Below, piece by piece: positions 1 to 40,637 of a DNA stretch of 40,637 nt. Within the stretch, counting starts at the first letter, position 1. Each line of letters starts with the position of its first letter. This DNA comes from Roseovarius sp. GTDB lineage: Bacteria > Pseudomonadota > Alphaproteobacteria > Rhodobacterales > Rhodobacteraceae. Location: positions 1-40,637 of the forward strand of contig JADQCC010000236.1 of the NCBI GenBank assembly GCA_016278295.1. Reading direction: 5' to 3'. The notes beneath the pieces are model-generated. The model saw nothing but the letters and a program-made list of their open reading frames with translations, ran no database searches and was not told the origin of the DNA. The position numbers were made by a program, and so were the translations under genes.

Positions 1-199
1 CCGGAAAACGCCACGCGCAGCCAGATATGCAGGCCTCATGAATTATCCGGGCTAGCAGATACCGCTCAAAAGCCGGTTCCGGTATTGAGCAGCATTCCTT
101 GGCGACTGTTGCGACGGCAGGCCCGTTAGGGCCAGCCGCGCTTTACACCCCGGCCCCGCGCGCCTAGCGTCTGCGCGACACTTGCAAGAGGGCCGAACC

Positions 200-802
200 A
201 TGCAACTCATCGCCTCCCCGCTCTCTCCGTTCGTGCGCAAGGTGCGCGTACTGTTGCATGAGACCGGGCTCATCCAGCAGGTCGAGGTGATCAACCTCGC
301 GACAACCCCGATCGAGACCGATCCGCGCGCCGCCTCGGCCAACCCGCTGGGCAAGATCCCCGCGCTGGTGCGCGAGGACGGCGCCACGCTCTATGACAGC
401 CGGGTCATCACCCGCTATCTGGACGACCTCGCTGGTGCCGGGCTCTACCCCGAAGCGCGGCTGTGGGAAATCCTGACGCTCGAAGCCACCGCCGAGGGTA
501 TCATGGAAGCTGCCGTTCTGATGACCTACGAGGGCCGCTTTCGCCCCGAAAATATGCAATACGCCCCCTGGGTCGAGGCGCAATGGGCCAAGATCGCGCG
601 CGCGCTCGACGCGCTCGAAACGCGCTGGATAAGCCACCTCTCCGGTCGGCTGGACATGGGTCAGGTCGCCACGGGCTGCGCGCTGGGATATCTCGATTTT
701 CGCCATGACGGACGCGGCTGGCGGCAGGGCCACCCCGCGCTGGCCGACTGGTTCACCGGGTTTGCGCAGCGTGAGAGCATGGCGGCGACGGCCCCCGTCT
801 GA
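200..802 (+). CDS. Glutathione S-transferase family protein
   Basis: N-terminal thioredoxin-fold GST pattern MQLIASPLSPFVRKVRVLLHETGL...NPLGKIPALVREDGATLYDSRVITRYLDD; ATG at 200 within ORF 182..802. Confidence 0.9.
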   Translation: MQLIASPLSPFVRKVRVLLHETGLIQQVEVINLATTPIETDPRAASANPLGKIPALVREDGATLYDSRVITRYLDDLAGAGLYPEARLWEILTLEATAEGIMEAAVLMTYEGRFRPENMQYAPWVEAQWAKIARALDALETRWISHLSGRLDMGQVATGCALGYLDFRHDGRGWRQGHPALADWFTGFAQRESMAATAPV

Positions 803-829
803 CCGGGGCCGCCGCGCCCCGGTGCGACC

Positions 830-1522
830 TCAGAAGCTGTAGCTGATTCCCACGTTCACCGCATGGGTCACGAGTTCTGTCTTGAGTTCGCCCGCGCTCT
901 GCCCGGCAACGGCAGGGTCCGGGTCAATGGTGGCGTCGTTGTCGGACCACGTGATCTGGTACTCGCCAAAGAGGGCCCATTTGTCGGTAATCGCGTATTT
1001 CAGCCCGGCGATGCCACGCAGGGCGGGGCCCGTGGCCTCGAAATCAAAGGTGCGTCCCGTGGCACCGGTCACCTTGATGTCGACGTGCGGGATGGCCACG
1101 CCGACCCCGGCCCCGACATAAGGCGAGAATCGCGGCGTCTTGGCGAAGGCACCGGGAAAGCGCTTCATCACGTTGGCGGTGATAATGTTGTGCCCATCGG
1201 TGAATTCGAGCCTGTCGACGCCCAGCGCGGCGCGATCCGAGGCCGAGGCGATGGCCTTGGCATGGGTGCCCTCGACGCCGAAGCCAAAATCGCTCTGCGT
1301 CCACCATGTGGCGCGACCACCGTAATAGAGCGGGTTATCGAACGGTTTCACCCGCCAGTCGATGTCGCGGCTCACTGGCGTGGTCGCCCCCGGCAGACGC
1401 ACCGAGTCGCTGTCGCTGTAGGCACTCTGTGTGCCAAGATAGAGGCTCAGCTCAAGTTCGGCGGCGGCTGGTGTGGCCATCAGCATGAGCGCTGTTGCGG
1501 CGGTTTTGAATGAATCGAGCAT
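830..1522 (-). CDS. Outer membrane beta-barrel protein (porin/OmpA-like barrel family)
   Basis: Signal peptide-like N-terminus (FKTAATALMLMATPAAA), alternating barrel strands, C-terminal aromatic residue (GISYSF). Confidence 0.8.
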   Translation of the reverse strand: MLDSFKTAATALMLMATPAAAELELSLYLGTQSAYSDSDSVRLPGATTPVSRDIDWRVKPFDNPLYYGGRATWWTQSDFGFGVEGTHAKAIASASDRAALGVDRLEFTDGHNIITANVMKRFPGAFAKTPRFSPYVGAGVGVAIPHVDIKVTGATGRTFDFEATGPALRGIAGLKYAITDKWALFGEYQITWSDNDATIDPDPAVAGQSAGELKTELVTHAVNVGISYSF

Positions 1523-1681
1523 GTCCAGGACCTTGCACTATGAGAGAATACGCGTCTGATGTGTCACTATACCCCGAAATGCCCGCCGACAAGCGCGACA
1601 CAAGCGCGCTTCGATCACATCTTGGGACGCAGCAGGCTGGACGCCTTGCCAAAGCCCCGCTAAATAGCCGCAGAGTAAGGT

Positions 1682-1696
1682 CGGGGAGAGTCCCCG
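1682..1696 (+). promoter_or_regulatory. Small hairpin in the petA 5' leader (cgggga-gag-tccccg)
   Basis: Perfect 6-bp stem with 3-nt loop, about 50 nt upstream of the petA GTG start. Confidence 0.4.
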
Positions 1697-1746
1697 GACA
1701 AAACCTCATGAGGCCGTGACCGCCACTGACAGAATGGAGTAACCTC

Positions 1747-2310
1747 GTGTCCCACGCAGAAGATCACGAAGGCACCCGGAGGGATTTCCTCTACTACGCC
1801 ACAGCAGGGGCGGGTGCCGTCACCACAGGAGCGGCCGTCTGGCCGCTGGTCAACCAGATGAACCCGTCGGCGGACGTGCAGGCGCTGGCGTCGATCCGCG
1901 TGGATGTCGCGGGCATCTCCCCGGGCACGCAGTTGACGGTCAAATGGCTCGGCAAGCCCGTCTTCATCCGCCGACGCGCCGAAAAGGAGATCGAGGCGGC
2001 GCGCAGTGTCGATGTCTCGACGCTGCCCGACCCGCTCGCGCGGAACGCCAACATCTCCGGCGATGCACCGGCCACGGACGCGAACCGCACTCTTGACGAG
2101 GCCGGCGAATGGCTTGTCGAGATGGGGGTCTGCACGCATCTCGGCTGCGTTCCCATCGGCGACGGCGCAGGCGATTTCGGCGGCTGGTTCTGCCCCTGCC
2201 ACGGATCGCATTACGATAGCGCAGGCCGCATCCGCAAAGGCCCCGCGCCGGAAAACCTGCCGGTTCCGCTGGCCGAATTCGTCGACGACACGACGATCAA
2301 ACTGGGATAA
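1747..2310 (+). CDS. petA: Ubiquinol-cytochrome c reductase Rieske iron-sulfur subunit
   Basis: Tat-like RRDFLYYA; Rieske motifs CTHLGC and [12 protein letters not shown] start; followed by petB and petC. Confidence 0.97.
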
Positions 2311-2322
2311 GGAAACGCGCAA

Positions 2323-3645
2323 ATGTCCGGTATTCCGCACGATCATTACGAGCCCAAGACGAGCGGCGAGAAATGGCTTCATTCACGCCTGCCCATCGTC
2401 GGGCTGCTCTATGACACCATCATGATTCCCACCCCCAAGAACCTCAACTGGATGTGGATCTGGGGAATTGTCCTGACCTTCTGCCTCGCGCTGCAAATCA
2501 TCACCGGTGTGGTGCTGGCGATGCATTACACGCCGCATGTCGACATGGCCTTCGCCTCGATCGAGCACATCATGCGCAATGTGAACGGCGGGCACTTCAT
2601 CCGCTACCTGCACATGAACGGCGCCTCGCTGTTCTTCTTTGCCGTCTACCTGCACATCTTCCGCGGGCTTTATTACGGCTCCTACAAGGCCCCGCGCGAG
2701 ATCACCTGGATCATCGGCATGCTGATCTATTTGCTGATGATGGGCACCGCCTTCATGGGCTACGTGCTGCCCTGGGGGCAGATGTCGTTCTGGGGGGCCA
2801 CGGTGATTACCGGGCTCTTCGGTGCCATCCCGTGGATCGGCGAGCCGATCCAGACCTGGCTTCTGGGCGGACCGGCGGTGGGCAACCCGACGCTCAACCG
2901 TTTCTTTTCGCTGCATTACCTGCTGCCCTTCGTGATCGCCGCGCTGGTCGCGCTGCATATCTGGGCGTTCCACACCACCGGCAACAACAATCCCACCGGG
3001 GTGGACGTGCGCCGCACCTCCAAGGCCGAGGCTCAGAAGGACACGGTGCCGTTCTGGCCCTATTTCGTGATCAAGGATCTTTTCGCCCTCGCGGTGATCA
3101 TGGTGGTCTTCTTCGCGATCGTCGGGTTCATGCCCAACTATCTCGGGCATCCCGACAACTACATCGAGGCCAACCCGCTTCTGACCCCGCCAGAAATCGT
3201 ACCGGAATGGTACTTCCTGCCCTTCTATGCAATCCTGCGCGCCTTTACCGGTGACGTCTGGGTGGTGATGTTCGCAAGCTGGATCACCGGGGGGATCATC
3301 AACGCCAAGTTCTTCGGCGTGCTGGCGATGTTCGGCTCCATCGCGGTGATGGCTCTGGCTCCGTGGCTGGATACCTCCTCGGTGCGCTCGGGCCGCTACC
3401 GGCCGATGTTCAAATGGTGGTTCGCGCTTCTGTGCGTCGATTTCGTGGTTCTGATGTGGGCCGGCGGACGCCCCGCCGAACCGCCCTACTCCACCATCTC
3501 GCTTATCGGCGCGGCCTACTGGTTCGCCTATTTCCTGGTGATCCTGCCGCTTCTGGGCGTGATCGAGAAACCCGAGGCGCAGCCTGCCACCATCGAAGAG
3601 GATTTCGATGCGCATTACGGCAAGGCCCAAACGCCCGCCGAATGA
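2323..3645 (+). CDS. petB: Cytochrome b of bc1 complex
   Basis: [31 protein letters not shown]; position in petABC. Confidence 0.98.
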
Positions 3646-3655
3646 GAAAGGACAT

Positions 3656-4504
3656 ATGACAATGTTGAAGAAAACAGGCATTGCGGCCCTTGCGGCGCTG
3701 TCCCTCTCCACCGGCGGCGCGCTTGCCGCCGGGTTGGAAGGAGAAGTCGAGGATATCGCCTTCTCCTTCGAGGGGCCGTTCGGCAAATTCGACCAGATTC
3801 AGCTTCAGCGCGGGCTAAAGGTCTACACTCAGGTCTGCTCGGCCTGCCACGGGATGCAATACGTCCCGCTGCGCACGCTCGGCGACGAGGGCGGCCCACA
3901 ATTGCCCACCGATCAGGTACGAGCCTATGCCGAGAGATGGGAGGTCTATGACTCCGAGATCGACGATTTCCGGACTGCCAAACCCACGGATCACTTCCCC
4001 GGCTCGCAACTGGAAAACGCGCCCGATCTGTCGCTAATGGCCAAGAAGCGCGCCGGGTTCCACGGCCCCTACGGCACCGGTCTGGCGCAGCTTTTCCAGG
4101 GCACGGGCGGGGCGGAATACATCTACTCGCTTCTGACCGGCTATGAAGAGCCGCCGGAATGCGCGCCCGAGGATTTCCCCGGCAACTACAATACCGCCTT
4201 CGGTGCGGGCGGCTACCCCGAGGAATGCCGGGACGACAACGGCCACCCGACCGTGCCCGGAAGCTGGATCGCCATGGCGCAGCCGCTTTGGGGCGAGGAC
4301 GTGGAATTCGACGACGGTACCGAGGCGGCGCTGGAGCAGGAGGCCGAGGACGTGGCATCGTTCCTGATGTGGGCGGCAGAGCCCAAGATGATGGCGCGCA
4401 AGCAGGCCGGGCTCACCGGCGTGATCTTCCTCACCGTGCTGTCGGTGCTGCTCTACCTCACCAACAAGCGGATCTGGGCCCCGATCAAGCACCGCAAAGA
4501 GTGA
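3656..4504 (+). CDS. petC: Cytochrome c1
   Basis: [13 protein letters not shown] heme site, C-terminal TM anchor; position in petABC; ATG at 3656 (or 3662). Confidence 0.96.
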
Positions 4505-4530
4505 CACCGGCACCACAGCTCTGACAAAGC

Positions 4531-4559
4531 AAGGCCCCCGCCCGATCGGCGGGGGCCTT
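4531..4559 (+). terminator. Rho-independent-type terminator downstream of petC
   Basis: aaggcccccgcc-cgat-cggcgggggcctt stem-loop followed by ctttctt. Confidence 0.8.
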
Positions 4560-4637
4560 CTTTCTGGGACGCCACCATTTCTTCTTGGGGCAAATACCCC
4601 ACCCCGACGCTGCCTGCCGACGGTCCCGCCAGACAGC

Positions 4638-5777
4638 TCAGCGCGGCATCGGATTGGCCGCCTTGTTATAGGCGCGCCAGTCGGTGATCTCGGGGTAGTA
4701 CATCTGCCGCCAGCGCCGCACGCGCGGGTTCATGATCCGCCGCCACAGCCGCGGCACCATCGCCGCCATCGTCATGATCGGGTAGCCGTGGGGCAGCTGC
4801 GGTGCCTCGTCCGCCCTGTAATTCTGCAACAGCGGGAACCGGCGGTCAGGCTTGTAGTGGTGGTCGGAATGGCGTTGCAGGTTGATCAGCAGCCAGTTCG
4901 ACGCCATGTGCGCCGCGTTCCAGCTGTGGCGCGGCTGGACATGCTCGTATTTGCCATCGCCCAAATGCTTGCGGGTGAGCCCGTAATGCTCGATGTAATT
5001 CACCAGTTCCAGTTGCCAGACGGCAACGAAAGCCTGCAACAGGAACAGCAGCACCCCCACACCGCCGCCAATCAGAACCGCCAACAACAGCATGAATCCC
5101 TGCATGGCCCAGTAGCGCCAGAACGGATTGCGCGCATCGGTCCATCCGCCCCCCTTGCGCGCCAGCTTCTCGCGCTCGGCACGGAACGCCGATTGCCAAC
5201 ACTGCCGCAGCACCCGGGGAAAGAACCGGTGGAACCCCTCGTTATAGCGCGCTGTCACCGGGTCGCGCGGCGTGCCGACATAGCGATGATGCACCAGGAG
5301 ATGCTCGGACCGGAAATGCGAATAGAGCACCATCGCCAGCAGTACATCGCCCAGGAACCGCTCGCCGCGATCCTTCTGGTGCATCAATTCGTGGCTGTAA
5401 TTGATCCCCACCGTGCCGGTGACCACGCCGACCCCAAAGAACAGAACGACCGTCTCCAGCGCCCCGAGATGCGCATCCCCCGGCCCGGTGACATACCAGA
5501 TCATCCAGTAAAGCAGTGCGAACTGCACGGGCACCCAGGAGAGCGTGATCGCGCGATACCAGGTCAACCGGTCCTCTGGCGTCGCGGGATCGGCATTCTC
5601 GGTGTAGAGCCCGAGAAGCGCGTCGAGCAGCGTAAAGACATACCACGTGACCACTGGCAGCAGGATCACCGTCCAGCCGCCATGGATCGCCCCGAGCAGC
5701 GCGACGGGAACCAGCAGGAACGACATCCAGAATGGCAGCGCACGCTGGAAACGGGCGACCTGATCGGCGGGTATCAT
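4638..5777 (-). CDS. alkB: Membrane diiron alkane 1-monooxygenase (AlkB family)
   Basis: Histidine boxes HELMHQ, EHLLVHH, NYIEHYGL, LQRHSDHH; multiple TM segments; ATG (MIPADQV) at 5777 inside the longer ORF. Confidence 0.9.
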   Translation of the reverse strand: MIPADQVARFQRALPFWMSFLLVPVALLGAIHGGWTVILLPVVTWYVFTLLDALLGLYTENADPATPEDRLTWYRAITLSWVPVQFALLYWMIWYVTGPGDAHLGALETVVLFFGVGVVTGTVGINYSHELMHQKDRGERFLGDVLLAMVLYSHFRSEHLLVHHRYVGTPRDPVTARYNEGFHRFFPRVLRQCWQSAFRAEREKLARKGGGWTDARNPFWRYWAMQGFMLLLAVLIGGGVGVLLFLLQAFVAVWQLELVNYIEHYGLTRKHLGDGKYEHVQPRHSWNAAHMASNWLLINLQRHSDHHYKPDRRFPLLQNYRADEAPQLPHGYPIMTMAAMVPRLWRRIMNPRVRRWRQMYYPEITDWRAYNKAANPMPR

Positions 5778-5802
5778 GGGATTGTCCTCGCGATTGCGCG
5801 TG

Positions 5803-6918
5803 TCACTGTTCCCCAGTGTCGAACGCTGTCCGCGCAAGGTCAAATACCTTTCGCATCACGGTGGGCAGCTCCGAGGGGCGAAACGCCGCGGGCGGCAGGA
5901 AATCCCCGCGCTCAGGCACCGCCCCGTGCGCCACTTCGGCGACATGCACACGCAGCCGCAGATGGAAATGGGTAAAGGTATGCCGCACCTCGACACCAGT
6001 GTCGCGCCAGTGCGCCGTGATCGGCGGAGCGGGGTCGGGATCCACACCCCAGTCGCTGCCCGGCCAGCCCAGCATCCCGCCCAGCAGACCGCTTTCCGCC
6101 CGCCGCTCCATGAGCCACGCGCCGTCGCTGCGCCGCGCGACATAGGTATGGCCCAGCCGCAGCGGCTTGGCCTTCTTCGGTGCCTTGGCGGGCAGATCGG
6201 CGGCCACGCCGGCCGCGCGGCCCGCGCAGGCCCCCATCCACGGGCAGACCCCGCAGGCGGGCGCGCGCGGCGTGCAGACCGTCGCCCCCAGATCCATCAC
6301 CGCCTGCGCATAGTCGCCGGGCCGGTCGGCTGGTGTGAGCCGCGCGGCCGCGGCGCGAATCACCGGCTTGGCGGCGGGCAGCGGCGTGCGGATATCCCAC
6401 AGCCGCGCCATCACCCGCTCGACATTGCCATCCACCACCACCTCTGCCCGGTCAAAGGCAATGGCCGCGATTGCGGCAGCGGTGTAGGGGCCGATGCCGG
6501 GCAGCGCCAGCAGGCCCTCGCGATTGTCGGGAAAGCGCCCGCCATGATCGGCCACCACCACACGCGCGCATTTCAACAGGTTGCGCGCCCGGGCGTAATA
6601 GCCCAGCCCCGCCCATTCCCCCATCACCTGCGCGTCGTCCGCCGCCGCAAGGTCGGCGACGGTGGGCCACAACGCGGTGAACCGCTCGAAATAGCCGCGC
6701 ACGGCGGCCACCGTGGTCTGTTGCAGCATCACCTCCGACAGCCACACGCGGTAAGGGTCGGGCCAAAGCCCGGTCGCCCGGTCGCGCGGCCCCACGCGCC
6801 ACGGCAAGTCGCGGGCTTGCGTATCGTACCATGCCAGGATCGGCCCCGGATCGGCATATTCACGCACGGTTTGTCCCCTTGCCTGCAATCGGGTCTGGTA
6901 TCCCCTGCCACATGACAT
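5803..6918 (-). CDS. mutY: A/G-specific adenine glycosylase
   Basis: DLPWR, VMLQQTTV, LPGIGPYTAAAIAAIAF, 4Fe-4S Cys cluster CTPRAPACGVCPWMGAC, C-terminal NUDIX-like domain. Confidence 0.96.
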   Translation of the reverse strand: MSCGRGYQTRLQARGQTVREYADPGPILAWYDTQARDLPWRVGPRDRATGLWPDPYRVWLSEVMLQQTTVAAVRGYFERFTALWPTVADLAAADDAQVMGEWAGLGYYARARNLLKCARVVVADHGGRFPDNREGLLALPGIGPYTAAAIAAIAFDRAEVVVDGNVERVMARLWDIRTPLPAAKPVIRAAAARLTPADRPGDYAQAVMDLGATVCTPRAPACGVCPWMGACAGRAAGVAADLPAKAPKKAKPLRLGHTYVARRSDGAWLMERRAESGLLGGMLGWPGSDWGVDPDPAPPITAHWRDTGVEVRHTFTHFHLRLRVHVAEVAHGAVPERGDFLPPAAFRPSELPTVMRKVFDLARTAFDTGEQ

Positions 6919-6948
6919 AGATTAGCGCCACGAGGGAGGGTGCCAAGC

Positions 6949-7476
6949 ATGGCCGCAGCCGCGCGCGGATCACGAGGCTTCAAACGCACCTCGGCGCTGT
7001 TGCAGCCGAGCATCCGCCGCGTCTCGGAACAGCGCGGCTTCGCGCAGTCGCGCCTGCTCACCCACTGGCCCGAGATCGCCGGCGACACGATCGCTGCCAT
7101 CGCCCGCCCCGTCGAGGTATCCTACGCCCGGCAGGGGATGGGGGCCACGCTCACCATCCTCACCACAGGGGCACAGGCCCCCATGCTCGAGATGCAGAAG
7201 GAAGCGCTGCGCGAACGGATCAACGCGATCTATGGCTACAACGCCATCTCGCGCATACGCCTGACGCAGACATCGCCCACCGGCTTTGCCGAGGGACAGG
7301 CGGATTTTGCGCATCGCAAGTCGACCGGCACCCCCACCGACCCTTCGCCCGAGGTGGCGGCCCGGGCGCACGACATGACCGCCCCGGTGGCCGACGAGGA
7401 TCTGCGCGCCGCGCTGGAACGGCTCGCGCGCAACGTATTGACCAGACCGACACGAACAAAAGGATCACCCGGATGA
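6949..7476 (+). CDS. DUF721 / DciA-like protein
   Basis: HWPEIAGDTIAAIARPVEVSY...GATLTILTTGAQAPMLEMQKEALRERINAIYGYNAISRIRLTQT pattern; divergent from mutY; start 6940 or 6949. Confidence 0.8.
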   Translation: MAAAARGSRGFKRTSALLQPSIRRVSEQRGFAQSRLLTHWPEIAGDTIAAIARPVEVSYARQGMGATLTILTTGAQAPMLEMQKEALRERINAIYGYNAISRIRLTQTSPTGFAEGQADFAHRKSTGTPTDPSPEVAARAHDMTAPVADEDLRAALERLARNVLTRPTRTKGSPG

Positions 7477-8090
7477 AACATCTCTTCGCCGCGGGCGTGC
7501 TCGCGCTTGCCACCCTGATCTCGCCCGCACAGGCACAGGAGGAAGGCGCCGAAACCACCGCGTCCGAGATCACCGAAATGGCCCTCGGCCCCGAGGACGC
7601 CAGCGTGACAGTGATGGAATACGCCTCCTTCACCTGCCCGCATTGCGCCAATTTCCACAAGGGGCCGTTCAAACAGCTCAAGGCCGACTATATCGACACC
7701 GGCAAGATCCGCTTCGTCTATCGCGACGTGTATTTCGACCGGTTCGGTCTCTGGGCGTCGATGGTCGCGCGCTGCGGCGGCCAGGAGAAATTCTTCGGCA
7801 TCGCCGACATGCTCTACAAACAGCAGCGCGAATGGACCCAGGGCGACCCGGCCGCAATCGCCGACAACCTGCGCCGCATCGGCAAGGTGGCGGGGATCGC
7901 GCCCGACGCGATCGAGGCCTGCCTCAACGACCGCGACAAGGCGCAGGCACTGGTCGCGTGGTATCAGGAAAACGCCAAGGCGCACGAGGTGAATTCCACC
8001 CCCACGTTCATCATCGACGGGCAGAAATACTCCAACATGCCCTACGACGAGTTCAAGGCCATCATCGACGAGAAGCTGGCGGCCGGATAA
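7473..8090 (+). CDS. DsbA-family thiol:disulfide oxidoreductase (thioredoxin fold)
   Basis: Signal peptide, EYASFTCPHCANFH active site, NSTPTFIIDG cis-Pro loop; overlaps the preceding stop by 4 nt. Confidence 0.93.
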   Translation: MKHLFAAGVLALATLISPAQAQEEGAETTASEITEMALGPEDASVTVMEYASFTCPHCANFHKGPFKQLKADYIDTGKIRFVYRDVYFDRFGLWASMVARCGGQEKFFGIADMLYKQQREWTQGDPAAIADNLRRIGKVAGIAPDAIEACLNDRDKAQALVAWYQENAKAHEVNSTPTFIIDGQKYSNMPYDEFKAIIDEKLAAG

Positions 8091-8115
8091 GCGTCGGCAC
8101 GGGCGGCGCGGCGCC

Positions 8116-9126
8116 TCAGCGTGCCGCGCCGCCAATCCCGCAGCGGTCAAGCGCCGCGTCGAACGGCCCCCAATCCGCCACATCGAGCCGCACCGGCACC
8201 ACCATCACCTGCCGCCGCAGATCGGCAGGCAGGCGGACCGCGTCCTTTTCCGTGGTCACGGGCTGCGCGCCGCTCTCCGCCGCCTCGCGCAGCAATCGCG
8301 CCATCAGCGCCCGCGTCAGCGGCTGATGATCGGACAGCGCCACCTCGCGCACCGGCTCTGCCCCGAGCGCGCGCAGCGTCGCAAAGAACTTGGCCGGATG
8401 ACCGATCCCCGCAAAGGCCAGTACCCGCGCACCGGCCCAGTCCATACCAGTCTGCAACGGCGCCAGCCGCGCGCGGATATGCGGCACGGTGACGACCCTT
8501 CCCCATCGGTTGGCAAACACCTCCTGCGCCGCCGCATCCCCGACCGAGAGGGCCAGATCGGCCCGCGCCATGCCCGCCGCCACCGGCTCGCGCAGCGGCC
8601 CGGCAGGCAGGCAACGCCCATTGCCGAAACCGCGCGCGGCATCCACCACGAGGATCGAGATATCCTTGGCAAGCGCCGGGTCCTGGAACCCGTCATCCAT
8701 CACGATGCAATCCGCCTGCCCCGCCGCACAGATCGCACGGGCGCCGGCCACGCGATCGCGTGCCACCCACGTAGGCGCGAAGTCAGCCGCCAGCAACGGC
8801 TCGTCGCCCACGTCCCCGGCGCTGTGCGTTTTCGGATCGACACGCACCGGCCCGGCCAGCCGTCCGCCATGCCCGCGCGACAGGATCGCCGGGGCGAGGC
8901 CCCGGTCACGCAGCCGCATCACCACCGCCTGCACCGTCGGCGTCTTGCCGGTGCCGCCCGCGTTGATGTTACCCACGCAGATCACCGGCACCGGCACCTG
9001 CCAGCCGCCGCCCCGCGCCAGCCGTCGCGCCGTCGCCCGGGCATAGAGCGCCCCAAGCGGCGCCAGCAGCCGCGCGCGCAGGCCGGGCCGGTCCGGCGGC
9101 GCGTCCCAGAACGCGGGTGGTCTCAT
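8116..9126 (-). CDS. lpxK: Tetraacyldisaccharide 4'-kinase
   Basis: [24 protein letters not shown]-loop, [21 protein letters not shown]. Confidence 0.96.
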
Positions 9127-10352
9127 GGCACCGCCGCCGCGCGCCGGTCGAGCGTGTCGAGCACCATCTCCACCGCCCGGTCGGTCACCTCTGCCCCGCG
9201 AAAGGCCACCTCCCAGGCCGCATGTGCCATGATCGCCGCACGATCAGGGGGCAGCAGCGCCTGAACGGCGGCAGCAAGTGTGTCGGTGTCGCGCACGATC
9301 CGCGCGGCGCCGGCCTCGGCATAGCGCGAATAGCGGTGCAGATAGCGCGCCACATTCGGCCCGTAGAGGATCGCCGAGCCATGCGCGGCGGGCTCGTCGG
9401 GATCGCGCCCGTGATAACCGGAGACAAGCGACGAGCCCATGAAACAGATCGGCGCCAGCCGGTACCACAGCCCCATCTCGCCGCTTGTGTCGGCAAGGAT
9501 CACCTGCGTCGTCTCGTCGGGCAACGTACCTTCGGACCAGGCGATGTATCGCCACCCCCGCTCCGCGATCCGTTCCGCAATCCCGGCGCTCTGGCCGGGG
9601 TCGTCCGGCACCACGACCAGCACACAGCGATGCGCCGCGCGGCTCGCGTCGCGATGTGCGCCCAACACGGTGTCGATCTCGTCTGGCTGTACCATCGCCG
9701 CGAGCCACACGGGCCGCGTACGCATGAGCTGCGCGAGGGTCTCGTGATCGTCCTCGCGATAAGGCAGCGCCAGCGCTTCCTCCTGAAGCACGCCGGTCAC
9801 GTGTACGCGGGTCGGGTCCGCGCCCATCCGCCGCGCCTGACGCGCCGCCGCCTCGTCGCGGGCGTGTATCTCGGTGAATTCGGCCAGCACCGCGCGCGGC
9901 AGATCGCGCAGCCAGGGCCAGCGCGACCGCTCCAGCAGCGCCTCCTCGGCATCCACGAGGCACAGCGGCACGCCCTCGCGCGCCGCGCAGATCAGCAGCG
10001 CCGGTCGCAGGTCGCCACCGCTCCACAGGCACAGGTCGGGCCGCCAATGGGCGAGAAAGACCTCGGCTGCCGGGATAGTGTCGGGCGGAAGCGTCTGGCG
10101 GATGGCCGGGCCGCGCAGCGCGCGCCCCTCCGCCCCCGTCCCGTCGGCAGGCACAGTCATCACCATCGAGATGTCCGGTCGGTGCTGCGCCAGTTGCCGC
10201 GCCAGCCCCGCAAGCGCGCGCGCGCGCCCCACGTCCACCGCATGGGCCCAGACCACACGACCGGCGGGCCGGAGGCTGTCGGGGGCGGCACCGGCCTGTC
10301 CGCCGCGCCGCGCGAGCGCGAGATAGGCCGCAAGGCCCAGCGAACGGCTCAT
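9123..10352 (-). CDS. waaA: 3-deoxy-D-manno-octulosonic acid transferase
   Basis: KdtA/WaaA-like glycosyltransferase with N-terminal glycosyltransferase motifs; 4-nt overlap with lpxK. Confidence 0.92.
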
Positions 10353-10358
10353 GGCCGC

Positions 10359-10601
10359 CTAGCCAAGCTCTTCGGTGGACGAGGCTTCGCGCTCTTCATC
10401 GCGCAGCCGGTGAAGGTGGGCAATGAAATAGCGCGTGTGCGCATTGTCCACCGTGCGCTGCGCCTCGGCTTTCCATGCGTTGTGGGCGCTCGCGTAATCG
10501 GGAAAAATCCCCACGATGTGCAGGTCGTTCACGTCGCGGAATTCGGTGCGTGACGGATCGACCAGCTCGCCGCCGAAGACAAGGTGAAGACGTTGGGGCA
10601 T
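10359..10601 (-). CDS. DUF4170 family protein
   Basis: MPQRLHLVFGGELVDPSRTEFRDVNDLHIVGIFPDYASAHNAWKAEAQRTVDNAHTRYFIAHLHRL; immediately upstream of waaA. Confidence 0.8.
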   Translation of the reverse strand: MPQRLHLVFGGELVDPSRTEFRDVNDLHIVGIFPDYASAHNAWKAEAQRTVDNAHTRYFIAHLHRLRDEEREASSTEELG

Positions 10602-10730
10602 GGTGGGATCCTCGCTGTTGCAGGCACGCGCGCACCCTATTCCTTTCGCCCGCGGAATCAAGCCGCGCCCGCGCGCGCTTGACGAAACCGCGCGCCCGGG
10701 GCAAGCCTGTCGCAGCAGCCGGAGCCGCCG

Positions 10731-11471
10731 ATGACCAAGCCCTTTCTCGTCCTGCAATTGCGCCCCGAGACCGAAGCCGCCGACGACGAATTCGCCGCGA
10801 TCCTGCGAAAGGGCGGGTTGGCAAACGATCGCGTGCGCCGCATCCGCCTCGATCAGCAATCGCTGCCCGCCGACCTGCGGCTCGCCGACCATGCCGGGGT
10901 GATCGTCGGCGGCGGCCCCGGCTGCGTGAGCGACGCGACCGACGAGAAATCCCCCGCCGAGGCGCGCATCGAGGATCAGGTGCTGTCGCTCATGCCCGCG
11001 ATCACCGGGGGCGACCTGCCGTTTCTCGGCTGCTGCTACGGCATCGGCATCCTCGGCAAGCATCTCGGCGGAGACGTGAGCAAGCGCGCACATGGCGAGC
11101 CGGTGGGCACCGCCGAATGCGCCCTCACCGGCGACGGTGCCGACGACCCGCTGCTTGCCGGGCTGCCCGACCGATTCAGCGCCTTTGTCGGTCACAAGGA
11201 GGCGTTGCAGGAGTTGCCAGCGGGCTGCACCCATCTCGTCGCCTCGCCGACCTGCCCATTCCAGATGGTGCGCTACGGGCGCAACGTCTATGCCACGCAG
11301 TTCCACCCCGAGGCTGACGCCGCCGGGTTCGAGACGCGCATCCGCATTTACCGTCACAAGGGCTATTTCGCCCCCGAGACGGCCGATGACCTCGTCGCCA
11401 TGTGCCGCGCCGCGGATGTCCACGCGCCCGAGCACATCCTGCGGAATTTCATCATCCGCTACGGCGGCTGA
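10731..11471 (+). CDS. Class I glutamine amidotransferase (GMP synthase-like GATase domain protein)
   Basis: LPFLGCCYGIGIL nucleophile elbow, ATQFHPEAD catalytic His-Glu. Confidence 0.88.
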   Translation: MTKPFLVLQLRPETEAADDEFAAILRKGGLANDRVRRIRLDQQSLPADLRLADHAGVIVGGGPGCVSDATDEKSPAEARIEDQVLSLMPAITGGDLPFLGCCYGIGILGKHLGGDVSKRAHGEPVGTAECALTGDGADDPLLAGLPDRFSAFVGHKEALQELPAGCTHLVASPTCPFQMVRYGRNVYATQFHPEADAAGFETRIRIYRHKGYFAPETADDLVAMCRAADVHAPEHILRNFIIRYGG

Positions 11472-12054
11472 AGACCGCCATCTGACTCGCGCCGCCCAGG
11501 TCGGGATGCGCGCCGCAGATGTCATGAAACATCACCGTATAGCCATTGCGTGCCGCCACCCCCCGCCCCCAGCGGGCAAAGCGCCCCCGGTCCCATTCGA
11601 AATGGTGGTCGGGATGGCGAAAGCGGTGCGGCGGCACACCGAGCACGGGGTTGTACTCGGCATTGGGCGTGGTCACGATCACGTGGCCAGGCCGCATCGC
11701 GGCAAACACCGCACGTTCCAGCCGGTTGATATCGGCTTGCGGCAGGTGCTCGATCACCTCCACCAGGCAGGCGCAGTCATAGCCCGCCAGATTGGGGTGC
11801 GCCTGCGTGAGCGAGGCACAGGCAAGCTGCACCCGCGCGCCCCCCGCAGGCACCCCGGCCAGCCGCGCCTGCGCGCGCCGGAGCCGTTCGGCGTCGATCT
11901 CGACCCCGGTGACCCGCCCGATCCCCGCCACGCCCGCCAGCCGCAACATCAGATCGCCATCGCCACAGCCCAGGTCGAGCACGGTGCGCGCGCCGGTCTC
12001 TGCCACGGCTGCAACCACGGTCGCCAGCCGTTCCTCGTGCAGCGCCGTGGTCAT
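11452..12054 (-). CDS. Hen1-type RNA 3'-terminal ribose 2'-O-methyltransferase (standalone methyltransferase domain)
   Basis: LHEERLATVVAAV...VLDLGCGDGDL (SAM motif), EVIEHL plus DHHFEW (four Hen1 metal ligands E-x2-E-H...H), VTTPNAEYN, C-terminal PDLGGASQMAVF. Confidence 0.88.
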   Translation of the reverse strand: MTTALHEERLATVVAAVAETGARTVLDLGCGDGDLMLRLAGVAGIGRVTGVEIDAERLRRAQARLAGVPAGGARVQLACASLTQAHPNLAGYDCACLVEVIEHLPQADINRLERAVFAAMRPGHVIVTTPNAEYNPVLGVPPHRFRHPDHHFEWDRGRFARWGRGVAARNGYTVMFHDICGAHPDLGGASQMAVFSRRSG

Positions 12055-12707
12055 GGTCCCGGCACCCGCAGGAGCGCCACGTCCTTGCGCGGTACCTCGC
12101 AGACCCAGCCGCGCGCGGCAGCGAGGGTGGCAAAGGTCTCGGCACGGTAGAACACGACATGGGTGGGGTCCTTGCGGTAATGCCAGCCGCCGAACCGCGC
12201 ATCGTCGGTCTGGAAGCAGGTCATCACCGCCAGCCAGCCACCGGGACGCAGCATCGCGCCCAGCCGATCGAATTCCTCCGCCGGACGATGGAAATGCTCG
12301 ATCACCTCCGTGCAGGTAATGAAATCATGGGAATCGGCCAGCGGCGCGGGATCGGGGGCATAGAAGGGATCAAAGAGCGCCATCTCGTGCCCCGCATCGC
12401 GCAGCATCGCGGCCAGCGCAGGGCCCGGGCCGCAGCCATAATCGAGCCCCCGCGCACCGGGCGCGAGCCGCGCAAGAAGCGGCGAGGCGAGGCGGTCGAG
12501 AAACCGGCGGTAGCCGGGATCGTCCACCGCGTTCTCGTGCCGGTCATACTCGGCGCGCTCGACCGCCGCGCCCGGATAATGGCCGGGGTTCATCCCGCGC
12601 GCGCCGCAGGCGTCGCAGCGCCAGTATCCCTTGCCGCCGAACACCCCGAAATCCGCGAGCCTCTCGGCGCGGCAGACGGGGCAGCGGGCGGGCAAGAGGG
12701 ACTGCAT
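12051..12707 (-). CDS. Class I SAM-dependent methyltransferase with N-terminal CxxC...CxxC zinc-ribbon
   Basis: CPVCRAERLADFGVFGGKGYWRCDACGARGMNPGHY; GLDYGCGPGPALAAML SAM motif; TCTEVIEHFHRPAEEFDRLGAMLRPGG; 4-nt overlap with the downstream Hen1 gene. Confidence 0.87.
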   Translation of the reverse strand: MQSLLPARCPVCRAERLADFGVFGGKGYWRCDACGARGMNPGHYPGAAVERAEYDRHENAVDDPGYRRFLDRLASPLLARLAPGARGLDYGCGPGPALAAMLRDAGHEMALFDPFYAPDPAPLADSHDFITCTEVIEHFHRPAEEFDRLGAMLRPGGWLAVMTCFQTDDARFGGWHYRKDPTHVVFYRAETFATLAAARGWVCEVPRKDVALLRVPGP

Positions 12708-12824
12708 GACCCCGCTTAACGGCGCGGCGGCAAACGATCAAGCGGCGCACGGCATGGACAGCCGCGCCGCGATTGCCTAAGCCTCGACAGACCCACGCAC
12801 GGCAACGAGGCAGCGAGGCAGCAC

Positions 12825-13859
12825 ATGGCGCGGCGCACCCATTTCGAGATCGGCGGCCAGCGGGTCGCACCGGGCACCCGCGCCCGCGTCGATATCCCCG
12901 TGAGCCAGCTGTCCAATCACACGCCGGTGCACCTCTCGGTCGAGGTGATCCACGGGCGGCGCAAGGGGCCGGTGCTGTTCGTCTCGGCGGCGATCCACGG
13001 CGACGAGGTGATCGGGGTCGAGATCGTGCGCCGCCTGCTGCGCGCCACGCCGCTGCGGTCGATGGCGGGCACGCTGCTGGCGGTGCCGATCGTCAACACC
13101 TTCGGTTTTCTCAACCATTCTCGCTACCTGCCCGACCGGCGCGACCTCAACCGCGTCTTTCCGGGCCTCTCGGCAGGCTCGATGGCCTCGCAACTGGCGC
13201 ATATCTTCATGGAAGAGGTGGTACGCCGCTCCGACGTGGGGATCGACCTGCACTCGGCGGCGATCCACCGCTCCAACCTGCCGCAGATCCGCCTCACGCC
13301 GGACAACGAGCGGCTGGCCGATCTCGGCGCTGCCTTCGGTGCGCCGGTGATGATGGAATCCAGCCTGCGCGACGGCTCGCTGCGCATGGCCGCCGAGGAG
13401 GCTGGCGTCGACGTCCTGCTCTACGAGGGCGGCGAGGGGCTGCGCTTCGACGAGGCGGCGGCGCGCGCCGGGGTGGCCGGCACGCTGCGGGTGATGCGCC
13501 GGCTGGGCATGATCGCGGCCAAGGGCGTGCCGCGGGCCAAGGCACGGCCGGTACGCGCACGCACCTCGTCGTGGTATCGCGCGCCGCGCGGCGGGCTGTT
13601 TCGCGGCTTCGTGGGGCTTGGGGATGCGGTCGCGCCGGGCACCGTGCTGGGGGCGGTGGCAAATGCCTTCGGCGATGTCGAGAGCGAGATCGTCAGCGAC
13701 CAGACCGGCATCCTGATCGGACGCACAAACATGCCGGTGGTCTACGAGGGCGACGCGCTCTTTCACGTCGCCGAAACCGCCCGCGCCGCGGCCGCCGCCG
13801 AGGGTATCAGCGCCCATCTCGACGTGGGCGCGCTCTTTGACGAGGATGAGATCATCTGA
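12825..13859 (+). CDS. Succinylglutamate desuccinylase/aspartoacylase (AstE/AspA, M14-like) family protein
   Basis: LFVSAAIHGDEVIGVEIVRRLL, LDLHSAAIHR, C-terminal barrel-like segment. Confidence 0.9.
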   Translation: MARRTHFEIGGQRVAPGTRARVDIPVSQLSNHTPVHLSVEVIHGRRKGPVLFVSAAIHGDEVIGVEIVRRLLRATPLRSMAGTLLAVPIVNTFGFLNHSRYLPDRRDLNRVFPGLSAGSMASQLAHIFMEEVVRRSDVGIDLHSAAIHRSNLPQIRLTPDNERLADLGAAFGAPVMMESSLRDGSLRMAAEEAGVDVLLYEGGEGLRFDEAAARAGVAGTLRVMRRLGMIAAKGVPRAKARPVRARTSSWYRAPRGGLFRGFVGLGDAVAPGTVLGAVANAFGDVESEIVSDQTGILIGRTNMPVVYEGDALFHVAETARAAAAAEGISAHLDVGALFDEDEII

Positions 13860-14572
13860 TGACCGACGGACGCCGCACCACCGACCTCAACGACGTGGCC
13901 TTTGCCGTGATCCGCGCGCGGATGCGGCTGCATTTCCTCTTCACGCCCAAGGGCGACCGGCAGGCGATCAAATACTTCGTCATCGGCCACCCGCGCTGCG
14001 GCACCACCTCGCTGCACAAGCTGTTCGAGGCCAACGGATTGCACAGCTTTCACGATTCCAGGGACTGGCAAACCGGGCGTTACGACGCGTTCTCTGATTT
14101 CGGGCAGGTGCGGCCGGTGGCGGCCTACGACCGGACCTATCCCAACGCCCGCTTCATCCTGAATTTCCGCCCCCTGCGCCCCTATCTCGTCAGCATCGCC
14201 GCACATCACCAAAAGGTGTTCAGCGTGCAGAACTTCATCAACGAGGCGCACCGCCGCGCCGCCTGGTTCGCCTGGGTGCTGGCGCATTTCGAGGGGCGGC
14301 GCGATTTCATGGCCGTGAATATCGAGGCCGAGGGCGCACTGCCTGCCGTGGCAGATCATTTCGGCCTCGCCCGCCCCGAGCCCGAAGGCGGCAGCCGTCA
14401 CAACATGGGCCAGCGCCCGCGCCTGGCCGAGAACGCCGCCAATATCGAGACCGCGCTCGACGCGCTCGGCCTGTCCGACGAGGCCGCGCAGGGCGTGCTC
14501 GTCTCAAGGCTGCACGGGCCGCGGCAGGCCGCACTGTCCCGCGCGCGGGACAGCGTGCGCGTGGTGGAGTGA
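13859..14572 (+). CDS. Sulfotransferase-like P-loop protein
   Basis: KYFVIGHPRCGTTSLHKLFEANGLHSFHDSRDW (PAPS-binding-like P-loop), PNARFILNFRPLRPYLVS; stop/start TGATG overlap with the preceding gene. Confidence 0.72.
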   Translation: MTDGRRTTDLNDVAFAVIRARMRLHFLFTPKGDRQAIKYFVIGHPRCGTTSLHKLFEANGLHSFHDSRDWQTGRYDAFSDFGQVRPVAAYDRTYPNARFILNFRPLRPYLVSIAAHHQKVFSVQNFINEAHRRAAWFAWVLAHFEGRRDFMAVNIEAEGALPAVADHFGLARPEPEGGSRHNMGQRPRLAENAANIETALDALGLSDEAAQGVLVSRLHGPRQAALSRARDSVRVVE

Positions 14573-14585
14573 ACGCCCTGCCCGC

Positions 14586-15266
14586 TTACGTGACCTTTGC
14601 AGCGTTGCGTGGCCGCAGGAAGATCGACACCGTCAGCAGGCTGAACACGAACTCGTAGCTCTCCCACTTGGTCATCATCTGTACCGCCACGATCACCACC
14701 GTCGCCACCAGCGCGAGGATAACGTGCCGTGTATCCGCCACCGGGATCGCAAGCCGGTCCACAAGACGCGCCAGCGCCCCCACCCGCCCATAGACCAGCG
14801 GCAGCACCAGCAGGTAGAGCAGCATCACCAGCGACAACCCCCCGCCGAACAGCGTCTTGACGAGCTTGACATCACCCACCACGAGGTTGTGGATATTGGT
14901 CTCGCCCTGCGCGTTGTTCTCGCGAAAGAATTCCGTCGCCTCCCAATCGAGCAGCCGGTAGCCCCAGGATATCTCCTCGCCCGCGGCAAAGAAGAAGGCG
15001 AGCGCGTAAAGAACCGTCATCGCCACCGCCAGCACGCCGCGCCCGCGCAGGACCCACGCATTGCGCAGCAGCACCAGCGACGACAGCATCAGGCACACCG
15101 CCGTGCCCCATTCCGCCGGGCCGTCCTCGATGGCAAACCCTGTGCGAAACGCATCGTGCAGACCGGTGACGTAATAGCCCACGGTAAAGATCAGCGTGGC
15201 ATAACCGATGCCGAAGAGCACGGCATCGGCGTGGCTCAGATTCGAACGATCCGTGAGGCGAAACAT
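14586..15266 (-). CDS. Multi-pass membrane protein of uncharacterised family, tandem paralog A
   Basis: MFRLTDRSN...EDGPAEW...FFFAAGEEISWGYRLLDW...ETNIHNLVVGDVKLVKTLFG...KWESYE; shares blocks with paralog B. Confidence 0.85.
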   Translation of the reverse strand: MFRLTDRSNLSHADAVLFGIGYATLIFTVGYYVTGLHDAFRTGFAIEDGPAEWGTAVCLMLSSLVLLRNAWVLRGRGVLAVAMTVLYALAFFFAAGEEISWGYRLLDWEATEFFRENNAQGETNIHNLVVGDVKLVKTLFGGGLSLVMLLYLLVLPLVYGRVGALARLVDRLAIPVADTRHVILALVATVVIVAVQMMTKWESYEFVFSLLTVSIFLRPRNAAKVT

Positions 15267-15325
15267 GGGCGCGACCTTCCATGAGGGATACGATGACGGG
15301 CGGATATCCCAAGCCGCGCCGCGCA

Positions 15326-16039
15326 TCAAGCGTCGCGCGGCTCGACTGTCGCATCCCCGCGCACCGGGTTCGACTTGCGGGCGAATACATGACCGTTCTG
15401 CGGGTAGAGAAAGATCGACAGCGCCACGAAACTGAAGATTGTTTCGTAGATTTCCCACTTGCGCTGCAGGTCCACGACCGCGATCACCACCGATGCGGCC
15501 AGCACCAGCACCGCGTGGCGATAGCCCGCCACCGGAACGGCCCAGCGGTCCGCCAAGGCCGCAACCCGTGCCGACCGGCTGTAAAGGACCGTCAGCCCCA
15601 CCAGCCAACCCAACAGCACCACCGTCAGCACGTTGCCGAACAGCACCTTGACGAGCTTGACCTCCCCCACCTTGAGGTTGTGCAGGTTGGTCTCGGAACG
15701 AAAGCTGTTGTCGGTGATGATCTCGGGCGCCTGCCAGTCGAATATCCGCTGCCCCCAGGAAATCTCCTCGCCCGCGGCAAAGAAGAACAGGGCCGCACCT
15801 ACCGCCATTGTCACCACAGCCCGCCGCTCGCCCGCCCCGGCAAAGCGGAGCGCCTGCCGCGCCAGCACAGTGAAAGAAAGAAACAGCAGCACAATCGTGG
15901 CCCATTCCGCCGGCCCATCCTCGGCGGCATAGACGGTTTGGAAGACATCCGTCTGAACGAAGTGAAAGACGATCAGTGCGAAGATGTTGGCGACGACGAG
16001 CGCCAGAAGCACCTTGTCGAAAACGGGCGGTTTGATCAT
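15326..16039 (-). CDS. Multi-pass membrane protein of uncharacterised family, tandem paralog B
   Basis: MIKPPVFDK...EDGPAEW...FFFAAGEEISWGQRIFDW...ETNLHNLKVGEVKLVKVLFG...KWEIYE; start chosen inside ORF 15326..16084. Confidence 0.85.
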   Translation of the reverse strand: MIKPPVFDKVLLALVVANIFALIVFHFVQTDVFQTVYAAEDGPAEWATIVLLFLSFTVLARQALRFAGAGERRAVVTMAVGAALFFFAAGEEISWGQRIFDWQAPEIITDNSFRSETNLHNLKVGEVKLVKVLFGNVLTVVLLGWLVGLTVLYSRSARVAALADRWAVPVAGYRHAVLVLAASVVIAVVDLQRKWEIYETIFSFVALSIFLYPQNGHVFARKSNPVRGDATVEPRDA

Positions 16040-16090
16040 GCCGGGTCTCTCCTCACAAAGGGCGCCCGGCTCTTCGGGCCTCATCGGGCC

Positions 16091-16116
16091 GTGCGGAGTT
16101 AAAGATGGATCCGCAC
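16091..16116 (-). repeat. Inverted repeat GTGCGGA-N12-TCCGCAC upstream of paralog B
   Basis: Perfect 7-bp arms read directly. Confidence 0.6.
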
Positions 16117-16131
16117 CGTTTTACACACCTG

Positions 16132-16150
16132 ATACATTCCCGTCATGTAT
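16132..16150 (-). repeat. Inverted repeat ATACAT-N7-ATGTAT upstream of paralog B
   Basis: Perfect 6-bp arms read directly. Confidence 0.5.
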
Positions 16151-16283
16151 ACGACACATACCCATCGCGTTCCAGCACCAGGCGTATCCGCCCGGTCCGG
16201 CTCAGGACATCGTGATGTCCCTCAACGCGAACAGGCGCGCCCGAAAGGACGCGCCCGCCAGTCAATTCCGCAGATTGGGGCCT

Positions 16284-17306
16284 TCAGCCCTTCTTCAGCA
16301 CCCGCTGCCCCAGCGTCTCGGCGATCTGCACGGCGTTGAGCGCCGCGCCCTTGCGCAGGTTGTCGCTGACGCACCACAGGTTGATGCCGTTGTCGATGGT
16401 GGGGTCCTGCCGGATGCGGCTGATGAAGGTGGCGAAATCACCGACGCATTCGATCGGCGTGACGTAACCGCCATCCTCGCGTTTATCGACCACCATGATT
16501 CCCGGTGCCTCGCGCAGGATATCGCGCGCCTCGGCCTCGTCGAGATGGTCCTCGAACTCGATATTGATCGCCTCGGCGTGGCCGACGAACACCGGCACCC
16601 GCACGCAGGTTGCGGTGACCTTGATCTTCGTATCGACGATCTTCTTGGTCTCGGCCACCATCTTCCATTCCTCCTTGGTCTGCCCGTCCTCGAGGAAGAC
16701 GTCGATATGGGGAATGACGTTAAAGGCGATCTGCTTCGGATAGACCTTGGCCTCGTAGTCGTCGGTCGGGTTGTAGACCGCCTTGGTCTGATCCCACAGC
16801 TCGTCGATGCCGTCCTTGCCCGAGCCGGAAACCGACTGGTACGTCGAGACGACGACGCGCTTGATCCGCGCACGGTCGTGCAGCGGCTTCAGCGCCACCA
16901 CCATCTGCGCGGTCGAGCAGTTGGGGTTGGCGATGATGTTTTTCTTGGCATAGCCCTCGACGGCCTCGGGGTTCACTTCCGGAACCACCAGCGGCACGTC
17001 CGGGTCGTAGCGATAGAGCGACGAGTTGTCGATCACGATGCAGCCCGACTTGGCCGCCTTGGGCGCGTAGATCTTGGTCGCGTCCGAACCGATGGCGAAC
17101 AGCGCGATATCCCAGCCGGTGAAATCGAACGTGTCGAGGTCTTGCGTCTTCAGAGTTCGGTCGCCAAAGCTCACCTCGGTGCCGAGCGACCGGCGCGAGG
17201 CAAGCGCGGCGATCTCGTCCACCGGAAACTCGCGTTCGGCGAGGATGTTGAGCATTTCGCGGCCCACGTTGCCCGTGGCGCCGACGACGGCGATTCTGTA
17301 ACCCAT
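16284..17306 (-). CDS. asd: Aspartate-semialdehyde dehydrogenase
   Basis: MGYRIAVVGATGNVGREMLNIL, NPNCSTAQMVVALKPLHD active-site Cys. Confidence 0.97.
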   Translation of the reverse strand: MGYRIAVVGATGNVGREMLNILAEREFPVDEIAALASRRSLGTEVSFGDRTLKTQDLDTFDFTGWDIALFAIGSDATKIYAPKAAKSGCIVIDNSSLYRYDPDVPLVVPEVNPEAVEGYAKKNIIANPNCSTAQMVVALKPLHDRARIKRVVVSTYQSVSGSGKDGIDELWDQTKAVYNPTDDYEAKVYPKQIAFNVIPHIDVFLEDGQTKEEWKMVAETKKIVDTKIKVTATCVRVPVFVGHAEAINIEFEDHLDEAEARDILREAPGIMVVDKREDGGYVTPIECVGDFATFISRIRQDPTIDNGINLWCVSDNLRKGAALNAVQIAETLGQRVLKKG

Positions 17307-17379
17307 GTTTATCAAGCCTCCTGAGCGGGGTTGCGGGGCGGGTCATACAGGGAATGGTGAGGGGATAAAAGCGGTTTGC

Positions 17380-18552
17380 TCAGCCCATGCTGTCGCGGCT
17401 GAAGAGATAGCTCAGCAACCCCAGCGCCAGTGCCCCGGCAAACAGCCCGAAGATCGCCACATGACCGGCCAGCGCCCCCTGCGCCGCCATGCTAGCATGG
17501 AGCGGCCCGGTTGCAAACTGCGCCACGCCCACCCCGCCGATGCCGAAGAGATTGAGCAGCGTCACCCCCCGCCCCGCCAGATGTGCCGGGATGAAGGCCC
17601 GCCCGTGCGCCACGATCACCGGAAAGGACGCCCCGGCAAAGCCAATCACCGCCAATAACGCCACCGACAGCCCAAGGCTCCGGTCAGGCCACAGGATCAG
17701 CGCCACCAGCGCCAGCGCCGCCAGCAGGTTGCCGCCGAAGATCACCCATTTTCGGCTGCCCACCAGCCGGTCGAGCGGGCCATAGGTCAGCGTTCCGGCG
17801 ATCATCGCCACGCCCATCACCAGCGTCGCCTGCCCCACCGCCCCGGTATCGAGCGCGAACACGTCGCGCAAATAGGGCCCCGCCCACAGCCCGCGCAGCG
17901 CCGCCGAGGGGGCGTAGGCCACGAACATCAGCGGCAGGATCGCCCACAGCACGGGCATTCGCAAAAGATCGAGCACCGAGCCGCGCGCCTCGCCCGTGAC
18001 CGCCTCGGGGTCGCGCACCAGCGCCGCGATTCCCGCCGCCACCGCCGCCGAGATCACCGCCAACCCCCACAGCGCCGCACGCCAGCCCATCGTTTCGGCG
18101 GCCCACGCCATCGGGTACGAGGCCACGAGGTTGCCCACCGAGCCCACGCCCAGCATGAGCGCCGCAAGCGTCGCGAACCTGGCGGGCGGAAACTGCCGCG
18201 CAAAGATGTAGTAGGACGCCATCAGCACCGGCGCGCAGCCCACCCCGATCAGCGCCATCGCGATACTCACATGCAGCGGCTCCGTGGCCACGGCAAAGAG
18301 TGCCGCGCCCCCACCCCCGCCGACCAGCAACAGCACCGCAGCGGTGCGCCGCGGTCCCACGCGGTCCAGCGCCCAGCCGACAGGCAGCTGCATCGCTGCA
18401 AAGACGAGGAACCACAGCCCCGAGGCGAATGCCAGGTCGTCTGGTGTCGCGCCCAGGTCACGCTCCAGCGGGCCGCTCAGAACGGCGAGAAAGGCGCGAA
18501 AGAATTGGCTCAGCACATAGGCGAGACACAGCAGGATCAGCCCGGCGCGCAT
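17380..18552 (-). CDS. MFS transporter
   Basis: About 12 hydrophobic segments, MFS-like N-terminus and GWALDRVGPRRT loop 2-3 motif. Confidence 0.92.
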   Translation of the reverse strand: MRAGLILLCLAYVLSQFFRAFLAVLSGPLERDLGATPDDLAFASGLWFLVFAAMQLPVGWALDRVGPRRTAAVLLLVGGGGGAALFAVATEPLHVSIAMALIGVGCAPVLMASYYIFARQFPPARFATLAALMLGVGSVGNLVASYPMAWAAETMGWRAALWGLAVISAAVAAGIAALVRDPEAVTGEARGSVLDLLRMPVLWAILPLMFVAYAPSAALRGLWAGPYLRDVFALDTGAVGQATLVMGVAMIAGTLTYGPLDRLVGSRKWVIFGGNLLAALALVALILWPDRSLGLSVALLAVIGFAGASFPVIVAHGRAFIPAHLAGRGVTLLNLFGIGGVGVAQFATGPLHASMAAQGALAGHVAIFGLFAGALALGLLSYLFSRDSMG

Positions 18553-18557
18553 CCCCC

Positions 18558-19487
18558 TCAGCCCAGCCCGCGCGCGATGAGCCGATCGACATGCGCCGCG
18601 GCACTCTCGGCCAGCGCGTCGAGGTCATAGCCGCCCTCCAGGCAGCTCACCAGCCGTCCGCCGCACAACGTGTCGGCGAGATCGCACAGCCGGTCGGTGA
18701 TCCAGACGAAATCCTCGGTCTCCAGCCGCAAATCGGCCAGCGGGTCGTCGCGATGCGCGTCGAACCCGGCCGAGACGAGGATCAACTCCGGCGCGAACGT
18801 CTCGATCCGGGGAAACACCTTGTCCTCGTAGAGCCGACGAAACTCCTCCGAGCCGGTGCCCGGCGCGATGGGCAGGTTCATCACCGTGTCATGCGGCCCG
18901 GTCTCGTCCGCCGTGCCGGTGCCGGGCCAGAGCGGGAACTGGTGCGACGAGATGAACAGCGCCCGTGCCTCGTCCTCCAGCAGGTCCTGCGTGCCGTTGC
19001 CGTGATGCACGTCGAAATCCACCACCGCCACCCGCGCCAGCCCGTGATGGTCGAGCGCATGTTTCGCCGCCAGCGCCACGTTGCCAAAGAGGCAGAACCC
19101 CATCGGCGTCTCGCGCTCGGCATGGTGGCCGGGCGGGCGCGTGGCGACAAAGGCGTTACCGGCCTCGCCCGCAAGCACCAGATCGACCGCCCGCACCGCG
19201 CCCCCGGCAGCGCGATGCGCGGCGGAGAGACTGCCGGGCGACATCCAGGTATCGGCGTCAAGCTGCGCGATCCCCTCTGCCGGAGCGGCGGCGCGGATGC
19301 TGTCCACATAACTCTTGGGATGCACCCGCAGCAGATCATCCTCGGCCACCAGCGGCGCGGTCACGCGGACCACCGCCTTGCCCTCCAGCGCCGCCAGCAC
19401 CCGTACCAGCCGCGCCACCTGCTCGGGATGGCCCTGCGGCGTCTCGTGGTGCAGGCAATCGGGATGGGTGATCAGGGCTGTGGTCAT
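18558..19487 (-). CDS. Histone deacetylase / acetylpolyamine amidohydrolase family protein
   Basis: RPPGHHAER, VDFDVHHGNGTQD, SAGFDAHRDDPLADLRL motifs. Confidence 0.94.
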   Translation of the reverse strand: MTTALITHPDCLHHETPQGHPEQVARLVRVLAALEGKAVVRVTAPLVAEDDLLRVHPKSYVDSIRAAAPAEGIAQLDADTWMSPGSLSAAHRAAGGAVRAVDLVLAGEAGNAFVATRPPGHHAERETPMGFCLFGNVALAAKHALDHHGLARVAVVDFDVHHGNGTQDLLEDEARALFISSHQFPLWPGTGTADETGPHDTVMNLPIAPGTGSEEFRRLYEDKVFPRIETFAPELILVSAGFDAHRDDPLADLRLETEDFVWITDRLCDLADTLCGGRLVSCLEGGYDLDALAESAAAHVDRLIARGLG

Positions 19488-19582
19488 GGCGCTCCTCCGT
19501 ATCCGGCAGGAAAAGACCCGGATTCCCGGCTCTTGTCCAGTGCTGGCTTGTGGCGATGCGGGCCGCGTGCCACTCTCTGCGG

Positions 19583-20896
19583 ATGGAAGGCGACGCCGTC
19601 ACCCTCACTCACGACATCGCGCTCGGGCTCTGGGCGCAGGCAGAGCTGTTCCTGCGCGGGCTTCTGCGCCCGTGGAACGCCTACCAGGTCGGTATCGCCG
19701 TGGTCCTCTTCGCCGCCGCGCATCTCGCCAACCGAATACTCGGCCCGGTCTGTCACGACTGGATGCGGCGGCGCGAGGGCTGGCCAAAATGGCGGATGCG
19801 GCTGCTGGTGATGCTGCACCGGCGGCTGCGGCTCGTCTTCTTCGTCATGCTCACGTGGCCCGCGGTATGGATCCTGCGCGCCACCACATGGCCAAGCCGG
19901 TCCTACCTGCTCGCGATCTTCGCCGAGCTGGCGCTGGCCTGGCTCACGATCACCATCCTGACCCGGCTCATCGCCAACGGTTTCCTGCGGGCGCTGGTGC
20001 GCTATGCCGGGTGGACATGGGCGACGCTCATCATCCTGAACCTCACCGACGAGGCACGAACGCTGCTCGACGGCTGGGCCTTCGAGCTTGGCGAGGCGCG
20101 GCTCTCGGTGTGGCTCCTCGTGCAGGCGGTGATCGTCATCGGCGTGCTGTTCGCGCTGGCGCGCTTCGTCTCGACGGCAAGCGCCGCGCAGGTGCGCAAG
20201 AACCAGGACATCTCGCCCTCGATGCAGGTGCTGGTGGTCAAGTTCCTGCAAGTGCTGCTCTACGGCGCGGCGTTCTTCATCGGGCTGCGCACGGTCGGGG
20301 TGGATCTGACAGGGCTGGCGGTGCTGTCGGGCGCGATCGGCGTTGGCCTCGGCTTCGGCCTGCAAAAGGTGGTGTCCAACCTCGTATCCGGTGTCATCAT
20401 CCTGCTCGACAAGTCGATCAAGCCCGGCGATGTCATCAGCCTTGGCGAGACCTTCGGCTGGATCAACAGCTTGGGCGCGCGCTACGTCTCGATTACCACG
20501 CGCGACGGGCGCGAATACCTCATCCCCAACGAGGACCTGATCACCGGACAGGTGGTCAACTGGTCGCATTCCAACGATTTCGTGCGGCTCGACATCCATT
20601 TCGGCACCGCCTATGGCGACGATCCGCACAAGGTACGCAAGATCGCGAGAGAGGCGGCCAGCGCCGTGACCCGCGTGCTGGCCAGCCCGGCACCGGTCTG
20701 CCACATCACCGGCTTCGGCGACAGCAGCGTGGATTACATCCTGCGCTTCTGGATCCGCGATCCCACGCAGGGCCTCACCAACATTCGCGGCAATGTCTAT
20801 CTGGCCCTGTGGGACGCATTCCAGGAGCACGGCATCTCCATCCCCTTCCCGCAGCGCGAGGTGCGAATGCTAGAGGACGGGCCGCGGGGTGGGTAA
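19583..20896 (+). CDS. Mechanosensitive ion channel (MscS family)
   Basis: SGAIGVGLGFGLQKVVSNLVSGVIILLDKSIKPGDVISLGETFGWINSLGARYVSITTRDGREYLIPNE. Confidence 0.95.
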   Translation: MEGDAVTLTHDIALGLWAQAELFLRGLLRPWNAYQVGIAVVLFAAAHLANRILGPVCHDWMRRREGWPKWRMRLLVMLHRRLRLVFFVMLTWPAVWILRATTWPSRSYLLAIFAELALAWLTITILTRLIANGFLRALVRYAGWTWATLIILNLTDEARTLLDGWAFELGEARLSVWLLVQAVIVIGVLFALARFVSTASAAQVRKNQDISPSMQVLVVKFLQVLLYGAAFFIGLRTVGVDLTGLAVLSGAIGVGLGFGLQKVVSNLVSGVIILLDKSIKPGDVISLGETFGWINSLGARYVSITTRDGREYLIPNEDLITGQVVNWSHSNDFVRLDIHFGTAYGDDPHKVRKIAREAASAVTRVLASPAPVCHITGFGDSSVDYILRFWIRDPTQGLTNIRGNVYLALWDAFQEHGISIPFPQREVRMLEDGPRGG

Positions 20897-21036
20897 ATTT
20901 CACGCACGTTCCCGCGCGATCGCCCCACAAGCCTGCGCGTTTCATTGAAAAGTCGCATTTCTCTTGCTACCTTGATCTCATGCCCGGCACCGGGGCGTAG
21001 CGGTGCGTAGCCAAGGAGGACGATGTCCTGTCTCTC

Positions 21037-21441
21037 ATGTCTCACGCGGCCCCTGCCGCTGATTCCCCGGCGGCCCATATGACCTCGCCGCATCAGGCCG
21101 ATAGCGAAACGCAGCTGGCCGCCATTCTCAAATCCCTCGACGATGACAAGGCCGAAGACGTCGTGCAGATTGATCTGCGCGGCAAGACGGCAATGGGCGA
21201 TTACATGGTGATTGCCTCGGGCCGCTCCTCGCGCCAGGTCTCGGCGATCTCGGAAAAGCTGGTCGACCGGCTCAAGCGCGAGCACGGCGTGCCAGCCCGC
21301 ACCGAGGGGCGCGAAACCGGCGACTGGGTACTGATCGACACCGGCGACGTGATCGTGCACGTGTTTCGCCCCGAGGTACGCGAATTCTACCAGCTCGAAA
21401 AGATGTGGCTGCCCGCCGGGCAGGCGAAAGCCCGGGGCTGA
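21037..21441 (+). CDS. rsfS: Ribosome silencing factor
   Basis: LDDDKAEDVVQIDLRGKTAMGDYMVIASGRSSRQVSAISEKLVDRLK...GDWVLIDTGDVIVHVFRPEVREFYQLEKMW. Confidence 0.96.
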   Translation: MSHAAPAADSPAAHMTSPHQADSETQLAAILKSLDDDKAEDVVQIDLRGKTAMGDYMVIASGRSSRQVSAISEKLVDRLKREHGVPARTEGRETGDWVLIDTGDVIVHVFRPEVREFYQLEKMWLPAGQAKARG

Positions 21442-21912
21442 ATGCGCGTGCATGTCTGCGCGGTGGGCCGGTTGCGCACCGGCCCGGAACGCGCATTGAT
21501 CGACGATTACACCACCCGATTCGACCGAACCGGGCGCGGCCTCGGGCTCGGTCCGCTTGCCTATCACGAAGTCGAGGACCGCAAGGGCGGCGGCATGGAC
21601 GCCGAGGCCACCCTGCTGGAGCGGGCGATCCCGCGCGGCGCTGTGGTGGTGGCCCTCGACGAACGGGGGCAGGCGTTGGGCTCTCCCGATTTCGCGGGGC
21701 AACTCGCCGGGTGGCGCGACAGCGGGCGCGCCGACGTGGCCTTTCTCATCGGCGGGGCCGACGGGCTCGCCCCCGATCTGCGCGCGCGGACCGATTTTGC
21801 GTTCTCGTTCGGACGCATGGTCTGGCCACACATGCTCGCCCGCGTGATGCTCGCCGAACAGCTCTACCGCGCCGCCTCGATCCTCGCGGGCAGCCCGTAT
21901 CACCGGGCCTGA
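21442..21912 (+). CDS. rlmH: 23S rRNA pseudouridine1915 N3-methyltransferase
   Basis: VVALDERGQALGSPDFA, FLIGGADGL, PHMLARVMLAEQLYRAASILAGSPYHR. Confidence 0.96.
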   Translation: MRVHVCAVGRLRTGPERALIDDYTTRFDRTGRGLGLGPLAYHEVEDRKGGGMDAEATLLERAIPRGAVVVALDERGQALGSPDFAGQLAGWRDSGRADVAFLIGGADGLAPDLRARTDFAFSFGRMVWPHMLARVMLAEQLYRAASILAGSPYHRA

Positions 21913-22025
21913 CGACTTGACAGTTTCCAGGCTTCGGGCCCCGGCGCATCTGGCGGGGACAAGCCGGATTGCGCCGCACCGCGCCGCGCCGCATACTGCG
22001 CGCAAAGCGGGCAGGAGATCGGGCA

Positions 22026-22907
22026 ATGGAGAACTGGGACGAGGTGCGCACCGCATTTCACGTGGCGCGGATCGGCACGGTAAGCGGGGCGGCAGAGGTG
22101 CTGGGCGTGCACCATGCCACCGTGATCCGCCATATCGACGCGCTCGAGGAGCGCCTGGGCGTGCGACTGTTTCAACGCCATGCGCGGGGCTACACCCCTA
22201 CCGAGGCGGGCGACGACCTGCTGCGCGTGGCGCAGGCGACCGACGACCAGTTTCACCAGTTGGCGGGCCGGATCAAGGGGCGCGGCAACGAGGTATCGGG
22301 CGAGTTGGTCGTGACCTCGATCGGCGGGCTGAGCCATCTGCTCGCGCCGATGCTGGCAGAATTCCAGCAGGACTACCCTGATCTCGTGGTGCGATACCTG
22401 ATCGGCGACCGCCTCTTTCGGCTGGAATACGGCGAGGCGCATGTCGCAGTACGCGCGGGCAGCGCGCCGGATCAACCCGACAACGTGGTACAGCCGTTCT
22501 TCCGGCAGGATTTCGCACTCTATGCCAGCGAGGGTTACGTGGCACGGCACGGAATGCCGGAGGGCTGCGAGGATTTCGTCAGGCACCGTTTCGTCGGACC
22601 CGACGATCCCGAGGCGCGAGCGCCGTTTCATCGCTGGCTCAGGCAAACCGTGCCGGCTGCCAATATCGTATTCCGCTCGGGCGATGTACACGCGCAACGC
22701 AACGCGATCCTTGCCGGGGCGGGGATCGGCTTTGTCTCGGCGTTGCAGGCGGCAGAGGTGCCGGGGCTGGTGCGGGTAACGCCACCGCGGCCCGAATGGG
22801 CGGCGCCGCTGTGGCTGGTTACACATATGGATCTGCACCGCACCACCAAGGTGCAGACTTTCCTCGCCTTCCTAAAAGAGCGCGCGCGCGGCTGGCAGGA
22901 AGCATAA
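22026..22907 (+). CDS. LysR-family transcriptional regulator
   Basis: N-terminal HTH (FHVARIGTVSGAAEVLGVHHATVIRHIDALEERLGVRLFQRHARGYTPTEAG) and substrate-binding domain; ATG at 22026. Confidence 0.93.
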   Translation: MENWDEVRTAFHVARIGTVSGAAEVLGVHHATVIRHIDALEERLGVRLFQRHARGYTPTEAGDDLLRVAQATDDQFHQLAGRIKGRGNEVSGELVVTSIGGLSHLLAPMLAEFQQDYPDLVVRYLIGDRLFRLEYGEAHVAVRAGSAPDQPDNVVQPFFRQDFALYASEGYVARHGMPEGCEDFVRHRFVGPDDPEARAPFHRWLRQTVPAANIVFRSGDVHAQRNAILAGAGIGFVSALQAAEVPGLVRVTPPRPEWAAPLWLVTHMDLHRTTKVQTFLAFLKERARGWQEA

Positions 22908-22916
22908 GCGCCCCGC

Positions 22917-23894
22917 TCAGAGAAAGCGCGCCGCCTGCAATTCGCGGCGCAGTTGGTAAAGCTCGGGCGGCAGGGCCGATATGTCCTCCGCGGGCGCGGG
23001 CAGGCGGGCGAGCGCGGCAGTGGTCCACGGCGTGATCCCGGCAAAACCCGCGACCTGACGCGCGATGGCATCGAACGCCGTTTGCCGCGTACGGCGCTGA
23101 ATGAGGCCCACGCGCGCATCAGGCTCGATCACGAAGGGCGCGAGGTGAAAGGCCGAGCCGTCGGGACCGACGATCGCCTTGGCGGCGCGGTAGCACGCGA
23201 TCTGCTCGGTGATGGTATGACGCTCGGGATGCACGATGCCATAGCCCCCCCGCGACATCCATTTCTCGATCCGCCGCTCGTGGGGCACCTGCTGCGCCGG
23301 GCTCTTGAGGCGGCGGCGCGAGACATAGAGCCGCTCGGGGCCGTCGGGAGCGACGGCGGCACACAGATGGCGGCGCATGTAGGCGCGGGCCTCGGGCGTG
23401 CCGTGGCTCCACTCGCGGTGGCCAAAGCCCTGCGAGGGCACGAGCACCGCGTCAACGCGGGTGGGCCGCTGGACCAGATGCACCGGCAGCCCCTGCCCGA
23501 GGATATCGAGCAACGGACGCAGGCGACGGGCGAGCACGGCGGCGATATCACGCCCGGCCATCGGAACAAGCGCGATTCCGTCGGGGCGTGGCGCGCCAGG
23601 ATGGTCGAGCGCCCAGAGCCGCGGCAGCGCCTCGAGCAGGAAATGCCCGAAATGGTGCCGCCCCACCCCGGCATAGAGCCAGCACCCCGGCAGGTGATCG
23701 GGCGCGTCGGCGGGCGCGGCGGGATCGGCGGTGAACAGTCGCGGGCCGATACGCGTGCGCGCTGCCGGGACCGCGCGACCCTCGGCATCGAGCACACCAC
23801 AGGCATGGCTGCGTCCCGGCACCATCGGCATGAGGACCGCGCCGTTCACCGTTTCGATACGCGCCGGGGGCAGGTGGCGCGGATCAGGGTTCAT
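22917..23894 (-). CDS. Glycosyltransferase family 61 (DUF563-like) protein
   Basis: HFLLEALPRLWALD, ERLYVSRRRLKSPAQQVPHERRIEKWMSRGGYGIVHPERHTITEQIACYRAAKAIVGPDGSAFHLAPF. Confidence 0.82.
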   Translation of the reverse strand: MNPDPRHLPPARIETVNGAVLMPMVPGRSHACGVLDAEGRAVPAARTRIGPRLFTADPAAPADAPDHLPGCWLYAGVGRHHFGHFLLEALPRLWALDHPGAPRPDGIALVPMAGRDIAAVLARRLRPLLDILGQGLPVHLVQRPTRVDAVLVPSQGFGHREWSHGTPEARAYMRRHLCAAVAPDGPERLYVSRRRLKSPAQQVPHERRIEKWMSRGGYGIVHPERHTITEQIACYRAAKAIVGPDGSAFHLAPFVIEPDARVGLIQRRTRQTAFDAIARQVAGFAGITPWTTAALARLPAPAEDISALPPELYQLRRELQAARFL

Positions 23895-24219
23895 CGGGCA
23901 ACTCGTCCCGCAGAAACCGCTCGAACGCGTCGAGATGCACTGCCTCGAACTGGCCAAAGCCCTGCATCCAGATCGAGGCGTCACGCAGCGCGTCCGGCTC
24001 CAGCTTGCACCACTTCACGCGCCCGCGCCGCTCCTGGCTGATGAGCCCGGCGCGGGTAAGGATCGCGAGATGCTTGGAGATGGCCGCGAGGCTCATCTCG
24101 AAGGGCTCGGCCACATCCGTCACGGCCATGTCGTCCTCGAGCAGCATGGCGAGGATCGCGCGGCGCGTGGGATCGGCGAGCGCGGCAAAGACCATGTCGA
24201 GGGCGTGGGTCTTGTCCAT
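23884..24219 (-). CDS. ArsR-family HTH transcriptional regulator
   Basis: MVFAALADPTRRAILAMLLEDDMAVTDVAEPFEMSLAAISKHLAILTRAGLISQERRGRVKWCKLEPDAL; start possibly 24261. Confidence 0.92.
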   Translation of the reverse strand: MDKTHALDMVFAALADPTRRAILAMLLEDDMAVTDVAEPFEMSLAAISKHLAILTRAGLISQERRGRVKWCKLEPDALRDASIWMQGFGQFEAVHLDAFERFLRDELPDEP

Positions 24220-24396
24220 GCCGGTCTTAAGCCCGAGGGGGCGGCCCGCGTCAACGCTCATCCCCGCCCGTTCGGGGCGAACCATGCCGTTTTTCGCAGC
24301 ATTTTGGCCGGAATGGGGTTTGATTTGGGACAAGGCAATGTCAGGTTGAGGCGGTTACGGTCCGCAGACCAAACAGGAAACGCGAAAGGAAAGCAC

Positions 24397-24810
24397 ATGT
24401 TCTCCAAAATCATGGTTCCCGTCGATCTGGTTAACAAGGACACGCTTGCCAAGGCGCTCGACGTGGCCGGCGACATGGCCAAACATTACGGCGCGAGCAT
24501 CGACGTGGTCAGCGTGGGTGGCGAGCTTCCCGGCGAGCTTGGGCACACACCGCAGGAATTCGGTGACCGGCTGCAAGGTTTCGCGAACGATCTGCGCGAA
24601 AAATACGGCGTGACGGTAAAGGCCGATCCGATGATGGCGCACGACCCGGCGGTCGAAACCACCGCGGAACTGATGAAGGCGATCGACAAGGTTGGCGCGG
24701 ACCTCGTCATCATGGCCAGCCACAAGCCCGGCTTTTTCGAGCATATATTCAGCTCGCATGGCGGCTATATCGCGCAGCACGCCAAGTGCTCGGTTTTCGT
24801 GGTGCGCTGA
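24397..24810 (+). CDS. Universal stress protein (UspA family)
   Basis: MFSKIMVPVDL...GADLVIMASHKPGFFEHIFSSHGGYIAQHAKCSVFVVR. Confidence 0.94.
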   Translation: MFSKIMVPVDLVNKDTLAKALDVAGDMAKHYGASIDVVSVGGELPGELGHTPQEFGDRLQGFANDLREKYGVTVKADPMMAHDPAVETTAELMKAIDKVGADLVIMASHKPGFFEHIFSSHGGYIAQHAKCSVFVVR

Positions 24811-24813
24811 AAC

Positions 24814-24829
24814 TCAACCGTTCGGTTGA
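24814..24829. repeat. Palindrome TCAACCGTTCGGTTGA
   Basis: 16-bp palindrome with TCAACCG/CGGTTGA arms, 4 nt after the usp stop. Confidence 0.7.
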
Positions 24830-24833
24830 ACAT

Positions 24834-24871
24834 GGCGCGGCCGCCCGCCACGAGCGCCTGACGGCCGCGCC
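24834..24871 (+). terminator. Stem-loop downstream of usp, terminator-like without a clear U-tract
   Basis: ggcgcggccg ... cggccgcgcc perfect 10-bp stem. Confidence 0.45.
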
Positions 24872-24914
24872 GGGAAATAATCTCATATTCACTTTTCCAA
24901 AAATATTCGATATA

Positions 24915-24926
24915 TCAACTGGTTGA
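24915..24926. repeat. Palindrome TCAACTGGTTGA in the AT-rich region upstream of atpI
   Basis: 12 bp with TCAAC/GTTGA arms, within a locally AT-rich stretch (24875-24930). Confidence 0.5.
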
Positions 24927-25011
24927 ACGCAAATCGCCTGCGCGGATCGCGCGCTTGACTCCGGCTCTCTCTGACCGTAGCACCTACCGCAGGTTCCGAG
25001 AGGGGGCGCAG

Positions 25012-25353
25012 GTGTCCGATCCAGACGACAGCGAGCGGCTCAGGCAACTCGACGCACGGATCGCCAGGCTGCGAGGCGGCAAGACGACGCGCCCTCATCA
25101 GGAAGAGCACTACAGCCAGGCGCAGCATGGCTGGCGGATGGTGATCGAGCTTGTTGTCGGTCTATTGATCGGCTTCGGCATGGGGTACGGGCTGGACAGC
25201 CTGTTCGGCACATTGCCGGTATTCCTTGTCGTGTTCACATTGCTGGGCCTCGCGGCGGGCATCAAGACGATGATGCGCACCGCGGCAGAGCTCGCCAAGG
25301 ACATGAATGCGCCCGGCTCGGGCGGAGACGAAGGGGCGAAGGATGGCGACTGA
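25012..25353 (+). CDS. atpI: F0F1 ATP synthase subunit I (AtpI-like)
   Basis: [55 protein letters not shown] start at 25012; directly upstream of atpB. Confidence 0.9.
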
Positions 25354-26125
25354 AGCACAAGGGGCCGACAGCGGCGGTCTGTTGTTCCACCCGATGGATC
25401 AGTTCATCGTGCGGCCGCTCTTTGGCGACGGGGCCGTGGGCCTGTTCACGCTGACCAACGTGACGCTGTGGATGGCGATCGCGGTGGCGGCGGTGTTCGC
25501 CCTTCTGGTGCTGGGCACGTCCAAGCGCGCGATCGTGCCGGGGCGCACCCAATCCATCGCCGAACTGGCCTATGACTTCGTCCGCAAGATGGTAGAGGAT
25601 GTGGCGGGCAAGGACGCGTTGCCGTTTTTCCCCTACATCATGACATTGTTCATGTTCATCGTTTTCGCCAATTTCCTCGGGCTGCTGCCGATGGCCTTCA
25701 CCACCACGAGCCACCTCGCGGTGACCGTCGTGCTGGCGCTTCTGGTCTTTGTGACTGTGACGGTTCTGGGCTTCGTCCGGCATGGCGCGGGGTTCCTGGG
25801 CCTCTTCTGGATCACCGCCGCGCCGTTGCCGCTGCGGCCGATCCTCGCGCTGATCGAGGTGATTTCCTACTTCGTGCGCCCGGTCAGCCACTCGGTTCGT
25901 CTCATGGGCAACATGATGGCGGGCCACGCCGTCATAAAGGTGTTCGCGGCATTCGCGCCGATGATCGCACTGTCGGTAGGGGTGGGCATCCTTGTCACGC
26001 CGCTGTCGATCCTCGCGATCTCCGCGGTCTATGCGCTCGAAGTGCTGGTGGCCTTCATTCAGGCCTACGTGTTCACGATCCTGACATGCGTGTATCTGCG
26101 CGACGCGCTGCATCCGCATCACTGA
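25343..26125 (+). CDS. atpB: F0F1 ATP synthase subunit a
   Basis: [57 protein letters not shown]. Confidence 0.97.
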
Positions 26126-26156
26126 GCCGGGCCGCGCGCCCCTGACAAAGACAAGC

Positions 26157-26172
26157 GGCGGGTTCGCCCGCC
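26157..26172 (+). promoter_or_regulatory. Hairpin ggcggg-ttcg-cccgcc in the atpB-atpE spacer
   Basis: Perfect 6-bp stem with TTCG tetraloop. Confidence 0.55.
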
Positions 26173-26219
26173 TGACGACCAACAGACCAATGCCAATTCC
26201 AGCGTAAGGAGAGATCACT

Positions 26220-26456
26220 ATGGAAGGCGATATCGTTCAAATGGGTGCCTACATCGGTGCAGGCCTGGCATGTACCGGCATGGGCGGCGCCGCCGTCGGT
26301 GTGGGCCACGTCGTCGGCAACTACCTGTCGGGCGCGCTGCGCAACCCGTCGGCAGCCGGCGGCCAGATCGCGACCATGTTCATCGGCATCGCGTTCTCGG
26401 AAGCGCTCGGGATCTTCTCGTTCCTCGTCGCACTTCTGCTGATGTTCGCCGTCTGA
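26220..26456 (+). CDS. atpE: F0F1 ATP synthase subunit c
   Basis: 78 aa, two TM helices, GSRN-like loop (ALRNPSAAG), [23 protein letters not shown] carboxylate helix. Confidence 0.98.
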
Positions 26457-26480
26457 TCGCTCAGGGCCCGATCCTTGCGG

Positions 26481-26512
26481 CCGGGTGGCGGCCATGCTTG
26501 CCTGCCACCCGG
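26481..26512 (+). promoter_or_regulatory. Hairpin ccgggtggc...gccacccgg in the atpE-atpF' spacer
   Basis: Perfect 9-bp stem. Confidence 0.6.
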
Positions 26513-26547
26513 AATTCGCGGAAAGTTCCTGAGGGAGGACGTCTGTC

Positions 26548-27093
26548 ATGGCAACCGAAACGCATGAAGCCACAAGCGCCTGCGTGAACAGCAGCGGCAA
26601 TGCCGTTGGAATGCCGCAGCTTTGCGGCGACTGGTTCGGCAACCAGATCTTCTGGCTCGCCATCGCGCTTGTCGTGCTCTACTTCATCCTGTCGCGCATT
26701 GCGCTTCCACGCATCGCGGCGGTGCTGGCAGAGCGGCAGGGCACCATCACCAACGATCTCGCCGCCGCCGAGGATCTCAAGGCACGGGCCACCGAAGCGG
26801 AAGAGGCCTACAAGCAGGCACTCGCCGATGCCAAGGCCGAGGCACAGAAGATCATCGCCGAGACCAAGGCCTCGATCAAGGAAGACCTCGACCGTGCCAA
26901 CGAAGAGGCCGATACCAAGATCAAGGCCAAGACCGCCGAGGGTGAGAAGAAGATCGCCGAAATCCGCGAAGGCGCGCTCGACGCCGTCAAGGAGGTGGCC
27001 AAGGACGTCACCGCCGAGCTTGTCGCCTCGATGGGCCAGAAAGCCGACGGTCGCAGCGTGAGCGCAGCGGTCAACGCCCGGATGAAAGGATGA
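26548..27093 (+). CDS. F0F1 ATP synthase subunit b' (second b-type subunit)
   Basis: Single N-terminal TM, then long charged coiled-coil ([36 protein letters not shown]); first of two b-type genes after atpE. Confidence 0.94.
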
Positions 27094-27659
27094 GTGCGAT
27101 GCGCAAGCTGACCCTGACTGCCGCCGCCACGCTCACTACCGGCCCCGCCTTCGCGTCGTCCGGCCCGTTCGTCTCGCTGTTCAACACCAATTTCGTGGTG
27201 CTGATCGCGTTCCTGATCTTCATCGGGGTGCTGGTCTACCTCAAGGTTCCGGGCCTCCTGGGCCAGAAACTCGACGAGCGCGCCGCGTCTATCAAGTCCG
27301 ATCTCGACGAGGCCCGCCAGCTTCGCGAAGAGGCGCAGAAGGTGCTGGCCAGCTACGAACGCAAGCAGAAAGAGGCGCAGGAGCAGGCTGACCGCATCGT
27401 CGTGCAGGCCCGCGAGGAGGCCGAGCAGGCCGCCGTCGACGCCAAGGAAGAGATCAAGCGCTCGATCGCGCGCCGGCTTCAGGCCGCCGAGGACCAGATC
27501 GCCAGCGCCGAGTCGCGCGCCGTGCGCGACGTGCGCGACCAGGCGATTGCCGTGGCCACCGCCGCCGCGCGCGACGTGATCGCCAAGCAGATGAGCGCCG
27601 CCGATGGCGACGCGCTCATCGACGCGGCGATCGGCGAGGTCGAATCCAAGCTGCACTGA
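27090..27659 (+). CDS. atpF: F0F1 ATP synthase subunit b
   Basis: N-terminal TM ([50 protein letters not shown]), coiled-coil; 4-nt overlap with the b' gene. Confidence 0.96.
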
Positions 27660-27681
27660 CACCGCAATGCGAGAGAGATCG

Positions 27682-27719
27682 CAACGGGGCCGCGTTCCGA
27701 AAGGATCGCGGCCCCGTTG
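27682..27719 (+). terminator. Rho-independent terminator of the atpIBEF'F operon
   Basis: caacggggccgcg...cgcggccccgttg stem followed by tttttt. Confidence 0.92.
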
Positions 27720-27800
27720 TTTTTTGGCAGTGCGATTGGGGGTTTCACATTGCCGCGTTGCTGAGATATGTCGGCGGAGCAAGGTAGGGAGCCGACTGGC

Positions 27801-29156
27801 ATGTCATTCGACTACGACCTTTTCGTGATCGGCGGCGGTTCGGGCGGGGTGCGCGCGGCGCGCGTCGCGGCCCAGGGCGGCGCGCGCGTCGCGCTCGCCG
27901 AGGAAAGCCGCTATGGCGGCACCTGCGTGATCCGCGGCTGCGTACCCAAGAAGCTGATGGTCTTTGCCTCGGAATACCCCGAGGCCATCGCCGAGGCGCA
28001 GGCCTATGGCTGGACGGTGCACGCGGGCGGCTTCGACTGGGCGACGTTCCGGGCCAAGCTCGATGCCGAGCTCGACCGCCTCGAAGGCGTTTATCGTGGC
28101 ATCCTGAGCAATAATGGCGTGACCACATTCGACATGCGCGCGCGGCTCGCCGATCCACATACGGTCGAGCTGGCCGATGGCACGCGGGCCAGCGCGCGGC
28201 ACATCCTGGTTGCCGCCGGCGGCCACCCCGTCCGGCCCGACCTGCCCGGTGCCGAGCACGCGCTGGTCAGCGACGACATCTTCCGCCTCGATCGGCTGCC
28301 GAAATCCATCCTGGTCATCGGCGGCGGTTATATCGCCTGCGAGTTCGCCTGCATCCTCAACGGTTTGGGCGTTGAGGTGACGCAGTTCTACCGCGGCGCA
28401 CAGATCCTCCGCGGATTTGACGGCGAGGCGCGGGGCCTTGTGTCGGACGAGATGATCCAGTCGGGGATAAACCTGCATCTTGGCACCAATATCGAGGCGA
28501 TGGAGCCCTTCGAGGGCGGCTATCGTGTCACCGCCACCAACGGCACCGAGGCCACGTTCGAAGAGGTGATGTTCGCCACCGGACGCGCGCCCAACACGCG
28601 GGACATGGGGTTGAAAGAGGCCGGGGTGAACCTTGGGCGCAAGGGCGAAATCGTGGTCGATGACTACAGCCAGACAAGCGTGCCCTCGATCTACGCCATC
28701 GGCGACGTGACCGACCGGGTAAACCTCACGCCCGTGGCGATCCGCGAGGGCATGGCCTTCGTGGAAACCGTCTTCAACGGCAACCCGACGCCGATTGACC
28801 ACGACCTGATCCCTACCGCGATCTTTACCCAGCCCGAGATGGGCACCGTGGGCCTGAGCGAGGAGGACGCCCGCGAGCGCGGGCCGGTGGAGATCTACGC
28901 CACCTCGTTCAAGCCCATGCGCGAGAGCTTTGCCGGGCGCGGCGCGCGGGTTCTGATGAAGCTGGTGGTCTGCGCCGAGACGCGCCGCGTTCTGGGCTGC
29001 CATATCGTCGCCCCCGGCGCGGGCGAAATGATCCAGCTCGCCGGAATCGCTGTGAAAATGGGCGCGACCAAAGAAGATTTCGACCGCACCGTGGCGGTGC
29101 ACCCGACCATGTCGGAAGAGATCGTGACGATGAAAACACCTGCGCGAATCGCTTGA
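27801..29156 (+). CDS. gor: Glutathione-disulfide reductase
   Basis: DLFVIGGGSGGVRAARVAAQ, YGGTCVIRGCVPKKLM redox site, C-terminal VAVHPTMSEEIVTM. Confidence 0.96.
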   Translation: MSFDYDLFVIGGGSGGVRAARVAAQGGARVALAEESRYGGTCVIRGCVPKKLMVFASEYPEAIAEAQAYGWTVHAGGFDWATFRAKLDAELDRLEGVYRGILSNNGVTTFDMRARLADPHTVELADGTRASARHILVAAGGHPVRPDLPGAEHALVSDDIFRLDRLPKSILVIGGGYIACEFACILNGLGVEVTQFYRGAQILRGFDGEARGLVSDEMIQSGINLHLGTNIEAMEPFEGGYRVTATNGTEATFEEVMFATGRAPNTRDMGLKEAGVNLGRKGEIVVDDYSQTSVPSIYAIGDVTDRVNLTPVAIREGMAFVETVFNGNPTPIDHDLIPTAIFTQPEMGTVGLSEEDARERGPVEIYATSFKPMRESFAGRGARVLMKLVVCAETRRVLGCHIVAPGAGEMIQLAGIAVKMGATKEDFDRTVAVHPTMSEEIVTMKTPARIA

Positions 29157-29189
29157 TTTTTCAGGGTCGGCGCACAGGTAGAAAGCATG

Positions 29190-29205
29190 TCCGCCCGCGG
29201 GCGGA
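29190..29205. repeat. GC palindrome tccgcccgcgggcgga upstream of hflK
   Basis: 16-bp perfect palindrome about 20 nt upstream of the hflK ATG. Confidence 0.4.
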
Positions 29206-29224
29206 ACAGCAAGGGAAGGTTAGC

Positions 29225-30394
29225 ATGGCTGGAAATAATGGCGGCCCGTGGGGCGGTGGCGGCAATCGCGGCGGCGACGATGACCGTCGCCCGCCAAGCG
29301 GCGGCAGGCGCCCCCCCGAAGGCGGGCAACTCCCCGAGATCGACGAGCTTGTGCGAAAGGGGCAGGATCAACTCCGTGTGCTGATGGGCGGTCGTGGCGG
29401 CGGTGGCCGGGGCGATTCCGGCGGCGGCGGAGGCCCGCAATTCGGCCGCGGCACCATCGGCCTCGCGGCACTGGGCGCCGTGGCGCTGTGGCTTTTCGCC
29501 AGCGTCTACACGGTCAAGCCAGAGGAGCAATCGGTCGAGCTGTTCCTCGGCGAGTATTACGCGACCGGCAATCCCGGCCTCAATTTCGCACCGTGGCCGG
29601 TGGCGACCTACGACATCGTCAACGTCACCTCGGAGCGGACCGAGAATATCGGCCAGCGCAGCAATGTCGGCAACGAGGGGCTGATGCTGACCACCGATGC
29701 CAATATCGTGGACATCAATTTCCAGGTGGTCTGGAACATCGCGGACCCATCGAAACTGCTCTTCAACATCCGCGACCCGCAACTCACGGTGCAGGCGGTG
29801 TCTGAATCGGTGATGCGCGAGATCATCGCCGCCTCGAACCTTGGGCCGATCCTCAACCGCGACCGCGGGATCATCGCGGACAGTGCGATGGAGAACATCC
29901 AGGCGACGCTGGACGAGTACGAGAGCGGCATCCGTATCGTGCGCGTCAACCTCGACAAGGCTGACCCGCCGCGCGAGGTGATTGATGCGTTCCGCGAGGT
30001 GCAGGCCGCCGAGCAGGAGCGCGACCGGCTGCAACGGCAGGCCGACGCCTATGCCAACCGGGTGCTGGCGGAGTCGCGCGGTGAAGCCGCGCAGATCCTC
30101 GCCCAGGCCGAAGGCTATCGCGCCCGCGTGGTCAACGAGGCCCGCGGTGACGCGAGCCGTTTCACCTCGGTCCTGACGGAATATACCAAGGCCCCCGAGG
30201 TCACCCGCAAGCGCCTCTATCTAGAGCGGATGGAGCAGGTACTCGGTGACATCGACAAGACGATACTCGACCAGGCCATCGTCGGCACCGACGGCGGCAG
30301 CGGTGTCGTGCCCTACCTGCCGCTGAACGAGTTGCGCCGCAGCAACGCGTCCAGCGATGGAAACCGCAGCAACACGACAAGCGAAGGAAACTGA
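29225..30394 (+). CDS. hflK: FtsH protease modulator HflK (SPFH domain)
   Basis: Gly-rich N-terminus, TM, VYTVKPEEQSVELFLGEY, SPFH/Band7 domain; adjacent hflC. Confidence 0.95.
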   Translation: MAGNNGGPWGGGGNRGGDDDRRPPSGGRRPPEGGQLPEIDELVRKGQDQLRVLMGGRGGGGRGDSGGGGGPQFGRGTIGLAALGAVALWLFASVYTVKPEEQSVELFLGEYYATGNPGLNFAPWPVATYDIVNVTSERTENIGQRSNVGNEGLMLTTDANIVDINFQVVWNIADPSKLLFNIRDPQLTVQAVSESVMREIIAASNLGPILNRDRGIIADSAMENIQATLDEYESGIRIVRVNLDKADPPREVIDAFREVQAAEQERDRLQRQADAYANRVLAESRGEAAQILAQAEGYRARVVNEARGDASRFTSVLTEYTKAPEVTRKRLYLERMEQVLGDIDKTILDQAIVGTDGGSGVVPYLPLNELRRSNASSDGNRSNTTSEGN

Positions 30395-30398
30395 GATC

Positions 30399-31277
30399 AT
30401 GGGCAAGATCAAATTCCTCATCCCGTTCCTCGTGGTCGCCGTGTTCCTCGCACTGTCGTCGGTCTTCGTGGTAGACGAGCGCGAGAATGCGCTGGTGCTG
30501 CAATTCGGCCAGATCAAGGCCGTTCACGCCGATCCGGGGCTCAACTTCAAGATCCCCTTCATCCAGGAGGTGGTGCGCTATGACGACCGCATCCTGTCGC
30601 TCGACACCGACACGATCGAGGTGACACCCTCCGACGACCGCCGGCTGATCGTCGATGCCTTCGCCCGCTACCGCATCCGCGACGTGGTGCAATTCCGGCA
30701 AGCGGTCGGCATCGGTGGCATGGCCGTGGCAGAGGACCGGCTTGCGTCGGTGCTCAACGCGCAGATCCGCGAGGTGCTGGGTGCCGACCAGGTGACATCC
30801 GACTCGATCCTGTCGCCGGAACGCCGCGACCTCGCCAAGCGCATCCGCGCACAGGCGCGCACCAGCGCAGAGGGCCTCGGGTTGGAAATCGTCGACGTGC
30901 GGCTCAAGCAGACCAACCTGCCCGACCAGAACCTGGACGCCACATTCGCCCGGATGCGGGCCGAGCGCGAGCGCGAGGCCGCCGACGAGATCGCCCGCGG
31001 TAACGAGGCGGCGCAGCGCGTGCGCGCGCAGGCCGACCGGACGGTGACCGAAACGGTGTCGGATGCCGAGCGCGAGGCGCAGGTGATCCGCGGCGAGGCC
31101 GATGCCGAGCGCAACGCAATCTATGCCGAGGCCTATGGCAAGAACAAAGAATTCTTTGCCTTCTATCGTTCGCTTCAAGCGTATGAGAACGCGCTCAAGG
31201 GCGAAAATTCCTCGATCGTGATGACACCGGACAGCGAGTTCTTCGAATACCTGCGCTCGGGCACCGCATCGCAATGA
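30399..31277 (+). CDS. hflC: Protease modulator HflC (SPFH domain)
   Basis: FVVDERENALVLQFGQIK, DARILSLDTDTIEVTPSD-like segment, EFFAFYRSLQAYENAL. Confidence 0.95.
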   Translation: MGKIKFLIPFLVVAVFLALSSVFVVDERENALVLQFGQIKAVHADPGLNFKIPFIQEVVRYDDRILSLDTDTIEVTPSDDRRLIVDAFARYRIRDVVQFRQAVGIGGMAVAEDRLASVLNAQIREVLGADQVTSDSILSPERRDLAKRIRAQARTSAEGLGLEIVDVRLKQTNLPDQNLDATFARMRAEREREAADEIARGNEAAQRVRAQADRTVTETVSDAEREAQVIRGEADAERNAIYAEAYGKNKEFFAFYRSLQAYENALKGENSSIVMTPDSEFFEYLRSGTASQ

Positions 31278-31471
31278 TCGAAACGGCCCTTCTGGCCCTC
31301 GGGCTGGTGCTGATCGTGGAGGGGCTGGTCTATGCGCTGGCCCCTTCGCTCATTGACCGGATGCTGGTAGCGCTGGCGGCCTTCCCCCCCGAGGCGCGTC
31401 GACTGATGGGGCTGCTGGCGCTGGTATGCGGACTTGTGCTCGTCTGGGCGGCCAAGACGCTGGGGGCTTGA
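31274..31471 (+). CDS. DUF2065 family small membrane protein
   Basis: 65 aa, two TM segments, position between hflC and degP; ATGA overlap with hflC. Confidence 0.88.
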   Translation: MIETALLALGLVLIVEGLVYALAPSLIDRMLVALAAFPPEARRLMGLLALVCGLVLVWAAKTLGA

Positions 31472-31619
31472 ATTCACGGCGCCGGAACGGTCACATCACC
31501 GTGATCAAATGTTACAGCCTTTGCGAAAGGGGCGGCGACACTTACATCTGATCCATCCACCGGGAGCGGCGCGGCCTTCGCGCGCGATCCCGACGACACG
31601 AACCAGAGGAGATTTTGGC

Positions 31620-33080
31620 GTGACCAATCCGAACATTGCCGCTACGCGATCTGCAACCGGGGCCGCGCGGGCCGTCTGGCTCATGGCGCTGGCCGTGGCG
31701 CTTGTGCTGGCGCAGGCGATCACCGCGCGCGCGTTGCCACAAAGCTTTGCCGACCTCGCCGACGACATCAGCCCCGCCGTGGTCAACATCACCACCTCGA
31801 CCCTGGTCGAGCAGGGCACAACGCCGTTGCCGATGGTACCCGAGGGCTCTCCCTTCGAGGACTTCTTCGAGCGGTTCCGCGACCAGATGCCCGAAGGCGA
31901 TCAGCAGCGCCGTTCCACGGCGCTGGGCTCGGGCTTCGTGATTTCCGAGGATGGCTACGTGGTCACCAACAACCACGTCATCAAGGACGCCGACGAGATT
32001 GATATCGAGTTCTTCTCGGGCGAGAAACTGTCCGCCAAGGTGGTCGGCACCGATCCCAAGACAGATATCGCGCTCCTGAAGGTGGAACCGAAAAAACCGC
32101 TCCCGTTCGTCAAGTTCGGTGACAGCGACACCGCCCGCGTGGGCGACTGGGTGCTGGCGATGGGCAACCCGCTGGGACAGGGCTTCTCGCTCTCTGCCGG
32201 CATCGTCTCGGCGCGCAACCGGGCTCTGTCGGGCACCTATGACGACTACATCCAGACCGACGCGGCGATCAACCGCGGCAACTCCGGCGGGCCGCTGTTC
32301 AACATGGAGGGCGACGTGGTCGGCGTGAACACCGCGATCCTCAGCCCCACCGGCGGCTCCATCGGGATCGGTTTCTCTATGGCCTCGAACGTGGTCAAGC
32401 GCGTGGTCGATCAGCTCAAGCAATACGGCGAGACACGGCGCGGCTGGCTGGGCGTGCGCATCCAGGACGTGACCGAGGACGTGGCCGAGGCGATGGGCCT
32501 CGAAAAAGTCGCCGGCGCTCTGATCACCGACGTGCCGGAGGGCCCCGCCGCCGAGGCCGGGATGAAGGCCGGCGATGTGATCCTCAGCTTCGATGGTCGT
32601 GACGTCAAGGATACCCGCAGCCTCGTGCGGCAGGTGGGCAACACCGAGGTCGGCAAGACCGTGCGCGTCGTGGTCTACCGCGACGGCCAGACCACGACGC
32701 TCAAGGTGACGCTGGGCCGCCGCGAGGAGGCCGAGGGCTCGATCGAGGTGGCGCAGCCCGGCGCGCCCGAGGCCCCGCAGGAGAAATCCATGATGGGCCT
32801 GACGCTCAAGCCGCTCGACGACGAATTGCGCGCACAGCTCGAACTGGACGCGAATGCAACCGGGCTCGTGGTCATCGAGGTGGACGAGATGTCCGAGGCC
32901 TATGAAAAAGGCCTGCGCGCGGGCGATATCATCACCGAGGCCGGCCAGCAGAAGATCGCGAGCATCTCCGATCTTGACACGCGCATTGCCGAGGCGCGCG
33001 ACGCGGGGCGCAAGTCGCTGCTGCTCTTGGTGCGCCGCGCGGGCGAACCGCGCTTCGTGGCCCTGAACATCGCGAAATAG
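31620..33080 (+). CDS. degP: Do/DegP-family periplasmic serine protease
   Basis: VTNNHVIKDADEIDI, KTDIALLKVEPK, INRGNSGGPLFNMEGDVVGVNT catalytic triad, two PDZ domains; GTG start. Confidence 0.95.
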   Translation: MTNPNIAATRSATGAARAVWLMALAVALVLAQAITARALPQSFADLADDISPAVVNITTSTLVEQGTTPLPMVPEGSPFEDFFERFRDQMPEGDQQRRSTALGSGFVISEDGYVVTNNHVIKDADEIDIEFFSGEKLSAKVVGTDPKTDIALLKVEPKKPLPFVKFGDSDTARVGDWVLAMGNPLGQGFSLSAGIVSARNRALSGTYDDYIQTDAAINRGNSGGPLFNMEGDVVGVNTAILSPTGGSIGIGFSMASNVVKRVVDQLKQYGETRRGWLGVRIQDVTEDVAEAMGLEKVAGALITDVPEGPAAEAGMKAGDVILSFDGRDVKDTRSLVRQVGNTEVGKTVRVVVYRDGQTTTLKVTLGRREEAEGSIEVAQPGAPEAPQEKSMMGLTLKPLDDELRAQLELDANATGLVVIEVDEMSEAYEKGLRAGDIITEAGQQKIASISDLDTRIAEARDAGRKSLLLLVRRAGEPRFVALNIAK

Positions 33081-33100
33081 GCGCCCCCCGCGTCGGCAAG

Positions 33101-33126
33101 GGCCCCGCGTCGCGGGGGCCTTTGTC
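33101..33126 (+). terminator. Terminator-like stem-loop after degP
   Basis: aaggccccgcg/cgcgggggcctttgt-type stem followed by a short T-rich run. Confidence 0.65.
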
Positions 33127-33157
33127 GTTTGGCGGTGCGGTTCATCAGGGGCGGTTC

Positions 33158-33223
33158 TGGCCTGGAGGGGACGTTGGGGAGAGCCGCGCCGGGACCAAAT
33201 CCCCAACGTCCCCTTCCAGGCCA
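33158..33223. repeat. Long imperfect inverted repeat (about 23-bp stem, one bulge, 19-nt loop)
   Basis: tggcctggaggggacgttgggga (33158-33180) versus tccccaacgtccccttccaggcca (33200-33223). Confidence 0.9.
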
Positions 33224-33271
33224 ACATCCCCCCGTCCATCCCGCCAGATCGCGCTGTGGCCTTGCGTGCCC

Positions 33272-33835
33272 TCAACCCGGCAGCGGAAACTCCGCGAGGG
33301 CTGCGTCCTTGCGCAGATAGAGCGGATGCTTGGCCGAGCCATCCTTGTTGAGACCAAAGCATTTGAGCGGGCGCCCGGTGGCAGCAAGCGCGGCGACGGC
33401 GGCGCGCACGGTGCCCGCGTAACGGGGGTGCAGGCGGCCATAGGCCATGACCACCAGTTCCGCCTCCCGCGCCATCGCCACCAGCGCGGGGATGTTGGCG
33501 GGGCTGCACGCCGCGTCCGGGTCGGCGGGCAGGTCTCGCGGCGAGGTCGCGCGCCAGTCGAGCACATTGCCCTTGAGATAGCGGGTATACCCCCAGTCAC
33601 GGGCAAAGGTCAATTCGCGGTGACAGGTGGGGTCCGAGGCTGAGGCGCTCGCCACCGACGGGTTCATACCCACGAAGAGAACGGCGCGCGGCGCCTCTCC
33701 GGGCGCGGTCCAGTCGCGAGAAAGCGACTGGCGATAGCGCCCGCACGGGGAAAAACCGGCCGCGCCGCGCACGCCTTCGGGCAGGCGCAGACGCACCTTG
33801 CCGCCCGGGTCGTGCCGATCCTCGGGCGCGGTCAT
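33272..33835 (-). CDS. DUF1643 domain protein
   Basis: [15 protein letters not shown]...[49 protein letters not shown]. Confidence 0.88.
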
Positions 33836-34737
33836 CGGTTGAACACGCGCGAGGGATGCAGCTCGCCCGCCTTGTAGCGGCCCACGGCGATGGCGCGCCC
33901 GTCCTCGGCGGCCCAGCACTCCTCGCCATACTCGACGCCCGAGGCGATCACCATGCCGGGGTTGCCGTTGCGCAGACGCGCCGCGCCCTCTGGCGTGGCG
34001 GCGAGCATGGGCAGATCGGCGAGCCCCTCTTCGAGCGGACGAAGATGCGCATCGAGATCGGGGCCGCGCGCCAGCGCTTCTATGGTCTCCATGCTCACCC
34101 CGTCCTCGGCGTGGAACGGGCCGGACCAGGTGCGGCGCAGCGTCACCACGTGGCCGAAACAGCCCAGCGCGCGGCCCAGGTCGCGGGCGACGGACCGCAC
34201 GTAGCCGCCCTTGCCACAGGTCATCTCGATCACCGCGTGGTCGGGGTCGGGGCGGTCGGCGAGCACGATTTCCTCGACCCATAGCGGGCGGGCCGCAACC
34301 TCGAAATCCTCGCCCTCGCGGGCGCGCTTGTAGGCGCGCTGCCCGTCGATCTTGACCGCAGAGAAGCGCGGCGGCACCTGCATGATCTCGCCCAGAAAGG
34401 CACCGAGCGCGTCCTTGATCTGGTCGTCCGAGGGGCGCGCGTCGCTCGCGTCGGTCACCTCGCCCTCGGCGTCGTCGGTATTGGTGCCCTGCCCCAGCCG
34501 CACGGTAAAGCGATAGGCCTTGAGCGCGTCGGTGATATACGGGACGGTCTTGGTCGCCTCGCCCAGCGCGATGGCGAGCACGCCGGTGGCCTCGGGGTCA
34601 AGCGTGCCGGCATGGCCCGCCTTGCGCGCATCAAGCGCCCATTTCACCTTGTTCACCACAGCGGTGGAGGTCAGCCCCGCGGGCTTGTCCACCACCAACC
34701 ACCCGGAAATGTCGCGGCCCTTGGGCTTTCGTGCCAT
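33832..34737 (-). CDS. truB: tRNA pseudouridine55 synthase
   Basis: [63 protein letters not shown]. Confidence 0.97.
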
Positions 34738-34777
34738 TCTTCGGTCCCGTTCCTGTCCCTCGATCAGGCGCAAGGGC

Positions 34778-35602
34778 CTAGTCGAGCGGCGCACCCTCGT
34801 CAACCACGACACCGAGGATGGGGCCGAGCGGCAGAAAGCTCCCGTCCGACCGCCCGAGCCCCGGTGCGTGGAGACGCGACACCTTGCCATCGAGATAAAG
34901 CGCTTGGCGCGCGCCGAGATAGTCGCGGAAGACGCGGGCGAAGCGGTGGAGATTCACCGGCGCATCGGAGATGAGAAACCACACGCGCCGCCCGTCGGCG
35001 GAGGTGCCCACACCGTTGCGGATAAAGCGGCTGTCGCTGTCCTCGATGAAGCGCGGGTGCAGCGCCCCGTCGATCACCAGCATCGGCCCCGATTGGGTGG
35101 CATGGCGGCAATCCGGGTCGGTACGGGCAAAGTCGCGCGTTTCCATCACGTCGGCGCGCCCTTTGCGCACACAGAACACGCCGTTGGGCAGCATCCCGAA
35201 ATTGCCGGGACCGGCGCGGGTGACAAGCGGAGCGGTCTTGCGCCCCGCCTCGACATAGAGGCCGACGGGGCGACGGTCGGGGTGGTACATGCCGCCATTC
35301 ATGGCAAAGGCGAGGCGCTTGCCCTGTTTCTCCAGCAGCCGCTCGACATTGGCAAAGCTGCCGAGAAGCGTATCGCTGCCGGGATCGTTGAGAAACAGGC
35401 GGATATCGTCGCGCGCGGCGTCCGCCTCGCACAGCGTGTAACCCGCGCCCTCGACGGTGATCGCGCGACACGATGCAGCGGATGCAGGGGCGCCGAGAGC
35501 CAGGACGAGGGGGGCGAGAAGGACGGCGGCGATTGGGTGGCCGCGCAAGAAGGCGCACAGAACCCGGTACAAGCTCAATGGACCGAGCCTACCCCTCCAC
35601 AT
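34778..35602 (-). CDS. Phosphodiester glycosidase (NAGPA-like/DUF2233) family protein
   Basis: Signal/TM N-terminus, [40 protein letters not shown]; start could be 35620. Confidence 0.85.
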
Positions 35603-35984
35603 CCCGGCGCACCTTTTCATCCTCGAAGAGCCGGCGCGTCTCGTCCATCTGGTCGAAGGTCTCGTCGAGGCGAAAGCGCAGGTCGGGCGTGAACTTGAGC
35701 CCCGCCTTGCGGCCGATGATGCGGCGCAGCTCGGCCTTGTTGCGCGCGAGGAACTCGATTGCCGCGCCCTGCGCCTCGCCGCCCAGCGGCATCACATAGG
35801 CCGTGGCGATCTTGAGATCGGGCGAGCAGCGCACCTCGCCCACCGTGATCGACAGGCGGTTGAGCTCGGGATCGTGGATGTCGCCGCGCATCAGCACCTC
35901 CGACAGCGTGCGGCGAACGAGTTCACCGACGCGGAGTTGCCGTTGCGAGGGACCGGGGCCGTCATGTGTGCGGTTCTTTGCCAT
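35589..35984 (-). CDS. rbfA: 30S ribosome-binding factor
   Basis: [29 protein letters not shown]...[19 protein letters not shown]. Confidence 0.95.
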
Positions 35985-36032
35985 TGCGCCGATCTAATCC
36001 TTCGCGCGGGCCGTGCCAAGCGGCGGCAGGGC

Positions 36033-36821
36033 TCAATCGTCGAGATCGGCGAAGAGATTCTCGCTCTCGACGAAATCTATCCGTTCCTCGGCCACGGTGC
36101 CGTCGTTGATGTCGCGGGTTTCCACCCGGCCATCGCCAAAGCCGAGAATCACCACGTCGCAGATATCGAGGAACAGGCCGTTCTCGACCACCCCCGGCAT
36201 CTGGTTGAGCGCCATCGAAAGCCGGTGCGGGTGGCCGATGCGGGCAAGATGCAGATCGACGATGTAATTGCCCTCGTCGGTGACGAAGGGGCGGTCGCCG
36301 TTCATCCGCAGCGAGGCGTCGCGCCCGAGCACGTCCATGTTGATGAGCAGCTCCTCGATCAGCGATTTCGTGGTCTGCCAGCCGAACGGGATCACCTCGA
36401 CCGGCAGGGGAAAGGCCCCGAGATGCTCGACCTCCTTGCCGATATCGGCGATCACGATCATCTGGTCGCTGGCGGTTGCGACGATCTTTTCCTGCAACAG
36501 CGCCCCGCCGCCGCCCTTGATCAGGTTGAGGTTGGCATCGAACTCATCCGCGCCGTCGATGGTCACGTCCAGCCATTTCGCCTCGTCGAGGCTGATGACC
36601 TCGATGCCCACCTCGCGGGCAAGCTCGGCGGTGCGGGTGGAGGTGGGCACGCCCTTGATCTTGAGCCCGTCCTCGCGCACCATTTCGCCTAGGCAGCGCA
36701 CCATCCACGCCGCGGTAGACCCGGTGCCAAGCCCCACGCGCATCCCGTCCTCGATGTAGTCGACCGACCGTTTGGCGGCGACGAACTTGGCCTTGTCGAT
36801 GGGCGAAAGCTCTCCGGTCAT
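36033..36821 (-). CDS. rpiA: Ribose-5-phosphate isomerase A
   Basis: MRVGLGTGSTAAWMVRCLGE, DVTIDGADEFDANLNLIKGGGGALLQEKIVA. Confidence 0.97.
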   Translation of the reverse strand: MTGELSPIDKAKFVAAKRSVDYIEDGMRVGLGTGSTAAWMVRCLGEMVREDGLKIKGVPTSTRTAELAREVGIEVISLDEAKWLDVTIDGADEFDANLNLIKGGGGALLQEKIVATASDQMIVIADIGKEVEHLGAFPLPVEVIPFGWQTTKSLIEELLINMDVLGRDASLRMNGDRPFVTDEGNYIVDLHLARIGHPHRLSMALNQMPGVVENGLFLDICDVVILGFGDGRVETRDINDGTVAEERIDFVESENLFADLDD

Positions 36822-36902
36822 GGCGGCGTCCCTCCGGGCTGTGGCACCTGACGTTATAGGCGCGTTGCGGTGGCGGCGCGAGTGGCAATCGCCGTCCCGC
36901 GC

Positions 36903-37328
36903 TCAGATCGTAAGGTGGCGCGCGCGCGCGCCACGCTCGATGGCGGCGGCGTGCAGCCGGTCGATATCGAGCTCGTAGCGCATTTCCTCCAACAGCCGCA
37001 ACTCACGGTCGTTGAGCGTACCATCCGCCGCCGCCACGTCGCAGGCAAGCGCATAGGCGGTCTCGTTCAGCGCCTCGGGCAGGTTGGCACGCATGAGACC
37101 AAATAGCGCGTCGAGCCCGTCCTCGACCGAAAACAGATCGAACACGGTCTGCGACATCACGCGCAGCCGATCGAGATCGTAGCTGGCAAAGATGGGCAGG
37201 TTGTTGATCGTGCTCTCGATCTTGACGAGCTCGGCGGTGCGCATGTTCTCGTCGGAGGCGGAAACCGCGATCATCAGGGCGACGAGGCAATCCTGCGGCG
37301 ACAGCGAGTGGGGGATCTGGTCTGACAT
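36903..37328 (-). CDS. TerB-like (tellurite-resistance TerB fold) protein
   Basis: LVALMIAVSASDENMRTAELVKIESTINNL...YALACDVAAADGTLNDRELRLLEEMRYEL. Confidence 0.78.
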   Translation of the reverse strand: MSDQIPHSLSPQDCLVALMIAVSASDENMRTAELVKIESTINNLPIFASYDLDRLRVMSQTVFDLFSVEDGLDALFGLMRANLPEALNETAYALACDVAAADGTLNDRELRLLEEMRYELDIDRLHAAAIERGARARHLTI

Positions 37329-37446
37329 GGGGGGCCTTTCAGGGGGCGCGTGTTGCGGTGCAGAATATTGACTGTCCCGCGCCCCGGCAATAGGAACCCG
37401 CAATGTCGCGCGGGCCATTGCCTGCGACAAAACCGGAGTTTGAGCA

Positions 37447-39021
37447 ATGTCCGATCTGCGCGAAGCGGCGATGAATTCAAAGGCGTGGCCTTTTGAAGAG
37501 GCGCGCCGCGTGCTCAAACGCTACGAAAAGACCCCGCCGGAAAAGGGTCATGTGCTGTTCGAGACCGGCTATGGACCGAGCGGATTGCCGCATATCGGCA
37601 CCTTCGGCGAGGTGCTGCGCACCACCATGATCCGCCGCGCCTTCGAGGTGATCAGCGATATCCCCACGCGGCTCATCTGTTTTTCTGACGATCTCGACGG
37701 GATGCGCAAGGTGCCGGGCAACGTGCCCGACCGCGAAATGCTGGCCGAGCACCTGCAAAAGCCGCTCACATCCGTGCCCGACCCGTTCGGCACGCACGCG
37801 AGCTTTGGCGCGCACAACAACGCCATGCTGCGGCGGTTCCTCGATACGTTCGGGTTCGAGTACGAATTCGTCAGCGCCACGGAATTCTACCGCTCCGGGC
37901 AGTTCGACGAGGTGCTGCTGCGCGCCGCCGCGCGCTATGACGACATCATGAAGATCATGCTGAAATCGCTGCGCGAAGAGCGTCAGCAGACCTATTCGAT
38001 CTTCCTGCCCATCCACCCCGAGACGGGGCGCGTGCTCTACGTCCCGATGAAGCATGTGGACGGCGCCAGGGGCGAAATCACCTTCGACGACGAGCAGGGC
38101 CGCGAATGGACGCTTCCTGTCACCGGCGGTCGGGTAAAGCTGCAATGGAAGCCCGATTTCGGGGCGCGCTGGGCGGCGCTGGGCGTCGATTTCGAGATGT
38201 ATGGCAAGGACCATTCCACCAACACGCCGATCTATGACGGCATCTGCCGGGCGCTGGGCATGCGCCCGCCCGAGCATTTCACCTACGAGCTGTTCCTCGA
38301 CGAGAGCGGGCAGAAGATCTCGAAATCCTCCGGCAACGGCATCTCGATCGACGAATGGCTGCGCTATGCCGCGACCGAGAGCCTCAGCTATTTCATGTAT
38401 CAAAAGCCCAAGACCGCCAAACGGCTGCATTTCGACGTGATCCCAAAGGCGGTGGACGAGTATCACCAGCAATTGCGCGCCTATGCCGGTCAGGACGCGG
38501 CACAGCGGGCGGCCAACCCGGTCCATCACATCCACAACGGCGACGTACCCCAGAGCCGGATGGTGGTGCCCTTCTCGATGCTGCTCAACCTCGCCTCGGT
38601 TTCCGCTGCCCATGACAAGGAGACGCTCTGGGGCTTCATCCGCCGTTACGCGCCCGAGGCAAACGCCGCGACGCATCCCGATCTCGATGCCGCGGCGGGC
38701 GGGGCGGTGCGCTATTACGAGGATTTCGTCGCCCCCGCCAAGGTCTATCGCGCGCCCACCGATCTGGAGCGTGAGGCGCTGACCGATCTGCGTGACCAAC
38801 TGGAAGCCTATGACGGGCCCACGGATGACGAAGCGCTGCAATCCATCGTCTACGCCGTGGGGCGCGACCGGTTCGACCCGCTCCGCGACTGGTTCAAGGC
38901 ACTCTACGAGGTGCTTTTGGGGGCCTCCCAGGGCCCGCGCTTCGGCGGGTTCATCGCGCTTTACGGCGTGGCAGAGACGGTGGCGCTGATCGACCGGGCG
39001 CTGGCGGGCGAACTGGCTTGA
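37447..39021 (+). CDS. lysK: Class I lysyl-tRNA synthetase
   Basis: [21 protein letters not shown] (HIGH-like), [20 protein letters not shown] (KMSKS-like), class I LysRS architecture. Confidence 0.95.
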
Positions 39022-39062
39022 TCGGGATCATTGCGCGGGGCGCGCCGCGCGGATAGCCTCGG

Positions 39063-39491
39063 ATGCAAAAGCAAATGAGGCCCACGATGCAGACCCGTCC
39101 CCTGTTCCTTGTCACCGTGCTGGGCGTTGCCGCCTGCGTGCAGGCCGTTTCCATGCCCGATGCAAGCGAAGGCGCGGCGATCTATGCCGAGAACTGCGCG
39201 CAGTGCCACGGCACTTCGGGCAAGGGCGACGGACCCTGGGCCGCGGGGGTGACCCCCCCGCCCGCCGATCTGACCCGACTTTCCGCGGATGGCACCTTCC
39301 CGCGCCGTCATGTGCTGTCGGTGATCGACGGCTACGACCGCACCGGCCTGCCGGGGCAGGACATGCCGGAATTCGGCCTGCTGCTGGAGGGCGAGACGGT
39401 GCCGGTGGATGTGGGCGACGGGGTGCTCACGCCCACACCGCGCCCGCTCGCGGCCCTGATGGCCTACCTGGAGAGCATCCAGGAGGGGTGA
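39063..39491 (+). CDS. Monoheme cytochrome c, probable lipoprotein
   Basis: Lipobox-like LGVAAC at the signal peptide end, IYAENCAQCHGTSGKGDGPWAAG heme site, PGQDMPEFG distal Met. Confidence 0.85.
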   Translation: MQKQMRPTMQTRPLFLVTVLGVAACVQAVSMPDASEGAAIYAENCAQCHGTSGKGDGPWAAGVTPPPADLTRLSADGTFPRRHVLSVIDGYDRTGLPGQDMPEFGLLLEGETVPVDVGDGVLTPTPRPLAALMAYLESIQEG

Positions 39492-39507
39492 GGGTGGCCC
39501 GCAACGG

Positions 39508-39834
39508 CTAGCCGCCGCGGATCAGGTCGTCCTCATCCTCCGCCGCCGACAGTCCGAGCGCATCCAGCCCGTTCTCGAGGTGATCCGACAGGTGCGGCGT
39601 GCCGATCAGGTAGTCGGCGCAAGGCGTCGTCGCCTCCTCAAAGGCGGTGCGCCTTGCCTCCTCGAACTCCTCGGCCTCAAAGCTGCCGCGCCCGACCCAC
39701 ATGACCGCGACAAGGCTTGCCTGTTCCTCCTCGGTCAACCGGTCGATGAAGGCACGCAACTCGCCCTCGGCACGGCCAAGCTCGCGCGCCATGAGAACGA
39801 TCTGAGCGATCTTGTAAACGGTGATGTCCAGCAT
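39508..39834 (-). CDS. DUF3775 family protein
   Basis: FIDRLTEEEQASLVAVMWVGRGSFEAEEFEEARRTAFEEATTPCADYLIGTPHLSDHLENGLDALG. Confidence 0.8.
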   Translation of the reverse strand: MLDITVYKIAQIVLMARELGRAEGELRAFIDRLTEEEQASLVAVMWVGRGSFEAEEFEEARRTAFEEATTPCADYLIGTPHLSDHLENGLDALGLSAAEDEDDLIRGG

Positions 39835-39899
39835 GGGCGGCCTCCTCGCGCACGATCATGCCACAGATTTGCCCGCACGCAGAGACCCTTTCCTTGATC

Positions 39900-40634
39900 T
39901 CACGCAAACAGGCGATAATAGAGCCCGTCCGGCAAAAATCGCGACAGGCGAAACACGTAGCTGAAAAGCCGGGGAAAATGGCGCTGAAAGGTGCCCGCGT
40001 CGCACATCAGCTCGAACATTTCCTGCGCGGCGGCCTCGGGCGACATGATGAATGACATGTGAAACGCGTTCTTGTCGGTGAGCCGTGTCCTGATAAAGCC
40101 GGGATTGGCAAGCTGCACGCGCACGCCGCTGCGCCACAGATCGGCGCGCATCGATTCGGCGAGGCTCATCACCCCGGCCTTCGACGCCGCATAACCGATG
40201 GCACCGGGCAAGCCGCGAAACCCCGACAACGAGCCGGTCAGCACGATATGCCCCGCGCCCTTCGCCACCATACCGGGCACAACATGGCCCAGAACCCGCA
40301 CAGCGCCGGTGAAATTCACATCGGCCATCGCCGTGGCCTCGTCCGCGCGCCATCCGGTGGCGGGCATCGGCCAGTAGACGCCAGCGAGGTAGACCAGACC
40401 GTCGATCTCGCCCACGGCTTCAGCCGCCTGTGCCACGCTGGCATCGTCGCGCACGTCCACCGGCACGGCGCGCGCACGTCCCGGCAGGGCGGCGACAAGC
40501 TCCCCGAGCCGCGCCTCGTTGCGGGCGGACACGATCACCTCCGCCCCCGCCGCGTTCAGCTTGTGCGCCAGCGCCGCGCCCAGCCCCTCGCTCGCCCCCA
40601 CCAGCCAATAGCGCTTGCCCTGCCAATCGGTCAT
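39900..40634 (-). CDS. SDR-family oxidoreductase
   Basis: YWLVGASEGLGAALAHKLNAAGAEVIVSARN Rossmann motif, TGSLSGFRGLPGAIGYAASKAGV catalytic S-Y-K. Confidence 0.94.
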   Translation of the reverse strand: MTDWQGKRYWLVGASEGLGAALAHKLNAAGAEVIVSARNEARLGELVAALPGRARAVPVDVRDDASVAQAAEAVGEIDGLVYLAGVYWPMPATGWRADEATAMADVNFTGAVRVLGHVVPGMVAKGAGHIVLTGSLSGFRGLPGAIGYAASKAGVMSLAESMRADLWRSGVRVQLANPGFIRTRLTDKNAFHMSFIMSPEAAAQEMFELMCDAGTFQRHFPRLFSYVFRLSRFLPDGLYYRLFA

Positions 40635-40637
40635 GGC

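Follow-up and report, generated by a model that had tools for sequence, protein, structure and literature searches.

A Pnkp-free variant of bacterial Hen1 in Roseovarius with a recurrent partner methyltransferase

Can a bacterial Hen1 methyltransferase do its work outside the Pnkp repair complex? In published accounts bacterial Hen1 is always encoded in an operon with Pnkp or belongs to the Pnkp1-Rnl-Hen1 complex, which is known from ten species (PMC4411300), and a 2006 survey contained no proteobacterial members (PMC1397878). The question is raised by a stretch of 40,637 nt from a Roseovarius genome (the whole of which we call the window), where a sequence-only reading had recognized a Hen1-type methyltransferase domain standing alone. 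We show here that the protein is a real and conserved variant of bacterial Hen1 that occurs without Pnkp and recurrently has a second methyltransferase as its partner. No paper on such short Hen1 proteins was found in the literature searched, which covered few subscription journals (an earlier description is thus possible).

The gene runs from 12054 to 11452 on the minus strand (no strand had been given before) and encodes a protein of 200 aa, its assignment combining the open reading frame with profile, PDB, fold and tree evidence. All motifs quoted in the sequence-only reading are indeed present in this frame: VLDLGCGDGDL (residues 25-35), EVIEH (99-103), VTTPNAEYN (127-135), DHHFEW (149-154) and PDLGGASQMAVF (184-195). 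Open frames on the opposite strand (plus; e.g. 11092-12150) were discarded as antisense artefacts of the high G+C content. Homologues start at a conserved M-T-(T/S)-x-x-H-x-x-R, which argues that the short N-terminus is genuine; the long N-terminal extensions of the homologues L072, L066, L052 and L080 turned out, on reading, to be spurious open frame. Comparison with three Roseovarius orthologues points to purifying selection (dN 0.12-0.23, dS 0.62-1.26). A class I glutamine amidotransferase gene (10731-11471, plus strand; PRK07567 above cut-off) is convergent with hen1, and the 3' ends of the two genes have about 20 nt in common. An Rfam scan around hen1 and a tRNA scan of the whole window gave no match.

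The identity of the domain is well supported. The NCBIfam model bacter_Hen1 (TIGR04074) is matched with 197.5 bits (E=2.9e-58), restricted to model positions 264-462 of 462 and short of the curated cut-off, which is 340 bits over the full length of 462. The UbiG profile (TIGR01983) yields 33 bits and does not reach its cut-off of 102.95. Hen1 chains in the PDB are matched at E=1.6e-40 with the single sequence and at 1.6e-56 with a profile, the top seven sequence matches being Hen1 or HENMT1/HEN1. Likewise, the eleven best PDB fold matches of the predicted structure (pLDDT 85.5, though below 50 in loop 143-145 close to the active site) are all Hen1/HENMT1/HEN1 (E 1e-22 to 1e-17), and the next fold follows at 8e-11. 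The profile search and the structure comparison suggested along with the sequence-only reading thus bear out its family assignment.

The catalytic residues agree with this. In plant HEN1, Glu796, Glu799, His800 and His860 bind the metal together with the 2'- and 3'-OH of the RNA (PMC10781085). They correspond to E99, E102, H103 and H150 of the Roseovarius protein, which satisfies the pattern E-x-x-E-H plus the H of D/G-H-x-F-E-W. This tetrad is invariant in all 69 standalone and 22 two-domain sequences and is also found in human HENMT1. The same holds for R9, T129, P130, N131, N135, R146, F152, E153, W154, W162 and Q191. By profile, predicted fold and catalytic residues, the protein is therefore a Hen1-type 3'-terminal 2'-O-methyltransferase domain, with the activity being predicted.

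The ~265-aa N-terminal domain is missing: the 200 aa begin at a conserved M-T-T. That only the methyltransferase domain is present, as had been claimed, follows from the alignment to TIGR04074 at 264-462 only, from the conserved short N-terminus and from the finding that no Hen1-N domain is matched elsewhere in the source genome (3.18 Mb in 325 contigs, 88.8% complete). The Roseovarius gene is no isolated case. In a scan of GTDB genomes we analysed the best 80 of 543 loci; among these best 80, an upstream extension of at least 255 residues (typically about 265) is seen in 15, whereas 64 are short and one more (L049) is truncated where its contig ends. The short proteins (~200 aa) make up one side of a tree branch with support 100/97 that recurs in all bootstrap trees; as the tree (from which L121 was left out) is unrooted, neither the short nor the two-domain form is implied to be the older. 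Human HENMT1 falls on the two-domain, Pnkp-linked side of this branch, where its own long branch makes the placement only a caution. The proposed closeness to eukaryotic Hen1 consequently stands for domain architecture and is not supported beyond it, since human HENMT1 groups with the Pnkp-linked class.

Of 399 evenly drawn Pseudomonadota genomes, 6 contain two-domain Hen1 and 5 (counting the source genome) short Hen1, so that the standalone class is about as frequent in this phylum as Pnkp-linked Hen1. Among 40 relatives ten genomes carry Hen1, namely 9 of the 24 Roseovarius (including the source genome) and one genome of another family. The single plasmid copy of standalone Hen1 is named just 'methyltransferase domain-containing protein' by NCBI; the class scores below the NCBI naming cut-off. 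A viral contig from IMG/VR (L120) encodes a distant relative of the domain (25%), and no copies were found in a phage collection; with one such distant match and none in phages, a phage system is not indicated. Taken together, the sequence comparisons describe standalone Hen1 as a distinct and widespread bacterial class apart from two-domain Hen1.

As had been stated for the window, no Pnkp is encoded there, and the whole-genome search suggested at the time likewise retrieved neither Pnkp nor Hen1-N from the source genome with its completeness of 88.8%. All 10 genomes with two-domain Hen1 contain full Pnkp, against 0 of 38 with the standalone form (Fisher p=1.5e-10, uncorrected for shared ancestry). 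Given this absence from all 38, incompleteness of the source genome is no longer a concern. As for ligases, RtcB is missing from all 10 Hen1-positive relatives, and the T4-type RNA_ligase family (PF09414) has no match in G000 or 15 congeners (with G000, G001, G005, G010 and G015 as the Hen1-positive genomes in this search), although a divergent Rnl could escape the model; the absence of ligases covers known families only. A link to Argonaute was rejected because no Piwi domain occurs among the 40 relatives, all 10 Hen1-positive ones included.

A feature that had gone unmentioned is the gene directly upstream of hen1 on the same strand. It runs from 12707 to 12051 (minus) and encodes a class I SAM methyltransferase of 218 aa with a predicted N-terminal zinc ribbon (C9, C12, C31, C34). 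Its TGA stop and the ATG start of hen1 share the four nucleotides ATGA (12051..12054, minus), by which translational coupling is predicted. Among the matches listed, about 23 further loci have a relative of this gene directly adjoining short hen1, and 16 of these show the identical 4-nt overlap. The pairing is seen in about a third of the standalone loci, in several phyla; no relative of the partner was listed beside a two-domain hen1. The pairs come from Rhodobacterales, Rhizobiales, Nitrosomonas (where the genes are 212 nt apart), Burkholderiaceae, Chromatiaceae (where the order is reversed, with the partner downstream) and one Acidobacteriota genome. Five of the 40 relatives have the partner, all five being Hen1-positive (p=4e-4 for the 40, p=0.012 for the genus alone), with the genes apart in one. 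In the nearest relative (G015 contig 55; L031:2252-2892) the partner is split over two frames, by a frameshift or a sequencing error, and hen1 is intact. Distances of partner and Hen1 correlate over 21 loci (Mantel r=0.71, 0 of 5000 permutations), as shared ancestry of the hosts would also yield.

The partner is not strictly required, as it is absent from 18 of 38 short-Hen1 genomes and is found without any Hen1 in 34 of 388 Pseudomonadota genomes (about 9%), mainly outside the window's class. Its ExxEH motif (E134, E137, H138) and D180-P-T-H183 are invariant in 13 sequences, and the nearest solved folds of its predicted structure (pLDDT 91) are sugar C-methyltransferases (TM about 0.6). In Hen1-less Pseudomonadota outside the window's class (L144-L155), genes of the partner family adjoin what we take to be YihI-like, DUF2489-like and HemN-like genes (in several genomes presumably yihI and hemN) and are flanked on their other side by a presumed cytochrome c-like gene. 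This neighbourhood is a possible clue to the original function of the family.

Other neighbours of hen1 were considered as parts of the system. Peroxiredoxin, aldehyde dehydrogenase, AstE-like genes and SulP plus Usp were all rejected since they recur within clades or in few loci only. An AstE/AspA-type deacylase (12825-13859, plus strand) and a sulfotransferase-like gene (13859-14572, plus strand) adjoin hen1 as a conserved pair in several genomes of Roseovarius. Genes for a SulP anion transporter and for a universal stress protein are found in the vicinity of standalone hen1 in alpha-, beta- and gammaproteobacteria, and also on a plasmid of Comamonas (L044, L046, L052, L084, L089, L097, L098, L156).

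What, then, does the protein do? Because Pnkp is missing from its own genome and from the 38 standalone genomes, action independent of Pnkp, as the sequence-only reading had proposed, is the likeliest interpretation. The protein is probably a metal-dependent 2'-O-methyltransferase of RNA 3' termini, by which RNA ends would be marked or protected, often together with its partner. As a Mn/Mg-dependent SAM methyltransferase of the Hen1 superfamily, it would bind the 2',3'-diol of an RNA 3' terminus through the metal and then methylate the 2'-OH. The methylated end (of a cleaved RNA or a small RNA) would be shielded from 3' exonucleases and tailing, with no ligation junction being fixed and the Pnkp repair complex not being involved. 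As the protein lacks the Hen1 N-terminal domain and the genomes searched contain no recognizable ligase, the process probably does not include ligation. The zinc-ribbon methyltransferase, presumably co-produced here and in about a third of relatives, may act in the same pathway as a physical or functional partner of Hen1; its contribution might, as a guess, be substrate recognition or a second modification. A tentative and rather doubtful extension is that both enzymes form a widespread two-methyltransferase module separate from all known RNA repair, in which domain-only Hen1 and its partner jointly mark RNA 3' ends in a manner resembling eukaryotic small-RNA methylation but from a separate Hen1 lineage. 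If RNA 3' ends are indeed methylated outside repair, bacteria would possess a free-standing 3'-end protection mark.

Several other explanations have to be weighed against this. Cleaved tRNA might still be methylated before sealing, with kinase, phosphatase and ligase provided by unrelated or divergent genes elsewhere. Pnkp1-Rnl-Hen1 offers a precedent for a hen1 far from its repair genes (PMC4411300), and phosphatases of the calcineurin type that weakly resemble the phosphatase region of Pnkp are encoded in many standalone genomes. Those matches mostly span about 90 residues and appear generic, however, and together with the absence of RtcB from the 10 Hen1-positive relatives and of RNA_ligase from those searched, the lack of Pnkp in all 38 standalone genomes and the missing N-terminal domain they make repair through an unrecognized ligase unlikely. 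We also regard it as improbable that the enzyme methylates a small molecule, be it a nucleoside, a nucleotide or another diol, with the partner perhaps catalysing the other of two steps. UbiG-like small-molecule enzymes are relatives of the catalytic domain of HEN1 (PMC1397878), hence the substrate may have changed even with an unaltered active site, and the sugar C-methyltransferase folds closest to the partner point the same way. Nonetheless, the scores differ largely (33 bits for UbiG, whose cut-off is 103, and 197 bits for Hen1), R146, FEW, W162 and Q191, beyond the metal site, are as invariant as in RNA-active Hen1, and the gene neighbourhood is not that of a biosynthetic cluster.

A role in defence, by which tRNA or other RNA would be protected from ribonuclease toxins through methylation of the cleavage product or target end, might be suggested by the ribotoxin resistance that Hen1 methylation confers in repair systems (PMC4411300), and the patchy distribution and the plasmid copy would suit an accessory trait. 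In Roseovarius, however, hen1 sits among ordinary chromosomal genes, the phage collection holds no copy, and the sole PADLOC match (a weak mad2, 9e-15) was rejected as a defence assignment as it lies over a generic methyltransferase region; we thus consider this role quite improbable. Finally, the patchy presence in 9 of 24 Roseovarius genomes (source included) might reflect a functionless remnant of a decayed Pnkp-Hen1 cassette that has lost its N-terminal domain and partner gene. This is hardly credible for a single separate class (rather than many independent truncations) that keeps a conserved start, an active site invariant in 69 sequences, an overlapping partner gene and the signature of purifying selection.

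The Roseovarius protein, for which we prefer the reading of Pnkp-independent marking of RNA ends, can be compared with several known systems. UbiG/UbiE-type small-molecule methyltransferases share the class I fold and an ExxEH-like motif, but their profile stays far below cut-off and their fold match trails that of Hen1 by more than ten orders of magnitude. As in Roseovarius, the Hen1 of the Pnkp1-Rnl-Hen1 complex (Capnocytophaga, PDB 4xrp) is not adjoined by repair genes; with 436 aa its chain is longer, its similarity is only distant (E=2.6e-5), and no Rnl-type RNA ligase was found in the Roseovarius genomes searched. Eukaryotic HENMT1/HEN1 (PDB 5wy0, 4xcx, 3htx) also works without Pnkp, and its chemistry is expected to be identical to that of standalone Hen1, whereas the human sequence belongs with the Pnkp-linked bacterial class and no Piwi/Argonaute was found in the relatives searched; what standalone Hen1 shares with eukaryotic HEN1 in particular is thus its architecture alone. 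With the Hen1 of Anabaena and Clostridium thermocellum (PDB 3jwh, 3jwg), the Roseovarius protein has the methyltransferase fold, SAM motif, metal tetrad and flanking active-site residues in common; it differs in lacking the ~265-aa N-terminal domain and a Pnkp in its genome, and in lying on a separate side of the tree, in a class that is frequently accompanied by a second methyltransferase instead.
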